This document shows, piece after piece, positions 1 through 64,000 of a DNA stretch of 64,000 bases. The DNA comes from an uncultured Maribacter sp. Lineage in GTDB: Bacteria; Bacteroidota; Bacteroidia; Flavobacteriales; Flavobacteriaceae. Position 1 is the first letter of the stretch, and every line of letters starts with the position of its first letter. A program made the translations under genes and the position numbers. The notes below the pieces were generated by a model. That model was not told where the DNA came from and searched no databases. It worked only from the letters and a program-made list of their open reading frames with translations. The stretch spans positions 1 through 64,000 of the forward strand of contig NZ_CANMTX010000002.1 of assembly GCF_947500985.1 (NCBI RefSeq), read 5' to 3'.

Positions 1-8
1 ATTCTTCA

Positions 9-1010
9 TCAAACCTGACCTAAATAATAATTATTTATCGAATTTAGAGGTGTCCTAATAAGGGGAAGCCTACAATATGGTCTACCAGATTTTACCATAG
101 CAAAAGACTGCTTTAATAGTTTGTTGGCAACTGCTATCAATGCTAGTTTCTTACTCTTTCCTTTGTTCACAATTCGCTCATAAACTTCCTTGCAAGCCTT
201 GTTGTGCTTACAGGCATTGAAAGAACATAGAAACAATAGATTACGAAGCTTTCTATTACCGACCTTACTTATTCGCGCTCGACCTCTTACACTGCTCCCC
301 GACTCACGTATCGTTGGGGTTATACCTACATAACTACAAAGCTGTGATGCAGTTTCGAACTTGTTGAAACCATCGGTGACCACTATTAAAAATAATGCGG
401 TCTTTTGACCTATACCAGGTATTGACGTCAACAAGGTCAATTGCTCTTGTTGGTCCTCTTTCACCAATGACAAAATCTTTGATTCGATTGCCGTTACTTC
501 TTTATTGAGCTGCTTCTTGTTACGTATCAAGGAACGATAAACAAACTTTGAGGGTATGTCCAAAACAGCTTCCCCATGTATTTTGTTCTTAGTTGCGGTA
601 CGTTGTTTTAAATAAGTATCCAATAATCTAAACAATTGTAGACACTCACACTGCGTATCTGTCAAGGCATTGTAAATAGGAACCTCGTTGATAAGGGCAT
701 ATTCACATATAGCCTTGGCATCGCTCTTGTCCGTTTTTACCTTGGCAAGTTTCATTTGAATGAAACGTTTTACAGATAATGGGTTTACTACTGAAACTAC
801 TACGCCCTTTTTGTAAAGAAACTGTGCAAGTCTGTAATGATAATATCCGGTAGCTTCCATAACGACCAATGAACCTTTGGGTAATTCCTTAAGGAATTTC
901 TTAAATCCAATTTCATCGTTCTTATACTGGTCGTGACCTTTGTTACTACCATGTACATCAAAGACATCTTTACTGATGTCAACTCCAAAAGTTTCTTTAT
1001 ATTTATTCAT
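9..1010 (-). CDS. IS110-family transposase (DEDD recombinase)
   Basis: A 333-residue IS110-type transposase. The N-terminal RuvC-like DEDD domain shows Asp11, Glu52 and Asp94/Asp97 (in a KTDKSDA motif). The C-terminal Transposase_20 domain has a helix-hairpin-helix IPGIG at 197-201 and a conserved SGSS segment at 237-240, where the catalytic serine of this family lies. The start at 1010 is preferred over the upstream ATG at 1049, because the conserved domain begins right after it (MNKYKETFGVDIS). The gene looks intact. Family members insert through a bridge RNA encoded in a noncoding end; the candidate region is just upstream (1011-1260). Confidence 0.93.
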   Translation of the reverse strand: MNKYKETFGVDISKDVFDVHGSNKGHDQYKNDEIGFKKFLKELPKGSLVVMEATGYYHYRLAQFLYKKGVVVSVVNPLSVKRFIQMKLAKVKTDKSDAKAICEYALINEVPIYNALTDTQCECLQLFRLLDTYLKQRTATKNKIHGEAVLDIPSKFVYRSLIRNKKQLNKEVTAIESKILSLVKEDQQEQLTLLTSIPGIGQKTALFLIVVTDGFNKFETASQLCSYVGITPTIRESGSSVRGRARISKVGNRKLRNLLFLCSFNACKHNKACKEVYERIVNKGKSKKLALIAVANKLLKQSFAMVKSGRPYCRLPLIRTPLNSINNYYLGQV

Positions 1011-1260
1011 AAGAAATATTTTATGAAAGAACTGGATACTTCTGCTCACAACAACACTTCGGCAAGCTCAGTGCACCGCTTGAAAACGAGATCTAAAGTC
1101 TCACAGAACTGAACGTGATTTAAGTAGTAAAAGAGAGCCAATTATCAATGTTGTCGAAGTCTGAAGCTTCACCGTATAAAGTAACCTTAATTCTCTCTTT
1201 TGTTCTTTCTAGTTATAGCAACAATTTACTGAGAATCAAACTTAAGCCGTATAAAAATAA
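1011..1260 (-). ncRNA. Candidate IS110 left end / bridge RNA region
   Basis: About 250 noncoding bases lie directly upstream of the transposase. IS110-group elements encode a structured bridge RNA here. Several short inverted repeats are visible, for example GAGA..TCTC near 1088-1102 and AGAGAG..CTCTCT between about 1130 and 1200. The position fits. The RNA itself and the element boundary are inferred. Confidence 0.35.
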
Positions 1261-1285
1261 TTGCGGTTTAGTGCTAAAAAAAAGG

Positions 1286-1348
1286 TAGTTGCGTGTTTGC
1301 TACATCTGATTTTCCTTCGGAAAATCCTCGCATACAAACACGCAACTA
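1286..1348. repeat. Large perfect palindrome with nested hairpin
   Basis: Two perfect 14-base arms (1286-1299 and 1335-1348; TAGTTGCGTGTTTG and its complement) enclose a second perfect hairpin of 8-base arms (1308-1315 and 1319-1326) with a 3-base loop. There is no T-run after it, so it is not an obvious terminator. It lies between the IS110 element and the coupling-protein gene. It resembles the folded single-strand sites used in recombination or the ends of non-autonomous elements. The rest of 1050-1482 holds no gene I can support. Confidence 0.7.
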
Positions 1349-1482
1349 TTCTTATACAACAACGTTATCAAAGTTCAAATAAAGGATGCATTCTATGCCA
1401 GATTCTATACAAAATCTACTCATTGCAAAGAACTTATTATGATTTATAGTAGACTTACCAAAATTTCAATAACATGTTATTT

Positions 1483-3069
1483 TCAACTAAAAATCCCTTT
1501 GGCCTCCTTATGAATCCGTTCAAAATTATCCTTTAGCTCCTTTTCTAAATTCAGTTCAGGCAGAGGTAATTCCCTCTTTATATGCGGTTCTTTAAAACGT
1601 ACTTTGTTATCCTTCCCATCTGCAAAAACTACAAATTCACCCTGTCGCAGTCCGAAAAAAGTATCTGCACGATTTTTAGATACTTCTTTCTCCCCTTTGG
1701 TTACTCGGGTATCAAAATTTAGGTTAAACCCTTTACTTATACTTCTGGTTTTCTTTTTTATAATCTCAAAAAAACGTTCGTAATATTTAGCGGTATCAGG
1801 GTCATTGGTCTTCCCAAAAAACTGATAGGAGAGATTACTTAAAATCGCACGGCTACCCTTCTCCCCATACATCATATCGTTCTGTATCTTATCCTGCATT
1901 ACATATACAGTAGCAATATCATAACTACGTAAAGTTGCCGGTACACGATGCATATTCAGCATTCGAATGGTTGGCGCCTCCTCCATTAGTAAAAAAGAAG
2001 ATTTGCCCTTACGAACACTCATTTGTTTCGTTATGGTATGAATAATAGTGGCAATAATCGGAGACAATGAGGTCTCGTATTTAGGATTGTTTACCACACA
2101 GACAACCGAGTTATTTTTACCAGAATTAATATTGAGCGGTACTTTGTCATCGGACAATGCCATAAAAATACGTTGCGTGCTTATCTTTTTAAAAGCATTG
2201 GACAAGGTGCTTTTAACAGCAGCAGTCTGCCTCTCAGAATCCGCACCATTAATAAAGGCATCAGCCATTGCCTTAGAGGTGATATCCGCGCTTAAAAACT
2301 CAACAAGCTCTTTAGTGCTTAGGTATTGATATAAGGCGATAAGATGTGGTAAAGTGCAGTATTGTTTATAATCTGTTTTAAGCCTCCACATCATTCCACC
2401 CACCAATCCTTCAGCTGCATCGTTAAAGAAACGCGAATTTCCTGAACCACCACTTTCCTTGAATTCCAAAAGATTTTCTACTAGCACTCTGGAAACCTCA
2501 TGCACGCTTTCTTCATCAGGAAGATAGCGCGGCGCAATGGGATTTACCTTGAAATAAATGGGGTCAAAGGAAATGATATAAAAAGGTGTTTCTCCGTTTC
2601 CAAAGATGGGATATGCCATTTCGGTAATCTCAAAATCCTTATAATCATGAATTACTCCACAAAAATTATGTGTATTAAAATGTTGTAAAAGTCCATATAC
2701 TACACTTTCCGTTTTTCCACTCCCAGCAGAACCTATAATGGATATTCCCCTCCGGATATTTTCCAAAACTAGATTCCCTTGTCTCACTTTAAATTTGACT
2801 CGGTATTTAGGGTCTACAGAAGTGTTTTCCTTCTCAATCCCAATAAATACATAACAGAGAATGTTCAATAAAAAGAGAGGCAGAAATCCGATAAGCAATA
2901 ACTGTAAAAACTCTTTTAATTCCAGTATCGTGTACCATTGAACAACTAATATAATAAGCAACCCAAATAGATTGAAAAAGAATCCAAAACGAATAAAGCG
3001 AACTATTAGATATATAAGTATCCCTCCTATTATAATTAATAATGCAATTTCCCAGACAAATGTTTCCAT
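1483..3069 (-). CDS. TraG/VirD4-family coupling protein (MobC-like)
   Basis: A 528-residue inner-membrane ATPase that would link the relaxase-DNA complex to a conjugation pore. Hydrophobic segments fill residues 8-78. A Walker A motif (GSAGSGKTE) is at 113-121 and a Walker B (FLLMEE) at 359-364, followed by the TraM-recognition/TraG C-terminal region. It is shorter than full TraD proteins, as usual for coupling proteins of Bacteroidota mobilisable elements. It sits 14 bases downstream of the relaxase and is probably cotranscribed with it. The exact subfamily name is uncertain. Confidence 0.88.
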   Translation of the reverse strand: METFVWEIALLIIIGGILIYLIVRFIRFGFFFNLFGLLIILVVQWYTILELKEFLQLLLIGFLPLFLLNILCYVFIGIEKENTSVDPKYRVKFKVRQGNLVLENIRRGISIIGSAGSGKTESVVYGLLQHFNTHNFCGVIHDYKDFEITEMAYPIFGNGETPFYIISFDPIYFKVNPIAPRYLPDEESVHEVSRVLVENLLEFKESGGSGNSRFFNDAAEGLVGGMMWRLKTDYKQYCTLPHLIALYQYLSTKELVEFLSADITSKAMADAFINGADSERQTAAVKSTLSNAFKKISTQRIFMALSDDKVPLNINSGKNNSVVCVVNNPKYETSLSPIIATIIHTITKQMSVRKGKSSFLLMEEAPTIRMLNMHRVPATLRSYDIATVYVMQDKIQNDMMYGEKGSRAILSNLSYQFFGKTNDPDTAKYYERFFEIIKKKTRSISKGFNLNFDTRVTKGEKEVSKNRADTFFGLRQGEFVVFADGKDNKVRFKEPHIKRELPLPELNLEKELKDNFERIHKEAKGIFS

Positions 3070-3083
3070 AGTGTGATTTTAAA

Positions 3084-4103
3084 TTAATATCCAATTGAAC
3101 CAGAACGCAAAGCAATTTCTAACCCTCGTTTTAATTTTCTAAAAGCCGATACCGCTAATTGCGTTGTAGAGGTTGGAATGATAGGAATATCTAGCCCTGT
3201 TTTTCGTATCAATTTAAAGGCTATCGCCCTTTCCGAAACAGGTAATCCCAAAAGCTTTGCGTAAAAGTGTTTTGGGTCTTTAATGAACTGCTTTTGCCCT
3301 TTATAACTCTCCACATAATTTCGATTGTATCCTGTAGTACTATCAAAGGTTTTTTCGGCAGCCTCGTAAAACTTGTCACGGTCAAAACCTCTCTTTTGTT
3401 TAGTCCCATTAAGTATTACCTCAGATGCTTTATATACAGATCCTGGAGAAAGACTTTTGGTATTGCTGGCATCTTTTCTAGAAACGATGATATGTATATG
3501 GGTCTGCATTCCAGGTTTTTTCATTCCGGAAACTAGTATTTCGCCATTAACCCTATGGGGAATTTGAGCTGTCAGGTTTTTAATCTCATTTTTCATCTGG
3601 GAAGTATTCCCTTTCAGTTCGCCCCGTTCTACTTTTCGAATGTCATTTTCGAGCTTTACTATCTTGCCTTTATATTCCTGATTCTCTTTCACCTTTTGGT
3701 CAAAGCCTCTATAACTGCGATCCTTCTCAATCTTAGCATAATATTTAATATTGTCTACAGTAACCGTCTCATCTCTATAAAAACATTTGGCATATTCTTT
3801 CATTAACTCTCGTGTATACGCCCTTAATTTTTCAGGGTTATTTTGGATATGCTTTAATTCACGTTGACTAGGATTTACAATGATGGAATAGAATTTGGGT
3901 TCTTTCTTTTTTAGTTTTGCGGTATTACCATCAATTTCTTGAATGACTTTTTCAGGAGAAATTCTGTCATTATATTGATCAAAGAAATGTTCTTGCATTT
4001 CAGGCGCAAGTTCTTGGTTTTCCTTCTCTAAATAAGCAACATAATCCGCTACGCTATTTGCGTAAGTATTTCCTGCTTTTTGTCTTGTTATAGCTACATA
4101 CAT
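3084..4103 (-). CDS. MobB/DUF5712-like relaxase
   Basis: A 339-residue protein with the metal-binding relaxase motif HIHIIVSRKD at 202-211 (HxH before a hydrophobic strand, then Ser-Arg), typical of rolling-circle relaxases that nick at oriT. N-terminal tyrosines at 14 and 22 are candidates for the DNA-linked residue. A charged, probably coiled-coil region spans about 135-180. It is placed between the BfmA-like gene (2-base gap) and the coupling protein, the usual mob operon order. The DUF5712 assignment comes from recognising the N-terminal pattern, not from a search. Confidence 0.82.
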   Translation of the reverse strand: MYVAITRQKAGNTYANSVADYVAYLEKENQELAPEMQEHFFDQYNDRISPEKVIQEIDGNTAKLKKKEPKFYSIIVNPSQRELKHIQNNPEKLRAYTRELMKEYAKCFYRDETVTVDNIKYYAKIEKDRSYRGFDQKVKENQEYKGKIVKLENDIRKVERGELKGNTSQMKNEIKNLTAQIPHRVNGEILVSGMKKPGMQTHIHIIVSRKDASNTKSLSPGSVYKASEVILNGTKQKRGFDRDKFYEAAEKTFDSTTGYNRNYVESYKGQKQFIKDPKHFYAKLLGLPVSERAIAFKLIRKTGLDIPIIPTSTTQLAVSAFRKLKRGLEIALRSGSIGY

Positions 4104-4105
4104 TT

Positions 4106-4666
4106 TTAATAATTTTCTAGTTCCCTTTTAATGCGTAGATATTCCTGTTGGGATAGTTCCAATTTGAGATAATCTTTTCCAAAACTATTTTTGACTAATT
4201 GAATATGTTCCAAAACATACCCGAATTCTTTTCGGACTTCTTTCAATTTTAATTCTGTTCGTTCATGTACAAATTGAGAAACGATTGCTTCGGTTTTCTT
4301 CTCTGGTTCTTTTATTTTCTCCCTTAATAGTTTTTCTTTTCTAACAGGTTCTTCCTTTTCTGCAACACCCTGAAATAGAGATTGCAGCATTGCCGTTGTA
4401 GGTTTGTCATGATTCTTCTCGATGTCTTTTATGATAGCAATAACCGCCTCGGTACGTTTTCTATTTTTATGGAGTTCGTTCAAGAAACTTTTCTCTCTCT
4501 TTTCGAATGGTGAGAAACCGTGCCATTCAAAAAAATCAATCATAGCATCCAACGTTTCAGATTGAGGCTTGGACAGTTTGCGACAAAGCTTACGAAAGCG
4601 CACTACCACCGTTTTTTTTAAACAGACGGATAGATAATCATAGATATATTTATTTTTTACTTTCAT
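4106..4666 (-). CDS. BfmA/BtgA-family mobilisation protein
   Basis: A 186-residue basic protein. The N-terminal half (about 15-60) resembles BfmA/BtgA accessory mobilisation proteins, with a predicted DNA-binding fold around a KPQSETLDAMIDFFEWHG-type segment. The C-terminal half (100-186) is strongly charged and probably coiled coil. Such proteins bind oriT next to their own gene and help the relaxase nick. It is the first gene of the mob operon, and the oriT is expected in the gap just upstream (4667-5042). Confidence 0.82.
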   Translation of the reverse strand: MKVKNKYIYDYLSVCLKKTVVVRFRKLCRKLSKPQSETLDAMIDFFEWHGFSPFEKREKSFLNELHKNRKRTEAVIAIIKDIEKNHDKPTTAMLQSLFQGVAEKEEPVRKEKLLREKIKEPEKKTEAIVSQFVHERTELKLKEVRKEFGYVLEHIQLVKNSFGKDYLKLELSQQEYLRIKRELENY

Positions 4667-5042
4667 TTTTCAATAAACTTTTTCAATGTTTATGGTTTGT
4701 AAGAGGCTGTTTTCAATAAACCCTTATAGCTTTCATAATTTTTATTTTGTCGAATTTCCTATTTAAATCGTTAATATTCAATTACTTGAATATTATATCA
4801 AACTCTTTAACATCGCTTTAGCGTGTTACCGTCTTGCTATTCCTTTTTTCCCGCACGGAAAAAATAAATACCTTTCCCTTCAAGGTAAAGGCTCTTGTTA
4901 CCAATCGATGTAAATCAATCTTTTTTAAGAGTTTAGAAGTCTCATTTTTAAGGATTTGATAGCTAATGTTTTAAAATTCTGGCAATACATAAAAAGAAAA
5001 AGGCAACTTTTATAAGTCGCCCTGTCCAATAAAATCTAATAT
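4667..5042. other. Gene-free gap upstream of mob operon, candidate oriT
   Basis: This 376-base AT-rich gap lies directly before the mobilisation operon, where oriT normally sits. It contains an inverted repeat (TTTTTTCC..GGAAAAAA, about 4846-4866) and an imperfect CCTTT..AAAGG repeat around 4873-4890. No nic site can be assigned from sequence alone. No gene is supported here. Confidence 0.35.
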
Positions 5043-5240
5043 TTAAAGCCTGAACATGAATTGATAGTTGTATAAATTTCGGATGGCTTCTTCGTTTAAA
5101 AGTTCATCGAAATTCAATCCATTTTCCAAAGCGTGGGTTTTTAAATCTTTACCAAATCGTTTTTCAATTTCAGCCTTAGAGGTTGACAATAATTTTTCTT
5201 GTGTTTCAACATCGAGATTATTATAGTTTAGCTTTACCAT
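5043..5240 (-). CDS. Small hypothetical protein in mobile element
   Basis: A 65-residue soluble charged protein with no signal peptide, membrane segment or recognised motif. It lies 18 bases downstream of the JAB-domain gene on the same strand and is probably cotranscribed with it. Predicted to be mostly helical. I do not recognise the family. It could be a small regulatory or anti-restriction accessory protein of the element, but nothing in the sequence proves this. Confidence 0.6.
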   Translation of the reverse strand: MVKLNYNNLDVETQEKLLSTSKAEIEKRFGKDLKTHALENGLNFDELLNEEAIRNLYNYQFMFRL

Positions 5241-5258
5241 GATATGCTTATTTAAAAG

Positions 5259-5708
5259 TTATAAAATACCCTCGTCGGCAAAACTGTAATAGTCTCCATT
5301 GGGTACAAGTAGAATATGGTCCAAAACCTTTATGTCAAAAAGTTCGGCTGCCTTTTTAATTTTGTCAGTTAGCTTCTTGTCTGCTTCGCTAGCTTTCAAT
5401 GTTCCGCTTGGGTGGTTATGGGTTAAAATAACCGCAACGGAAAGGGACTTTAATATCACCGCAAAAAGTATGCGGATATCTACCAAAGCTCCTGTTATGC
5501 CACCTTTTGAAAGTTGGTAAATGCCTTTCACTTTGTTGCTGTTGTTCAGTAATACAACTTTAAAGGATTCGTGCAGCCCGATTGTATCTTTATCCCAATG
5601 CTCAAAAAGAAGATCTGCTGCATCTTTTGAAGAATTTATCTTTTGCCAAAATGGGGAGGTTATCCGCTCCTTATAGCTTATTTGTATTTCATTAACTTTG
5701 TCTTTCAT
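5259..5708 (-). CDS. RadC-like JAB-domain protein
   Basis: A 149-residue MPN/JAMM protein of the RadC family. The metal-site pattern is present: Glu47, then His97-x-His99-Pro-Ser-Gly and Asp110. Only the JAB domain is present; the N-terminal helix-hairpin-helix of chromosomal RadC is missing, as is common for copies on mobile elements and plasmids. The molecular role of these short proteins is not established, although their frequent presence on conjugative DNA suggests help during entry or repair of single-stranded DNA. The ssb gene lies about 100 bases upstream on the same strand. Confidence 0.9.
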   Translation of the reverse strand: MKDKVNEIQISYKERITSPFWQKINSSKDAADLLFEHWDKDTIGLHESFKVVLLNNSNKVKGIYQLSKGGITGALVDIRILFAVILKSLSVAVILTHNHPSGTLKASEADKKLTDKIKKAAELFDIKVLDHILLVPNGDYYSFADEGIL

Positions 5709-5738
5709 TACTTATAATTTTAGGATTATGGGTATAAA

Positions 5739-5774
5739 AAAGAGGGCAGAACTTTTCCGAGAGATGCCCTCTTT
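5739..5774 (-). terminator. Terminator after ssb
   Basis: Nine-base perfect stem (AAAGAGGGC / GCCCTCTTT) followed on the minus strand by a T-run. It separates ssb from the JAB gene. Confidence 0.7.
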
Positions 5775-5805
5775 GTATTTTCAAATAGTTAGCAGATTAG
5801 GCTCT

Positions 5806-6150
5806 CTAGTTTTCAGTATTGGAACTCAATAACAAAACTTCACTTACTACTACTTCTGTGATGTAGCGTTTATCGCCTTCCTTGGTTTCATAACTGCGGG
5901 AAGTCAGTTTGCCATCAATGGCAATTTGTTTGCCCTTGCTTGCATAGGTTTCGATAATTTCGGCAGTTTTGCCCCAAGCAACTATATTGTGCCAGTCGGT
6001 GTTTTGCACCTTCTCGCCTTTACCGTTCTTGTAGTTCTCATTTGTCGCCAATGAAAAACGAATCACTTTTTTACCGCTTTCCAAAACAGTCATTTCAGGG
6101 TCATTACCCACATTGCCTATTAATTGCACTTTGTTTCTAATGGTACTCAT
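5806..6150 (-). CDS. ssb: Single-stranded DNA-binding protein (element-borne)
   Basis: A 114-residue OB-fold protein that would coat single-stranded DNA, for example the transferred strand. The start (MSTIRNKVQLIGNVGNDPE) and the DWHNIVAWGKTAEI segment are typical of bacterial Ssb. The protein ends soon after the OB fold (..LLLSSNTEN) and lacks the flexible linker and acidic DDxIPF-type tip that recruits repair partners in chromosomal Ssb. This points to an accessory, element-specific Ssb. It has its own terminator downstream. Confidence 0.92.
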   Translation of the reverse strand: MSTIRNKVQLIGNVGNDPEMTVLESGKKVIRFSLATNENYKNGKGEKVQNTDWHNIVAWGKTAEIIETYASKGKQIAIDGKLTSRSYETKEGDKRYITEVVVSEVLLLSSNTEN

Positions 6151-6749
6151 AATTGAAAAAATTTAGAATTAATACTAAGACCTGCCCGACTATCGGACGA
6201 CCTTTAAAATCGATTTACTTATTATATCCAGAGCGTTTTTCTCTTTTTTGTTTTTTAACTTTTGTTCCGATTCATTTTTGAGGATTTGATATGATTTCAT
6301 AGTTTCCGTTTTAGATTTACTTCCCATAGTGCCTTCGCTGTTACCTTTTTTTGTTGCTTAGACTTTTCAATATTCATACTTGGCAAGGCGTATAAAAAGC
6401 ACAGCTGCTTTATGCCGCTGTCCAAGTTTGAATGTTGTTATTTTGCGGTCAAAAAAAGGTTAGTGGAGGTACGGGCAATAGGTCTAAAACATTGAATTAT
6501 GAAATTCAAAAAACTCTTGGAGTGGAACAAAATGCAAACACATTTAATTCCTTTCAAGCGGACTTAATTACGGATTTTTACTAAATGTTAATCGATATAA
6601 AGAATTCATCAGAGATACAATAATGTATAAAAAGGGGAGCTTAAAATCCGTAATTGTGTCCAAGATATTGGAGTGAAGCTTATTTACTAAAATGGAGTTT
6701 ACGGAATGTAGGGGAATGTGCTGAACGGTAATTCAGTAGTAAAGTAGCA

Positions 6750-6820
6750 TGCGCCCTATTGGGTTTTTGATTAACGCTTATCAACCCGAATACTACAAAA
6801 ACCCAACAGGATCCTGCGCA
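6750..6820. repeat. Long interrupted hairpin
   Basis: Perfect 11-base arms TTGGGTTTTTG (6759-6769) and CAAAAACCCAA (6796-6806), with outer 5-base arms TGCGC (6750-6754) and GCGCA (6816-6820). The 26-base loop contains the near-palindrome TGATTAACGCTTATCA. No T-run follows, so a terminator role is unlikely. Confidence 0.6.
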
Positions 6821-6968
6821 GATAAGTTATGGTAAGATTTGGGGAAGAGACATACAACCAAAGTCACAAATTCAACATGTATAATCAAATCTCAGGAGTT
6901 AATAAAAAATGATTGAGAATGATACTAAATGACTTTACAAATGTTAAAGTTTGAGGAAAAACAAGAAA

Positions 6969-6987
6969 GTGTGCAAAAAGTGTGCAA
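6969..6987. repeat. Direct repeat GTGTGCAA x2
   Basis: Two identical 8-base copies, 11 bases apart start to start (6969-6976, 6980-6987), about 50 bases from the tRNA 3' end. This is a candidate integrase arm-type binding site by position only. Confidence 0.3.
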
Positions 6988-7000
6988 TTTTTTAAAACGG

Positions 7001-7024
7001 AAAAGGCCTCACATCTGTGAAGCC
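7001..7024 (-). terminator. Terminator of tRNA-Ala
   Basis: GGCTTCACA / TGTGAGGCC stem (one G-U pair) followed on the minus strand by TTTT. It lies just after the tRNA. Confidence 0.65.
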
Positions 7025-7034
7025 CCGTCTTTAC

Positions 7035-7111
7035 TGGTGGAGAATACCGGATTCGAACCGGTGACCTCTTGCCTGCCAGGCAAGCGCTCTAGCCAACTGA
7101 GCTAATCCCCC
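7035..7111 (-). tRNA. tRNA-Ala (anticodon GGC)
   Basis: A 77-base cloverleaf including the encoded CCA end (minus strand). The anticodon stem CTTGC/GCAAG encloses loop CTGGCAG, anticodon GGC (reads GCC/GCU Ala). The acceptor stem GGGGGAT/ATTCTCC contains the G3-U70 pair that identifies alanine tRNAs. The T-arm GGTTCGAATCC is intact. Its 3' end faces the mobile element, the usual integration geometry. Confidence 0.97.
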
Positions 7112-7164
7112 AATTTTTAAGAAGCTCAAAGAAAATACATTTTAGTATGCCAACAAAGTACTAC

Positions 7165-7962
7165 TTAATCTTTCTTTACACTTAATACCAATACCGGTAC
7201 AGGGGCATAAAACTCTGATTTTGAAATAGTGCTCTTTTCCCATAATTTCTTGAAAAAACCACGTTTTCTTCTAAAAACACACAATAAATCGGGTTGTTTT
7301 GCTTGAAAATGCTCTAAAACGCCATGATAAGTTGTTGAGTTTTCTGTAAAGGTCAACTGAGAAGAAATGTCCATCAATGCCGTATTTATCTTTAAGTCGT
7401 CATCTGAATACCCTGGGGTTTTCACCATCAGTAAATTTACATTGGCGTTATGCTTATTCTTCATCTCAATTAACGGATCAAGAATTCTCTTTCTTTTTAG
7501 AATACCAGATTTAAAGGCAACTAATATATTTTTAAACGACTTATACGCTGTTCCTTTTGGTACAATCAATGTTGGTATGTTGGTTCTTTTAATAATAGCT
7601 CCTGAAGTCTGTCCTAAATAATTCTCTTCTTTAATGTCATTACTTCTAGGTGCCAGTATAATTAAGTCAATACCAATACCCTTATCAATTTCTTTTAATC
7701 CGTCTTTTAGCTCACCATTAAAGCTTGCTATTTTTATAGACACTTCTTTTGTATCTACTGTACCTATAATTTCTTTTAATCTTTCCTTAGAATTATCGGC
7801 TACCTTTTGTGTTATATTGGCAAGCGTTCCTGTTTTTCCGCTGACATTAAAAACTTCCATTACATATATTTCTGCACCAAAGTCTTTTGCAAAATCTACT
7901 GCATATTGTAATGTTTGATTCGCGTTTGAGGAGGTCCCGATCGGAACAAGAATATTCATCAT
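7165..7962 (-). CDS. Universal stress protein, tandem Usp domains
   Basis: A 265-residue cytoplasmic protein made of two Usp-type domains (about 1-136 and 141-265). The first domain has the ATP-binding style ending G-QTSGAIIKRTNIPTLIVPKG (around 117-137). The second is more diverged and lacks a clear nucleotide motif. Such proteins bind ATP/AMP and support survival under stress; the specific role cannot be read from sequence. It lies between tRNA-Ala and a divergent GNAT gene, with a 53-base shared upstream region. The start at MMNILVP could also be the second Met. Confidence 0.9.
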   Translation of the reverse strand: MMNILVPIGTSSNANQTLQYAVDFAKDFGAEIYVMEVFNVSGKTGTLANITQKVADNSKERLKEIIGTVDTKEVSIKIASFNGELKDGLKEIDKGIGIDLIILAPRSNDIKEENYLGQTSGAIIKRTNIPTLIVPKGTAYKSFKNILVAFKSGILKRKRILDPLIEMKNKHNANVNLLMVKTPGYSDDDLKINTALMDISSQLTFTENSTTYHGVLEHFQAKQPDLLCVFRRKRGFFKKLWEKSTISKSEFYAPVPVLVLSVKKD

Positions 7963-8015
7963 GATAAAAAGTGTTGATTATAACTCTAAATTTACAATTT
8001 AATTAAATTCATTTT

Positions 8016-8516
8016 ATGATAGCATCGGCAAAGATATCGGAAATACCCGAAATTCTTATCATGACAGACGCTTGTAGAATTGCAATGGAAGCCAATGGTA
8101 TTTATCAATGGACTACCGAATATCCTTCTAAACAGGCATTTGAAAATGATATAGAACGCAATGAACTTTTTGTACTACACCTTGATAACGAAATAGCAGG
8201 CTGTATTGTTGTTTCCCTTTTTATGGATGAAGAATACTCTTCTGTAAACTGGCTAACAGAAAATGCAAATAACTACTATATTCATCGCTTAGCGGTGCAC
8301 CCTAACTATCAAGGTAAAGGTTTTGCACAGCGCTTAATGGACTTCGGCGAAAACTTTGCCAGAGAAAACAATGCCGTATCCGTTAGGTTAGATACCTTTA
8401 GCCAGAACAAAAGAAATCAGAAATTTTACGAGCAACGTGGTTATACCAAATTAGGAGATATCTTTTTTCCAAAGCAAAGCGAACATCCTTTTCATTGCTA
8501 CGAACTTGTACTATAG
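8016..8516 (+). CDS. GNAT-family N-acetyltransferase
   Basis: A 166-residue acyl-CoA N-acetyltransferase. The acetyl-CoA pyrophosphate loop reads YQGKGFAQ (98-105), preceded by the β4 strand IHRLAVHP. The C-terminal NQKFYEQRGY motif is typical of GNAT β6/α4. The substrate is not predictable. It is followed after 12 bases by a MATE exporter gene on the same strand, so the two may be cotranscribed; an acetyltransferase-exporter pair could act on the same toxic compound, but this is inference. Confidence 0.92.
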   Translation: MIASAKISEIPEILIMTDACRIAMEANGIYQWTTEYPSKQAFENDIERNELFVLHLDNEIAGCIVVSLFMDEEYSSVNWLTENANNYYIHRLAVHPNYQGKGFAQRLMDFGENFARENNAVSVRLDTFSQNKRNQKFYEQRGYTKLGDIFFPKQSEHPFHCYELVL

Positions 8517-8528
8517 AAACCATATTTT

Positions 8529-9863
8529 TTGAAGACTTCCGTTAATTTTAAATCTATAAATGCCTTGGCTATCCCTGCAACTATTGCAGGTATTGCAGAA
8601 CCGCTATTGTCGATAACCGATACGGCTATTGTGGGGAATATTCCGGTAGACGGGCTAGAATCTCTTGCAGCAGCAGGTATTGTAGGTTCTTTTCTTTCAA
8701 TGCTCATCTGGATTCTTGGGCAAACGCGTAGTGCTATTTCTTCAATTATTTCACAATATTTAGGTGCCGGTAAATTAGAGGCCGTTAAAACTCTGCCCGC
8801 ACAGGCTATTTACCTCAACATTGCTTTGAGTATTCTGGTTTTGCTATCTACCATTTTTGTTGTTCAAGAAATCTTTGAGCTTTTGAATGCCAAAGGTAAA
8901 ATATTGCAATACTGTATTAGCTACTACTCCATTCGAGTATGGGGTTTTCCTTTAACCTTATTCGTTTTCGCTGTGATGGGTATTTTTCGCGGATTACAGA
9001 ATACCTATTGGCCCATGGTCATTGCTATTACAGGGGCTGTTTTAAACGTTATTCTCGATTTTGCTTTTGTATACGGAATTGAAGGATTCATCCCTGCCAT
9101 GTATCTTGAAGGTGCCGCCTATGCCAGTTTGTTGGCGCAAGCGATTATGGCAATCATGGCGTTCTATCTTCTTGTAACCAAAACCGATATTAGCCTAAAA
9201 CTAAAATTACCCGTTCACCAAGAACTTGGTCGTTTAGTAATCATGAGCTTAAATTTATTTGTTCGTGCCATTGCCTTGAACACCGCACTTATTCTTGCTG
9301 TACGCGAAGCTACCGCGCTTGGCGATAAATACATTGGTGCGCATACCATTGCCATAAATCTATGGTTGTTTTCTGCCTTTTTTATTGATGGTTATGGTGC
9401 TGCAGGAAATATTATGGGCGGTCGATTATTGGGGGAACGAAATTATGACGGACTCTGGTTATTGGCAAAAAAGATTACGAAATACGGACTCATTGTTAGC
9501 CTGGTCATTATGGCTTTGGCTACTATTTTCTACAAACCATTGGGAAACTTATTTTCTAATGAGCCTTTGGTGCTTTCTGCTTTTTACGGCATCTTCTATA
9601 TTATTATTCTGGGGCTTCCGTTTAATAGTACTGCTTTTGTTTTAGATGGAGTTTTTAAAGGTCTTGGTGAAATGAAATATTTACGAAATACCTTGCTTGT
9701 AGCTACTTTTTTAGGCTTTGTGCCCATGCTATTTTTAGGTAAATATCTTCACTGGGGATTAACAGGAATATGGCTTGCTTTCACCGTTTGGATGTTTATT
9801 AGAGGTGGTGCACTAGTGTGGAAATTTAGAAACAAATTTAAACCTTTATTGCAAAATCCGTAG
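8529..9863 (+). CDS. MATE-family efflux transporter
   Basis: A 444-residue inner-membrane protein with about 12 hydrophobic helices in two related halves, as in MATE (DinF-like) Na+- or H+-coupled exporters. The N-terminal IPATIAGIAEPLLSITDTAIVG region is characteristic. The start appears to be TTG at 8529, since no in-frame ATG precedes the conserved first helix and the reading frame opens only 12 bases after the GNAT stop. The exported compound is unknown. Confidence 0.93.
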   Translation: MKTSVNFKSINALAIPATIAGIAEPLLSITDTAIVGNIPVDGLESLAAAGIVGSFLSMLIWILGQTRSAISSIISQYLGAGKLEAVKTLPAQAIYLNIALSILVLLSTIFVVQEIFELLNAKGKILQYCISYYSIRVWGFPLTLFVFAVMGIFRGLQNTYWPMVIAITGAVLNVILDFAFVYGIEGFIPAMYLEGAAYASLLAQAIMAIMAFYLLVTKTDISLKLKLPVHQELGRLVIMSLNLFVRAIALNTALILAVREATALGDKYIGAHTIAINLWLFSAFFIDGYGAAGNIMGGRLLGERNYDGLWLLAKKITKYGLIVSLVIMALATIFYKPLGNLFSNEPLVLSAFYGIFYIIILGLPFNSTAFVLDGVFKGLGEMKYLRNTLLVATFLGFVPMLFLGKYLHWGLTGIWLAFTVWMFIRGGALVWKFRNKFKPLLQNP

Positions 9864-9932
9864 TTTTGTATCAGCTGCTTCAAGACAAATCTCGAAGTAT
9901 ATAATCTCGATTTTCGAGTAAAATAAAATGCT

Positions 9933-10700
9933 ATGGTCACTTCAAGAAAAAATGGAAGTTTATATACACGAATAGATGGTAAAGTTGCTCATGTAGAGTT
10001 TGGGCATCCTGCTAGTAATTCATTCGTTTCTGAACTTCTAGAACGCTTAACAGACACTATTAATGAGCTTTCTGAAGATGAGGCCGTATCTGTTATCCTA
10101 TTAAAATCTGAAGGAGAAAAGGCTTTTTGTGCCGGTGCTTCTTTTGATGAGTTACTTGAAGTTTCTAATCTTGAAGAAGGAAAAGCATTTTTTAGCGGTT
10201 TTGCCCATGTCATCAATGCCATGCGTACATGTAAAAAGGTAATTGTAGGTCGTGTACATGGTAAAACTGTTGGTGGTGGCGTAGGTCTTGCTGCTGCTTG
10301 TGATTATGTGTATTCTAATGTAAATGCATCAATTAAACTATCTGAACTTAGTATTGGTATTGCTCCTTTAGTAATTGCCCCAGCCGTAGCTCGTAAAATA
10401 GGCACTGCCGCTATGGGCGAAATGTCTTTAGCACCTACCGAATGGAAAAGCGCTTATTGGGCTCAAGAAAAAGGACTTTTCAATAAAGTGTACGACTCTG
10501 CACAAGAAATGGATAAGGAACTTGACTTCTTCATTCACAAATTAGCCAGCTATAATGCTGATGCTTTAACTGAATGGAAGAAAGTTTTATGGGAAGGTAC
10601 CGACCATTGGGATACCTTATTGACAGAACGCGCAGCTATCACAGGAAAATTAGCCCTTTCTGATTTTACTAGAAACGCACTGTCAAAATTTAAAAAATAA
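9933..10700 (+). CDS. Enoyl-CoA hydratase/isomerase family protein
   Basis: A 255-residue crotonase-fold protein. The oxyanion-hole segments are present (FCAGASFDEL near 65-74 and GKTVGGGVGLAAACD near 110-124). The first catalytic glutamate of true hydratases (Glu in GGGxELA) is Gly118 here, while the second (in KLSELSIGIAP) is retained. This pattern fits isomerases or other crotonase branches better than a standard β-oxidation hydratase. No other β-oxidation gene is adjacent. The reaction is left open. Confidence 0.88.
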   Translation: MVTSRKNGSLYTRIDGKVAHVEFGHPASNSFVSELLERLTDTINELSEDEAVSVILLKSEGEKAFCAGASFDELLEVSNLEEGKAFFSGFAHVINAMRTCKKVIVGRVHGKTVGGGVGLAAACDYVYSNVNASIKLSELSIGIAPLVIAPAVARKIGTAAMGEMSLAPTEWKSAYWAQEKGLFNKVYDSAQEMDKELDFFIHKLASYNADALTEWKKVLWEGTDHWDTLLTERAAITGKLALSDFTRNALSKFKK

Positions 10701-10744
10701 ACAATAACTGAAACAGCTCTTCGTTCTGTTTCTAAATAATTAGT

Positions 10745-10858
10745 ATGGATTTCTTTCAATTTTTAAACGGTAACCTAGTATTTCCAGTTCTTGCACTATC
10801 TGTTTTGATCATTTATTTCGTAAACAAAATGCGCGCAAAGAAGAAGTACAAGAGGTAA
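10745..10858 (+). CDS. 37-residue single-pass membrane protein
   Basis: A short ORF (MDFFQFLNGNLVFPVLALSV...) with one hydrophobic helix at about 11-27 and a strongly basic tail (KMRAKKKYKR), as expected for a small inner-membrane protein with the tail in the cytoplasm. It lies 44 bases after the crotonase gene on the same strand. A hairpin (10710-10732) lies between them. Function unknown. The topology and positive-inside tail support it being real. Confidence 0.55.
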   Translation: MDFFQFLNGNLVFPVLALSVLIIYFVNKMRAKKKYKR

Positions 10859-10913
10859 TTCAACAGCCTACGCAACTAATCGGTATTTGAACATCTTATA
10901 AAAAACCAGTTTT

Positions 10914-11339
10914 ATGTTCGCAAAAATCACATTAGTTTTTCTTTCTATATTTCTTGTTGCCTGTAATAACAACGACGATGCTGAACAGCAAGACTGTTCT
11001 GAAACTATTTGTACGCTTAATTTTGTTACCATAACTGTTAATATAAAAGACGCATCGGGTGAAGCAATAGCATTAGATAGCTATGTGGTTATCGATAATG
11101 CAACTGGTGAAGACTTAGCTTCAGATTTAAACGGCGAAGAATATCAATACCTAAAAGAACAAGGTTTCTACCCTATTATTAGTGACGCCAATCGGGTTCA
11201 ATACCAAAATTCGACCGCTACACTGACTTTTAAAGGTGTTATTGACAATGAAGAGGTCATCAACGAAACCTATGAAGTTGGCGCAGACTGCTGTCATGTG
11301 AGCTTAATCAATGGAAATAACGAGATTGTTTTAGAATGA
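10914..11339 (+). CDS. Hypothetical lipoprotein
   Basis: A 141-residue secreted protein. The N-terminus is a lipoprotein signal (FLSIFLVAC, Cys17) followed by Asn/Asp residues, typical of flavobacterial surface lipoproteins. The mature part is acidic and β-rich, with cysteines near 28, 33 and 127-128 that could form disulfides. I do not recognise the family. It stands alone between the small membrane protein and queD. Confidence 0.75.
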   Translation: MFAKITLVFLSIFLVACNNNDDAEQQDCSETICTLNFVTITVNIKDASGEAIALDSYVVIDNATGEDLASDLNGEEYQYLKEQGFYPIISDANRVQYQNSTATLTFKGVIDNEEVINETYEVGADCCHVSLINGNNEIVLE

Positions 11340-11370
11340 TTTCTCTCTATAAATGCTTTTAAAGATTCCC

Positions 11371-11378
11371 TACCTTTG
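11371..11378 (+). promoter_or_regulatory. Likely -7 box of queD promoter
   Basis: TACCTTTG matches the Bacteroidota -7 consensus TAnnTTTG and lies 17 bases before the queD start. A clear TTG box at the usual distance is not seen. Confidence 0.45.
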
Positions 11379-11395
11379 CCATATAATTATAGGCT

Positions 11396-11845
11396 ATGAG
11401 CAATATTCGTATTACCAAACAATTCAATTTTGAAACGGGACATGCACTTTACGGTTATGACGGTAAATGTAGAAATGTACACGGCCATAGCTATAAATTA
11501 TCTGTAACCGTTATTGGTAGACCTATTACCGATACCAGCCATGTAAAATTAGGGATGGTTATCGATTTCGGAGATCTTAAAAAAATAGTCAAAGAAGATA
11601 TAGTTGACATTTTTGATCATTCTACGGTATTCAATAAAAACACACCTCATGTTGAACTTGCCAAAGAATTAACTGATAGAGGGCACAGTGTTATCTTGGC
11701 AGATTACCAACCTACTAGTGAGAATATGGTGATCGATTTTGCAGCGAAAATTAAATCTCGCCTTCCAGAGAACATTTCATTATTCTCTTTAAAACTGCAA
11801 GAAACAGATACTTCTTTTGCAGAATGGTATGCTAGTGATAATTAA
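11396..11845 (+). CDS. queD: 6-carboxytetrahydropterin synthase (QueD)
   Basis: A 149-residue PTPS/QueD-family enzyme that converts dihydroneopterin triphosphate to 6-carboxytetrahydropterin for queuosine (7-deazaguanine) synthesis. Zinc ligands are His16 and His29-x-His31 (HGHSY). Cys25 is the expected catalytic cysteine of the QueD/PTPS motif, and the late glutamate segment LQETDTSFAEW binds the pterin. Length and motif order are normal. No other queuosine genes are adjacent. Confidence 0.93.
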   Translation: MSNIRITKQFNFETGHALYGYDGKCRNVHGHSYKLSVTVIGRPITDTSHVKLGMVIDFGDLKKIVKEDIVDIFDHSTVFNKNTPHVELAKELTDRGHSVILADYQPTSENMVIDFAAKIKSRLPENISLFSLKLQETDTSFAEWYASDN

Positions 11846-11928
11846 GTTCAACAAAACTTAACCTTTTACTTTCTTTACAAGCTTATAAATTGTTTTATTT
11901 TTAGGGCAACTCCTTAACATATAACAAC

Positions 11929-12915
11929 ATGACCAAGCATCATATTTACTGGTGGAATCTTGAAAATCTGTTCGATATTGAAAACTCACCTCGAAGAAGT
12001 GAATTTTTAAATAACCACTTGGGTAAAGAACTCGACGGATGGAGTGCTGCTATTCTTGATCAGAAAATTACCAACCTAACAGCGGTAATATCAAAATTCA
12101 ATAATGGTGAAGGTCCAGATTTATTGGGAGTTTGTGAGGTAGAAAATGAGTATGTTATTGAGCTACTTATTGATGCCATGAACACTGCCTTAAATAAGAA
12201 CTACGGCTTTGTAATTTCTGAAGGTGATGATAAAAGAGGTATTGACACTGCCCTTATTTATGATAAAACCAAATACGGACCAGAACAGCAAACGTTTAGT
12301 CTACGTATTATAAAAAGAAATACTACCAGAGATTTGTTTCAAGTTCATATCAATACTGCCAATGGCAATAAGTTGGTATGCGTACTTAACCATTGGCCAT
12401 CTAGATCTGGTGGTGAACTCGAAAGCGAACCATTTAGAATTATGGTTGCCGAAAATTTATCATATTGGATCGAGAGAATTTACGAAGAGCAAGGCAATGA
12501 TGCCAATATTATATTAATGGGCGATTTTAATGATAACCCGTATAACAAGAGTATTACAGCATATTTAAAAGCTATCAATAACAAAGCCTTGGTAAAAAGT
12601 AATAGAGTGCGCCTAAAGTACTTCTATAATGTAATGCATAGATTTTTAGATGCTCAAATTGGCACATTCGTATTCGGTAATGAATATAATATGCTTGATC
12701 AGTTTATGATATCAAAAAGTATCGTTTCAGAGAAGTCAGAATTACCTTTTAAACTAAGTACCGTAGAGATCATTGCCTACCCTGAACTTACTTCTGGCTC
12801 ATACCAGAAACCTGTAAAATTTGGTAGACCTAATTCTTCAACATTCAATGAAAAAGGGTTTAGTGATCACCTACCAATTAAAATGGTACTGAACGAAAAA
12901 GATGCTGCTGTATAA
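11929..12915 (+). CDS. Endonuclease/exonuclease/phosphatase family protein
   Basis: A 328-residue EEP-fold phosphoesterase. Motifs appear in order: WWNLENLFD near the N-terminus, the metal-binding glutamate in GVCEVENEYV, LNHWPSRSGG, LMGDFNDNP, and the terminal FSDHLPI. No signal peptide is seen, so it is probably cytoplasmic. The family cleaves phosphodiester bonds in nucleic acids, lipids or nucleotides; the substrate here is unknown. Flavobacteria often encode one such protein in the core genome. Confidence 0.9.
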   Translation: MTKHHIYWWNLENLFDIENSPRRSEFLNNHLGKELDGWSAAILDQKITNLTAVISKFNNGEGPDLLGVCEVENEYVIELLIDAMNTALNKNYGFVISEGDDKRGIDTALIYDKTKYGPEQQTFSLRIIKRNTTRDLFQVHINTANGNKLVCVLNHWPSRSGGELESEPFRIMVAENLSYWIERIYEEQGNDANIILMGDFNDNPYNKSITAYLKAINNKALVKSNRVRLKYFYNVMHRFLDAQIGTFVFGNEYNMLDQFMISKSIVSEKSELPFKLSTVEIIAYPELTSGSYQKPVKFGRPNSSTFNEKGFSDHLPIKMVLNEKDAAV

Positions 12916-12998
12916 TTATACATCTAAAAACTAGCATTCTCTTATTTTGACCCGTATATTCCCTCGGTACGCAAAACAGTTATTATATTTACATCCTG

Positions 12999-13763
12999 AT
13001 GACGAATATTGAACTTCCCGCAGGAAAAAAAGTATACTTTGCTAGTGATAACCACCTAGGTGCACCTATTATGGAAGAAAGTAGGTTGAGAGAACTAAAG
13101 TTTATTCGCTGGTTAGATACGATCAAGTCGGATGCAGGAGTCATTTTCTTAATGGGTGATTTGTTCGATTTTTGGTTTGAATACACAACCGTTATCCCAA
13201 AAGGATTTACTAGAACCCTAGGAAAACTTGCAGAACTGTCTGATGCCGGAATCTCAATACACTACTTTGTTGGTAATCATGATCTTTGGATGAACGGTTA
13301 CTTTGAAGAAGAACTAAACATACCTGTGAACCATAAACCTCAGCAATATTCCATTAACGGAGCATCGTTCTTTATAGGTCATGGTGACGGACTAGGACCA
13401 GATGACAAGGGTTTCAAAAGAATGAAAAAGGTATTTACCAACCCCGTAGCTAAATGGTTCTTTAAATGGCTACACCCAGATATAGGTGTTCGTTTGGCAA
13501 AACACCTATCTGTAAGCAACAAATTGATTAGTGGAGATGATGATGCCAAGTTTTTAGGTGAAGACAAAGAATGGTTGGTGTTATATGCCAAACGAAAATT
13601 AGAAACTCAACATTACGATCATTTTATTTTTGGTCATAGACATCTTCCTTTAGAAATAGAACTAAAAGAAAATTCAAAATATACTAATCTTGGAGATTGG
13701 ATCAATTACTACACTTATGCCGAGTTTGATGGTCAGCAACTTTCGTTAAAAGAATTCAGCTAA
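12999..13763 (+). CDS. lpxH: UDP-2,3-diacylglucosamine diphosphatase (LpxH)
   Basis: A 254-residue calcineurin-like phosphoesterase that makes lipid X in lipid A synthesis. Metal-binding motifs are all present: SDNHLG, MGDLFDFW, GNHDLW, GHGDG and FGHRHLP. The sequence fits the Bacteroidota LpxH branch. It would act at the inner face of the cytoplasmic membrane. It is a single gene, followed by the 638-base gap holding the tandem RNA candidates. Confidence 0.9.
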   Translation: MTNIELPAGKKVYFASDNHLGAPIMEESRLRELKFIRWLDTIKSDAGVIFLMGDLFDFWFEYTTVIPKGFTRTLGKLAELSDAGISIHYFVGNHDLWMNGYFEEELNIPVNHKPQQYSINGASFFIGHGDGLGPDDKGFKRMKKVFTNPVAKWFFKWLHPDIGVRLAKHLSVSNKLISGDDDAKFLGEDKEWLVLYAKRKLETQHYDHFIFGHRHLPLEIELKENSKYTNLGDWINYYTYAEFDGQQLSLKEFS

Positions 13764-13803
13764 ATTCCAGCAAAAACATCGACGAAATACATAATTTAAA
13801 TTG

Positions 13804-14000
13804 TAATCCTTTTCTTACAAAAAGAATTGAACAGTTCACAACAATAGTTTTATAAAACTAGTTCTTGGTTATATCTTTACAGTGTTATTAAGTTTGAGTG
13901 TTGACCCAAATCTTCACATTACCTACAAGTTTCCCTAGCTTAAAACCCAAATTTTAAGTGTACCTACTTTAAAGAACTGCCCCTATTTTAGGGGCTTTTT
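13804..14000 (+). ncRNA. Candidate small RNA gene, copy A
   Basis: First of two related units. It starts with TAATCCTTTTCTTAC, then TTCACAACA, a 16-base perfect palindrome (13845-13860) and a -7-like box TATCTTTA (13872-13879), which would start RNA near 13886. The transcribed part carries AGTGTTGA, the core TTACCTACAAGTT (13919-13931), a hairpin CTTAAAA/TTTTAAG (13939-13958), TACCTAC and a terminator (13979-14000). There is no open reading frame of note. The RNA would be about 115 nt. Confidence 0.7.
13979..14000 (+). terminator. Terminator of RNA copy A
   Basis: GCCCCT / AGGGGC stem with 5-base loop followed by TTTTT. Confidence 0.9.
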
Positions 14001-14181
14001 CGTTGTTTTAATTTTTCTACTTCAATTATAAATTTTTACGTTTAGAAAACCTAATGAATTTTTAAAAAGGGATATGCTATTAATTTATACTTCAGAAAAA
14101 ACAAATAATTTATATTTTATACACTCTGTTTATTTTACAAAATCAGACATATTCAAGTCAAATATATTATCAAACAATATC

Positions 14182-14381
14182 TAATCCTTTTCTTACGTAT
14201 TAAAAATGACAATTCACAACAAAAGTTAGTGTAAACTACCAATTGGTAATACCTTTAAACTGTTGTTAAGATTAAGTGTTGATTCCCAAATCTACAGTTA
14301 CCTACAAGTTCCCCCGCTTAATAACAAGATCATTAAGCATTACCTACAATAAAAAAAGCCCCTGAGTAAGGGGCTTTTTTT
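14182..14381 (+). ncRNA. Candidate small RNA gene, copy B
   Basis: Second unit, 378-379 bases downstream of copy A in the same orientation. It shares TAATCCTTTTCTTAC, TTCACAACA, a -7-like box TACCTTTA (14250-14257), AGTGTTGA, the identical core TTACCTACAAGTT (14298-14310), a hairpin GCTTAAT/ATTAAGC (14316-14338), TACCTAC and a terminator (14358-14381). The hairpin bases differ from copy A but pairing is kept, which supports a structured RNA. A 12-base palindrome (14237-14248) replaces the 16-base one of copy A. Confidence 0.7.
14358..14381. terminator. Terminator of RNA copy B and of the MFS gene
   Basis: GCCCCT / AGGGGC stem followed by TTTTTTT on the plus strand and preceded by an A-run, so it can stop transcription from both sides. 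Confidence 0.9.
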
Positions 14382-14401
14382 ATGATATAAATCTTAGTAA
14401 A

Positions 14402-15664
14402 TTAACTCTCGTGTTCTTCTACATCTTTCTGCAAATCGAGCTTTCTAAATTTAGGCGAAACAATTGCCGTAAGACCCACGGTCAATAAAGTCATGGTCCC
14501 GCCAAAAACAACTGCGGTTACCGTTCCCATTAATTTTGCTGTTACCCCGCTTTCAAAAGCACCTAATTCATTAGATGATCCTACGAACATAGAATTTACA
14601 GAAGCTACTCGCCCACGCATATTATCAGGTGTCTTTAATTGTAAAATCGTTTGTCGAATTATCATCGATACGCCATCAACCGCGCCACTTAAAAATAGTG
14701 CTATTACCGATAACCAGAAATAGGTTGATAGCCCGAATACAATCATACAAATTCCGAATCCGAATACGGCGAATAATAATTTCTTCCCTGCATTTTTATG
14801 TAACGGAAATCTCGTAGATCCCAACATCGTTATGGCAGCTCCAACGGCAGGTGCTGCTCTTAGCACACCAAAACCTTCTGAACCTACATTAAGAATGTCT
14901 TGCGCAAATATGGGTAATAAAGCTACGGCTCCACCAAATAAAACAGCAATCATATCTAAGGTCAATGCGCCTAATACCGCTCTGGTCTTAAATACAAAAG
15001 TTAGTCCTTCTTTTAAACTTTGAAAAACGGGCTCCCCTATCTTCGGATTAAGAATTGGTTTTTTAGAAATATTGAAAAGTGCCGTTAATGCCAGTAACGA
15101 AAAGCCGAAAATGACACACATAGACCAATGTACTCCTATTAAACTAATAGAAAACCCTGCTAATGCCGGACCAAGAACCGATGCCATTTGCCATGTTGTA
15201 CTACTCCACGTAGCAGCATTAGGGTATATTTTTTTAGGTACAATTAAGGCTATTAAAGAAAATATTGTAGGACCTAGAAATGCTCGAACTAATCCGCCAC
15301 AGAAGACTAATGCATAAATACCATATAGAATAACTTTAGTCTCATAGGTTTTTAAAACAGACGGTAGACTTAACATAAAAAGTCCAAAACTAATGACAGA
15401 AAACCCGAGTATGCATTTTATTAAAAGATTTCTTTTTTCTTTTTGATCCACAATATGACCGGCAAAAAGTGCCATGCTTACCGCAGGTATCACCTCCATC
15501 AAACCAATTATACCTAATGAGAGCGGGTCTTTAGTCATTGAATAGACTTGCCATTCTATGACTATAAATTGCATTGACCAGGCAAAAACCATGGCAAAAC
15601 GAACTAGAAGAAAAATATTGAATTCCTTATATCTTAAGGCTGCATATGGATCATTAACGCTCAT
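14402..15664 (-). CDS. MFS transporter (EntS-like)
   Basis: A 420-residue inner-membrane protein with about 12 hydrophobic segments. It belongs to the MFS_3/EntS-like branch: the N-terminal region resembles drug and siderophore exporters, and the segment around GLVRAFLGPTIFSLIALIVP is typical. The direction of transport is probably outward. No siderophore synthesis genes are nearby, so the substrate is unknown. Its 3' end meets the bidirectional terminator of RNA copy B. Confidence 0.88.
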   Translation of the reverse strand: MSVNDPYAALRYKEFNIFLLVRFAMVFAWSMQFIVIEWQVYSMTKDPLSLGIIGLMEVIPAVSMALFAGHIVDQKEKRNLLIKCILGFSVISFGLFMLSLPSVLKTYETKVILYGIYALVFCGGLVRAFLGPTIFSLIALIVPKKIYPNAATWSSTTWQMASVLGPALAGFSISLIGVHWSMCVIFGFSLLALTALFNISKKPILNPKIGEPVFQSLKEGLTFVFKTRAVLGALTLDMIAVLFGGAVALLPIFAQDILNVGSEGFGVLRAAPAVGAAITMLGSTRFPLHKNAGKKLLFAVFGFGICMIVFGLSTYFWLSVIALFLSGAVDGVSMIIRQTILQLKTPDNMRGRVASVNSMFVGSSNELGAFESGVTAKLMGTVTAVVFGGTMTLLTVGLTAIVSPKFRKLDLQKDVEEHES

Positions 15665-15768
15665 AAGGCAATCGCTAAATAGGGTCTAAAGATATTTAAT
15701 AAATAACAGGGCATATAAATAATATCGAACTAATTAATAGATAGAAGCACTACTAGTTTCATTGCAAC

Positions 15769-16131
15769 CTAATCAATACCTAATTCGCCAAAAAAAGTAT
15801 CTAATTCTAGTTTAAATAATGTGCCGTTTATTAAATCTCTTACCTCTACAGCTTCTTGATAACTTACCGCGAAGGTTACTTGATGTGCAGGAGTGCTCAA
15901 CAATAGCGACCTACAAGTCTCTTTTGTTTTACAATCTCCACAAAGATGATCTTTGCCGTTTTCAACAGTATCTGCAATGCATTTAGAAAAATGGCGCAAT
16001 TCACTTTGGGTAAGTAATAATCCAATATCCCTAAAAATCACTTGAACTTTATTGGCTTGGCTAGGTTTATTTTTTTTCCATTGGAAGGCTATTCCAAAAT
16101 CATTCTGGTAAATAGGATGTATATCGTTCAT
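15769..16131 (-). CDS. Hypothetical protein with four cysteines
   Basis: A 120-residue cytoplasmic protein that I do not recognise by name. Cys51, Cys64, Cys67 and Cys73 (C..CGDCKTKETC) could bind zinc or an iron-sulfur cluster. The start is well placed (MNDIHPIYQND) and the region upstream is noncoding. It sits between the MFS gene and the VOC/recJ pair on the same strand. Confidence 0.65.
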   Translation of the reverse strand: MNDIHPIYQNDFGIAFQWKKNKPSQANKVQVIFRDIGLLLTQSELRHFSKCIADTVENGKDHLCGDCKTKETCRSLLLSTPAHQVTFAVSYQEAVEVRDLINGTLFKLELDTFFGELGID

Positions 16132-16193
16132 AAGAATCTACATATTTAGTATAAATATATGCATCTTATTTAGAACAATTATAAATAGTATTG

Positions 16194-16577
16194 TTAAATG
16201 GTGATTTCTATCTGATTACCTTCTGGATCCAAGACCAAGCTTTCGTAGTAACCATCCCCGGTAGTTCTAGGTTCGCCGGCAATTGTAAATCCGTCTTCTC
16301 TCAACTTTTCAGTTAAAACATTTACTTGCTTTTTTGAGCCTACGGACATGGCAAAATGTATGAATCCGGGATTTACTTCATTATCTGTAGTTGCAGTAAT
16401 ACTTGGTTTATGCATAAGTTCTAACCTTGCACCATCAGTAAAACTTAAAAAGTAAGATGTGAATTCTTTCGTAGGGTTATGATATTTTTCTCCTGCTATG
16501 GCATTGAAATACGTTTCATAAAATGTACGCATTGTTTCTAAATCAATAACCCAAATAGCGATATGCTCTATTCTCAT
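16194..16577 (-). CDS. VOC-family (glyoxalase/bleomycin-resistance) protein
   Basis: A 127-residue vicinal-oxygen-chelate protein with two βαβββ units. Candidate metal ligands are His5, Glu53, His74 and Glu124 (NQIEITI). All four positions being filled fits an active metal enzyme such as a glyoxalase I-like lyase, but the substrate is not proven. It overlaps the 3' end of recJ by 4 bases (ATGA type), so the two are translationally coupled. Confidence 0.88.
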   Translation of the reverse strand: MRIEHIAIWVIDLETMRTFYETYFNAIAGEKYHNPTKEFTSYFLSFTDGARLELMHKPSITATTDNEVNPGFIHFAMSVGSKKQVNVLTEKLREDGFTIAGEPRTTGDGYYESLVLDPEGNQIEITI

Positions 16578-18262
16578 TTAATATCCTTTAATTTCAATTG
16601 CAAACTCACATTACCTTGCCATTCATTTTCATCAATAGAGAAAACGGCGCTAAAAGGTTTTCTACCCGTTACTAATGATAGTTTATCGCCCATATTAAAG
16701 CCAATACCATCAATTTTATGACTGTCTTGTTGTACCACCGAAACTTTTAAATGTGCTTCTTCTTTACCAACACCTTTTGCATAACCCGTATCTTTTAAGT
16801 CTTCTGCCATAAATATCGGAGACATATTACCGGGACCGAAAGGAGCAAACTGCTTTAGAATTCGCATTAATTTTGCATTGATATCTTTCAACTCAATAAC
16901 CGTATCTATTGTAATTTCTGGTATTAACATTTGCGGGTCGATACTCTCTTTCACCACTTTCTCAAACTGATGTTTGAAGTTGTTATACTGTTCTTCTAAC
17001 ATCGTTAAACCCGCTGCATATTTATGACCACCAAACTGTTCTATGTAATCTGCACAACCTTCTAAAGCATTGTACACATCAAAACCTCTAACTGATCTTG
17101 CCGATGCTGCCAACTTATCACCACTTTTTGTAAAAACCAGCGTTGGTCTGTAGTAGGTTTCCGTTAATCTGGATGCTACAATACCGATAACCCCTTTATG
17201 CCAAGTGTCTTTATAAACTACAGAAGTAAAACCTTCTTCCTCTTGATTTTCTTGAATTTGCCCTAGTGCCTCAATCGTAATTTCTTGATCTAGCCCTCTT
17301 CTATCGGTATTGAATTTTTCAATTTCAGAAGCGAATTGTATGGCTTGATTCATATTGGTTTCCGTCATTAAGTTTACTGCATATTGACCATGTTTCATTC
17401 TACCGGCTGCATTAATTCTAGGTGCAATAATGAAAACTACGTCGGTAATGGTAAGTTCTTTTTTATTGATTTGATCAATAATAGCTTTAAAACCGATTCT
17501 AGGCTGCTGATTGATAACTTGCAAGCCATAAAAAGCTAGTATTCGATTTTCTCCAGTTATCGGTACAATATCTGCCCCAATCGCAGTTGCCACTAAATCA
17601 AGGTAGTAGATAACATCGTCAATAGTTTCTCCTCTACGGGAACCTAATGCCTGAATCAATTTAAAACCGACTCCGCAACCACACAACTCATCATACGGAT
17701 ATGAACAATCTTCTCTTTTTGGGTCTAAAACTGCTATTGCACTTGGTAATTTTGTACCAGGCCTATGGTGGTCACATATGATAAAATCGATTCCCTTTTC
17801 TTTGGCATACGCTACTTTGTCAATTGCCTTCACTCCACAGTCCAACGCAACGATCAATGTAAACCCATTATCCTCTGCAAAATCGATTCCTTTATACGAC
17901 ACTCCGTATCCCTCATCATATCGATCCGGAATATAGGTTGCCACATTAGGATAGTAGCTTAACAGATATGATGACATTAAAGCTACGGCCGTAGTACCAT
18001 CGACATCATAATCACCATATACCAAAATGTTTTCTCCGTTGGCAATGGCTTCCTCAATTCTACTGACCGCAATATCCATATCCTTCATTAAGAAAGGATC
18101 ATGCAAATCTTCTAACTGCGGACGAAAGAAATCTTTAGCCTCTTCATACGTAGAAATACCTCTTTGCAACAATAGCTGCGCCACCAAAGCATCGACACTT
18201 AATGCATCGGCTAAAGAATCAATATCTTCTTGTTTCGGTTTTGGTTTAATTGTCCAGCGCAT
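16574..18262 (-). CDS. recJ: Single-stranded-DNA-specific exonuclease RecJ
   Basis: A 562-residue 5'-3' exonuclease for recombination and mismatch or base-excision repair. The DHH-domain motifs are present: VYGDYDVDGT (81-90), Asp141 in VALDCG, and DHH at 164-166. The DHHA1 motif FGGHKYAAG and a C-terminal OB fold follow. Length is typical of Bacteroidota RecJ. It is cotranscribed with the downstream VOC gene. Confidence 0.96.
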   Translation of the reverse strand: MRWTIKPKPKQEDIDSLADALSVDALVAQLLLQRGISTYEEAKDFFRPQLEDLHDPFLMKDMDIAVSRIEEAIANGENILVYGDYDVDGTTAVALMSSYLLSYYPNVATYIPDRYDEGYGVSYKGIDFAEDNGFTLIVALDCGVKAIDKVAYAKEKGIDFIICDHHRPGTKLPSAIAVLDPKREDCSYPYDELCGCGVGFKLIQALGSRRGETIDDVIYYLDLVATAIGADIVPITGENRILAFYGLQVINQQPRIGFKAIIDQINKKELTITDVVFIIAPRINAAGRMKHGQYAVNLMTETNMNQAIQFASEIEKFNTDRRGLDQEITIEALGQIQENQEEEGFTSVVYKDTWHKGVIGIVASRLTETYYRPTLVFTKSGDKLAASARSVRGFDVYNALEGCADYIEQFGGHKYAAGLTMLEEQYNNFKHQFEKVVKESIDPQMLIPEITIDTVIELKDINAKLMRILKQFAPFGPGNMSPIFMAEDLKDTGYAKGVGKEEAHLKVSVVQQDSHKIDGIGFNMGDKLSLVTGRKPFSAVFSIDENEWQGNVSLQLKLKDIK

Positions 18263-18265
18263 TCT

Positions 18266-18320
18266 AGTCAGTGTTCAGTTTACAGTTTCAGTTGGCAGTT
18301 CTCAATAACAGTTGGCAGAA
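18266..18320. repeat. Short CAGTTGGCAG-type repeats
   Basis: Several near-copies of TTCAGTT(T/G)(A/G)CAG in tandem between recJ and the OsmC gene. Simple intergenic repeat DNA of unknown role. Confidence 0.45.
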
Positions 18321-18332
18321 TAAAATCTTTAT

Positions 18333-18421
18333 CGTCTTTGCGAGGCACGAAGCAATCTCTCACTTAGGTGTACCAAACAAACAGATTGCTTCTTCCGATT
18401 GCTATCGGAATCGCAATGACG
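18333..18421. repeat. Three-armed palindromic intergenic repeat
   Basis: Outer arms CGTCTTTGCGA (18333-18343) and TCGCAATGACG (18411-18421), one mismatch; middle arms GAAGCAATCT (18349-18358) and AGATTGCTTC (18383-18392); and an inner hairpin TTCCGAT/ATCGGAA (18393-18410). This is the widespread ATTGCGAGG..GAAGCAATCT type of dispersed palindrome. A partial relative lies at about 19198-19235. Confidence 0.75.
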
Positions 18422-18423
18422 TT

Positions 18424-18852
18424 TTATTTTGTATGAAAAACAGTCTTAATATCAAGCTCGGCAAATTGTCTGAACATCTCCATTACTCCGCAATATTTTT
18501 CGACGGATAGGTCAACCGCTCTTTGTAATTTTTTCTCGGCTAAATTTGCGCCATGAAAATGATATTCTATAACTACTTTGTCATAAAACTTAGGATGCTC
18601 ATCTGTTAAGTTTGCGATTGTTTCAATATGAAACTCATCTACTTCTAGTTTCATCTTCTTGAACATTGCCGCTACATCTAAGCCAGAGCAACCAGCTAAT
18701 GAAGACAACATTAATGCTTTTGGTCTTAAACCACTACCATCGCCACCGTCTTCTTTTGCAATATCTATTCGTAAAGAGTGCCCAGAAGGATTATTACTTT
18801 CAAAGGACATGTTGCCCAACCACTTTGTGCTAATATGATTTGTTGTACTCAT
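18424..18852 (-). CDS. OsmC-family peroxidase-like protein
   Basis: A 142-residue OsmC/Ohr-fold protein. The two redox cysteines are Cys55 (in LAGCSGLDV) and Cys121 (in EKYCGVM), as in thiol-dependent hydroperoxide reductases of this family. It probably reduces organic or fatty-acid hydroperoxides in the cytoplasm, although some members of this branch are uncharacterised. It is a single gene with a palindromic repeat just downstream. Confidence 0.92.
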   Translation of the reverse strand: MSTTNHISTKWLGNMSFESNNPSGHSLRIDIAKEDGGDGSGLRPKALMLSSLAGCSGLDVAAMFKKMKLEVDEFHIETIANLTDEHPKFYDKVVIEYHFHGANLAEKKLQRAVDLSVEKYCGVMEMFRQFAELDIKTVFHTK

Positions 18853-19238
18853 AATTTTATGTTTTTGTAGGGTACAAAAATACGATAATATAGGGTGAGA
18901 TGATGTTAGGTAGACGAATGAAAAGAGTTAATGATTCAGGTATTGGCTGTTGGAAAATAAAAATCATTTTTTACAAGTGCAAGACTACCTGTTTATTTTA
19001 AATCTTAATTTTTCATTTGTCTCAATTGTCAGTTCGAATGGTTTTTAATTCAATTTTTCATTGAATTAAAAAATGCCTGCCCGCCGGTTAGGAGGGTATC
19101 GAGAACCTTTAGGAACATGATTGCTTCTCGATACTAATTTTCTCGTGCCTCCAAAATTTACTCGAAGTGATATTAAAAAGACTAATTAAATATCCTCCTT
19201 CGTAGCAATTAGCTATCGGAATCGCAACAAAGTCAACC
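18853..19238. repeat. Gene-free gap with dispersed palindromic repeats
   Basis: 386 bases with no gene. It holds a degraded flavobacterial intergenic repeat: CAGTTCGAATG near 19030, an ATTCAAT/ATTGAAT hairpin near 19050-19068, TATCGAGA (about 19096) with TCTCGATA (about 19127), and CTCGAAGTGA near 19160. A partial piece of the 18333-18421 repeat lies near 19198-19235. Confidence 0.5.
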
Positions 19239-19811
19239 CTACTCTAAAATCTTAGCCACTAATTTCTGCAACTCCCCAACAACTTCATCTTCGAACCATG
19301 GATTCTTTCCTCTCCAAAAATGATTTACTGGTGATGGATGTGGTAAGAGAAAAAACTTTGGCAGGTATTCTTTATAGTGCAATACATTCTCGGTCAGGTT
19401 CTTTTTGGCTTGCTTACCTAAGTATTGATCTTGAGAGTATTTACCGATCAGTAAAATGAGCTGTACATTTTTGAATTGGTCCCATACCTGAGAATGCCAC
19501 AAGGGAGCACATTCTTTTCTGGGAGGTAAATCGCCAGTTTTTCCCTTTCCCGGATAACAAAAGCCCATGGGCAGTACTGCAAAATTATCAGGGTTATAGA
19601 ATACCTCTTCGTTTACACCAAGCCACTCTCTAAGCTTTTTACCACTTGGGTCATCCCAAGCTTTATTTTCTACATGTGCTTTTCTACCCGGCGCCTGACT
19701 TACCAATATAATTTTCGAATTATTAGTACCCGCAACAATTGGTCTTGGTTCTAAAGGCAAATGTGCCTTACAAACCTCGCAACCTCTTATTTCAGCTAAT
19801 AATTCTTGCAC
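19239..19811 (-). CDS. Uracil-DNA glycosylase family protein, Fe-S type
   Basis: A 190-residue protein of the UDG superfamily. Motif 1 is VSQAPGRKAH (38-46) and motif 2 is LPHPSPVNHFW near 155. Four cysteines (Cys11-xx-Cys14, Cys86, Cys102) match the spacing of the 4Fe-4S ligands in family 4/5 UDGs. The substrate-pocket motif is not the standard GExPG, so the exact activity (uracil or another lesion) is uncertain. It would act in base-excision repair. Confidence 0.87.
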   Translation of the reverse strand: MQELLAEIRGCEVCKAHLPLEPRPIVAGTNNSKIILVSQAPGRKAHVENKAWDDPSGKKLREWLGVNEEVFYNPDNFAVLPMGFCYPGKGKTGDLPPRKECAPLWHSQVWDQFKNVQLILLIGKYSQDQYLGKQAKKNLTENVLHYKEYLPKFFLLPHPSPVNHFWRGKNPWFEDEVVGELQKLVAKILE

Positions 19812-19887
19812 GTTATCTTTCTATTAAATTGATTATTTAAATAAATAGTATCCGATCACCTTCTAATTATGATTAGTCAGATTACCT

Positions 19888-20232
19888 CTAAAGCAACTTC
19901 AATGCTTCACTATCAAAAGACAATCCTTCAAAACCTGTTTCCATAAAGTTTCTAATATTTTGATGAGAGCTTCCTTTAAGGTCTAGTAATACCTCATCAA
20001 AATAATATTGACCAAAACAGGCCAAGGTTTCCTCTTTTGAAAGTCCTTCTTTTATCGCAAAAGAGAATAATTTACAAGACCCGGAATTCTGACCAACCTC
20101 ATTTCTAACTTTACCATTGGTATAAGCGGTTGGCGTAAATGCATACTTAGAATCTATAACCACCATAGTCTCTGAAAAGAGAATCTCTTTTGGACTAGCA
20201 GCTAATTTTTTCTTGAATTCTTCTAAGGTCAT
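19888..20232 (-). CDS. HopJ-family protein
   Basis: A 114-residue protein of the HopJ type III effector family by name and pattern (TLEEFKKKLAASP, then DSKYAFTPTAYTNG and NEAGQNSGSCKLFSFA-like segments). In non-pathogens without a type III system these are ordinary cytoplasmic proteins of unknown function, so the effector label should not be taken as a role. It lies between the UDG and the outer-membrane gene, with its own start region. Confidence 0.85.
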   Translation of the reverse strand: MTLEEFKKKLAASPKEILFSETMVVIDSKYAFTPTAYTNGKVRNEVGQNSGSCKLFSFAIKEGLSKEETLACFGQYYFDEVLLDLKGSSHQNIRNFMETGFEGLSFDSEALKLL

Positions 20233-20266
20233 GGTTAGTTATTTAGATTTTAAAATAGTCATCAAA

Positions 20267-21238
20267 TTAAATATTGATATTCAAATATAATGAAACTCTA
20301 TTTTTTACCTCTACTTTACCTTCATTCAAATTTTGAGATATTGGTAACATACTTGAAATGCCCAATGCATATCTGTTGTAGTTCGCCTCTAACCCAAATC
20401 TAGCAAAATACACATCGCCACCTGTGTCAGGAACAACAAAATCAAACTCTTTATTTTCGGAGAAGAACTCTGCTCCTAAACCTGCTTGTGGGGTTAGGGA
20501 AACCGATGGAGACAGGTAATAGGTCTTATAGGTATTCAATGTTGCATTCCACTGATTTCCGAACAAATAATTTTTACTGTTCTCCGTTTTTATCGTGTAG
20601 TTCAATAGGGCAGCAAAACCCCAATTTCTATGTGTAATACCGTAATTTGCGGCTAAAATATAATCCCAACTTCCCGTTCCTAACTGAAAACCAGGGTTAA
20701 CACTGCCTTCATTATTGGCTGCATTAAAAGTTCCTGTCGGTAATTTTATACCTCCGCCAATTTGCAAAGCATGTTCTGGTTTTATTGAAATTATACTATC
20801 GGCAGTTTGCTTCAGTACATTGTAATATGCTAAAACCGTAGCATCACCAATACCATTTATAGTCTGCTCTGTATTATCTGCAAATGTTCTATTGTGTGAA
20901 TGATAAGGGAGTATGGCATTTACCAAAAAAAGGTCTCCAATCGGGAATTTTCCCCACGCCTGTACGGTATTGAAATTCTCATTTATCCATGGCGAATTAT
21001 CAAAAATACCATCGCGAGAACGGTACTTCTGACCAATATATCTAAGCCCTACAAAGTTATTATTCAATCCGGTTCCAAAACCCATACTTCCTCCATTGCC
21101 ACCACACCCACAGGTATCGCAGAAATATTCATATGCGGTATTTTTCCAGATACACTCGGTTGTTCCTTCTGGTAAATCATTTGCTTGGACAGTAAAAAAT
21201 CCGCCAAGCATAATTATAATTACTATTATTTTTTTCAT
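20267..21238 (-). CDS. Outer-membrane barrel protein of the MbnP/MbnH cluster
   Basis: A 323-residue protein with a Sec signal (cleavage probably after VQA, about 19) and alternating β-strands ending in an aromatic-poor LYLNINI strand, fitting an outer-membrane β-barrel. The N-terminus of the mature part carries clustered cysteines (C..CDTCGCGG, about 28-46), a possible metal site. It lies 12 bases downstream of the MbnH-like gene and is clearly cotranscribed, suggesting a shared role in copper handling. The exact role is inferred. Confidence 0.75.
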   Translation of the reverse strand: MKKIIVIIIMLGGFFTVQANDLPEGTTECIWKNTAYEYFCDTCGCGGNGGSMGFGTGLNNNFVGLRYIGQKYRSRDGIFDNSPWINENFNTVQAWGKFPIGDLFLVNAILPYHSHNRTFADNTEQTINGIGDATVLAYYNVLKQTADSIISIKPEHALQIGGGIKLPTGTFNAANNEGSVNPGFQLGTGSWDYILAANYGITHRNWGFAALLNYTIKTENSKNYLFGNQWNATLNTYKTYYLSPSVSLTPQAGLGAEFFSENKEFDFVVPDTGGDVYFARFGLEANYNRYALGISSMLPISQNLNEGKVEVKNRVSLYLNINI

Positions 21239-21250
21239 TTTTTAATATTC

Positions 21251-22279
21251 TTAAAATCGTTCGTCATTTATAAAAGTATCATCCGTCAAAATTTCAAAAA
21301 AGGCTAACAATCCCTCTTTTTCCGTATCATTTAATTGTATTTCTAGTCCGTCATCGGTGCGTAGAGAATCATCAATTGTTTCCGATTCAACCATGCCGCT
21401 GGTATAAAAATTCAATACCGATTCTAGACTTCCAAACCTACCATCATGCATGTAAGGCGCGGTCAGTGATACGTTTCTTAAACTTGGCACTTTAAATTTA
21501 TAATCGTCACTATCGCTACCACTCACCTCGGCTCTGCCAATATCATTTAATTGTGGATTAGGTGGCAAGCCATTGTTTCTAAAACTGCCATCGGTAAATA
21601 AATCTGTTGCGTGACATGTAGCGCACTTCTGTTGAAACACTTCTAGACCATATGCTTCTTGCTCAGTCAATTCTCCTCCTTCTTCATTCCGTACATATTT
21701 ATCATACTTAGAATTAGAAGAAATCATCATGACCATAAACTGTGATATCGCTTTTAGAAAGTTCTCGGCATTTACACCACCTTCCTCAAAAGCCATTTCA
21801 AATTCTTTTTGATACTCGGCATCTGCTATCAGTTTATTGATAACCCCTGTCATGGTTTCACCCATCTCCACTTCATTAGTGATAGGAATTATTGGAAAGA
21901 GGTCTAAGTGAGACGTAGCACCATCCCAAGCGAATTCATTAAAGAATGCCATATTAGATATGGTGGGCGTATTTCTTGTACCCTCCAAATCATTTACACC
22001 GTGACTAAATTGATGTCCGTGGTGAGTGAAAGCAGAACTTTGTTCATGACAAAAGCCACATGATATAAACCCACTTGAAGATAGTTTACCATCATAGAAT
22101 AATTTCTTACCCAGCTCAAATCCTAATTGTGTTGGCGGATTAGCCTCAATATCATAAGCCAATTCAGGAAAATTCTCTGGAACTTCTACCGTTAAAAGCG
22201 TGTTCTCAATAGCCACATAATCATCATCACTGCAAGACACCAAAAACACGGACAGTAATACCCAAAATAGATATTTCAT
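21251..22279 (-). CDS. mbnH: Di-haem cytochrome c peroxidase, MbnH-like
   Basis: A 342-residue lipoprotein (lipobox LVSC, Cys16) with two haem c sites, CGFCH (74-78) and CATCH (219-223), in the bacterial cytochrome c peroxidase/MauG fold. The PYMHDGRFGSLESVLNFY segment is typical. Next to an MbnP gene, the best guess is MbnH, which oxidises a tryptophan of MbnP to kynurenine to build a copper site. A plain peroxidase role is possible. It is located at the periplasmic side of a membrane. Confidence 0.85.
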   Translation of the reverse strand: MKYLFWVLLSVFLVSCSDDDYVAIENTLLTVEVPENFPELAYDIEANPPTQLGFELGKKLFYDGKLSSSGFISCGFCHEQSSAFTHHGHQFSHGVNDLEGTRNTPTISNMAFFNEFAWDGATSHLDLFPIIPITNEVEMGETMTGVINKLIADAEYQKEFEMAFEEGGVNAENFLKAISQFMVMMISSNSKYDKYVRNEEGGELTEQEAYGLEVFQQKCATCHATDLFTDGSFRNNGLPPNPQLNDIGRAEVSGSDSDDYKFKVPSLRNVSLTAPYMHDGRFGSLESVLNFYTSGMVESETIDDSLRTDDGLEIQLNDTEKEGLLAFFEILTDDTFINDERF

Positions 22280-22331
22280 CTGTTATCGTTTTAAAATTAG
22301 GGCCGCCCTATTAAGAGCGACCCGAAAATAT

Positions 22332-23135
22332 TTAGTGTGAATCTCCTGTGCCGTTATGAACATGGTCTACCGTAAACATGCTTGCAGTATTCAAAGCAAC
22401 TTGTGGCGACTTTTCTTCGCTTACCATAATTACCGATTGCTCGGTTAATGATAGTTTGTTTTCTCCGTCTAAAATGGCATTGGCATCCGCTACCAGATGT
22501 ATAATAGGCGACATTTCATCGCTTACCAAAGCATCTGTCCCCAAACTCAAAGTAACTTCTTTGTAGTTGTCCAAACTAGAACCGTGACTACCCATATGTA
22601 CTTTAAAATCTGTTGCCTCAGTAATAGTTTCCGATGTGAAAGTCCCTTCAAAATTTAGAAACTTATAACCCGCTTGCCATGACCACATCATATTGGTTTC
22701 TTCGGCTACAGTCAAAAAATCTCCTTGACCCTCCGCTCCTTGAAGGTATTTTTCTTGGTCTACGCCTATGCCAAAAGTTATAGACACATAATTACCTGCT
22801 GGTATATTCTCTAACACGACTTCTGTACTACCCGTTTCTTCACTAGTTACAAAATAACTATCGTCTTTTTCATAGGTAAACACTTCACCTTCATCATTAG
22901 TTAATCTAAAATTACTAACAATGTAATTTAGTCTTGTAATGGTCAATGTTTCGTTTTGAGAATTGGTGTAACTTGAGGTTGCCAGTAACAAATCATCTGA
23001 ACCAACACTGTTGTCGAACTCTAGAGTTATACTATTCTCACCCATTAGTTCATCTGTTGTATCATCATCACCGCTACAGCTAGCGAATACACTTAAAATA
23101 AGGGTTCCAATAAAAAGTCTGTTTATAAATTTCAT
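22332..23135 (-). CDS. mbnP: MbnP-like copper-binding lipoprotein
   Basis: A 267-residue lipoprotein (lipobox FASC, Cys20) with the MbnP β-sandwich pattern. The family core motif MWSWQAGYKFLNFEG is at 150-164; Trp151/Trp153 lie where the family carries the Trp converted to kynurenine. Candidate copper ligands are His180, His184 and the His-rich end (HVHNGTGDSH, 258-267). It is first in the operon with MbnH and the barrel protein. The likely role is copper binding at the cell surface. Confidence 0.85.
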   Translation of the reverse strand: MKFINRLFIGTLILSVFASCSGDDDTTDELMGENSITLEFDNSVGSDDLLLATSSYTNSQNETLTITRLNYIVSNFRLTNDEGEVFTYEKDDSYFVTSEETGSTEVVLENIPAGNYVSITFGIGVDQEKYLQGAEGQGDFLTVAEETNMMWSWQAGYKFLNFEGTFTSETITEATDFKVHMGSHGSSLDNYKEVTLSLGTDALVSDEMSPIIHLVADANAILDGENKLSLTEQSVIMVSEEKSPQVALNTASMFTVDHVHNGTGDSH

Positions 23136-23237
23136 CTGTTAATTTTATTATTATCCAGATGTAATTCACCCTTATTTATTCTGAGTAGAACCCAAAATAT
23201 AATGGCTCATTACATCTTTGTTTACGTAATGGTTTTA

Positions 23238-23257
23238 CCTAATGACAATGCATTAGG
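23238..23257. promoter_or_regulatory. Perfect inverted repeat upstream of mbnP
   Basis: CCTAATG - 6 bases - CATTAGG, about 105 bases before the mbnP start. It has the size of a dimeric repressor site; regulation by metal is inferred. Confidence 0.4.
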
Positions 23258-23316
23258 CTTGATTTTAAAATAATTGATTGTGTATACGACTACAGGATAT
23301 GTGTCGTGATTTGGGT

Positions 23317-23367
23317 ATACAACAGTATGCACCTTTTTAAAAAAGGCATATGTATACTGTGTTGTAT
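23317..23367 (-). terminator. Terminator hairpin after the Cys-rich small gene
   Basis: Stem pieces ATACA/TGTAT, ACAGTAT/ATACTGT and CCTTTTT/AAAAAGG directly after the stop codon at 23369. It separates the small gene from mbnP. Confidence 0.65.
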
Positions 23368-23368
23368 T

Positions 23369-23740
23369 TTAAGATAAGAAGTTAGGCGGATGAAATACAG
23401 CTGATATATACTGCTGCTCGTTTAAGTTAGGATGCATTGAAACCACTTTTGTTTCAACAATTGTACTTTGAAAATTACAATCAAGAATACTTACAAAACC
23501 AATTGGGTATTCCCGAAGATCAGCAGAAGGTATATCTTGATGGTCATCTTGCTGCTGCTTTTTAATCAATTGCGAGAGGTAGCATTTACCATCGCAATTT
23601 AGCATTGGCTTATCTTTATTAATACATAAAACCTCAGCTATATAATCTTGATTAATTACATATTCTAATACAGGCAATACCGGCTTTACCATCGCAGTGA
23701 GGTATAACAAGATAAAGGTGTACGTGAGAATTTTTTTCAT
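23369..23740 (-). CDS. Small secreted Cys-motif protein next to copper operon
   Basis: A 123-residue protein with one N-terminal hydrophobic segment (signal or anchor, about 4-24). It carries the pattern CINKDKPMLNCDGKCYLSQ (Cys39, Cys49, Cys53) and ends in FHPPNF. Similar small proteins with a CxGKC motif are, from memory, often encoded near copper or other metal uptake genes in flavobacteria. Directly upstream of mbnP, a periplasmic metal-related role is plausible. It has its own terminator. Confidence 0.7.
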   Translation of the reverse strand: MKKILTYTFILLYLTAMVKPVLPVLEYVINQDYIAEVLCINKDKPMLNCDGKCYLSQLIKKQQQDDHQDIPSADLREYPIGFVSILDCNFQSTIVETKVVSMHPNLNEQQYISAVFHPPNFLS

Positions 23741-23827
23741 TAATCGTCACGAAGATAATTCTGATTTTGAAATTTTCTTAACTCTTTATTAGAATTAACA
23801 CTTAAATCTTTAAAATTTTATTGGTCT

Positions 23828-24499
23828 CTACTTATTCCCTCCAACAATAATAACAATTTCTCCTTTTGGAGGTTTTTCGGTAAAATGCTTTAGAACTTCT
23901 TCGGCAGTACCACGAACTGTTTCCTCGTACAGTTTGGTCAACTCTCTAGAAACGGAAACAGGTCTTTCTGCTCCGAAATATTCCACAAAATGCGCTAATG
24001 TCTTTAACAGCTTATGCGGAGATTCATAAAAAATAATGGTACGTGGTTCTTCTGCTAATAATTTTAACCTTGTCTGTCTTCCTTTTTTTACGGGTAAAAA
24101 ACCCTCAAAAACAAACTTATCATTTGGTAAACCGCTATTGACCAAAGCTGGTACAAAAGCCGTTGCACCTGGTAAGCATTCAACTTCAACACCTGCTTCA
24201 ACACAGGCTCTTGTCAAAAGAAAGCCTGGGTCAGAAATTGCCGGGGTTCCTGCATCTGAAATTAGTGCAATATTCTCACCTCCTTTTAGCTTACCTACTA
24301 GATAGTCGACCATATTATGCTCGTTGTGCATATGATGACTTTTCATCTGCGTACCAATCTCAAAATGATGTAATAATTTTCCGCTGGTACGTGTGTCTTC
24401 CGCAAGTATTAAATCTACTTCTTTAAGAATACGAATCGCCCTTAAGGTCATGTCCTCTAGATTCCCGATAGGTGTAGGCACTAAATAAAGCTTTCCCAT
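23828..24499 (-). CDS. rsmI: 16S rRNA (cytidine1402-2'-O)-methyltransferase
   Basis: A 223-residue SAM-dependent methyltransferase that modifies C1402 in the ribosomal decoding centre. The N-terminal LYLVPTPIGNLEDMTLRA and the GTPAISDPG motif are diagnostic. The start at 24499 (MGKLYLVPTP) is chosen over the ATG 24 bases upstream, since family members begin directly with this motif. It ends just after a short gap from the gene of unknown function upstream. Confidence 0.95.
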   Translation of the reverse strand: MGKLYLVPTPIGNLEDMTLRAIRILKEVDLILAEDTRTSGKLLHHFEIGTQMKSHHMHNEHNMVDYLVGKLKGGENIALISDAGTPAISDPGFLLTRACVEAGVEVECLPGATAFVPALVNSGLPNDKFVFEGFLPVKKGRQTRLKLLAEEPRTIIFYESPHKLLKTLAHFVEYFGAERPVSVSRELTKLYEETVRGTAEEVLKHFTEKPPKGEIVIIVGGNK

Positions 24500-24605
24500 G
24501 TATTTTAAAGTGAAAAACCTCAAGGCATGCCCTCGAAGAATTGAATTGAAAATTTAATTTAGATTTCGGCGCAAATGTAAGAGCTTTTAAATCTCTATTA
24601 TCGTG

Positions 24606-24632
24606 TAAAAAACCCAACACAGGTGCTGGGTT
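24606..24632 (-). terminator. Terminator of the 230-residue gene
   Basis: AACCCAGCAC / GTGTTGGGTT stem (one G-U) followed by a T-run on the minus strand. Confidence 0.8.
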
Positions 24633-24654
24633 GCTGATACATATATTGTATTAA

Positions 24655-25347
24655 CTAAGAGAATCTACGCGATACCAATTCTATAAAACGCTCTTCGTAT
24701 GGTTCTTTACCAGCCCAGTTATTATAATCTGGTTTTACCATATTTTTTATAAAAGATATTGAACGCTCTTCTGTATCAATAGTATTTAACTGAGATAGCA
24801 CACGGTTATAATCTTCCGTACTATTATTAAACAAATGTTTTACAAATGCTAAACGATCGTTCAAATCTACTTTTACATTACTTTTTGCCAAACGGTCATT
24901 TAATGATTTTGGTGTAGCATCTGGTTGCTTTAGGTCTTCTTTAGACGGTGTAAAAAGCTCCATGTCATTTTTCATTAGATTAGGTTTTGACATAAATTCT
25001 GCCAAAACATCTTCTAATTGATAATTATCTGGCATTTCAGAAATAAATCCTTTTATGGTTTCCATGCCTGGGTGCTTAACGATATCCTCATCATGTGGAT
25101 TACTCTCTGGCACTCCTGTATTTCCCTTTAATACCGCATTTGCCATTTCTTCAAATTTTGCCGCAATAGCATTTTTAGAAACATCAACTTCCATATCATT
25201 GAGTTCTACCTCAATAAACTTAAGCACAGCAAGTTTCTCATATAGGTTTTTAGAAACCTCATACAAATTTGTTACATCATCTAAATTATCAGCAGTCAAA
25301 ATTTCTGTAGATAACTTTCTCAATTCTAGTTTCAACTTATTTTTCAT
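24655..25347 (-). CDS. Hypothetical helical protein
   Basis: A 230-residue cytoplasmic protein, charged and mostly helical, with no cysteine, signal or membrane segment. The C-terminal part (about 145-225: NDRLAFVKHLFNNSTEDYNR, then IDTEERSISFIKNMVKPDYNNW) resembles conserved flavobacterial proteins of unknown function. It has its own terminator and is divergent from tdk. Function unknown. Confidence 0.75.
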   Translation of the reverse strand: MKNKLKLELRKLSTEILTADNLDDVTNLYEVSKNLYEKLAVLKFIEVELNDMEVDVSKNAIAAKFEEMANAVLKGNTGVPESNPHDEDIVKHPGMETIKGFISEMPDNYQLEDVLAEFMSKPNLMKNDMELFTPSKEDLKQPDATPKSLNDRLAKSNVKVDLNDRLAFVKHLFNNSTEDYNRVLSQLNTIDTEERSISFIKNMVKPDYNNWAGKEPYEERFIELVSRRFS

Positions 25348-25451
25348 CTCACAAATTTTATGGTAAAGACCTAAATAGTGGGTTTTTTAAATACCTTTAT
25401 CATCTTTAAAGAATAAACGAAAAACCCATTATTTTCGTCTAAAATTACAAA

Positions 25452-26096
25452 ATGTTTCTTGAAAACACAGTTAATCATAAAGAACAATTCGGCTGGATAG
25501 AAGTCATTGCCGGGTCGATGTTTTCTGGAAAGACAGAAGAATTGATTCGTAGACTTAAAAGAGCGCAGTTTGCCAAATTAAAGGTTGAAATCTTTAAACC
25601 TATGGTAGATACCCGTTATGATGATGAAATGGTGGTATCTCATGATGCCAATGAAATTCGTTCTACTCCGGTACCCGCAGCTGCCAATATTCGTATTCTA
25701 GCAGATACTTGCGATGTTATCGGTATTGATGAAGCCCAATTTTTTGATGATGAAATAGTCACTGTTTGCAATGACCTAGCAAATAAAGGGGTTAGAGTTA
25801 TTGTTGCCGGACTAGACATGGACTTTAAAGGAAAACCATTCGGACCCATGCCTGCTCTTATGGCTACCGCAGAATATGTTACCAAAGTACACGCCATTTG
25901 CACACGTACGGGCAACTTGGCAAATTATAGTTTTAGAAAATCTAATAACGATAAATTGGTCATGTTGGGCGAAGTAAATGAATATGAACCTTTAAGTAGA
26001 GGCGCATATTACAAAGCTATGCTTAAAGAAAAGGTGAAAACGATGGATGTAAAATCTGAGGAAATAGATACCATCAAAAAGAATGAAAATGGCTAA
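25452..26096 (+). CDS. tdk: Thymidine kinase
   Basis: A 214-residue type II thymidine kinase for dTMP salvage. P-loop GSMFSGKTE at 21-29, DEAQFF motif near 95 and the lasso segment before NYSFRK. The usual zinc ribbon has four cysteines; here only one remains in the AICTRTGN segment and the other positions are changed, so the structural zinc site looks lost. It overlaps the alanine racemase start by a few bases, so the two are coupled. Confidence 0.95.
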   Translation: MFLENTVNHKEQFGWIEVIAGSMFSGKTEELIRRLKRAQFAKLKVEIFKPMVDTRYDDEMVVSHDANEIRSTPVPAAANIRILADTCDVIGIDEAQFFDDEIVTVCNDLANKGVRVIVAGLDMDFKGKPFGPMPALMATAEYVTKVHAICTRTGNLANYSFRKSNNDKLVMLGEVNEYEPLSRGAYYKAMLKEKVKTMDVKSEEIDTIKKNENG

Positions 26097-27195
26097 GGCA
26101 GAGGAAACCGTTTTAGAAATTGACCTAAAAGCACTTGGTCATAACTACACTTTTTTACGCTCTAAAATAAAGCCCGAAACCAAATTTATGGCGGTAGTAA
26201 AAGCTTATGCTTATGGCAGTGATTCTGTTGCTATTGCCACAAACCTTCAAAATTTAGGTGTTGATTATTTTGCCGTTGCTTATGTAAATGAAGGCATAAC
26301 GCTTAGAGAAGGTGGTATTACCGCTCCTATTTTAGTGCTTCACCCACAGAAAATTCATTTTAAAACGCTCATCGAGTACAATCTTGAACCCAGCATATAT
26401 TCTAAAGCTATTCTATCTGATTTTATAGCAACTGCTGAAGAAATGGGCAAAACAGATTATCCTATTCACTTAAAATTTAATACGGGTCTTAATAGATTAG
26501 GTTTTTCTGCGGATGACTTACCTGAAATTTCTACTATTATTGATCAACAAAAAGCAGTTCAGGTAATTGCGTTGTTGTCACACTTAGCAGCTACTGAAGA
26601 TGCTAACGAAACCGACTTTACCAACCTTCAATTAGAACGGTTTGATGCTATTTGCCAACAGGCAGATGCACTTTTTAAAACCAAGACTTTAAAGCATGTG
26701 CTCAATACCTCGGGTATTATCAATTACGGAGATGCACAATATGATATGGTAAGAAGTGGAATCGGACTTTATGGTTATGGTAACGAACCACAAGTAGATG
26801 CAGCGTTAAAACCTGTAATAACTTTAAAAACGATTATTTCTCAAAAACACACGATACCTAAAGGTGAATCTGTTGGCTATAATCGTAAATACAAATCTGA
26901 CCACAAAACAACAACAGCTACATTGCCTTTGGGTCATGCAGATGGTATAGGTAGAGAATATGGTCATGGAAAAACATATGTAAGTATACATGGAAAACTA
27001 GCCCCTATTATTGGAAATGTTTGTATGGATATGATAATGGTAGACGTCACCAACATTGAATGTGAAGAAGGGGATGAAGTAGAGATTTTTGGAAAAAACC
27101 TGTCCGCCAACGAATTTGCGGAAACTGCCCAAACCATCACTTATGAAATACTTACGGGACTTTCTCAACGCATAAAACGAGTTTTAATAAATTGA
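26089..27195 (+). CDS. alr: Alanine racemase
   Basis: A 368-residue PLP enzyme that makes D-alanine for peptidoglycan. The PLP lysine is in MAVVKAYAYG near residue 38; the catalytic tyrosine is in VGYNRKY; the SGIGLYGYG and NVCMDM motifs are in place. The start at 26089 (MAKAEETV) or 26083 are both possible; both overlap tdk, showing operon coupling. Confidence 0.95.
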   Translation: MAKAEETVLEIDLKALGHNYTFLRSKIKPETKFMAVVKAYAYGSDSVAIATNLQNLGVDYFAVAYVNEGITLREGGITAPILVLHPQKIHFKTLIEYNLEPSIYSKAILSDFIATAEEMGKTDYPIHLKFNTGLNRLGFSADDLPEISTIIDQQKAVQVIALLSHLAATEDANETDFTNLQLERFDAICQQADALFKTKTLKHVLNTSGIINYGDAQYDMVRSGIGLYGYGNEPQVDAALKPVITLKTIISQKHTIPKGESVGYNRKYKSDHKTTTATLPLGHADGIGREYGHGKTYVSIHGKLAPIIGNVCMDMIMVDVTNIECEEGDEVEIFGKNLSANEFAETAQTITYEILTGLSQRIKRVLIN

Positions 27196-27280
27196 TTCGT
27201 TAACATTTCATTAAGGAATCGATTTTTTTAGTAAATTGCGATACTTTTTAAAATTAACCATTAATATAAATTAAGTAAAC

Positions 27281-27682
27281 ATGTTAAAAGAATTCAAGAA
27301 TTTTATTTTGACGGGTAACGTCATCGATTTTGCTGTAGCAGTTATTTTAGCTGGAGCAGTAGGATTAGTAGTAAACGGATTTGTTGCTGATATCATCATG
27401 CCAATCGTAGGTCACTTCGCAGGTGGAGTTGATTTCGCAGATTTGAAATTAATCTTAGATGAAGCAGTTGTTGGTGCAGATGGCGCAATTGCTAAACCAG
27501 AAAATGCTATTCGTTGGGGTGCATGGATCAATACAATTGTCAACTTATTAATTGTTGGATTTGTAATGTTTATCATTGTTAAAGCTTACAACAAAACTAA
27601 AACTCCTCCAGCTCCAGCTGCTCCAGCAGGACCAACTGCAGAAGAGTTATTAGCAGAAATAAGAGATGCTTTAAAAAAGTAA
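27281..27682 (+). CDS. mscL: Large-conductance mechanosensitive channel
   Basis: A 133-residue inner-membrane channel that opens under hypo-osmotic stress. The N-terminal FKNFILTGNVIDFAVAVILAGAVG helix is the family signature, with a second membrane helix near 87-106, a periplasmic loop between them and a Pro/Ala-rich stretch before the C-terminal helix. Length is normal. It is a single gene with its own terminator. Confidence 0.97.
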   Translation: MLKEFKNFILTGNVIDFAVAVILAGAVGLVVNGFVADIIMPIVGHFAGGVDFADLKLILDEAVVGADGAIAKPENAIRWGAWINTIVNLLIVGFVMFIIVKAYNKTKTPPAPAAPAGPTAEELLAEIRDALKK

Positions 27683-27740
27683 TCTAAAATACACACCCTA
27701 AAATTTAGGGAACCGTTGCACTGCAACTCAAATTAATTAA

Positions 27741-27786
27741 AACCGTCAACTTTGTTACGCTAACATTGTTGACGGTTCTTTTTTTA
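27741..27786 (+). terminator. Terminator of mscL
   Basis: Perfect stem AACCGTCAAC / GTTGACGGTT with an inner hairpin, then a run of T. Confidence 0.85.
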
Positions 27787-27870
27787 GTACACTTTCCAAA
27801 TTACCTCTCAATAAACAATTGTTATATTTTAAACAATTTGTTATATTTTGATTATTCTTTTCTTTTTTAC

Positions 27871-27900
27871 TTGCGCAAGTACCAGTATTACCTATTTTTG
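27871..27900 (+). promoter_or_regulatory. Bacteroidota-type promoter of asd
   Basis: TTG (27871-27873), exactly 19 bases, then TATTTTTG (27893-27900). This matches the consensus TTG-N19-TAnnTTTG; asd starts 24 bases downstream. Confidence 0.75.
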
Positions 27901-27924
27901 CCGCTTAATATAATTGTTTTACAA

Positions 27925-28914
27925 ATGAAAGTAGCTGTAATTGGTGCCACAGGTATGGTTGGCGATGTAATGTTGAAAGTATTGGCTGAACGTAATTTTC
28001 CGTTAACGGAATTATTATTAGTTGCCTCTGAACGTTCTGTTGGTAAAAAGATGACCTTTAAAGGTAAAGAGCATACGGTTATAGGTTTAGCAGATGCTGT
28101 AGCCGCAAGACCTAATATTGCCATATTCTCTGCAGGTGGTGACACCTCTTTAGAATGGGCTCCAAAATTTGCAGAAGTGGGTACTACCGTAGTAGATAAC
28201 TCTTCTGCTTGGAGAATGGATCCAACCAAAAAATTGGTTGTGCCTGAGATTAATGCTCACGAACTTACCGCTGAAGATAAAATTATAGCAAACCCAAATT
28301 GCTCTACTATTCAGTTAGTAATGGCACTATACCCATTACACAAAAAATATAAAATGAAGCGTGTTATTGTTTCTACCTATCAGTCGGTTTCTGGTACTGG
28401 GGTAAAAGCAGTTAAGCAACTAGAAAATGAAATTGCAGGTGTGCAAGGCGAAATGGCGTATCCTTACCCAATCGGCAGAAATGCATTACCGCATTGCGAT
28501 GTTTTCATGGAAAACGGATACACAAAAGAAGAAATGAAATTGGCGCGTGAACCACAGAAAATTTTAGATGACCGCACTTTCTCAATTAGCGCAACAGCAG
28601 TTAGAATACCTACAGCTGGCGGACATTCAGAATCTGTAAACGTAGAGTTCGAAAATGACTTTGAACTTAACGAAGTTCGTCGTTTGTTAAATGAAATGCC
28701 TGGTGTTACCGTTCAAGATAATCCAGACACCAATACCTACCCAATGCCAATATACGCTCATGATAAAGATGAGGTTTTTGTTGGTCGTATACGTAGAGAT
28801 GAAACGCAAAGAAATACATTGAATATGTGGATTGTTGCCGATAACCTTAGAAAAGGTGCAGCAACAAACGCTGTTCAAATCTCAGAATACCTAGTAGAAA
28901 AAGGCTTAGTTTAA
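27925..28914 (+). CDS. asd: Aspartate-semialdehyde dehydrogenase
   Basis: A 329-residue enzyme making aspartate semialdehyde for lysine/diaminopimelate, methionine and threonine. The NADP loop GATGMVGDVML lies at 7-17, catalytic Cys126 is in NPNCSTIQ, and the catalytic histidine is in IPTAGGHSE. The frame is open 159 bases further upstream, but the start at 27925 (MKVAVIGATG) is correct because the family begins here and the promoter overlaps the longer version. Confidence 0.97.
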   Translation: MKVAVIGATGMVGDVMLKVLAERNFPLTELLLVASERSVGKKMTFKGKEHTVIGLADAVAARPNIAIFSAGGDTSLEWAPKFAEVGTTVVDNSSAWRMDPTKKLVVPEINAHELTAEDKIIANPNCSTIQLVMALYPLHKKYKMKRVIVSTYQSVSGTGVKAVKQLENEIAGVQGEMAYPYPIGRNALPHCDVFMENGYTKEEMKLAREPQKILDDRTFSISATAVRIPTAGGHSESVNVEFENDFELNEVRRLLNEMPGVTVQDNPDTNTYPMPIYAHDKDEVFVGRIRRDETQRNTLNMWIVADNLRKGAATNAVQISEYLVEKGLV

Positions 28915-28936
28915 TTTATACCCTTTACAACGTTAA

Positions 28937-28971
28937 AACCTTCAAAACTTCACTGTTTTGAAGGTTTTTTT
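28937..28971 (+). terminator. Terminator of asd
   Basis: Perfect 12-base stem AACCTTCAAAAC / GTTTTGAAGGTT followed by T5. Confidence 0.9.
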
Positions 28972-29000
28972 ATGGTATTTTAGTACAAACTGAACTACTA

Positions 29001-31157
29001 ATTAAAAAAGTAATACCTACGCTACTTGTCTTAGCGCTCATTTCTTCTTGTAAAAACGAATCTAAACCTGAACCCATTATTGTGAATTATCCTGTTACCG
29101 CAAAAGTTGATACTGTAGATACTTATTTTGGAACCGAAGTTAAAGACCCTTATCGTTGGTTAGAAGATGATAGAAGCCCAGAAACCGAAGCTTGGGTTAA
29201 AGAACAGAACAAAACTACATTCGGTTATTTAGAACATATTCCTTTCAGAACCGACTTAAAGAATAGGCTGGAAAAATTGTGGAACTACGAAAAACTAGGT
29301 TCACCGTTTAAAAAAGGCGACTATACCTATTTCTATAAAAATGATGGATTACAGAACCAATATGTGATATATAGAGCCAAAGGTGATGAGGAGCCAAAAG
29401 TATTTTTAGATCCAAATACATTTTCTGAAGATGGTACTACATCTTTGGCGGGTTTGAGTTTTACTAAAGATGGTTCATTAGCGGCCTATCAAATTTCTGA
29501 AGGTGGTAGCGATTGGCGAAAAGCAATTATTTTAAATGCCGAAACCAAAGAGATCGTTGAAGATACTTTGATTGATATTAAATTCAGCGGACTCTCTTGG
29601 AAAGGTAAAGAAGGTTTTTACTATTCTAGTTATGACAAACCAAAAGGTAGTGAGCTATCGGCTAAAACCGATCAGCACAAAGTATACTATCATAAATTGG
29701 GTACTTCTCAAAAAGATGATAAACTCATATTTGGTGGTACACCATCTGAAAAGCATAGGTATATTGGTGCTTATGTTACTGAAGATAATAAGTACTTATT
29801 AATTAGCGCCTCTGTTTCCACTTCTGGTAATAAACTATTTATAAAAGATTTAGAAGACCCTAACGGTTTACTTATTCCTATGGTCGAAGATACTGACTCT
29901 GACAACTATGTAATTGACAATGTCGGCTCTAAACTTTACATAGAAACAAACAGAAATGCACCGAACAAGAAAATAGTTACAGTAGATGCCAAAAACCCTG
30001 AAGCTAAAAATTGGGTTGATTTTATCCCTGAAACGGAAAATGTTCTAAGTGCTGATTTTGGTGGTGGATACTTCTTTGCAGATTATATGGTAGATGCTGT
30101 CTCTAAGATTTTTCAGTACGATTATAATGGCAAACTTATACGTGAAGTAAACTTACCTGGTTTAGGTACTGCTAGTGGTTTTGGTGGCAAAAAAGAAGAT
30201 AAAGAATTTTACTTCTCTTTTACCAATTACAACACACCCGGCTCTACCTACAAATACAATGTTGAAAACGGTGAATATGAATTGTACTGGAAACCAGACA
30301 TAGATTTCAATCCTGAAGATTATACTTCTGAGCAAGTTTTCTATGCCTCCAAAGATGGTACTAAGGTGCCTATGATCATTACTTATAAAAAGGGCACGGA
30401 GTTGAATGGTAAAAATCCAACAATTCTTTACGCCTATGGCGGATTCAATGTGAGTTTAACTCCTTCATTCAGTATCGGTAATGCCGTTTGGATGGAACAA
30501 GGCGGAATTTATGCTGTTCCCAATCTTCGTGGTGGTGGCGAATATGGTAAAAAATGGCATGATGCGGGTATAAAAACTAAAAAGCAAAATGTATTCGATG
30601 ACTTTATTGCTGCTGCAGAATATTTAGTAGATAATAAATACACATCAAAAGAATACTTAGCTATTCGCGGAGGTTCTAATGGCGGATTGCTAGTTGGCGC
30701 CACAATGACACAAAGACCAGATTTAATGCAAGTAGCATTGCCTGCAGTTGGGGTTATGGATATGTTGCGCTATCATACATTTACGGCTGGCGCCGGATGG
30801 GCTTATGATTACGGTACTGCAGAAGACGATGATAAAATGTTTAAGTACTTGAAAGGATATTCGCCAGTGCATAATGTAAAAGCAGGTACAGCTTATCCTG
30901 CTACTTTGGTCACCACCGGTGATCATGATGATAGAGTAGTACCGGCACATAGTTTTAAATTTGCCGCAGAACTTCAAGAAAAACAAGAAGGCACAAACCC
31001 AACATTAATACGAATTGAAACAAATGCTGGTCATGGTGCAGGTACGCCGGTAAGTAAAACTATAGAGCAATATGCAGACATTTATGGCTTTACACTCTAC
31101 AATATGGGCTACACAGAGCTACCTAATAAAAGTATTTTGAAAGATTTTAAAGAGTAA
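29001..31157 (+). CDS. Prolyl oligopeptidase (S9) lipoprotein
   Basis: A serine peptidase with an N-terminal β-propeller and a C-terminal α/β-hydrolase domain. The nucleophile is in [12 protein letters not shown], the acid in GDHDDRV and the histidine in NAGHGAG. A clear lipoprotein signal ([17 protein letters not shown], then KNES) is encoded at 29001-29060, but no ATG, GTG or TTG precedes it in frame; the codon at 29001 is ATT. The first standard start is GTG at 29082, which would remove the signal. I take 29001 as the probable start. It cleaves short proline peptides, probably in the periplasm. Confidence 0.85.
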
Positions 31158-31180
31158 TTGCCTTTTGAAATCAATAAATT

Positions 31181-31219
31181 ATTGAAAAATCCGTTTCAAA
31201 TTGGAACGGATTTTTCAAT
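31181..31219 (+). terminator. Terminator of the S9 peptidase gene
   Basis: Perfect 15-base stem (31181-31195 and 31205-31219) with a T5 run in the second arm. Confidence 0.75.
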
Positions 31220-31242
31220 TTTGCATTCCTAAGAATAAAAAC

Positions 31243-32232
31243 ATGTTACGAGTAGAGAATCTATCATTTTCATATGATAAACTTCCAGTTTTAGAAGCTA
31301 TTAATTTACGTATTCAACGTGGAGAGCATGTGGCTATCATTGGAGAAAGCGGATGCGGTAAAAGTACCTTACTCAAACTAATGTATGGTTTGATGGATTT
31401 AGAAGAAGGAGAGATTTTCTGGGAAGACGAACAAATTTTAGGTCCGGCTTACAATTTGGTTCCTGGTGCGCCTTTTATGAAGTACCTATCTCAAGATTTT
31501 GATTTAATGCCGTTCATTACTGTTTCTGAAAATATAAGTCAGTACCTATCCGTTTTTTATCCTGATGAATTAAAAGCAAGAACTGAAGAACTATTAGAAA
31601 TGATAGAGATGACCGAGTTTGCCGATAAGAAGGTGAAAACCTTAAGCGGCGGTCAGCAACAACGTGTCGCTTTAGCAAGAGTACTAGCTCAAAAGCCGCA
31701 AGTGTTACTTTTAGACGAACCCTTTAGTCATATCGACAACTTTCTCAAAAATAGCTTACGTCGAAATATTTTCAATTACCTGAAAGAGAATCTTATTACA
31801 ACTATTGTCGCAACCCACGATGTAAACGATGTTTTGCCTTTTGCCGATCGTGCCGTTGTTTTACGAGATAAAGGCATTATAGCTAGAGCACGACCTATGG
31901 AGCTTTATAAAAATCCGAAAAATCTGTATGTCGCTTCACTTTTCGGTGAGGCAAGTATGATTTCTATAGATGTGCTTAAAACGTACGCAAATACCAAAAG
32001 AAAAATTATCGTTTATGCACATGAGTTTCGAGTTTCACCTTCACAAGGATTTCATGTTACGGTAGAAAAAGCATATCCAATGGGTAGTCATTACTTGACC
32101 GAAAGTAAAAGCGATGAGAATGAAACTATCTTCTTCAATGCAGATAAATTATACCCCAAGGGGAAAGAATTGTTTTTGAATGTGGCCATTGAAACTATCA
32201 ATCAGCGCATACAAGAAGCTGCTGCTAATTAA
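31243..32232 (+). CDS. ABC transporter ATP-binding protein
   Basis: A 329-residue ABC ATPase. Walker A is GESGCGKST (near 37), signature LSGGQQQRVALARV, Walker B VLLLDEPF with switch histidine in VATHDV. The C-terminal 100 residues resemble the regulatory TOBE-type extension of importers. No permease or binding protein gene is adjacent, so the partner is elsewhere or it acts in another process. The start at 31243 is preferred, since the upstream TTG lies inside the terminator. Confidence 0.9.
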   Translation: MLRVENLSFSYDKLPVLEAINLRIQRGEHVAIIGESGCGKSTLLKLMYGLMDLEEGEIFWEDEQILGPAYNLVPGAPFMKYLSQDFDLMPFITVSENISQYLSVFYPDELKARTEELLEMIEMTEFADKKVKTLSGGQQQRVALARVLAQKPQVLLLDEPFSHIDNFLKNSLRRNIFNYLKENLITTIVATHDVNDVLPFADRAVVLRDKGIIARARPMELYKNPKNLYVASLFGEASMISIDVLKTYANTKRKIIVYAHEFRVSPSQGFHVTVEKAYPMGSHYLTESKSDENETIFFNADKLYPKGKELFLNVAIETINQRIQEAAAN

Positions 32233-32246
32233 TTTAAAAACATGTT

Positions 32247-32648
32247 GTGAACCAAGAACAAATAATTACCGAGCTACAATTCAAAGCCATTAGAAGTAGT
32301 GGTCCGGGTGGTCAGCATGCCAATAAAGTTTCTTCTAAAGTAGAATTGTCTTTTCATATTGAAGCTTCAGCGGGACTAACAGAGCGCCAGAAAAAGAGGG
32401 TGCTACTAAAATTAGAAAATAAACTTAGTAAAGAAGGAATTCTAATATTACAATGTGATGAATCTCGTAGCCAGCACAAAAACAAAGAATTGGTTATTAA
32501 ACGATTCTTGAAATTTTTAGAAAAATCTTTGTTAGTACCTAAGGCAAGAAAGAAAAGCAGACCCACCAGATCATCTATTGAAAAAAGATTAAAAGGCAAG
32601 AAAATTGCTTCACTTAAAAAGCTGAATCGCGGTAAACCAGACTACTAA
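32247..32648 (+). CDS. arfB: Alternative ribosome-rescue factor ArfB
   Basis: A 133-residue peptidyl-tRNA hydrolase that frees stalled ribosomes. The catalytic GGQ lies in SSGPGGQHANKV near 19-25, and the C-terminal tail is rich in Lys/Arg, as needed for the mRNA channel. The start is GTG at 32247; the preceding ATG runs straight into a stop. It follows the ABC gene by 14 bases and is probably cotranscribed. Confidence 0.92.
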   Translation: MNQEQIITELQFKAIRSSGPGGQHANKVSSKVELSFHIEASAGLTERQKKRVLLKLENKLSKEGILILQCDESRSQHKNKELVIKRFLKFLEKSLLVPKARKKSRPTRSSIEKRLKGKKIASLKKLNRGKPDY

Positions 32649-32661
32649 TAGCTATATGGTT

Positions 32662-33990
32662 TTATGCGAAAATGGAATAGAATACAAAAACGGTTATCGC
32701 ACCTGTAAGACCAAGAACACCTGTACCTAAGCCGAAAAGACGATATCCTGTTTTTACGTTCATGCCGCTCATTTGTGTTACCACCCAAAAGAAGCTATCG
32801 TTCGCATGAGAAATAACTGCAGAACCCGCACCAATAACCACAACTACCAAAGCTTTCTGTATTTCAGTATCAAAACCAAGTGATGACATCATCGGCATGA
32901 TTATAGATGCTGTCGTTACCAATGCCACCGTTGAAGAACCTTGTGCGGTTTTCAACGCTGCCGCTAAAACAAAAGGCAAGAAAATACCCATATTATAATC
33001 AGTCAATGTTTGCCCTAGTATATCGGCAATACCTGAGTTCTGTAATATTTTACCAAAAATGCCACCAGCACCAGTTATCAATAGTATAGAAGCCGCATCT
33101 TTAATTGCCTTGCCTACCCAACCCGAAGAAGAAAGCATGTCGTAATTTAATTTTTTAGGCAAGAGCAGACATAAGAATACGCCTATCAATAATGATATGA
33201 CAGGTTCACCCACAAAATTGATAAAATCTAATAGTCCGTTTTCTTGTCCGATATCCATGGAGTTTAAAACGGACTTCAAGACAATTAGAAAAATAGGAAC
33301 CAGTATTGGTATAGATGCTTTCAAAGCACTGGGCGAATCTTTAATTTCTTGTTCTGCCTCTAATGCATCTTCAACATCAGGTTCTATCATGGTTTTAGAA
33401 GCATACTTTTTTGCGAATATAATACCGACTACTAAAGCCACTATACTCGTGGGAAACCCAAAAGCAATTACAAGACCTAAATCTGCCCCAAGAATACCTG
33501 CTGCAGCTATAGGACCAGGAGTTGGCGGCACCATCGTGTGCGATGCCATTAAGCCCAAACCTAATGCTATTGCCGGACCAGCAATTGATATTTTCGCTTT
33601 TTTGGAAAGACTTTTATTTAAAGGATGCAGCAGCATAAAACCACTATCTGCAAATACGGGAATAGAAACAATATAACCGATGATTCCCATTGCCGTTGGC
33701 ACTCGTTTTCTACCTATTAAACCCAGTACTTTTTCTGCGATTGCAAATGCACCACCTGTATGTTCTAAAAATGCACCGATAATAACCCCAAGCACTATAA
33801 TCAACCCTATTTTACCAAGTGTACCACCAAAACCTTCATTGATAGAAACAATGATTTCAGCATAAGGCATGCCAGCAAAAATGCCATATAAAATTGAAAT
33901 GATGAACAATGCCAAAAAAGCATGGATCTTAAGCTTTGTCGTCATTATAATTATGGCAATGACCGCGATTAGTAAATAGAATATTTCCAT
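32662..33990 (-). CDS. GntP-family permease
   Basis: A 442-residue inner-membrane protein with about 12 hydrophobic helices. It belongs to the gluconate:H+ symporter (GntP) family; the SHTMVPPTPGPIAAAGILGADLG and SHANDSFFWVV segments are diagnostic. The substrate is a sugar acid such as gluconate, or a similar organic acid. No sugar-acid kinase or dehydratase gene is adjacent. It converges with arfB. Confidence 0.93.
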   Translation of the reverse strand: MEIFYLLIAVIAIIIMTTKLKIHAFLALFIISILYGIFAGMPYAEIIVSINEGFGGTLGKIGLIIVLGVIIGAFLEHTGGAFAIAEKVLGLIGRKRVPTAMGIIGYIVSIPVFADSGFMLLHPLNKSLSKKAKISIAGPAIALGLGLMASHTMVPPTPGPIAAAGILGADLGLVIAFGFPTSIVALVVGIIFAKKYASKTMIEPDVEDALEAEQEIKDSPSALKASIPILVPIFLIVLKSVLNSMDIGQENGLLDFINFVGEPVISLLIGVFLCLLLPKKLNYDMLSSSGWVGKAIKDAASILLITGAGGIFGKILQNSGIADILGQTLTDYNMGIFLPFVLAAALKTAQGSSTVALVTTASIIMPMMSSLGFDTEIQKALVVVVIGAGSAVISHANDSFFWVVTQMSGMNVKTGYRLFGLGTGVLGLTGAITVFVFYSIFA

Positions 33991-34120
33991 GATTGGTGGT
34001 GGTAAGGTTTAGCTGAATCGTAATTAGTACTAATTTAGCCAAATCCTTTTTAAAAATTTTGGTTTAATCTTTTGATTGAACTTAGTAATTATTTTGCCTG
34101 TAAGGAATCTAACTTCTGTA

Positions 34121-34924
34121 CTAGTTCGTTTTTTTATCATTCCACCATTCCCAATGAGATTCTCTATTAAGTTGCTCATCTACAATTAGCATAGCATCAT
34201 TAACTTTACCTTGCTCTTCTAATCCAAGCATTTCATAATAAGCAAAGGTTTGTAACTCAAAATCATTATTGTTTGTTTTTTCAAAATACTGTGACAATTT
34301 TTCAGTTTCTTGATAAAATTCTTTGACCATTAGCGAGTCAAGCAAATTGAATATTAGTTCCGTATCCGTATGAAACTCTTCTTTTAAATCACTATTAATT
34401 GTTTTACTATAAAAGTCAATTGCAGCTTGAGAACCTTCTTTTGTAATAATGATTTGAAGTGTATCACTTATTAATCTTTTAGGTTTTGAAACTTTTTTTA
34501 TGATTAGAGGATTATAAATCAAGGTAGCAGCAGCTGGCATTCCATTACCACCTTCCCTACCATAGGCAATTGAATCTGGTAAAATAGCAGTCACTTCATC
34601 TCCTTCAATCAAATAATTATTAAGCTCTTCAAATCCTTTAATCATAAAAGTTACTCCATGAATGAATCTAAAAATAGAATCTTCTTCTGTGGATGTTGAC
34701 CAATAAATAGAATCAGATTCATTTATATACAAATCCATATATGCTTCCACTTTAGATTTCAAATGAATTGGTCTTCCGTTGCCCTCTTTTAAAAAAATAT
34801 ATTTTAACCCACTTGGTGTACATATTGTATCACCTAAAATTATATTTCTAAACTCTTCTTTTTCCTCCTGCTTGCAAGAATAAAATAAAGCAATGGCGAT
34901 ATATAGAACAAAAACTTTTTTCAT
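34121..34924 (-). CDS. FKBP-type peptidyl-prolyl isomerase lipoprotein
   Basis: A 267-residue lipoprotein (Cys17 in LFYSCKQ). An FKBP domain covers about 35-145 (GLKYIFLKEGNG start, VTFMIKGFEE, DSIAYGREGGNGMPAAATLIY). The C-terminal 120 residues are helical and may form repeats like TPR. It probably assists folding at the periplasmic face. It lies 14 bases after the GreA-like gene in a three-gene operon. Confidence 0.87.
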   Translation of the reverse strand: MKKVFVLYIAIALFYSCKQEEKEEFRNIILGDTICTPSGLKYIFLKEGNGRPIHLKSKVEAYMDLYINESDSIYWSTSTEEDSIFRFIHGVTFMIKGFEELNNYLIEGDEVTAILPDSIAYGREGGNGMPAAATLIYNPLIIKKVSKPKRLISDTLQIIITKEGSQAAIDFYSKTINSDLKEEFHTDTELIFNLLDSLMVKEFYQETEKLSQYFEKTNNNDFELQTFAYYEMLGLEEQGKVNDAMLIVDEQLNRESHWEWWNDKKTN

Positions 34925-34938
34925 AATACTAATTGCAG

Positions 34939-35409
34939 TTATAGAACACCAACAATAGCCAACTCCTTACCATTAAAACTAAAAACATCGCCGACAGCTT
35001 TACCAAATACTAGTTTGCCGATAGGTGTTGCGGCAGAAATACAATAGATAGACTTAGATTTACTTTTAAATTCTCCTGCCGATATGGCTATATAATACAT
35101 AAAGGCATCTGTGATGACCAAACTACCCAAACCTACGGTTGGGGCGTTTCTGTCTTTTGGCACTTTTGAAAGTAGTTGTTGTGTTTTTTCTAGTTCAGCT
35201 AATTGCTGACCTAATTTTTCTCGCTCTAATTGTATCATGGCACGACCAGTCTCATGCTTGTCACCAGCACTACTCTTAGTCTCTGAGGTTAATGCCGACT
35301 CCAATTCTTTAATTTGATTCTGTATTCTTGTCAACCTGTCGTTTACAAAAAGTACACAAAAGTCGTAAGCGTCTTTTTTTAAAATATCAAGTGATTCAAT
35401 TTCCTTCAA
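34939..35409 (-). CDS. GreA/GreB-family elongation factor
   Basis: A 156-residue protein with the Gre architecture: an N-terminal coiled coil (about 5-80) whose tip carries acidic residues Asp50 and Glu53 (GDKHE), and a C-terminal globular domain (85-156) ending in FNGKELAIVGVL. The tip acids let Gre factors trigger RNA cleavage in backtracked polymerase. It is a diverged paralog rather than the main GreA. It overlaps the upstream lipoprotein gene by 14 bases. Confidence 0.82.
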   Translation of the reverse strand: MKEIESLDILKKDAYDFCVLFVNDRLTRIQNQIKELESALTSETKSSAGDKHETGRAMIQLEREKLGQQLAELEKTQQLLSKVPKDRNAPTVGLGSLVITDAFMYYIAISAGEFKSKSKSIYCISAATPIGKLVFGKAVGDVFSFNGKELAIVGVL

Positions 35410-36007
35410 TGTGATACAGATCTGCTAGTTTATAAATCAAGTAATTTACGATTTGATTATCACTTTCACCACCACTTATCATGTTTTGAATTTCTATTTC
35501 ATTTTCAGCTTTAAAATAGTCCAAATCACCAGACCGATCATCACTAAAAATATTCCACGATTTAAGTCCGTCTAGCATTGATTTATGAGCTTCATATCGT
35601 TTTGTTATTGCTTGAACTCTCTTCTTATCAACTTTTACCGCTGACTCGTTTTCGTTTAGCAACTTATAATCGGCCGTAATTTGTGCATCTGCTTTTTCTG
35701 CTTCCGTAATAATTTTAAAATAAGCTCTAGATACTAAAGATTCATATTTAGAATGGAATCTAGATTCCATGTTATCATCATCAGCTAATGGCACTTCAGC
35801 ATCTGTACTAGCATATAAGTTATCTAGGTTATATGAGTTATCAGCAATCAGCGATTGTTTCCAAGCCTCGCTCTTAATATGTTCTTTCCAGACTTTTGCA
35901 TATTCTCGTTGGTAGTCAGTTTTCGACAATGCACAACTAGTAAGGCAAAATGCTGTCATCACAACTGTTAGCACAGCTGAAGTATTTCTTTTTAAAAATG
36001 TTTTCAT
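35396..36007 (-). CDS. Hypothetical lipoprotein
   Basis: A 203-residue lipoprotein (lipobox CLTSC, Cys25). The mature part is charged, helical, and rich in Glu and Lys; no known domain is recognised. It overlaps the GreA-like gene by 14 bases, so these genes are translated from one mRNA together with the FKBP. An envelope role is likely from the signal alone. Confidence 0.75.
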   Translation of the reverse strand: MKTFLKRNTSAVLTVVMTAFCLTSCALSKTDYQREYAKVWKEHIKSEAWKQSLIADNSYNLDNLYASTDAEVPLADDDNMESRFHSKYESLVSRAYFKIITEAEKADAQITADYKLLNENESAVKVDKKRVQAITKRYEAHKSMLDGLKSWNIFSDDRSGDLDYFKAENEIEIQNMISGGESDNQIVNYLIYKLADLYHIEGN

Positions 36008-36177
36008 ATAGTATAATGCTATTACAAACCATCTTATAAGTCTACTGTTCTAGATAAACTGATAGGTGCATTTTTGGGTAATAGATAATCAGAGGGGACA
36101 TACAATTTATAAATAAATATAAGAGTATACCTACCTTTTGAATAAGTTTTAAAAAAACAGGCTAAATAAAAAATAAC

Positions 36178-37293
36178 TCAACCGAACAAATAAGCTAACT
36201 TTTTACCTATTGAACTACCGATTGCAATACCCATACCACCTAAGCGGACACCACATGCAACATTGTTGGTTACTTGTTTTACTATTGGTTTCTTTTGTTG
36301 ACCAACACCCATTATACCACTCCAGCTGTAATCAATTTCGAAAACGGTATTTGGTAATATGACTGTATTTAATAGTTGCTTTAGTTTGTTTTCAATCAAG
36401 ACAGTATTAGCAAATTCAGTAGTTTCTTCTGTTTTAAAATCCAAATTACGCCCACCACCCAACAAAATACGATTATCAATATTTCTGAAATAGTAGTAGC
36501 CCTCTTCTAAATGAAAAGTACCTTTTATATGTAAATCTTTAATTGGCTTTGTAATCAACACTTGTGCTCGTGCCGGTTTAACATTCTCAGATAATAATTG
36601 AGCAGCAAAACCATTGGTGGCTATTAGTAATTTCTTGGTTATAAATTCTAGGTCATCTGTTCTGACTATTACTTTTGCACCTGCATCTTCAAAAGAATGT
36701 ACTTCGGTTGAATTTACAATTGTGATGCCTTTTTGCTGTGCTAATTGCACTAAAGATGTCATCATCTTACCGGTATCAATTTGCCCTTCAAAAACCTGAG
36801 ATATATAGTTGCTATTGATTCCTTTGAAATTGAAACTATCTGATGTAATCTTAAAGGCATCCTCTTTAAAAATGGGTTGTAGTAGTTCATTTACCGACCT
36901 TAATTCCGTCAGACAACGCTCGTACAACTCTAAATCTTTGCTTAAAAATAACTCGTGCCCACCATTATTCTGATACCCTATTGTTGCATCACCTAAAAGA
37001 TTTCGCAAAGAATGTATACCATCATATCTTTCTTGCACTAAGTTAATTACCTCTTGTTCTGAGTGTGTTTTTAAGTCGGATAAAATTTCTGAAATACTGC
37101 CAAAACAGGCAAATCCGGCATTTTTAGTACTCGCACCTTGCGGAAGTTTCCCTTTTTCCAAAATAAGAATACGTGCCTTCGGATGCATCCGTCTTAATTC
37201 TAATGCACAATTTAAGCCTACAATACCACTACCAATAATTGTAAAATCGATATTCGAAAACCACGATGTACGTTCCCAGAAGCTTAAATTCAT
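36178..37293 (-). CDS. FAD-dependent oxidoreductase (DAO family)
   Basis: A 371-residue flavoprotein. The dinucleotide-binding motif IGSGIVGLNCALELR is at about 21-35 and the second FAD contact ends in GVRLGGMGIAIGSSIG. It fits the D-amino-acid/glycine oxidase (DadA/ThiO) fold. The substrate is an amine or amino acid, not resolved. The first 15 residues before the FAD motif are longer than usual. No partner gene is adjacent. Confidence 0.88.
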   Translation of the reverse strand: MNLSFWERTSWFSNIDFTIIGSGIVGLNCALELRRMHPKARILILEKGKLPQGASTKNAGFACFGSISEILSDLKTHSEQEVINLVQERYDGIHSLRNLLGDATIGYQNNGGHELFLSKDLELYERCLTELRSVNELLQPIFKEDAFKITSDSFNFKGINSNYISQVFEGQIDTGKMMTSLVQLAQQKGITIVNSTEVHSFEDAGAKVIVRTDDLEFITKKLLIATNGFAAQLLSENVKPARAQVLITKPIKDLHIKGTFHLEEGYYYFRNIDNRILLGGGRNLDFKTEETTEFANTVLIENKLKQLLNTVILPNTVFEIDYSWSGIMGVGQQKKPIVKQVTNNVACGVRLGGMGIAIGSSIGKKLAYLFG

Positions 37294-37344
37294 AGTAGCA
37301 TTTTGATTGCGATAGAAGATAAAAAAATCAATCTAAAAAAAGAA

Positions 37345-37381
37345 TAAAAAAAACTCCAACATTGCTGTTAGAGTTTTTTTG
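37345..37381. terminator. Terminator between accC and the oxidoreductase gene
   Basis: AAACTCCAACA / TGTTAGAGTTT stem (one G-U) with A- and T-runs on both sides. It ends the fatty-acid operon on the minus strand. Confidence 0.85.
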
Positions 37382-37382
37382 A

Positions 37383-38735
37383 TTAATCTTCTTTAGGTGG
37401 ATTCATTTTCCAACTATCCATAAAGGCTGTCGTATAATTACCGGCCAAATAATCTGGATGATCCATTAATTGCCTGTGAAACGGAATAGTCGTCTTTATT
37501 CCTTCAATTACAAACTCATCTAAAGCACGCTTCATTTTATTGATTGCCTCTTCCCTAGTTTGGGCAGTAGTAATCAACTTAGCAATCATTGAATCGTAAT
37601 TTGGAGGAATACTATACCCACTATATACGTGCGTATCCATTCTTACCCCATGACCACCTGGTGTATGTAAGGTTGTAATCTTACCTGGCGATGGTCTAAA
37701 ATTGTTATATGGGTCTTCCGCATTAATTCTACACTCGATAGAATGTAGTTTTGGAAGATAGTTTTTACCTGAAATTGGCACACCTGCAGCTACAAGTATT
37801 TGCTCACGAATTAAATCGTAATCAATAACCTGCTCTGTAATTGGGTGCTCAACTTGAATACGCGTATTCATTTCCATAAAATAGAACTTACGGTGCTTAT
37901 CTACCAAAAATTCTATAGTACCGGCGCCTTCATATTTTATGAATTCCGCAGCCTTCACAGCAGCTTCACCCATTGCTTCTCTTAACTTATCTGTCATGAA
38001 AGGTGACGGAGTCTCCTCTGTCAACTTTTGGTGACGACGTTGAATAGAGCAATCTCTTTCTGATAGGTGACACGCCTTACCGAATTGATCACCTACAATT
38101 TGAATTTCAATATGTCTTGGTTCTTCGATCAACTTTTCCATATACATACCACCATTACCAAAAGCAGCAGTTGCTTCGTTAACGGCACTATCAAAAAGCT
38201 CTTCCATTTTGTCTTCAGAGAACACAGCGCGCATACCCTTACCACCACCACCGGCAGTAGCTTTAATCATTACAGGGTAGCCCATTTTCTTGGCTATTTT
38301 CTTGGCATCTGCAACATCTTTCAAAAGACCTTCTGAACCAGGTACACATGGTACACCAGCTTCTTTCATGGTTTCTTTGGCCGTAGCCTTATCTCCCATT
38401 TTGTCTATTTGGTCACCAGAAGCACCAATAAATTTTATTTCATGCTCTGCACATATACGTGAGAACTTTGAGTTTTCTGAAAGAAAACCATATCCTGGGT
38501 GAATAGCATCTGCATTTGTAATCTCTGCAGCCGCAATTATGTTAGGGATCTTTAAATAGGATTCGCTACTAGCAGCAGGACCAATACATACAGCTTCATC
38601 TGCAAAACGCACATGTAAACTTTCTTCGTCTGCCTTACTATATACAGCTACCGTTTTAATACCCATTTCTTTACAGGTACGAATAACACGCAAAGCGATT
38701 TCTCCCCTATTGGCAATCAGTATTTTTTTAAACAT
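37383..38735 (-). CDS. accC: Acetyl-CoA carboxylase, biotin carboxylase subunit
   Basis: A 450-residue ATP-grasp enzyme that carboxylates biotin on AccB. Motifs: [21 protein letters not shown] loop [12 protein letters not shown], and [14 protein letters not shown]. Length and order match AccC. It is the last gene of the fabH-accB-accC group and ends at a strong terminator. Confidence 0.98.
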
Positions 38736-38819
38736 CTTTTAAATTTTAAGTTCTTGATTCCATAACATTCTTAAACATCGTTTAGCAACGGCATCTAACA
38801 ATAACTACTCAAAATTTAG

Positions 38820-39311
38820 TTAAGACGGATCTACCAAGAATAATGGTTGATCAAACTCTACTGGTGAAGAATCATCTACCAATATCTTAACGATAGTACC
38901 AGAAACTTCAGATTCTATGTCGTTGAACAATTTCATTGCCTCAATAACACATAGTACATCTCCAGTACCAATAGTTTGTCCTACCTCAACAAAAACTGGT
39001 TTGTCAGGAGAAGGCTTTCTATAAAAAGTACCAATAATCGGAGATTTTATAGTGATGTATTTATCATCTTCAGCTTTTTGCTTTTCAGCTTCTGTAGCTC
39101 CGGCTGCTGCAGGAACTTCTACTGGTGCAGGAGCTGCAGCTGACATAGCTTGTTGAGCCATAGGCATCGTATGCACATAAGTTGGCTCAGAATTAGCTGA
39201 TAAGCTTCCGGTACGAATGGTGATCTTAATATCATCCGTTTCCAGTTTTACCTCGCTAGCGCCAGATTTGGCAACAAACTTGATAAGGCTTTGAATTTCT
39301 TTAATATCCAT
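38820..39311 (-). CDS. accB: Acetyl-CoA carboxylase, biotin carrier protein
   Basis: A 163-residue protein with an N-terminal helical region, a Pro/Ala-rich linker (about 55-75) and a C-terminal biotinyl domain (88-163). The biotin lysine is Lys127 in EAMKLFND. It works with AccC downstream (84-base gap), in the first step of fatty-acid synthesis. Confidence 0.98.
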   Translation of the reverse strand: MDIKEIQSLIKFVAKSGASEVKLETDDIKITIRTGSLSANSEPTYVHTMPMAQQAMSAAAPAPVEVPAAAGATEAEKQKAEDDKYITIKSPIIGTFYRKPSPDKPVFVEVGQTIGTGDVLCVIEAMKLFNDIESEVSGTIVKILVDDSSPVEFDQPLFLVDPS

Positions 39312-39344
39312 ATTTTCTAAGTTATAATTGGTAGTTGTTGTTTG

Positions 39345-40337
39345 TTAATAAGCCCATTTCAAGTAGATAGAACCCCATGTAAAGCCGCCACCGAAGGCTG
39401 CAAATACAAGATTATCTCCTTTTTTAAGCTGTTTTTCGTAATCGAATAATAATAATGGTAAGGTTGCTGAAGTGGTATTACCGTAACGTTGAATATTCAT
39501 CAACACTTTTGATTCGCCTACACCCATTCTTTTAGCAGTGGCATCAATTATACGTTTATTCGCTTGATGCGGCACTAGCCAGTCTACATCCTCTTCAGTA
39601 AGATCATTTCTATCCATGATTTTCGCTGCTACATCTGCCATATTAGATACCGCAAATTTAAACACTGTTTTTCCTTCTTGAAAAATGTAGTGTTTTTTAT
39701 TGGTCACGCTTTCTATAGTAGCCGGCATTAATGATCCGCCACCTTCCATGCCCAAAAATTGTCTTCCGCTACCGTCTGCTCTCAAATACTCATCTTGTAG
39801 ACCAAGACCTTCTGTATTTGGCTCAAAAAGCACGGCCCCGGCACCATCTCCAAAAATAATACATGTGGTACGGTCGGTATAATCAATAATAGATGACATT
39901 TTATCTGCCCCTATAAGTAATACTTTTTTATATCTACCGGTTTCGATATGACCGGCAACTGTTGACATGCCAAAAAGAAAACTTGAACATGCGGCTAATA
40001 AATCGTAGGCAAAAGCATTAACGGCTCCAATTTCTGAAGCAACAAAAGCAGCTGTAGAAGCTACCATACTATCGGGTGTTGCCGTAGCAACTATAACAAG
40101 GTCTATTTCTGAGGCATCTAGCCCCTTCTTCTCCATGAGGTCTTGTGCCGCTTTAATGGCCAAATACGACGTACCTTCTCCCTCTTCCTTCTTTAGTACC
40201 CTTCTTTCTTTAATGCCCGTTCTGCTGGTGATCCATTCGTCATTGGTATCAACCAAGTCCTCGAGCATTTTGTTGGTCATTACAAACTGGGGAACATAGC
40301 CTCCTACCGCGGTAATAGCTGCTGTAATTTTGGTCAT
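39345..40337 (-). CDS. fabH: β-Ketoacyl-ACP synthase III
   Basis: A 330-residue enzyme that starts fatty-acid synthesis by condensing acetyl-CoA with malonyl-ACP. The catalytic triad is present: Cys117 (LLAACSSF), His in VPHQANKRI and Asn in QRYGNTTSATLP. It lies 33 bases upstream of accB. It is separated from rpmF by a terminator-like hairpin, though the gene order rpmF-fabH-accB-accC is conserved in the phylum. Confidence 0.97.
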   Translation of the reverse strand: MTKITAAITAVGGYVPQFVMTNKMLEDLVDTNDEWITSRTGIKERRVLKKEEGEGTSYLAIKAAQDLMEKKGLDASEIDLVIVATATPDSMVASTAAFVASEIGAVNAFAYDLLAACSSFLFGMSTVAGHIETGRYKKVLLIGADKMSSIIDYTDRTTCIIFGDGAGAVLFEPNTEGLGLQDEYLRADGSGRQFLGMEGGGSLMPATIESVTNKKHYIFQEGKTVFKFAVSNMADVAAKIMDRNDLTEEDVDWLVPHQANKRIIDATAKRMGVGESKVLMNIQRYGNTTSATLPLLLFDYEKQLKKGDNLVFAAFGGGFTWGSIYLKWAY

Positions 40338-40513
40338 ACTTTATTTGCTTTCTTGTAAAAAACTTAAAAAACCTGTCAAAAGTCATGAAAATTAGTGATT
40401 TTCAACGACTTTTTGGGTAAAGTTATCGGGTTTTTGAAAAATTGCAATTAATAGCCATATCCATTTAAGCCCTTGAATTATCTGAATAACAAGGTGGTAA
40501 AAAACAAATTGGG

Positions 40514-40551
40514 CTAAAAAAAACTCCCTCCTTCAAATGAAGTGGGAGTTT
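40514..40551 (-). terminator. Hairpin between rpmF and fabH
   Basis: AAACTCCC / GGGAGTTT stem with inner CTTC/GAAG, followed by a T-run on the minus strand. It may act as a partial terminator between the ribosomal and lipid genes. Confidence 0.75.
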
Positions 40552-40570
40552 AGTATAATATAAAAGGGTC

Positions 40571-40768
40571 TTAAGCTTCTGCTTCTTCGGTTTTGTCAAC
40601 CAAAACTTGACCTCTATAATGTAATTTTCCTTCGTGCCAGTGAGCTCTATGAAATAGGTGAGTCTCGCCAGTTGTAGAATCTGTAGCCAAAGTAGGAGCT
40701 ACTGCCTTATAATGTGTTCTTCTTTTGTCTCTCCTTGTTTTGGAAATTTTTCTCTTAGGATGTGCCAT
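40571..40768 (-). CDS. rpmF: 50S ribosomal protein L32
   Basis: A 65-residue basic protein of the large ribosomal subunit. The start [21 protein letters not shown] is typical of Bacteroidota L32, which lacks the zinc cysteines found in some other phyla. It lies 7 bases after the DUF177 gene, the same pairing found in most bacteria. Confidence 0.98.
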
Positions 40769-40775
40769 TTAAACC

Positions 40776-41306
40776 TTATTTATCCGTTAATAGTTTCTTT
40801 AATTCGTCCCAACGGGGATCGTTTTCTTCTTTTTCTGATCTTTTCTCTTTTGGTTGAAGCTCGTTTAACCTGTCTAACACTTCAGATTCTAAAGTGCCAT
40901 CTTCAATACCAGGATGAATTCTTTTTTGTGGAACTGCCAATACTAGCATTTCATACACATATTGCGCAATGTTCAATTGGTGTTCGTTATGCGGAAGAAT
41001 TAATATTTCATCATTCTCATCATTATACTCTTCACCAAACTTAACTACCAAATGCAAATCTCCGCTTATAGCTTGATCATACGGCTCGCTAGTTATGTCA
41101 CAATCAACATTCACTGTTCCTGATGCTTCCAAATCAACCTCCATCATTGTACTTGTTTTATGAAGTACTACATCTAAATTGATGTTGGTAGCGTTGAATT
41201 CATCGTATCCAAAAGAATCAAAGAACGTATTTTCAATCTGGTAATTAAAGTTGTGTTTCCCTTGCTTCAATCCTGAGAAAGGAATATTGAACTCCTTTTG
41301 CTTCAT
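40776..41306 (-). CDS. DUF177/YceD-family protein
   Basis: A 176-residue protein of the YceD (DUF177) family, linked to 23S rRNA accumulation in other bacteria and nearly always encoded before rpmF. β-rich N-terminal part, conserved CDITSEPYD segment, and a charged C-terminus. The start at 41306 (MKQKEFNIPF) fits better than the ATG 36 bases upstream. It forms a unit with rpmF. Confidence 0.9.
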   Translation of the reverse strand: MKQKEFNIPFSGLKQGKHNFNYQIENTFFDSFGYDEFNATNINLDVVLHKTSTMMEVDLEASGTVNVDCDITSEPYDQAISGDLHLVVKFGEEYNDENDEILILPHNEHQLNIAQYVYEMLVLAVPQKRIHPGIEDGTLESEVLDRLNELQPKEKRSEKEENDPRWDELKKLLTDK

Positions 41307-41428
41307 CTCGTACACACTTAAATTAACACTAATCGCCCACAAAAGGCGGGTGCAAAGATACTATAATTTTGATAAAAGACAATAGTTATCAACTATTTAT
41401 CTTCATAACTTTTTAATCTGACTAAAAA

Positions 41429-42481
41429 TTAACGTTCCCGCTTTAAACGTTGCTTTTTTAATACGTCTTTTGTTAGCTCTTCATACTCTGTTCTGTTCTT
41501 AAAAATCTTCAATGCCATAAAGACCGCTTCTTTGAAGGAGCTCTCGTCAGCTACCCCTTTTCCTGCTATTTCATAGGCAGTACCATGATCCGGCGATGTT
41601 CTAACTTTACTTAAACCTGCCGTGAAATTTACACCTTGACCAAATGCTATTGTTTTAAACGGAATTAATCCTTGGTCATGATATGCCGCTAAAATTGCAT
41701 CGAACTTTTTATAGCCATCAGATCCAAAAAAACTATCTGCTGAATATGGTCCATATACTAAATGACCCATATTAGACATTTCTTTAATAACCGGCTTCAT
41801 TACCTCATCATCTTCTTTACCAATTACGCCATTATCTCCGCTATGCGGATTTATACCTAACAAAGCGATTTTTGGCTTACGAATACCAAAATCCATCATC
41901 AACGACTTTTCAATGGTATTGATCTTATCTCGTATTAGTCTCGGAATTATTGCAGCAGAAACATCTTTTACAGCTACATGATCTGTAAGCAAACCTACCT
42001 TTAAGGTATCTGTCACCATAAACATTAAACTTTCACCTTCAAGCTCCTGTGCTAAAAAGTCTGTATGCCCTGGAAATTTAAATTCTTCTGACTGAATATT
42101 GTTTTTATTGATCGGTGCCGTTACCAACACATCTATATCTCCCTTTTTTAATGCGTCTACTGCAGCTCGCAATGATTTAATGGCATATTCACCACCATCT
42201 TTAGTCGCCTGCCCAAAATTAATTCTAGGTACTTCTTTCCAAACATTTACAATGTTAATCTTATTGTCTATGGCTTTCGAAGCTTCTGGTATTCCGTTAA
42301 AAACAATATTGAGCTTTAATTGTTTCATTTGAAAAGAAACCGTCTTATTAGAGGCAAATATAACGGGAGTACAAAAGTCTAACATTCTGCTGTCTTCGAA
42401 TGTTTTTAACGCTACCTCACAACCTATTCCGTTCAAGTCTCCTATAGAGATGCCTAACCTAATTTTCCTGTTTTCCTCCAT
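41429..42481 (-). CDS. pdxA: 4-Hydroxythreonine-4-phosphate dehydrogenase
   Basis: A 350-residue NAD-dependent enzyme of pyridoxal-5'-phosphate synthesis. Motifs: GISIGDLNGIGCEV near the N-terminus, PGHTDFLAQ, INPHSGDNGVIG and AYHDQGLIPFK, which carry the metal-binding histidines. The start at 42481 (MEENRKIRLG) is preferred to the ATG 36 bases upstream. It lies upstream of the DUF177-rpmF-fabH-accBC set and faces ribE divergently. Confidence 0.96.
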   Translation of the reverse strand: MEENRKIRLGISIGDLNGIGCEVALKTFEDSRMLDFCTPVIFASNKTVSFQMKQLKLNIVFNGIPEASKAIDNKINIVNVWKEVPRINFGQATKDGGEYAIKSLRAAVDALKKGDIDVLVTAPINKNNIQSEEFKFPGHTDFLAQELEGESLMFMVTDTLKVGLLTDHVAVKDVSAAIIPRLIRDKINTIEKSLMMDFGIRKPKIALLGINPHSGDNGVIGKEDDEVMKPVIKEMSNMGHLVYGPYSADSFFGSDGYKKFDAILAAYHDQGLIPFKTIAFGQGVNFTAGLSKVRTSPDHGTAYEIAGKGVADESSFKEAVFMALKIFKNRTEYEELTKDVLKKQRLKRER

Positions 42482-42618
42482 GATAATCTGTACCTTTGTA
42501 ACCCCACCTAAAGCCATAAAAATGGTTTCAATCTCCCGAAAGGAAGATAAAGTGGTTATCCCATTTATACATTGGGATATAAATATTGAAGCACAAAATT
42601 ACTTAAATTAAACGACAC

Positions 42619-43203
42619 ATGTTTACGGGAATTATTGAAACATTGGGTAAGGTTACTTCTCTTGAAGCTAAAGGCGGTAACTTAGATATTACTATAGAAT
42701 CGAGTTTAACACCTGAACTGAAAATAGATCAAAGTGTTGCACATAACGGTGTTTGCTTAACGGTTGTTAGCCTAACGGATACTACCTATACCGTAACCGC
42801 AATTGCTGAAACATTAAGCAAAACCAACCTTAATAGCTTAAAAACAAATGATTCCGTAAACTTAGAGCGCGCTATGATTTTGGGGTCTAGGTTAGACGGA
42901 CATATTGTTCAAGGTCATGTTGATCAAACCGGGGAATGTACTAGCGTAAAAGAAGATAATGGCAGTTGGATTTTTTCATTTACCTACGATGCGAAAACTG
43001 GAAACCCAACTATTGAAAAGGGATCTATTACCATTGACGGTACAAGTTTAACGGTAGTGAATTCTGGTAAGAATACTTTTGAAGTAGCGATTATACCTTA
43101 TACTTACGAGCATACTAGATTTAACACTTACAAACCGGGTACTATTGTAAACCTGGAGTTTGATGTTATTGGGAAGTATGTTGCAAAGTTGATGGCGAAA
43201 TAA
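42619..43203 (+). CDS. ribE: Riboflavin synthase, alpha subunit
   Basis: A 194-residue enzyme that makes riboflavin from two lumazine molecules. Two tandem lumazine-binding barrels are seen, each with a MFTGIIE or GHIVQGHVD type start. Length is typical. No FMN riboswitch was recognised upstream. It is a single gene divergent from pdxA and convergent with the acyltransferase gene (4-base gap). Confidence 0.97.
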   Translation: MFTGIIETLGKVTSLEAKGGNLDITIESSLTPELKIDQSVAHNGVCLTVVSLTDTTYTVTAIAETLSKTNLNSLKTNDSVNLERAMILGSRLDGHIVQGHVDQTGECTSVKEDNGSWIFSFTYDAKTGNPTIEKGSITIDGTSLTVVNSGKNTFEVAIIPYTYEHTRFNTYKPGTIVNLEFDVIGKYVAKLMAK

Positions 43204-43207
43204 CCAG

Positions 43208-44296
43208 CTATACCTTAATAAATATCTTTTTTTGATATAAAATATAGCCCACTAGGCTATAGAATAGCACTACACTTAACCCATATAAAAGGGACGATGT
43301 TTCTAGGGCCAGGAAATCATGTACATATACGGTTTGAAATAACCACCCGTGTAACGAGGTATCGCCAACTTGTATTTGGCCCATTACCTTACTAATAAAA
43401 CTTGACAAGAAATAAATAATAATAGCATTTGCCCCTGCATATCTGAAGACGGAGCCGAATTCTATTTTCTTGACATCTGTTAAATAATAAATCAACGACA
43501 GTATAAGATTTGCCCAACCTGCGGTTACCAGCACAAAACTACTTGTCCAAAGGGCTTTATTGATTGGGAATACTAAATCCCAAATATGTCCTATAATTAA
43601 AAGACTACCGCCCAACCCCATTAAAATAGTTGCTTTCTTTTCTTGTTTACTGGTTAAGATGAGTCCTGTAAATACTCCTAACAAGGAGCTTGCGATTGAA
43701 GGTATGGTACTTAACAATCCTTCTGGGTCATAATCTGCTTTGTAATTGTGAGAACCGAATACTTTTACATCTATCCAATTGGCTAAATTATTTGGTGCCC
43801 TTTCTAATGTTGATGTCACTCCGTCTACAGGAACAAATGTCATCAACAGCCAGTATCCTATTAATAATATCGCTGTTACCCAAATCAACTGTTTCCAATT
43901 CAGGTTGATGAATAACAATGCGGCAAAAAAGAACACGACACCTATGCGTTGCAACACCCCAGGAAAACGAATATCACTGAAGCTTTTAAAGAACGGAAAG
44001 TGAATAAGAAACGCACCTAAGAAGAGTCCTAGTACAATTAACTTCAACGCTCTTATTACTATTTTTTTATACGCTTTGGCATCTACGGCTCTATTTTTAT
44101 AGGAGAATGCAATTGATGTGCCCACAATAAATAAGAAGAAAGGAAAAACTAAATCGGTCGGTGTATAGCCATGCCAATCGGCATGGAGGAAAGGGGCATA
44201 CACATTAGACCATGTACCTGGTGTATTTACCAAGACCATTAGTAATATGGTAGCTCCTCTAAATATATCGACCGATAAAATTCTATCCTTCACCAT
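43208..44296 (-). CDS. NagX-like membrane acyltransferase (DUF5009)
   Basis: A 362-residue inner-membrane protein with about 10 hydrophobic helices. It matches the heparan-α-glucosaminide N-acetyltransferase/DUF5009 family: RILSVDIFRGATILLMVLVN at the start, then HADWHGYTPTDLVFPFFLF with candidate catalytic His. NagX-like proteins act in amino-sugar use. It lies 7 bases after a Na+/solute symporter gene, so the pair probably works in sugar uptake and modification. Confidence 0.88.
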   Translation of the reverse strand: MVKDRILSVDIFRGATILLMVLVNTPGTWSNVYAPFLHADWHGYTPTDLVFPFFLFIVGTSIAFSYKNRAVDAKAYKKIVIRALKLIVLGLFLGAFLIHFPFFKSFSDIRFPGVLQRIGVVFFFAALLFINLNWKQLIWVTAILLIGYWLLMTFVPVDGVTSTLERAPNNLANWIDVKVFGSHNYKADYDPEGLLSTIPSIASSLLGVFTGLILTSKQEKKATILMGLGGSLLIIGHIWDLVFPINKALWTSSFVLVTAGWANLILSLIYYLTDVKKIEFGSVFRYAGANAIIIYFLSSFISKVMGQIQVGDTSLHGWLFQTVYVHDFLALETSSLLYGLSVVLFYSLVGYILYQKKIFIKV

Positions 44297-44303
44297 CCTA
44301 CTG

Positions 44304-46115
44304 CTATAAGATGTTTCCTTTTAAGCGGTTCCAAGCTTTTACTAACAACACTCCTGCAATTGCTGATACTACGGTTAAAACAATAGCTTGTGTGGTTCTG
44401 CCATAGATCCAATACCCCGTAGCGAACATTATAGAATAAATTAGTACTACCCCTAACAACATTGCTGTTATACCAGCAGGTACACTCCACTTCTCTTTTT
44501 CTTTTACAATTTCTACAGCATCGGTTTTTGCATCGGCAACCACTTTAGACCAACCCGGCCCACCTGGTTGAATCTTCTTGTAAAAACTTCTCAAGGTATC
44601 GTTAGATTCTGGCTGTGTCATAAATGTTGCTATCAACCAAATTGCGGTAGTCAACACTACAATAAATATATATTCTGACCAGTCTGGGAATAGACCCGTT
44701 TCCTTGGCAAAAAGATATGCACCTAAGGGAGTCAATTTTAAAACAATTGAAATAATACCTGATGCGAACATCGCAGTAATCTCACTCCATGCATTAATTC
44801 TCCACCAGAACCATCTTAGAATAAATATGAGTCCGGTACCAGCACCGAAAGCTAATAATATATTAAATAATTGAAGCGCATTTTGCAGCAATAAAGCCAA
44901 TGCAGCACTAAATATCATTAAAACAACGGTTGAAATTCTACCTACTGCTACCAATCTTTTTTCAGATGCATCGGGATTTATCTGTTGCTTATAAAAATCA
45001 AAAACGATATACGAAGAACCCCAGTTTAACTGTGTACTTATCGTACTCATATATGCCGCAACTAAGGATGCTAAAACAACTCCCAACAATCCGCTTGGCA
45101 GTTTGGTCAACATTGCTGAATATGCTAAATCATGACCTAATTTATCTGGAGTTACATTTGGGAAAGCCTCTTGTATACTAGCCAAATCTGGATATACCAC
45201 TATAGACGCCAATGCCACTAAAATCCACGGCCAAGGTCTTAATGCATAATGCATAATATTAAAGAAGAATGTTGCACCAATTGCGTGATTTTCATCTTTT
45301 GCCGCTAACATACGTTGCGCAATATAACCACCACCACCTGGCTCTGCACCTGGGTACCAAGAACTCCACCATTGCACAGCTAATGGAATTATAAATAAGG
45401 TTATCAATGCTTTCTTGTTACTGAAATCTGGCAAAATATTTAATTTTGAAGCTACGTTCTCATTTGCCATTAAAGCTTCAATTCCGCCAACTTCAGGTAT
45501 ATTAACTAGGTAATATGCAGCACCTATTGCCCCTGCCATTGCAACGAAAAATAATAGAAAATCTGTATAGACCACACCTTTGAATCCACCTAAGGCACTA
45601 AAAGTCACCGTAATCAAACCTGCACTTATTACAGTTTGCCAAGGTTCTAACCCCAACATAATGCTTCCTATTTTAATTGCTGCCAATGTTACTGCAGACA
45701 TGGTAATCACGTTAAAAATTACTCCTAAATAAATAGCTCTAAATTTTCTTAAGAAACTAGCCGGTTTTCCGCCATAGCGCATTTCATAAAACTCCAAATC
45801 TGTATTCACATTCGACTTACGCCATAATTTAGCATAGACGAAAACGGTCAACATACCTGTTATCAAAAAACACCACCACACCCAGTTACCCGATACTCCG
45901 TTCGTACGAACAATATCTGTTACCAGATTGGGCGTATCTGTTGAAAATGTAGTCGCTACCATTGAAAGCCCTAAAAGCCACCACGGCATTGTTCGGCCCG
46001 ACAGAAAAAATTCTGAAGAACTTGCACCCGATGTTTTTGATACATAAAACCCTATGCCTAAGACAAGGGAGAAGAAAACTATAATAAATGTATAGTCTAG
46101 CGTACTGAGTTCCAT
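44304..46115 (-). CDS. Sodium:solute symporter (SSS family)
   Basis: A 603-residue inner-membrane protein with about 14 hydrophobic segments. The SSS (SGLT-like) signature is seen in the segments SGRTMPWWLLGLSMVATTFSTDTPN and the later GGFKGVVYTDF region. This branch carries sugars, sialic acid or related compounds with Na+. It is cotranscribed with the NagX-like gene downstream, which suggests an amino-sugar substrate (inference). Confidence 0.92.
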   Translation of the reverse strand: MELSTLDYTFIIVFFSLVLGIGFYVSKTSGASSSEFFLSGRTMPWWLLGLSMVATTFSTDTPNLVTDIVRTNGVSGNWVWWCFLITGMLTVFVYAKLWRKSNVNTDLEFYEMRYGGKPASFLRKFRAIYLGVIFNVITMSAVTLAAIKIGSIMLGLEPWQTVISAGLITVTFSALGGFKGVVYTDFLLFFVAMAGAIGAAYYLVNIPEVGGIEALMANENVASKLNILPDFSNKKALITLFIIPLAVQWWSSWYPGAEPGGGGYIAQRMLAAKDENHAIGATFFFNIMHYALRPWPWILVALASIVVYPDLASIQEAFPNVTPDKLGHDLAYSAMLTKLPSGLLGVVLASLVAAYMSTISTQLNWGSSYIVFDFYKQQINPDASEKRLVAVGRISTVVLMIFSAALALLLQNALQLFNILLAFGAGTGLIFILRWFWWRINAWSEITAMFASGIISIVLKLTPLGAYLFAKETGLFPDWSEYIFIVVLTTAIWLIATFMTQPESNDTLRSFYKKIQPGGPGWSKVVADAKTDAVEIVKEKEKWSVPAGITAMLLGVVLIYSIMFATGYWIYGRTTQAIVLTVVSAIAGVLLVKAWNRLKGNIL

Positions 46116-46190
46116 AAGTTGGTTTTAGGTTGATTGTTAAAGATATATTATTTTAGGACATTCTTATACCTAATACGCTAAACGTACCAC

Positions 46191-46946
46191 GTGCTTCTAT
46201 CAATAACTACAGAAATTACCCCAACCGCTTGGATCCTTGCATCAATTGCGACCTTTATCATAGGATTATCTAAGGCCGGCATAAAAGGTATTGCCGTTTT
46301 AAATGTCACTATAATGGCTTTGGCATTTGGCGCAAGACAGTCTACAGGCATGGTAGTACCATTACTTGTTCTTGCCGATATTTTTGCCGTCATCTACTAT
46401 AATAGATATACACAGTGGAAGTATGTTTTTAAAGTACTACCGTGGATGATCGTTGGTTTATTAATAGGTGTGTTTATTGGAAACGAACTGCCCGAAAAAT
46501 TCTTTAAAATAGGCATGGCAACCATAATTATCATAACCGTAGGTATGATGTTTTATTGGGACCGTCAAAAGGATAAGAATGTACCATCGCACTGGACATT
46601 TGCCGGAGCTATTGGTACTATTGCAGGAATTACCACCATGGTCGGAAATTTAGCAGGCGCATTTTCTAATATTTACTTTTTAGCCATGCGCTTACCTAAA
46701 AATCAATTTATAGGTACTGCTGCTTGGTTATTTTTAATCATAAATATCATTAAACTTCCCTTTCATTTTTTCGTTTGGGAAACTATTACAAAAGAATCGC
46801 TGACCTTAAACCTAATGCTTTTACCAGGTATACTAATAGGTTTCTTTGTAGGTATTCGTTTTATCAAATATATCAAAGAGGCATTCTTTAGAAAGATGAT
46901 ATTGGTGTTGACCGCTGTGGGTGCTGTGCTTATTATGCTTAGTTAG
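46191..46946 (+). CDS. TauE/SafE-family membrane transporter
   Basis: A 251-residue protein with 7-8 hydrophobic helices in two repeats, as in TauE/SafE (sulfite or sulfoacetate exporters). The first repeat starts with the typical GLSKAGIKGIAVLNVTI. The start is GTG at 46191; no in-frame ATG precedes the first helix. Substrate unknown; no sulfur genes are adjacent. Divergent from the symporter gene. Confidence 0.9.
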   Translation: MLLSITTEITPTAWILASIATFIIGLSKAGIKGIAVLNVTIMALAFGARQSTGMVVPLLVLADIFAVIYYNRYTQWKYVFKVLPWMIVGLLIGVFIGNELPEKFFKIGMATIIIITVGMMFYWDRQKDKNVPSHWTFAGAIGTIAGITTMVGNLAGAFSNIYFLAMRLPKNQFIGTAAWLFLIINIIKLPFHFFVWETITKESLTLNLMLLPGILIGFFVGIRFIKYIKEAFFRKMILVLTAVGAVLIMLS

Positions 46947-47003
46947 GCTTAGACATGTATCTTTATATTGAATTCTTAGCATAATTGTCAAATTATATAA
47001 TAG

Positions 47004-47990
47004 ATGAAATTTGGATTAAAATCAGTACTAGTTTTACTTTCAATACTGGCTTTTTTAAGTACTAATGGACAAAACATTGTTGAAGAATATCAAAAATCAA
47101 AAAACGACAGTTTAAGGATTGGAGAACTTGACACTGATTTTCTTGAATATATTGAAAAAGGATATACACTTGCCAAACCAGATAATAAATCGAATATTTC
47201 TGGGGTAATTATCTTTTTTGAGGGTTCGGGATTTGACAAAAAGAATATGAGTGCAAAACAATTGTATACTCAGGCGAATAAAGCCGGGTATGCTGTTTTA
47301 TCTGTTTCAACAGAAATACCATTGGATTTCTTTTTCTCTGAGAACTCACTTTTAGATGTGCATAAAACAATTGAGAGGGCTTTCGATAAAAATAATTTAC
47401 CGAATAACAATGTATTCTTAATTGGTGTTGGTCTTTCTGGTCATAGAGCTTTAAAATATGTTGAATATCAAGAAAAAATTAGTCCTGATTTCGCTTTAAA
47501 CTTATCTGGACTCGTTATTTGTGATGCACCATTAGATTGGGTAAGACAATACAATGAAGGCAACAGAGATAGAAGAATAAATTATGACGAAGGCGCTGTT
47601 TGGGAAGGTTCTTTCTCAAATTTTATACTTGAGAAAAATCTTAATGGGACCCCAACATCAAATCTTGAGAACTATCTTAATTTTTCAACTTATAGTTATT
47701 CAGACAAAACCGATAGAAAAATTAAATATTATAAAAACTATCCGGTAAGAGCCTACATGGAAGTTGCTATACAATACTGGTTAGAGAAGAAAAGGAAGAC
47801 TACAATAGACAATAATGGACCGGATATGGTCGGATTCATTGCTCAATTAAAATTGACAGGAAATGAGAAGTCAGATTTAGTGATATTTTATCCTCGTGAA
47901 AGTAAAACAGAGAAAAAGAATACTGCTGCTACTTGGATTGCAGTAGATAAAGACGAACTAATGGCTTGGATAATAAAATGGTCTAAATAG
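47004..47990 (+). CDS. Secreted α/β-hydrolase-like protein
   Basis: A 328-residue protein with a Sec signal (about 1-22, cleavage near STNGQ). A nucleophile elbow GVGLSGH (near 141-147) and the strands before it (VIIFFEGSG) fit the α/β-hydrolase fold. A final LMAWIIKW helix carries no clear catalytic histidine that I can place with certainty. Probably a periplasmic esterase or peptidase-like enzyme; substrate unknown. Confidence 0.72.
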   Translation: MKFGLKSVLVLLSILAFLSTNGQNIVEEYQKSKNDSLRIGELDTDFLEYIEKGYTLAKPDNKSNISGVIIFFEGSGFDKKNMSAKQLYTQANKAGYAVLSVSTEIPLDFFFSENSLLDVHKTIERAFDKNNLPNNNVFLIGVGLSGHRALKYVEYQEKISPDFALNLSGLVICDAPLDWVRQYNEGNRDRRINYDEGAVWEGSFSNFILEKNLNGTPTSNLENYLNFSTYSYSDKTDRKIKYYKNYPVRAYMEVAIQYWLEKKRKTTIDNNGPDMVGFIAQLKLTGNEKSDLVIFYPRESKTEKKNTAATWIAVDKDELMAWIIKWSK

Positions 47991-48110
47991 AAACTAAAGC
48001 TATATCCTTAAATCGCCAACCCAATAAAGTCCACATATTTAAGATTAGGGTTAATCTTTAACTCACGTAACCAGTAATTTAGCAGCAATAACTTAAAAAC
48101 ACTGCTACAC

Positions 48111-49634
48111 ATGAATATCATAGGAAATTTCATAAAAGGGGTTATCGACATTACTGATAAAATTACTGGTGATGACAACCCTATAGAAGATCAAAAAGCA
48201 GTGCTGAAAAATCTCTTAGAAACCGCAAAAGAAACTTCTTTTGGTACAGCCTATGAGTTTGAAGATATTCTAGAAAGTGACAATCCACAACAAGCATTTC
48301 GCGATAGCGTACCTTATTTCGACTACAATCAAATCAATGAGAAATGGTGGAACAAATTGCACGAAGATGAGACCGATGTTACGTGGCCTGGTAGTCCCGA
48401 TTATTTTGCGTTGAGCTCTGGTACTACTGGTAAAACAAGTAAACGTATTCCTGTAACCGATGAAATGATCAATTCAATTCGGCAAGCTGGTATTAAGCAG
48501 GTGCTAGCACTTTCTAATTTTGACCTTCCCGCAGATTTCTTTGAAACTGGAATTCTAATGTTGGGTAGTTCTACCGATTTAGTTGAAAACAATGATCACC
48601 TAGAGGGTGAAATTAGCGGTATTAGTGCAAGCAACATTCCGTCATGGTTTAGTGGCTACTACAAACCAGGAAAAGAGATTGCCCAAATTGATGACTGGGA
48701 CGAACGTGTTGCAAAAATTGCTGAAAAAGCTGCAGATTGGGATATAGGTGCTTTAAGCGGCATCCCTTCTTGGATAGAATTAATGCTGAAAGAAGTCATC
48801 AAAATACACAACCTCAACAACATTCACGAAATATGGCCTAATCTACAGGTATATACTTCTGGGGGAGTAGCATTCGGACCGTATGAAAAGAGTTTTAATG
48901 CCTTAATGGGGAAACCTGTAACGGTAATTGACACCTATTTGGCATCTGAAGGGTTTATTGCTTTTCAAGCGCGACCAGAAACCGATGCCATGAAATTGGT
49001 GACCGATAACGGAATCTACTTTGAGTTTGTTTCTTTCAATCCTGATTATATTTTAGAAGATGGTTCTCTTTCTCAAGATGCTCCTTCCCTAACATTGTCT
49101 GAGGTTGAAACTGGTCAGAATTACGTACTTATTATAAGCACGGTTAGTGGTGCATGGCGCTATCTGATTGGTGATACTATTGAGTTTACTGATGTAGAAC
49201 GTGCCGAAATTAAAATTACAGGGCGTACCAAGTTCTTCCTGAATACGGTGGGCTCTCAGTTATCTGTCAATAAATTGGATGATGCCCTACAAGATATCAT
49301 GGAGACTTTTGATATTGAAGTGCCTGAATACACGCTTTGCGCAAAAAAGTATGAAGACGGATTTTATCACACTTGGTATTTAGGAACCACGGCTACTCAA
49401 GACCCAAAAGAAATAGCCGATAAACTAGATGAATCTTTAAAAGCTGCCAATAAAAATTATAAAGTTGCCCGTTCGAAGGCACTAAAAGGAGTGAAAGTTT
49501 TTACTATTAATCCTGATATATTTTACGACTGGAACGATAGCAATAAAAAGAAAGGCGGACAGGTAAAAATGGAACGTGTAATGAAAGAAGATAAGTTTGC
49601 CAAGTGGGAAGCTTTTGTAGAAAAGCATCAATAA
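48111..49634 (+). CDS. GH3-family acyl-acid-amido synthetase-like protein
   Basis: A 507-residue adenylate-forming enzyme of the GH3 family. Motifs: SSGTTGKTSKRIPVT (ATP loop), VIDTYLASEGFIAFQ and YLIGDTIEFTD. In plants GH3 links amino acids to acyl acids; bacterial relatives are of uncertain function, some acting in siderophore or acyl-amide synthesis. It is a single gene with no biosynthetic neighbours. Confidence 0.92.
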   Translation: MNIIGNFIKGVIDITDKITGDDNPIEDQKAVLKNLLETAKETSFGTAYEFEDILESDNPQQAFRDSVPYFDYNQINEKWWNKLHEDETDVTWPGSPDYFALSSGTTGKTSKRIPVTDEMINSIRQAGIKQVLALSNFDLPADFFETGILMLGSSTDLVENNDHLEGEISGISASNIPSWFSGYYKPGKEIAQIDDWDERVAKIAEKAADWDIGALSGIPSWIELMLKEVIKIHNLNNIHEIWPNLQVYTSGGVAFGPYEKSFNALMGKPVTVIDTYLASEGFIAFQARPETDAMKLVTDNGIYFEFVSFNPDYILEDGSLSQDAPSLTLSEVETGQNYVLIISTVSGAWRYLIGDTIEFTDVERAEIKITGRTKFFLNTVGSQLSVNKLDDALQDIMETFDIEVPEYTLCAKKYEDGFYHTWYLGTTATQDPKEIADKLDESLKAANKNYKVARSKALKGVKVFTINPDIFYDWNDSNKKKGGQVKMERVMKEDKFAKWEAFVEKHQ

Positions 49635-49738
49635 ATTACTTTCGGTTAAACACATGAGGTATTCGTTAGAGAACAAATGCATAATCTCATGGCAAGCCTT
49701 TGAGCATTGACATCTCGATTATTAAGTACATGCTACTT

Positions 49739-50365
49739 TTATTCTTTACCGGCAGCATCTCTTTCTTCTACCAAAATCATAATTTCTTCTGGTGATAAGT
49801 AGAAGTTTTTAATACGGTCAACATATGCTTTCGTTAATCCTGCTTCTTTTAAAATAAATTCTTTTGTGGCAAGTATATAGGTTTCCATCCCATGTGCTAC
49901 CGCAAAAGAATCTGCACGACGTTCTGCTGCACGCAAATAGTTCTCAGAGGTTATATACTTGAATCCGAAGCCTATTAAATTGAGTCCGCTTCGCTGCTGG
50001 TAATCCATTACATGACCCAGTTCATGACCTAACCACCCAATCATAATTTCTGATGGAATATCTTTTGTATAGTACACTGAATCGGCAATCTTAATTTTCT
50101 CACTAATCAATATATAATAAGAACGGTTCTTCTTCGACTTAAAAACGCTCCAAAATGAAGGCTGTGCCTGCATTGTTGACTTCTTGATTTCCTTTTTAAA
50201 CTTGAATTCAATTTTAGTATTCGTAAGTTCGGGATAATGAGAAAGTGCAATTTTTGCTTCTTCGGTTATTTCAACGGGTATTGTATGTTGTGCAGATGCA
50301 ACCATAGTGTAACTTAATAGTATTAAGATTAAATAATTTGATTTGTCCTTGAATAGGTGTTTCAT
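49739..50365 (-). CDS. Secreted HExxH metallopeptidase-like protein
   Basis: A 208-residue protein with a Sec signal (about 1-25, ..SAQHTIP). The zinc motif HELGH lies in GHELGHVMDYQ (near 114-122), and a downstream glutamate in AAERRADSFAVAHG is the expected third ligand, as in gluzincins. It is probably a periplasmic peptidase. The 3' end of the cardiolipin synthase gene overlaps its start by one base, so the two are coupled. Confidence 0.85.
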   Translation of the reverse strand: MKHLFKDKSNYLILILLSYTMVASAQHTIPVEITEEAKIALSHYPELTNTKIEFKFKKEIKKSTMQAQPSFWSVFKSKKNRSYYILISEKIKIADSVYYTKDIPSEIMIGWLGHELGHVMDYQQRSGLNLIGFGFKYITSENYLRAAERRADSFAVAHGMETYILATKEFILKEAGLTKAYVDRIKNFYLSPEEIMILVEERDAAGKE

Positions 50366-51789
50366 TATAGTAGCGGACTAAAGAATTTGGCGAGACCTTC
50401 TAAAAATTTACTGAACGGTGATCTCTTTTTAAATTTTTCTAAATCTACCTTCGCCTCTTCGGTACAATGTTTTGAAAATAGCTCTTCTATTTCAGAAGCT
50501 TTTTCTTTATCATACAAAATAGCATTGGTTTCAAAGTTGTGCTCAAAGCTTCGATAATCAAAATTACCTGAGCCTACAGATACTATTTCACCATCAATGA
50601 TTATCACCTTACTATGCGAAAAATCTGGTCTTAGGTAAATATTAGCCCCTACTTCTAGCAAAGCTTCAAAAGTGGAAAACATACTATATTGAGCCAATAA
50701 TGAATCTGATATTTTAGGTGTTAACAACGTTACTTCTACGCCGCTTAATGCTGCAATTCTTATGGCTTCTAAAACCGGTTCTCCAGGAATAAAATACGGA
50801 TTCGCAATACAAATACGTTTTGTAGAGATATTGATCATTGCCAAGTATTGCTGCATAATTGCTGGATATCTAGAATCTGGTCCGCTAGAAATTATCTGTG
50901 CTACCGTATCTCCTTCTGGCTCTACTTTTGGAAAGTACTTGTCTTGCAACAACAATTCTTCCTTACCAGCAAAATGATAATCTTTTACAAAAACGCGTTG
51001 TAAACTGTTTACCGCAGGACCCTCAATTTTTAGGTGTAAATCTTGCCACACACCAAGTTCAGATACTGGTTTCATGTATTTATCAGACACATTGAATCCG
51101 CCGGTGAAACCAACTTTGCCATCAATGATTATTATTTTTCTGTGATTTCTATAATTAAGGGTAAACAATAGATTTCCAAAACGGATTGGCATCGTCGGAT
51201 ATGCTTTTACCCCTATATCTATAAACCGTTTTACTCGCTTTCCACGCATAGAGTTGCTACCAAAAGAATCGTATAACATTCTAATTTCTACACCTTCTTT
51301 TATCTTCTTTTGAAACAGTTCGTGAAATGTGTCTAATAACATGCCTTCTGCTAAAATGTAGTATTGAAGGTGTATGAAATCTTTAGCCTCTTCTATGGCT
51401 TTAAATATAGACCCAAACGCTTCTTCTCCACTATTTAACAAAGTTACCTCATTACCTTCATAGGGTGCGAAATAGCTATTTTTTCGAATAAGTGAGGCTA
51501 ATTTTTCTGGTTTATAGTCGTCGAACCTATGCACACTTTGTTCACCACCCTCAAGCTCTTTATGGGTTTCTGAATACAGTCTTCGTTTTTCGGTCTGCTT
51601 TAGTTTAAACAGCTTAAATTTTCTTCTGTTAATACCAAATAGATAATATAAAAGGGGACCCAAAAAGGGGAAAATTATTACAGATAAAGACCAACTAACC
51701 ATCTTAGTTGCCTTAGATCCATTAAATATAATATTGACTATACTCCATAAAGTTACCGCTATGTATGCAAGCCAAAAAACAGTATTCAT
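50365..51789 (-). CDS. cls: Cardiolipin synthase
   Basis: A 474-residue inner-membrane phospholipase D-type enzyme that joins two phosphatidylglycerols. Two N-terminal membrane helices, then two HKD motifs: HRKIIIIDGKVGFTGG and HSKVIIIDGEIVSVGSGNFDYRS-like end. The length is typical. It overlaps the metallopeptidase gene by one base. Confidence 0.94.
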   Translation of the reverse strand: MNTVFWLAYIAVTLWSIVNIIFNGSKATKMVSWSLSVIIFPFLGPLLYYLFGINRRKFKLFKLKQTEKRRLYSETHKELEGGEQSVHRFDDYKPEKLASLIRKNSYFAPYEGNEVTLLNSGEEAFGSIFKAIEEAKDFIHLQYYILAEGMLLDTFHELFQKKIKEGVEIRMLYDSFGSNSMRGKRVKRFIDIGVKAYPTMPIRFGNLLFTLNYRNHRKIIIIDGKVGFTGGFNVSDKYMKPVSELGVWQDLHLKIEGPAVNSLQRVFVKDYHFAGKEELLLQDKYFPKVEPEGDTVAQIISSGPDSRYPAIMQQYLAMINISTKRICIANPYFIPGEPVLEAIRIAALSGVEVTLLTPKISDSLLAQYSMFSTFEALLEVGANIYLRPDFSHSKVIIIDGEIVSVGSGNFDYRSFEHNFETNAILYDKEKASEIEELFSKHCTEEAKVDLEKFKKRSPFSKFLEGLAKFFSPLL

Positions 51790-51937
51790 TATTAATTATT
51801 TTGTTCCTTAACAAGATACTATAATTTGCTTAAGCCCTAGTTTGATTAAACCTATTAAGATACTTTTAGTTTTAAACGAGTTAATTACTACCTCTAGATG
51901 TGAGTACTTTTAAAAAAAAGTAATGGGAGTAATCGCT

Positions 51938-52333
51938 ATGGACAAAAAACAGATAACCTTATATTATAGTTCGCAAAATTCAATAGGCAAACAACTAAAT
52001 GCCTATGTTGAATCTTCTGGTAAAGATCATTTAACTATAGATATTTCTAAGACGAACGTTACTGGTACTCAATGGGCAGAACTTGCTGATGGTCTAAATA
52101 AAAACATTTCTGATTTGGTCAATACCGACCACCCAGACTTTAAAGAAGCTTATGGCGAAACATCTGTTGATCTTGATGATGATGGTTGGTTGAAAGTACT
52201 GGACAAGAACCCTAGTTTTCTTAAAAACGCCATAGTTATAAAAGGTAAAAATTTTATTGAGTTAACCAGTGCATCTGACTTTAAGCAATACATGGATCCT
52301 GATAGTGCAGGTATAGAAAAGCCTTATAAATAA
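51938..52333 (+). CDS. ArsC-like thioredoxin-fold protein without cysteine
   Basis: A 131-residue protein of the flavobacterial ArsC/Spx-like fold. The start MDKKQITLYYSSQNSIGKQ shows the first β-strand and helix; the CXXC/Cys position of arsenate reductases is replaced (YSSQNS), so it cannot reduce arsenate by that route. The segment TNVTGTQWAELAD is conserved in this group. Start 51938 is preferred over the ATG at 51923. Function unknown, perhaps RNA-polymerase binding like Spx (inference). Confidence 0.7.
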   Translation: MDKKQITLYYSSQNSIGKQLNAYVESSGKDHLTIDISKTNVTGTQWAELADGLNKNISDLVNTDHPDFKEAYGETSVDLDDDGWLKVLDKNPSFLKNAIVIKGKNFIELTSASDFKQYMDPDSAGIEKPYK

Positions 52334-52412
52334 CAGCGATTATAGAAATTCAACGTTTAAGTTGATACATAGGGTTGCTAAACTTCTAACCACATTCCCT
52401 TAAATATACCTT

Positions 52413-53969
52413 ATGTACAAAATTCTAAAATGGCTTGTTCTACTTCTAATTTTCTGCGTTGGTGGCTATATGCTTGCCGAATGGAAAATGAAAAAAGAGG
52501 TCGTTAGCTTTTTAGAGAGAAAAGTACCCGATCATATTGATTTTTCATACGATAAATTGACTATCGGTCTTATTAAAGGCAACATAGCATTTAAAGATGT
52601 TGCTGTAGTTAGTTTAGGTAAGCAAACTTCTTCTTGCGAAATAAAGGTGGATGCTGAAATGCTTTCTATCAATGGATTAGACTACTGGAAAATTCTATTT
52701 CAAAAATCTATTTACATTAAATCGCTTACACTTACCAAACCTCATCTAAATTTTAAAACTTGCCCTGAAGACACTGATAATGTAGTTGCCAATAAAAGCA
52801 ACCCTATCAAATTACTAAAAGAAATATTTGTTGAAGAAATCATATTTGATAAAGGAAGGGTAGAAATTTGGGATGCTAGTGAAGAAATCTCATTAATAGC
52901 CGTAGACCAAATAAATCTTTCGTTAAAAGAAGTAGCTACCGATCCGGATATTATAACAAAATATGTTCCCTTTACATTTTCAGAATACAACATTAAAATT
53001 CAAAACTTCAATGCGCCCTTAGGTAAATTCGAGAAGCTTGAAATGCAGTCGATGGTGATAAACAATTCTAACATTGATATTACCGATATTGTACTTTCTA
53101 CTGTCTACTCTAAAGCTGAATTAAGTAAAGAAATCACCTATCAAAGGGATTATATTAATTTATCTATTCCTGCCATAAAAGTTGAAAATCACAACTATTT
53201 GGTCAGTAATGATTCGCTATTCGTAAACTTCAAAGAACTTTTACTTTCACAACCTAAACTAGAAGTATACCGCGACAAATCTAGATTAGAAGATTTTAAA
53301 AATAAGCCTCTTTATGGCAAATTATTGCAAAAACTCCCCTTTAAAGTAGCAATTGACTCCGTTTTTATCGAAAAAGGAGCAATAGTCTATGAAGAGAATA
53401 TTCCGAATGATGCAAGAGCAGGTGCATTGAGTTTTGAAAATTTAGATGCTAAAATCGGTAATTTATCGAACAAAAAAAGAATTGAAGACCCGGTTCAAAT
53501 TCAACTTAATGCCGATTTAATGGGAACAGGAAAATTTCATCTTAATTGGCAATTTGATGTTTATGACCCCCGGAGTACTTTTCTGATTTCTGGTGGATTA
53601 TCTAATTTCAATACCTCTAGTTTAAATGATTTTCTAGTGCCCAATTTAAGAACCCAAACTACGGGTACCATCGATCAGCTTTACTTTACCATTTCTGGTG
53701 ATGAGTATACTGCTATGGGAGATATTAAAATGAGGTACGAAGATTTTGAATTTCAAGTACTTAACAAAGAAAGAAACGGAGTAAAAAAAGTACTTTCATT
53801 TATTGGTAATCTATTTATAAACGATGGGTCAAAAACAGATCAAGATGGATATAGATATGGTGGAATAGAAACTGAACGAATAAAGAATAAATCATTCTTT
53901 AATTATCTATGGATCAATTTAGAAGACGGTCTTTTAGATGTCCTAACAGGAAACGGAAAGAAAGATTAA
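52413..53969 (+). CDS. AsmA/DUF748-like envelope protein
   Basis: A 518-residue protein with one N-terminal membrane anchor (about 5-25, LVLLLIFCVGGYMLAEW) and a long β-strand-rich body, as in AsmA-like proteins that bridge the inner and outer membranes and move lipids. No short conserved site identifies the subgroup. It is a single gene with a bidirectional terminator downstream. Role in envelope lipid handling is inferred. Confidence 0.7.
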   Translation: MYKILKWLVLLLIFCVGGYMLAEWKMKKEVVSFLERKVPDHIDFSYDKLTIGLIKGNIAFKDVAVVSLGKQTSSCEIKVDAEMLSINGLDYWKILFQKSIYIKSLTLTKPHLNFKTCPEDTDNVVANKSNPIKLLKEIFVEEIIFDKGRVEIWDASEEISLIAVDQINLSLKEVATDPDIITKYVPFTFSEYNIKIQNFNAPLGKFEKLEMQSMVINNSNIDITDIVLSTVYSKAELSKEITYQRDYINLSIPAIKVENHNYLVSNDSLFVNFKELLLSQPKLEVYRDKSRLEDFKNKPLYGKLLQKLPFKVAIDSVFIEKGAIVYEENIPNDARAGALSFENLDAKIGNLSNKKRIEDPVQIQLNADLMGTGKFHLNWQFDVYDPRSTFLISGGLSNFNTSSLNDFLVPNLRTQTTGTIDQLYFTISGDEYTAMGDIKMRYEDFEFQVLNKERNGVKKVLSFIGNLFINDGSKTDQDGYRYGGIETERIKNKSFFNYLWINLEDGLLDVLTGNGKKD

Positions 53970-53988
53970 ACTAAACCTTTTAAAACTT

Positions 53989-54019
53989 AAAAAGCCAGGT
54001 AGTAAACTACCTGGCTTTT
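53989..54019. terminator. Bidirectional terminator
   Basis: GCCAGGTAGT / ACTACCTGGC perfect stem with A- and T-runs, between the convergent AsmA-like and small lipoprotein genes. Confidence 0.9.
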
Positions 54020-54041
54020 CTTTTCATAGCAATGTTTTATA

Positions 54042-54224
54042 CTAGTTGTCATCAGTGGCATCTTCTACCGCGTCTTCAACTTCATCAGCTCCATCTTCGA
54101 TTTCATCTCCAACATCATCCATTCCTTCTTCAATCTTCTCTCCTGTTGTTTTTTCTTCTCTACAGCTTGTTGCAATGCTCATTGTTGCAAATGCAAATAC
54201 AATCATTAATAGTGACTTTTTCAT
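54042..54224 (-). CDS. Small acidic lipoprotein
   Basis: A 60-residue protein: lipoprotein signal (ATSC, Cys21) and a mature tail made almost only of Glu, Asp, Gly, Ala and Val in a repeated heptad-like pattern (EDGADEVEDAVEDATDD). Similar small acidic lipoproteins are common in flavobacteria. Probably an abundant stress-related envelope protein, but no function is proven. Confidence 0.8.
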   Translation of the reverse strand: MKKSLLMIVFAFATMSIATSCREEKTTGEKIEEGMDDVGDEIEDGADEVEDAVEDATDDN

Positions 54225-54449
54225 AATATAGATTTTAATAATTAGGTTAACATTTTTAATATGTAAGCATATCGGTAAACTTGTTAACTATATAGTTTCC
54301 AATAACTTTCAAGCCAAAGATGAGCTTTTTAAGAGAGAGCGCTTAGTTGTAAAAAAATGAATATTAACTCATCTACCAAAAGCGCATTTGTGTCAATTAA
54401 CATCTTGAAAGTGTTAAGGTTATTCTCTTTTTTCTAGTTTTTTTATAAA

Positions 54450-54467
54450 GTACAATTGCCATTGTAC
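54450..54467. promoter_or_regulatory. Inverted repeat before AraC gene
   Basis: GTACAAT - TGCC - ATTGTAC, 13 bases before the start of the AraC-type gene. A candidate autoregulatory operator. Confidence 0.4.
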
Positions 54468-54480
54468 ATAAAATAAAACA

Positions 54481-55518
54481 ATGAAAAAGTTAACCATAAA
54501 TAGTTCTAAGTCTAGCGATATGTTTGCTCAAATACAGAAATGTATACAAGGCGAGCTTATAGAAGATTGGGGTGAAAGTGTTTTTACTTTTAATAATACA
54601 GCTGGAAAAGGCTCTTTGAGAACCATAGATTTTAATTGGGGAGTGTCTCTTATTGATTGTAATATGAAACTGGCTGAAGAGGCTAAAATCGTTTTTGATA
54701 CTAAAGACCTGGCACCAATTGAATTTATTTTTATCAGTAAAGGATACTTTGAGTACAGCGAGAACAATACAAATTCTTATACCAGGTTAGAGCAATTTCA
54801 GAATACGATTATATCGCATAAACGTAATGCCGAAAAGACATTTCTGTTCCCAAAAGATGAACACTTAAAAATTAATTTCATACGAATAAATCGGCAAGAA
54901 TATTTACAAAAAAAGAACAACAATGTCTCTCAATTAAACCAATTATTGGTGTCATTGTTTAATGATAGTGAAGGGGAGGCTACTTTTAACCATGGTGGTA
55001 ATTTTAGTTTAAAAATTGCAGATGAAATTAAGTTACTAAACGATGTTGATACTACTTGCGGAATGTTAAGGTCTCTTTCACTTGAAGGCAGACTTTATCT
55101 AATTCTATCGCTACAGTTATTAGAACATAAAAATTTTGAAGAAAATATGAATTTACCTGAAGCTATCTCTAAAGAGGATATTCTAAAGATTCACAAATTA
55201 ACCACTTATATATTAGAGCATATTTCTGATACTGTTTCTATAACATCGTTAAGCGCAGAATCTGGACTAAGCCCAAAAAAACTTCAAATTGGTTTTAAGA
55301 TTTTATATTCTAAAACCGTGAATGAATATGTAAGGCAGCTGAAATTAGAAATCTCAAAAGATTATCTAAAAAATACTGATTTATCGGTGTCTGAAATTGT
55401 GTATGCGATTGGAATAAAGAGTAGAAGTTATTTCTCTAAAATATTCTTTGAAGCCTATGATATTTTACCAACAGATTATAGAAAGCATTTAAAAAACAAA
55501 AATGCTTCTTTACGCTAA
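54481..55518 (+). CDS. AraC-family transcriptional regulator
   Basis: A 345-residue regulator. The N-terminal 220 residues form an unrecognised sensor domain, and the C-terminal 100 residues are the double helix-turn-helix (ISDTVSITSLSAESGLSPKKLQ and LSVSEIVYAIGIKSRSYFSK). The ligand is unknown. It converges with the SRAP gene, overlapping 4 bases at the stop codons. An inverted repeat just upstream suggests autoregulation. Confidence 0.92.
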   Translation: MKKLTINSSKSSDMFAQIQKCIQGELIEDWGESVFTFNNTAGKGSLRTIDFNWGVSLIDCNMKLAEEAKIVFDTKDLAPIEFIFISKGYFEYSENNTNSYTRLEQFQNTIISHKRNAEKTFLFPKDEHLKINFIRINRQEYLQKKNNNVSQLNQLLVSLFNDSEGEATFNHGGNFSLKIADEIKLLNDVDTTCGMLRSLSLEGRLYLILSLQLLEHKNFEENMNLPEAISKEDILKIHKLTTYILEHISDTVSITSLSAESGLSPKKLQIGFKILYSKTVNEYVRQLKLEISKDYLKNTDLSVSEIVYAIGIKSRSYFSKIFFEAYDILPTDYRKHLKNKNASLR

Positions 55519-56207
55519 CTTTCTGGATACTCATAAGGCATTAACATACTGTCATATGAGATATCTTGATTAAACAGATTCTTTGCAATAGGTCGTATTT
55601 CTAAATCTGTTGTATGTGGCGGTTGTAAAATCATTTGCGCCCTTTCAATTCTAGTGTCTTCTGAAAGCCATTCATACTTATCATCATGATCTATAATTAC
55701 GGGCATATAATCTACTAGGTTCTGGTAATTAACCACTTCTTTCTCAAGCGGACCAGTAAGTAAGGAACAGGTTATAAAGCCATCATCTAGAATGGTATAA
55801 ATACCTGCCAAGTATAATATCCCGCCATTTTTACCACTTACATGGTAAGGATATATTTCTCCGTTTTTCAATATCGAAGTAAAGAAGCCAGTTACCGGTA
55901 TAATACACCTACTATTCTTAAACGAATCATGATACCATATATTCGTATCTATTTTTTGAGCAGAGATAGTCAACGTGTTCGTCAGCTTTTGAAATAGCTC
56001 CCAATCATCATTAAAAGTACTTGGCAATAAACCCCAAATAGCTAGATTAACAGCATTGGGTTCATTCATGGTAATTATGGGAATAGAGACTTCACTTAAG
56101 CCGCTAATTACTACCTGTGGAGTATATAAATCTGGATACTTGAACAAGGCATTTACATCTTGTTCTATCTCTTTCATTTTTGCTGTATTCGAAATTTTAA
56201 AATACAT
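55515..56207 (-). CDS. SRAP/HMCES-family protein with altered active site
   Basis: A 230-residue protein of the SRAP (YedK/HMCES) fold that normally crosslinks to abasic sites in single-stranded DNA. The fold markers remain (SRCIIPVTGFF, MPVII), but Cys2 is Tyr (MYFKIS), the glutamate after GFxE is changed to Thr (GFFTS) and the His of the IHN motif aligns with Asn (QNLVDYMP). All three catalytic positions are lost, so it should not form the crosslink. Start 56207 is the family position; an upstream in-frame ATG exists at 56231. Confidence 0.78.
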   Translation of the reverse strand: MYFKISNTAKMKEIEQDVNALFKYPDLYTPQVVISGLSEVSIPIITMNEPNAVNLAIWGLLPSTFNDDWELFQKLTNTLTISAQKIDTNIWYHDSFKNSRCIIPVTGFFTSILKNGEIYPYHVSGKNGGILYLAGIYTILDDGFITCSLLTGPLEKEVVNYQNLVDYMPVIIDHDDKYEWLSEDTRIERAQMILQPPHTTDLEIRPIAKNLFNQDISYDSMLMPYEYPES

Positions 56208-56299
56208 ATCAATCGTTTTCATTAAGGACAAATTTCGTCAATAAAACAAAGAGCAATTGTTGCAGAAACACAAAAAGATAACCCATTAAAAATAAGCAT

Positions 56300-56330
56300 A
56301 AAAAAAGAGGCTATTACTAGCCTCTTTTAA
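56300..56330 (-). terminator. Terminator of four-helix protein gene
   Basis: AAAAGAGGCTA / TAGCCTCTTTT perfect stem with a T-run on the minus strand. Confidence 0.9.
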
Positions 56331-56348
56331 CATTCCCCAAACATGTAC

Positions 56349-56798
56349 TTAACTAATATCTTCTAACATTTTAATGTTTGATAGTCCGTTTTTAATAGCC
56401 TCTTTCTGACTTCTTAAAACAGTTGCCGTTGTAGATGGTAATGAAGTATCTTCTAAAACATCTTCATACTCTTCAATTGCAGCTTTTTCTCCTCTAATAG
56501 CCTCTTCTAACATTGCTTCTGCATTATCTAAAGAGAATAGTGCTTTTACATCCATCCAGGCTCTATGTGCTTTACCTGCTATGCTATCGCCTTTATCAAT
56601 CTCTTGACCAAAGGTTTTTATTTCCGCCTTTAGCTCATGACCAAAATCATAACGTTGCTTTGCCTTTGTTTCGAAAAAAGCTTTTAACTGAACATTATCA
56701 GTGTTTTCTGCTGCCTTTTTAAATCCTTTTTCGGCATCATATGTTTTTTCTAAAAGTTCATTTAATTTATTTCCTACTTCTTCTGTATATGTACTCAT
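56349..56798 (-). CDS. PA2169/DUF2383-family four-helix protein
   Basis: A 149-residue helical protein of the PA2169/DUF2383 group (ferritin-like four-helix bundle). Segments EKTYDAEKGFKKAAENT and GEKAAIEEYEDVLEDTSLP are typical. Acidic residues in helices could bind metal, but a proper ferroxidase site is not clear. Such proteins rise under osmotic or desiccation stress. Single gene. Confidence 0.85.
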   Translation of the reverse strand: MSTYTEEVGNKLNELLEKTYDAEKGFKKAAENTDNVQLKAFFETKAKQRYDFGHELKAEIKTFGQEIDKGDSIAGKAHRAWMDVKALFSLDNAEAMLEEAIRGEKAAIEEYEDVLEDTSLPSTTATVLRSQKEAIKNGLSNIKMLEDIS

Positions 56799-56847
56799 TT
56801 TATATAGTTTTAATGATGTGATTTTTATTTAGAGATGTCAATCACAA

Positions 56848-57090
56848 TTACATCTTGTAAAATTTATTTCTATTTTTAAATTCTTGTAATTTTCTTTTTA
56901 GCTCAGTAACATCTTTACTCTTTGATGTATCTGAATTCATTAACACATGCTCCATATCAATTTCGCAAAACGCATCTTCTTGATTACTGCTGTTATCATT
57001 ATCGATACTGTCAACGATAAAATCTCTTAGCAATAAACTGACGAATGCTAATCCTATAATTATCGATATACCTGCAATTAATTGTATCAT
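56848..57090 (-). CDS. Small membrane protein
   Basis: An 80-residue protein with one N-terminal hydrophobic helix (about 3-22) and a charged cytoplasmic or periplasmic tail. No family recognised. It is a monocistronic gene between stress-type genes, which suggests a similar role. Confidence 0.55.
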   Translation of the reverse strand: MIQLIAGISIIIGLAFVSLLLRDFIVDSIDNDNSSNQEDAFCEIDMEHVLMNSDTSKSKDVTELKRKLQEFKNRNKFYKM

Positions 57091-57359
57091 CTGTTTTGTT
57101 TTGATGACAAATATATATTCGATTACACGTACTTTTTATCTTAAAAAATTATTGCATTAACTCCTTTGAATAGCGTTAATTTTCAAGGCTTTAAGGTCAA
57201 AAATATAATGCCCTTGCTACACAATAAAGAATAAAATTATAGAACTTGTAGTATCAAATTAGTTCTCACGTTTGTGCTACTCTAAATGGTTATTTCCATC
57301 ACATGGTTCTCCAAAAAACTAGCTGTGATGGAAAGCACAAACAATTAAATACATGTATT

Positions 57360-57572
57360 ATGATAAGAAAAGGAACAACAGTAAAATGGTCATGGGGTAA
57401 TGGTACTGCAGAAGGTAAAGTTGAAGAAACATATACTTCAAAAACAACTAAGACAATTAAAGGAAATGAAGTTACCAGAAATGGTAGTGATGATGATAAG
57501 GCACTTTATATTCAACAAGAAGATGGCGATTATGTTTTAAAGAGCGAAAGTGAAGTTGAACGTGCCGATTAA
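57360..57572 (+). CDS. DUF2945-like Tudor-type small protein
   Basis: A 70-residue basic β-rich protein resembling the DUF2945/hypervirulence-associated Tudor-like family (MIRKGTTVKWSWGNGTAEGKV start, GDYVLKSESEV end). The start at 57360 is better than the frame opening at 57303. Such genes are often found with stress genes; the role is unknown. It lies 21 bases from the end of the convergent topoisomerase gene. Confidence 0.8.
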   Translation: MIRKGTTVKWSWGNGTAEGKVEETYTSKTTKTIKGNEVTRNGSDDDKALYIQQEDGDYVLKSESEVERAD

Positions 57573-57593
57573 TTTTTACGTAAGATTTTAATA

Positions 57594-58670
57594 CTACTTC
57601 TTTATCTCTAAATTCAATAACGGATTAAAATCGGCTATAAGGTTTATCAATGCTTTTTCTGCTGCTGTTTGGTATTCTGAAGAAGTTGCCTTCTCTACAT
57701 TTTCAAAAACATCATTGAGCTCATTCTTTTCATACTTATTGACTACAAATGGATGCACATAGTATTTCTTGCAGACATTTCTAGTATTACCCAACGCTCT
57801 AGCGGTATCGTCAAATGCTTTTATAACATTCTTTTTAATTTCACTTTCCAAATCTGTAGTTTCATTTTCCATGAGCGATTCAAAGAATATCAGCGTACCA
57901 GACCATGTTCTAAAATCTTTTGCAGTAAAAAGTTCTCCGCTTATTTCTTGTAAATACTCATTGACCATGCCACTGTCAACTCCCGTTTTAGCTCCGTCTT
58001 CATCAAAGAATTGAAAAAGATCCCAACCAGGTATTTCTTCGCATTGCAATACTAACTTGCGTAATTTTCTATTATTTAAAGTGATACTGTGCTTTTTACC
58101 TTTCTTGCCGGTAAATTCAAACTTTAGCTTATTCTTACTGGTTTTTAAGTGCCTTGTTCTTAGGGTGGATAAGCCATAGGTCTTGTTTCGTTTTGCATAT
58201 TGTTGATTACCTATTCGTATATGGGTTTCTTCCATTAATCTGACAATTAGTGCAAGAACTTTTTCTTTAGGCCACCCGTCTAACTGTAAATCTTCATCTA
58301 CCTTTTTTCTAATTACAGGCAAAGCTTCCCCAAATTGATGCATTCTTAAAAACTTGGTTCGGTTTCTCACCCTTAACCACAATTCATGGTAACGATATTG
58401 AAGTCTATGCTTGACATCAAAACCTACTGCTTGCAAATGTGCATTTGCTATCGGTGCAATTTTTACTTCTTGCCATGCCGGTGGAATCACCAGTTTTTTT
58501 ATTCTAGATAATTCAGCTTTTTTACTCAGCGGCTTGTTCTTTAATAGGTATAGAAATTTATCTTTCTCTTTAATACGCAGAATAGATAGTGCTTCTCTGT
58601 TTACATATTTTAAGTGCATATGTGCAGCTACATCATGTGGTTCACTCGCCAGTAGTTCTGAATAATTCAT
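57594..58670 (-). CDS. DNA topoisomerase IB
   Basis: A 358-residue type IB topoisomerase, similar to poxvirus-type enzymes of bacteria. The RxxK...R...H...Y set is visible: Arg in MEETHIRIGNQQYA, Lys in the KGKKH region, Arg/His near DFRTWSGT and the tyrosine in NTRNVCKKYYVHPFV. It relaxes supercoils through a 3'-phosphotyrosine link. It is an accessory enzyme, often found in stress-gene groups. Confidence 0.93.
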   Translation of the reverse strand: MNYSELLASEPHDVAAHMHLKYVNREALSILRIKEKDKFLYLLKNKPLSKKAELSRIKKLVIPPAWQEVKIAPIANAHLQAVGFDVKHRLQYRYHELWLRVRNRTKFLRMHQFGEALPVIRKKVDEDLQLDGWPKEKVLALIVRLMEETHIRIGNQQYAKRNKTYGLSTLRTRHLKTSKNKLKFEFTGKKGKKHSITLNNRKLRKLVLQCEEIPGWDLFQFFDEDGAKTGVDSGMVNEYLQEISGELFTAKDFRTWSGTLIFFESLMENETTDLESEIKKNVIKAFDDTARALGNTRNVCKKYYVHPFVVNKYEKNELNDVFENVEKATSSEYQTAAEKALINLIADFNPLLNLEIKK

Positions 58671-58925
58671 CTATTATATCCTTTTAAGGTTGGCATTTGT
58701 ACAAATTGATTAATTTGTTTATTCTTTTTCGCGCAACTTGAAACAAAAATAACAAATCAAGAAGCTAAATTGGTGTCCTATACAACTCTTTTATAGCCTA
58801 AAAACTTCTTTCAACTAGCTCATAAGTAGCACATACTAAGTTCGATTGTGGTAGAATTTTTCTTATACGGATTCTTTTTAATCGCAGAAGTTGTATACCT
58901 TTCCTTATATAAATAGCCATTGCTT

Positions 58926-59531
58926 ATGAAAGGAGAACCTATGTTAATATGTATACCAGACATAAGCGGCTTTACAGAGTTTATGAGCGAAACTGATTTT
59001 GAATTAAGTTCAAAAATCATTCCTGCGCTTCTAAACCAAATTATCTACACGAATAATATCGGACTCAAAGTTTCTGAAATTGAAGGCGATGCCGTTCTAT
59101 TTTTTAAGACCGGCGAAATGCCAAGCTTAGAAAACCTTATTGAACAGTGTAGAATGTTTTATACCGAATTTTATAAAGAACTGGCATCACTTAGAAAAAA
59201 ACATAAGAAGAATAAAGATGCCGAATCTATACCCGAAATACTCGGCCTAAAAATCATACTACATTACGGTAAAGAAATTGCTTTGACCAAAGTTGGTAAC
59301 AGTATAAAACTCTTTGGCGAAGACCTTATCATTGCTCACAAGCTGTTGAAAAACGAAATTAACTTGAGCGAATATTTACTCTTAACCGATGGCTTGACCA
59401 ATTACTATAAAGAGAATAATTTAAACGATCAGTTCGATTGGGGCTCATTAAAACAAAACTCAACAGAGTATGATCACGTAGGTGAAATTAACTACTCATA
59501 TATCAACTTAAAACCTTTGGTAGAAGAATAA
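58926..59531 (+). CDS. DUF2652 nucleotide-cyclase-fold protein
   Basis: A 201-residue protein that keeps the class III nucleotide cyclase pattern: metal Asp12 in PDISGFTEF and Asp55 in EIEGDAVLFF, with Glu51 at the base-specifying position as in guanylate cyclases. The later NxxxR motif is changed (FGEDLIIAHKLL: Ile for Asn, Lys for Arg). So binding of a nucleotide is plausible but cyclase activity is doubtful. The start 58926 is preferred over TTG at 58920. Confidence 0.82.
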   Translation: MKGEPMLICIPDISGFTEFMSETDFELSSKIIPALLNQIIYTNNIGLKVSEIEGDAVLFFKTGEMPSLENLIEQCRMFYTEFYKELASLRKKHKKNKDAESIPEILGLKIILHYGKEIALTKVGNSIKLFGEDLIIAHKLLKNEINLSEYLLLTDGLTNYYKENNLNDQFDWGSLKQNSTEYDHVGEINYSYINLKPLVEE

Positions 59532-59606
59532 GTTTTATTACCAATCCAAAACTGTAAAACGTTCATCATTTAGTTTTCTGAGTCAATGGTAACCTTCTAT
59601 ACCCTT

Positions 59607-59614
59607 TAACTTTG
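59607..59614 (+). promoter_or_regulatory. Likely -7 box of dps promoter
   Basis: TAACTTTG matches TAnnTTTG, 25 bases before the dps start. Confidence 0.5.
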
Positions 59615-59638
59615 TAGCATATTAATTAAACAAAAATT

Positions 59639-60106
59639 ATGAGCTATTTAGATATAAAATCAAAAGATATAAAGCCAATCGTAGATGAATTGAACACTCT
59701 ATTGGCAGATTACAATTTGTACTACCAAAACCTAAGAGGATACCATTGGAATGTTTCTGGAAAGAACTTTTTTGATCTTCATATTAAGTTTGAGGAATTA
59801 TATACCGATGCAAGAATAAAGATCGATGAAATTGCTGAGCGAATCTTAACCTTAAGACATAACCCAACTAGCGAATTTTCTAAATATTTTGAAATGTCTT
59901 CTATTAAAGAAACTTCTTCTCTTATTGCAGATACCGATATGGTAGACCATATTTTAAATCAGCATGAAACGTTGTTGAAGCAAATGAACAAAGTAATTAA
60001 GAAAGCGGAAGGTGGTGGAGATGAAGGAACTATTGATATGATTGGAGCATATATCGGTGAAATCGAAAAAGTAAGTTGGATGCTTGACGCCTGGTCAAAA
60101 GAATAA
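59639..60106 (+). CDS. dps: Dps-family ferritin-like protein
   Basis: A 155-residue ferritin-like protein that stores iron and protects DNA. The ferroxidase segment NLRGYHWNVSGKNFFDLHIKFEELYTDARIKIDEIAERI carries the expected His and Asp/Glu. Length matches Dps. It is a single gene with a Bacteroidota -7 box and a strong terminator. Confidence 0.95.
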   Translation: MSYLDIKSKDIKPIVDELNTLLADYNLYYQNLRGYHWNVSGKNFFDLHIKFEELYTDARIKIDEIAERILTLRHNPTSEFSKYFEMSSIKETSSLIADTDMVDHILNQHETLLKQMNKVIKKAEGGGDEGTIDMIGAYIGEIEKVSWMLDAWSKE

Positions 60107-60126
60107 AACTACTATATATACAGTAT

Positions 60127-60160
60127 AAAAAAAGCACCTCTTTAAAAGAGGTGCTTTTTG
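60127..60160. terminator. Bidirectional terminator after dps
   Basis: AAAGCACCTCTTT / AAAGAGGTGCTTT stem with flanking A- and T-runs, between dps and the convergent envelope operon. Confidence 0.9.
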
Positions 60161-60196
60161 CTTTCAACTAGATTACCATTGCAATCTAATTGCAAA

Positions 60197-60391
60197 TTAC
60201 TTTACTACTTTTCGCATCAAATATAACATACCAAATTTCTTGGCAGCCGAGAATGCGGTCGATACCCAATTATACGGACTCAAATCTTCTTGTACATCTT
60301 GTTTCAATCCTTTAAGCTCTTCTAAAGCAATTTCGCGCTCTAATTTTAAGCGTTTTAAATTAAACTCTATTTCCTCAAAATTTTTGTACAT
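60197..60391 (-). CDS. DUF6327-like small protein
   Basis: A 64-residue charged helical protein (coiled coil about 5-40, then a more hydrophobic tail FGMLYLMRKVVK). It is the last gene of a three-gene operon with the holin-like and YtxH genes (6-base gap). Probable role at the inner membrane with them; not proven. Confidence 0.7.
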   Translation of the reverse strand: MYKNFEEIEFNLKRLKLEREIALEELKGLKQDVQEDLSPYNWVSTAFSAAKKFGMLYLMRKVVK

Positions 60392-60397
60392 ATCTTC

Positions 60398-60745
60398 TTA
60401 ATTAAAGAATTTAACAGACAGCTTTTTTACTAGCATATTATCAATTTTACCTCTAAAAACATAAGCTAAAATTAATAACACTATAAATAAAACTCCGGCA
60501 ATTAAACATGCGCCAACCATACTCTCAAGAATGTTCGCCAAGAAAACGACACCAGCTACAGTTATAAATATAAGTGCCAAAAAAGCAAGACCACCTACAA
60601 CTGCCATTTTTAGCAGCATACCGGTGGTCATTGTTAATTGTTGAAACACTTTTAGCCTGTAGTATTCTTGGGTTTTCTTATAGTAAACCTCTCCTACATC
60701 AATTGCCTTATTAGACGTTTCGTTAAGTGATTCAATAACTCCCAT
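60398..60745 (-). CDS. Phage-holin-3-6/DUF1469-like membrane protein
   Basis: A 115-residue protein with two membrane helices (about 47-70 and 76-98) after an amphipathic N-terminal part. This architecture fits the phage_holin_3_6 (DUF1469) family, widespread in bacteria without any phage link. Its start directly follows the YtxH stop. Likely an envelope stress protein. Confidence 0.82.
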   Translation of the reverse strand: MGVIESLNETSNKAIDVGEVYYKKTQEYYRLKVFQQLTMTTGMLLKMAVVGGLAFLALIFITVAGVVFLANILESMVGACLIAGVLFIVLLILAYVFRGKIDNMLVKKLSVKFFN

Positions 60746-61078
60746 TTATACTGTTTTCTGCAGTTTCTTATTTTTTGTCTTCAACTCAGACAATTTTTTC
60801 TCTAAGGTTGAAATCACATCCTCTGTTTTATAACTTAAATCAGATACTAAAGATTCTACTCTTGTGTCCAATGTTTGCTTTTCGTCAGTCATTTTAGAAG
60901 CAACTCTATTTTTTAGATCTACTGCACTATCTGCAAAATTATCTCTTGTAGCAGCTGCTTGATCAGCAATTAATTTTCTTGTATTCTCACCCTTATCTGG
61001 TGCGTAAAGAATTCCTAAGGCTGCACCTATGGCAGATCCTGCGATAATTGCTAATAATGTATTTCCACTATTGTTCAT
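60746..61078 (-). CDS. YtxH-domain protein
   Basis: A 110-residue protein with an N-terminal glycine-zipper membrane helix (IAGSAIGAALGILYAPDKG, about 10-28) and a long charged coiled coil. YtxH proteins are small general-stress membrane proteins. First gene in the three-gene operon; no gap to the next gene. Confidence 0.9.
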   Translation of the reverse strand: MNNSGNTLLAIIAGSAIGAALGILYAPDKGENTRKLIADQAAATRDNFADSAVDLKNRVASKMTDEKQTLDTRVESLVSDLSYKTEDVISTLEKKLSELKTKNKKLQKTV

Positions 61079-61270
61079 ATTATATATTTTAAATTAAACG
61101 TTTTTTTATACCTGATAAAATATTTATTATCCTGCTATACAAATGTCTTAAATAAAGACACAACTACTTAACTCAAAACCTTTTAATATTGACGTTAACA
61201 ATAGCTAAAAGGGTTAAGAATTATATGGAACGAATTAATGCATCAAACTGTTTAACTCTAAATTTGAAAC

Positions 61271-62632
61271 ATGAAAGAATATCAAACTAAGAATCCGTAC
61301 AACGGTGAGGTTGTAAATACATATACACAAGACAGCACTGCAGATATAGAAGAAAAATTAAATAAAGCTTTAGTTATAGAAGCCTCTTGGGCAGCTATGG
61401 AAATTGAAGATAGGTGCGAACTTCTCACTAACGTAGCAGAACTGCTAATAGAACGTAAAGAGGAATATGCAGAACTCATGACACAAGAAATGGGAAAACC
61501 TTATTCGCAAGGTATTTCTGAAATTGAAAAATGCGCTTGGGCATGTGATTTTTATGCACATAACGCTGAAGATCTTTTAGCTGATGAGGTCATAGAAACA
61601 GACGCTGACGAAAGTTTTATAAGTCACGATCCCTTAGGATGTATTCTTGCCGTAATGCCATGGAATTATCCTTTTTGGCAAGTACTTCGTTTTGCAGCAC
61701 CTACATTAACCGCAGGTAATACCGCATTACTTAAACATGCGCAAAATGTAACTGGTTGTTCCATGGCTATTGAAAAGCTATTCTTAGATGCAGGATATCC
61801 TGAAGGATGTTTTCAAAGTTTAAAAGCGGGACATGAAGAAATTGAAAAACTTATTGCCAATGACGGAATCAAAGCCGTAACCTTGACCGGAAGCGAAAAA
61901 GCTGGTAAGTCAATAGCAGGTACAGCAGGAAAAAACTTAAAAAAATCTGTTCTTGAACTTGGTGGAAACAATGCTTGTATTGTATGGGAAGATGCCGATT
62001 TAGATCAACACATAGATACTATGGTGACTGCACGTATGCAGAACACGGGTCAAAGCTGTATTGCTGCAAAACGCTTTATAGTTTGTGAGGGTATTTATGA
62101 TGTTTTTCTAGAAAAATTTACTGCAAAGGTGAAGTCACTTCAAGGTGGCGACCCTATGAAAAAAGATACGTTTATTGGTGTAATGGCTCGCGAAGATTTA
62201 GCCGAAGAACTTCAAAAACAAGTGAACGATTCTGTAAAACAAGGTGCTAAAGTTGTGTTAGGTAATATGCGAAACGATGCTTATTTCTCACCTACCATAC
62301 TAACCGATGTTACTGTAGACATGCCCGTATTTAAAGAGGAAACTTTTGGACCTGTTGCTGCGATAACCAAAGCAAAAAATAGAGAAGAAGCTATTGCCTT
62401 AGCTGCAAATTCTAGATTAGGACTTGGTAGTATGCTATTCACTGAAGATATAGATGCCGCAATGGATGTTATATCTAATATACCTGATGGCGCATTCTTT
62501 ATAAACGATATGGTCAAATCTGATCCACGATTGCCTTTTGGAGGTACAAAAGCATCTGGCTATGGTAGAGAACTATCTAGAGAAGGCATCTTAGAATTCG
62601 TAAACAAGAAAACGGTTTACATTAAAAAATAA
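61271..62632 (+). CDS. NAD(P)-dependent aldehyde dehydrogenase (SSADH-like)
   Basis: A 453-residue aldehyde dehydrogenase. The catalytic Glu229 (LELGGNN) and Cys263 (GQSCIAA) are present, and the cofactor loop LTGSEKAGKSIAG is in place. The sequence is closest in style to succinate-semialdehyde dehydrogenases (GabD/YneI), but the substrate is open. A membrane protein gene follows after 4 bases. Confidence 0.93.
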   Translation: MKEYQTKNPYNGEVVNTYTQDSTADIEEKLNKALVIEASWAAMEIEDRCELLTNVAELLIERKEEYAELMTQEMGKPYSQGISEIEKCAWACDFYAHNAEDLLADEVIETDADESFISHDPLGCILAVMPWNYPFWQVLRFAAPTLTAGNTALLKHAQNVTGCSMAIEKLFLDAGYPEGCFQSLKAGHEEIEKLIANDGIKAVTLTGSEKAGKSIAGTAGKNLKKSVLELGGNNACIVWEDADLDQHIDTMVTARMQNTGQSCIAAKRFIVCEGIYDVFLEKFTAKVKSLQGGDPMKKDTFIGVMAREDLAEELQKQVNDSVKQGAKVVLGNMRNDAYFSPTILTDVTVDMPVFKEETFGPVAAITKAKNREEAIALAANSRLGLGSMLFTEDIDAAMDVISNIPDGAFFINDMVKSDPRLPFGGTKASGYGRELSREGILEFVNKKTVYIKK

Positions 62633-62636
62633 AATT

Positions 62637-62807
62637 ATGACACAAAATAAACAAGAGACGAAGTTCGTAAAAGAGCCCGAAGAAAATACACAACAATACA
62701 TTCTGCAAAAGAATAAAAAAACTAAAGTAGGGGTAACCATACTGATTGCCTTTTTAGTACTACTTATTATTGGTCTCGTAATTTCAAATGTGTTTTTTAC
62801 CAACTAA
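62637..62807 (+). CDS. 56-residue single-pass membrane protein
   Basis: A small protein (starts MTQNKQETKFVKEPEENTQQ) with a charged cytoplasmic head, a Lys-rich stretch (KKNKKTK-type) and one hydrophobic helix at about 32-50, ending FFTN. It starts 4 bases after the aldehyde dehydrogenase stop, so they share an mRNA. Function unknown; topology and spacing support it as real. Confidence 0.65.
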   Translation: MTQNKQETKFVKEPEENTQQYILQKNKKTKVGVTILIAFLVLLIIGLVISNVFFTN

Positions 62808-62826
62808 AGTACAAGACTTAATATAT

Positions 62827-62858
62827 AAAAGGTGAGCATAATTTATTCTCACCTTTTT
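62827..62858 (+). terminator. Terminator after the membrane protein gene
   Basis: AAAAGGTGAG / CTCACCTTTT perfect stem followed by T. Confidence 0.85.
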
Positions 62859-62997
62859 AGTCGTGCTAACTTATACCTTATGTGTTAAGGTTTATCGATT
62901 CTTACTTTCAATGAAGATGAATTCACGAAGGTTTCCAACTATCCACTAAACGCAAGAGAATTATTTTTGTACTTTTCTAAAGTATTATAAAACCATC

Positions 62998-64000
62998 ATG
63001 TCTACACTAATTTCTACAGCCGAAGAATTTGCCATTAATCAATTAAATGGCAATACTGATTCAAAATTTCTGTATCATAATCTTAGGCATACACAACGTG
63101 TTGTAGATAGCATCAAAGAACTAATTGAAGGTGAGAAAATTGGTAAGGAAGAGAGCGAGCTACTTTTAGTTGCTGCTTGGTTTCATGACCTTGGTTACAC
63201 TATTTCTTATGAAAACCATGAAGAGCATGGCTGCCAATTATCTAGAGATTTTTTAACCAAGCATAATTGTACTCCAACTTTTATCACCAATGTTTGCAAT
63301 CTAATTCTAGCAACGAAAAATGGATACGAACCAAAAAATGAACTAGAAAAAATAATTCGCGATGCGGATTCTTCCCATTTTCATGTCAAAAATTTTATGG
63401 CAACGACCGAGTTACTAAGAGAAGAGCTTGCCTTAATAGGTAAAGGAAGTATTACTTCTGCAGACTGGCGAGAAGAAAATATTACTCTTCTACGAACGAA
63501 ACATCGTTTCTACACAGACTATGCCAAAACTAATTGGCAAGAAGGGAAAGACAAGAATATAAAGAGGCTCATCAAAGCAAAGAAGAAAAATAACCAACTC
63601 ATAAAAAAAGAGCGTTTAAAAGCTAAATTTAAGGGAGAATTACCCGATAGGGGAATTCAAACATTATACAGGGTTACGCTACAAAATCATTTGAAACTAA
63701 GTGATATTGCAGATACAAAGGCAAATATATTACTTTCTGTAAATGCTATTATAATTTCTATGGCGTTGGCAAACTTGGTTCCGAAGTTAGACAACCCTTC
63801 TAATGACTATCTATTTTACCCAACGTTTCTGTTTATAATTTTTAGTGTAATATCTATGGTGATGTCCATTATAGCTACTAAACCAAACATTACTTCTGGT
63901 CAGTTTACAGAAGAAGAAGTAACTAGTAAAAAAGTGAATCTATTGTTCTTCGGTAATTTTCATAAAATGAAACTAGAGCAATATAATTGGGCAATGTCTG
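62998..64000 (+). CDS. HD-PycTM protein (Pycsar-effector family), cut by window end
   Basis: At least 334 residues; the gene continues past the window. An N-terminal HD phosphohydrolase domain (His in NLRHTQRV, HD in AWFHDLGYT, His in NHEEHG) is followed by a linker and a PycTM domain with the signature DIADTKANILLSVNAIIIS and two or more membrane helices. PycTM proteins are the membrane-disrupting effectors of Pycsar, which respond to cyclic cCMP or cUMP made by a PycC cyclase. The HD-PycTM fusion is common in flavobacteria. No PycC is adjacent on the left. Confidence 0.88.
   Translation, partial: MSTLISTAEEFAINQLNGNTDSKFLYHNLRHTQRVVDSIKELIEGEKIGKEESELLLVAAWFHDLGYTISYENHEEHGCQLSRDFLTKHNCTPTFITNVCNLILATKNGYEPKNELEKIIRDADSSHFHVKNFMATTELLREELALIGKGSITSADWREENITLLRTKHRFYTDYAKTNWQEGKDKNIKRLIKAKKKNNQLIKKERLKAKFKGELPDRGIQTLYRVTLQNHLKLSDIADTKANILLSVNAIIISMALANLVPKLDNPSNDYLFYPTFLFIIFSVISMVMSIIATKPNITSGQFTEEEVTSKKVNLLFFGNFHKMKLEQYNWAMS

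Follow-up and report, generated by a model that had tools for sequence, protein, structure and literature searches.

Introduction

The RNAs CsrB and RsmZ carry repeated stem-loops with a fixed loop, GGA, that titrate the protein CsrA or RsmA.

In Caulobacter crescentus, CrfA sponges the sibling sRNAs SisA-D, which belong to the alphaR8 family (PMC12559287). Within the open-licence PMC literature, the closest work on the Bacteroidota describes two systems, and nothing nearer was found. The multicopy FopS/GibS sRNAs of Bacteroides thetaiotaomicron are approximately 65-70 nt long and pair near the start codons of surface-protein genes (PMC11697453). Rfp18 is a conserved sRNA of Flavobacterium psychrophilum with protease targets (PMC9723704). 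No sRNA sponge in the Bacteroidota was found in this literature, and by title no paper in it has a Maribacter sRNA as its subject.

Here two tandem units are described from a 64,000-nucleotide stretch of DNA of an uncultured Maribacter sp. (NZ_CANMTX010000002.1, positions 1 to 64,000), referred to as the window. Their predicted products, RNAs A and B, are best read as sponges that would titrate a second sRNA, encoded in a tandem array elsewhere in the genome (the array sRNA), away from its mRNAs. The probability of this reading is put at about two in three.

Results

Tandem units in the Maribacter window

The stop codon of the lpxH-like gene and the 3' end of the MFS transporter gene are 638 bases apart (Table 1). 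As the original prediction described, this gap holds two tandem units; they are spaced 378-380 bases apart, and the shared blocks and both hairpin arms that it named are all present in the window sequence. The units have a 101-nt block in common that is 73% identical, and further blocks. They are the only full-length copies in their own genome (BLAST, E 9e-104 and 5e-24); the remaining 27 BLAST matches to the unit are all partial. The upstream gene matches the NCBIfam models for UDP-2,3-diacylglucosamine diphosphatase with E-values of 1e-23 and 2e-17, both below the cut-offs, and has no Pfam match at 0.001.

Each unit has its own terminator and no reading frame, again as predicted. By eye, RNA A and RNA B contain no ATG, and no ORF of 60 amino acids lies inside the units. 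An ATG is present in 21 of 44 distinct relatives. With a promoter of their own, recognized by resemblance, the units have the features of sRNA genes, and they are very probably real ones. The terminator of RNA B is symmetrical and may therefore also terminate the MFS gene on the minus strand.

At the level of sequence, the predicted tandem pair of structured regulatory RNAs from an undescribed family holds: the units have no match in Rfam 15 at the gathering threshold and their relatives are conserved. The suggested match to 6S-Flavo, Flavo-1 or another known Bacteroidota motif was not supported, and neither 6S-Flavo nor Flavo-1 is among the 43 sub-threshold hits between 13600 and 14500 (E <= 10). 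Elsewhere in the window, a tRNA gene (7038-7111, minus strand) is the sole Rfam match at the gathering threshold.

Table 1. Positions of the features described in the text, in the window unless another contig or locus is given.
Feature	Position	Strand	Remarks
lpxH-like gene	12999-13763	+	upstream border of intergenic gap
Unit A	13804-14000	+	promoter block, ~120-nt RNA, terminator
Upstream promoter element A, TAATCCTTTTCTTAC	13804-13818	+	conserved in 41-promoter alignment
TTCACAACA element A	13835-13843	+	41-promoter alignment
Palindrome AGTTTTATAAAACT, promoter A	13846-13859	+	BLAST self-match 13845-13860
Probable -7 box A, TATCTTTA	13872-13879	+	invariant columns T69 A70 T73 T74 T75 A76
RNA A, putative sponge	13882-14000	+	~119 nt; model R1 match 13882-13972 plus terminator; start placed from -7 box
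Module 1 hairpin A, GUGUUGA-CCCAAA-UCUUCAC	13898-13917	+	stem weakly supported
CCCAAAUCUU	13905-13914	+	exact complement of AAGAUUUGGG of array sRNA
ACCUAC, module 1 of A	13921-13926	+	complement of GUAGGU in array-sRNA hairpin loop
Module 2 hairpin A, CUUAAAA-CCCAAA-UUUUAAG	13939-13958	+	helix 2, covariation in 6/6 pairs
ACCUAC, module 2 of A	13962-13967	+	ACCUACUU complements AAGUAGGU
Terminator of RNA A	13979-14000	+	
Unit B	14182-14381	+	promoter block, ~120-nt RNA, terminator
Upstream promoter element B	14182-14196	+	41-promoter alignment
TTCACAACA element B	14213-14221	+	41-promoter alignment
Probable -7 box B, TACCTTTA	14250-14257	+	41-promoter alignment
RNA B, putative sponge	14260-14381	+	~122 nt; model R1 match 14260-14352 plus terminator
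CCCAAAUCU, module 1 of B	14285-14293	+	
ACCUAC, module 1 of B	14300-14305	+	
Module 2 hairpin B, GCUUAAU/AUUAAGC	14316-14338	+	loop without CCCAAA
ACCUAC, module 2 of B	14342-14347	+	
Terminator of RNA B	14351-14381	.	15-nt perfect inverted repeat
MFS transporter gene	14402-15664	-	3' end borders gap
Five tandem array copies	G000:C11:43166-44066 (L184:1480-2370)		spaced ~200 bases
GAUUUGGG			array-sRNA stretch matched to CCCAAAUC of RNA A
Type C, own genome (L121)	G000:C2:313602-313681	-	adjacent HflX gene identified
L004	G000:C1:232716-232768	-	paralogue of AATTTTTCATTTTCATATAGTGTTCTCGTAAAAGAGTC RNA
L124	G000:C8:31196-31274	+	paralogue of AATTTTTCATTTTCATATAGTGTTCTCGTAAAAGAGTC RNA
L126	G000:C10:42835-42910	+	paralogue of AATTTTTCATTTTCATATAGTGTTCTCGTAAAAGAGTC RNA
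FGHHY-type leader loci	L152, L259, L266, L278, L254, L269		
MLYDTYGEEYL-type leader loci	L147, L265, L277		

Promoter block

The promoter alignment comprises 41 regions; L021 and the second copies of L026 and L027 have no promoter block and are omitted. The conserved order is TAATCCTTTTCTTACAACA, then TTCACAACA 21 bp on (counted on ACAACA), the palindrome AGTTTTATAAAACT, a TAYCTTTA box and GTGTTRTTAAG. In many relatives TTACAACA lies 21 bp upstream of TTCACAACA; in copy A it is degenerate. The -7 promoter element of the Bacteroidota has the consensus TAnnTTTG. The TATCTTTA box resembles this element and probably acts as one. The RNAs would therefore start near 13882 and 14260, and the approximately 80 bases upstream would be promoter. 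The predicted ends at 14000 and 14381 are retained.

The TTCACAACA arrangement is resembled upstream of other RNAs in the same genome. After A and B, the promoter model R2 finds four more places there at E <= 6e-5. One is putative sponge C (L121) and three (L004, L124, L126) are the dispersed paralogues of another short RNA (AATTTTTCATTTTCATATAGTGTTCTCGTAAAAGAGTC), which differ in their terminator stems and have an A/B-like promoter.

Repeats of TTCACAACA at a 21-bp period also precede two mRNA leaders, L177 and L183, and are found upstream of an ECF sigma-factor gene (L154) and of genes whose products, judged by eye, look secreted. Direct repeats 21 bp apart are seen at G000:C2:137671, G000:C2:493742 and G000:C4:401008, among others. 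LytTR operators are direct repeats with a 21-bp period that are bound by a LytTR protein. The 21-bp period of the TTCACAACA repeats was seen by reading the sequences, a LytTR response regulator gene adjoins one site, and the repeats possibly mark a LytTR-type regulon. Genome-wide, with up to two mismatches, they number 43 compared with 41 in the control; there is no excess, and the regulon is therefore only a lead.

RNA body

The RNA is built of two modules, each of which is a hairpin, usually with a CCCAAA loop, followed by ACCUAC. The conserved element is CCCAAAUCU. Copy B in the window has lost CCCAAA from its second loop; among the B copies of relatives, this loop keeps CCCAAA in several and lacks it in others. 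Of the two single-stranded seeds that had been proposed, ACCTAC is conserved and complementary to a conserved sRNA. The C-rich linker (TTCCCTA or TTCCCCC) varies among relatives and is therefore not a seed. A 5' block, GUGUURUUAAGNUUAAGUGUUGA, is also conserved, and pairing with the array sRNA leaves it unexplained.

L022, L028 and (in A2) L033 carry deletions or are degenerate, and the RNA alignments omit them. Of the 46 pieces aligned at first, both from L038 are spurious and are absent from later alignments. CCCAAA occurs at least once in 40 of 44 distinct sequences and twice in 27; for ACCUA the figures are 40 and 31. A full module is present in 36 of the 44 and two full modules in 20; one module appears in 13 of 2200 shuffles. 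By these counts the RNA is itself a tandem of modules, which is doubled once more by the gene pair.

RNAalifold finds no structure in the plain MAFFT alignment, because the A- and B-type stems are out of register. The remedy was a covariance model of 17 copies (R1) followed by realignment, which is fitted to R1 and so leans towards the modelled structure. After realignment, all six modelled pairs of helix 2 show changes on both sides. This agrees with the original view that the hairpin pairing is under selection. Helix 1 is paired in 91.5% of cells and none of its pairs is changed on both sides. The whole RNA structure beats 500 of 500 shuffles on all five measures. It is ahead of every slid control in cells paired, double-change cells, further pair types and covariation score. 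In the number of pairs with a double change, two slid controls reach 7, with fewer cells, compared with 6 in the real structure.

Distribution of the putative sponge-RNA family

The DNA search covered 60 genomes, including that of the window, and was continued by iterative nhmmer on the fetched loci. Bare-terminator BLAST rows and L034-L038 are not counted as copies. Fetched copies of the unit come from 25 genomes of the genus, 17 of which have at least two, and the unit is also found in three lineages besides the genus. An uncultured Cellulophaga (L109) has two copies. The unit lies just downstream of lpxH at 10 of 80 lpxH loci (L039-L047 and L109; nhmmer E <= 0.01). The unit is thus not a general companion of lpxH.

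Model R1, which covers the RNA body, matches 33 of 36 genomes of the genus at E <= 0.01, more than chance would give. The match reaches E <= 1e-4 in 25 of the 36 and is weak in eight. The five weak genomes that were read (G034, G007, G030, G014, G002) all have a type C copy beside hflX. Among 299 genomes of the family, scanned with stricter filters, five match. Three belong to the genus; the remaining two, from two further genera, are G284, whose copy has two modules, and G165, whose copy has a single module.

Several loci depart from the layout of the window. The putative type C sponge beside hflX (L121, L143, L301-L305) carries a pair of CCCAAA hairpins together with ACCUACUUAACC or ACUUAACC. 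L022 and L028 are single copies that have lost internal segments. The deletions end within repeated ACCTACA or CCCAAATCT, a pattern that recombination between the two modules would produce, and the deletion copy of L028 is also present at L047, Maribacter arcticus. At L021 and L043 (G016:C20), copies A and B are approximately 3 kb apart and B has no promoter block. Three units are present at L015 (G008:C79), two of them A-type with equal score, possibly through a recent duplication or an assembly artefact.

An alternative is that such units are what remains of target-gene leaders after decay, or a neutral repeat in which promoter, leader and terminator are preserved. Their promoter and RNA start resemble, by eye, the leaders L177 and L183. 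Internal deletions mark some copies (L022, L028), and the promoter block is missing from one (L021). A decayed or neutral origin is nonetheless highly improbable, given the E <= 1e-4 matches in 25 of 36 genus genomes, the occurrence in other lineages and the compensatory changes. The multiple alignment of the putative sponges with target leaders is loose, too loose to prove common origin.

The array sRNA

The pattern CCCAAATCN{4,26}ACCTA is found at 15 places in the genome of the window, compared with one place for the reversed pattern. These include A and B, and five are copies of a tandem array read on the opposite strand. On one side of the array lies a purF-like gene, which matches the amidophosphoribosyltransferase model at E 1e-27, and on the other a superoxide dismutase gene (E 6e-75); both matches are below the cut-off. 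On the opposite strand, a box such as TATACATTTACAG is clear in three of the five copies, and every copy carries CCATAGCATAAGTAGGTTAAGTT(C/T)ATGGTAAGATTTGGG and a strong terminator. The predicted fold consists of an ACCAU/AUGGU hairpin with GUAGG unpaired in its loop, an unpaired AAGAUUUGGGG and the terminator. In this model the sRNA exposes GUAGGU in the hairpin loop and AAGAUUUGGG as a single strand.

The core of the array sRNA hardly varies. Of 125 copies drawn from 30 loci, 93 share an identical 33-nt core, 28 depart from it by a single C/T difference and four carry other changes; the C/T variants are mostly the last copy of an array. The full 41 nt are exact in 85 of the 125. The promoters and terminators of the array diverge while the core stays.

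The array is present in 35 of the 36 genomes of the genus, including that of the window, and the single genome without it is 83% complete. Within the 60-genome set it also occurs in the sole other genus of the family, and all 23 genomes from other families lack it. With up to three mismatches, the core is found in 102 of 299 family genomes and in 86 of 236 genera; the reversed control is found in none. It is present in 18 of the 20 genomes behind the named loci, and was not found in the other two, Aquimarina spongiae and Hanstruepera marina. Carriers include Zobellia russellii, Arenibacter algicola, Flagellimonas beolgyonensis and the sponge-bearing Cellulophaga. All five sponge-positive genomes of the 299 have the core, and 97 of the 102 core-bearing genomes have no sponge match under the stricter filters of the sponge scan.

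Rfam 15 gives no match at the gathering threshold in nine loci that cover the array, type C, the AATTTTTCATTTTCATATAGTGTTCTCGTAAAAGAGTC RNA and copies from other genera. The sub-threshold hits to the array or the window all fall below the gathering score, many of them on GC-rich terminators, and were rejected.

Pairing of the putative sponges with the array sRNA

The complementarity is in two parts. CCCAAAUCUU is the exact complement of AAGAUUUGGG, and ACCUAC(UU) complements (AA)GUAGGU. In the predicted structures exposed parts face exposed parts, linear to loop and loop to linear. Exposed parts of a sponge are expected to complement the exposed seed of its sRNA, and this is the arrangement found; by energy alone A and B are weak.

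Paired with 44 distinct putative sponge bodies, the real core reaches a mean duplex energy of -24.8 kcal/mol, compared with -17.3 (sd 1.7) for shuffled cores, and a mean longest perfect match of 9.8 compared with 6.1. In both measures none of 300 shuffled cores is as good. The strongest duplex is that of type C (-28.2), which is equalled by none of 300 target shuffles and one of 300 core shuffles; its net cofold is -20.0, and none of 100 shuffled cores is as good. The single duplex energies of the window RNAs are modestly better than those of shuffles. For RNA A, 17 of 300 target shuffles and 17 of 300 core shuffles are as good, and for RNA B 12 and 7 of 300, respectively. Among 100 shuffled cores, 11 reach the net cofold value of A (-12.7) and 24 that of B (-10.2). 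Loop-to-linear pairing is beyond what cofold can model, and these two figures still give no support. The AATTTTTCATTTTCATATAGTGTTCTCGTAAAAGAGTC RNA (L004 copy) was tried as a partner of the array sRNA and rejected, with an energy of -6.4 kcal/mol that was equalled in 285 of 300 shuffles and by 58 of 100 in cofold.

Because it was the motif of the putative sponge that led to the core, the complementarity tests are post hoc. Two facts are independent of this choice: the complement lies in a separately conserved putative sRNA, and the leader test described below involves no sponges.

Finding a partner sRNA changes the functional reading of A and B from ordinary regulators to decoys. In a rival reading they would be ordinary trans-acting sRNAs with mRNA targets of their own, and pairing would be the means by which the array sRNA controls them. 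Duplex formation is symmetrical, and conservation of the 5' block and of the AGUGUUGA arm is roughly equal to that of the modules, which leaves room for other functions. On the other side, the array core is complementary to the conserved CCCAAAUCU and ACCUA, and a multi-site decoy is the better fit to two sites in 20 of 44 distinct sequences and at least one full module in 36 of 44. The ordinary-regulator reading is accordingly held to be unlikely.

mRNA leaders as candidate targets

The array sRNA also complements leaders of the form CCCAAAUC...UUAACCUA(C)..AUG (AACCUA-AUG). It thus probably blocks translation at the start codon. In the genome of the window, five leaders match the module pattern: L174, L177 (= L151), L180, L182 and L183 (= L156). 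In the first four, the second half lies at or near the start codon and the products have, by eye, a signal-like N-terminus; three of these products have no Pfam match. Two of the five leaders are preceded by TTCACAACA elements. In L183 (G000:C7:74841), the motif precedes a 16-codon frame that starts with MKYILV, like the L177 product, and this locus looks like a cut-down target gene. The core duplexes of L180 (-32.8), L151/L177 (-30.1) and L174 (-25.7) are each equalled by none of 300 target shuffles, that of L182 by four of 300 and that of L156 by five of 300. L178, L179 and L181 were rejected as leaders; they have no clear gene start codon and may be chance matches.

Among the 299 family genomes, leaders were sought with the pattern CCCAAATCN{14,34}AACCTAN{0,8}ATG, whose gap excludes normal array copies. 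It occurs in 34 of the 102 genomes with the array and 19 of the 197 without it (Fisher p 9e-7). The reversed control occurs in 10 of 102 and 17 of 197 (p 0.83). Tallies were made by hand; G207 is left out, as its only match is an array copy, and G345 is kept for its third match.

Thirty of 66 leader matches were read. Nine of the 19 from array-positive genomes precede an ORF of at least 60 amino acids outside long frames, five lie in long frames and five are of other kinds, one of which is an array copy. From array-negative genomes there are 11, of which two precede such ORFs, six lie in long frames and three are of other kinds. The 11 of 30 that lie inside long open frames are probably due to chance.

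Five of the nine array-positive ORF leaders belong to one small protein (..FGHHY..SKKV..) in five genera. Two of the matches of other kinds precede a 32-amino-acid frame (MLYDTYGEEYL..) in two genera. The genome of the window has both genes, with leaders that are recognizable but imperfect (L152, L147). Because the same genes recur across genera, the Fisher p counts dependent events. The repeated presence of the leader before these genes, with a changing sequence between its two halves, points to selection.

The leaders also bear on the nature of the titrated factor. The CCCAAA hairpin and ACCUAC could be the site of a protein that regulates translation of the leaders, with the RNAs as CsrB-like decoys of that protein. 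Repeated stem-loops, a preferred loop and a covarying stem are the usual look of a protein decoy, and the motif is present in mRNA leaders before the AUG. This would leave aside that the two-part complement is found, with its parts in the proper order, in a separate and strongly conserved RNA, and that type C and the leaders keep the complementarity despite differing spacing and stems. A protein decoy is decidedly unlikely; titration of the array sRNA remains the preferred reading.

Discussion

The sponge reading is built at the level of sequence on gene anatomy, conservation, covariation of hairpin 2, two-part complementarity, conservation of the partner, and the association and recurrence of leaders. 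From these we infer transcription, pairing in the cell, the direction of regulation and a shared activator. Against the reading weigh the modest energies of A and B, the loss of CCCAAA from module 2 of RNA B, the 5' block that the pairing leaves unexplained and the many core-bearing genomes in which no sponge matched. A and B would be trans-acting sRNAs whose decoy site is a CCCAAA(U) stem-loop followed by single-stranded ACCUAC; RNA A would have two full sites, and RNA B one full and one partial site. The decoys would pair with the GUAGGU loop and the linear AAGAUUUGGG(G) of the array sRNA, which would otherwise block translation at the start codons of complementary leaders. When sponges are made from the TTCACAACA promoters, the array sRNA would be sequestered and repression relieved.

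A wider circuit can be put forward tentatively, as a possibility somewhat short of probable. Across the Flavobacteriaceae, a conserved tandem sRNA would block the start codons of lipoproteins and small proteins. Sponges A, B and C would have arisen from duplicated target leaders, in Maribacter and a few other lineages. An activator common to the sponges and some targets would complete a coherent feed-forward loop, in which the signal that switches the targets on also removes their repressor.

If the sponge reading is true, it adds RNA sponges to the Bacteroidota. It also exposes an sRNA outside Rfam 15 with a core that hardly differs among many genera of Flavobacteriaceae, and this array sRNA is perhaps of wider interest than the A/B pair of the window. 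The one-module, two-module, single, paired and lost states would form a natural series in which to trace the origin of a sponge from a target leader. Confirmation would give a new layer of gene control in a large bacterial group where such circuits are hardly known. Sponges are known as a kind; the A/B family, its two-module layout and its partner are absent from Rfam 15.

CsrB and RsmZ resemble the Maribacter RNAs in having repeated fixed-loop stem-loops that titrate a factor, which in their case is a protein. Rfp18 is likewise a flavobacterial sRNA that is conserved and is predicted to pair through a stem-loop; it is a single sRNA with protease targets, and is likened here by description only (PMC9723704). 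FopS/GibS (PMC11697453) are comparable to the array sRNA, which would repress leaders at the start codon as FopS does, and not to A and B. FopS comprises 14 genes and is counteracted by the protein RbpB, and the word 'sponge' is absent from the main text of that source (PMC11697453). No BTnc Rfam family matches the array at E <= 1, and FopS is compared with it here by description.

RNAs A, B and C would titrate the array sRNA as CrfA does SisA-D. CrfA works with Hfq and belongs to another phylum (PMC12559287). The sponge loop is G/A-rich in CrfA (PMC12559287) and C/A-rich in Maribacter. Unlike CrfA, the Maribacter RNAs have at most two sites each and often several sponge genes, and the siblings that they would titrate are in tandem, whereas those of CrfA are dispersed (PMC12559287). 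As described for CrfA, the stem-loop of a structured sRNA complements a 10-nt single-stranded core of terminator-ended siblings, and in SisA-D this core lies downstream of a weak hairpin, which is the layout of the array sRNA (PMC12559287).
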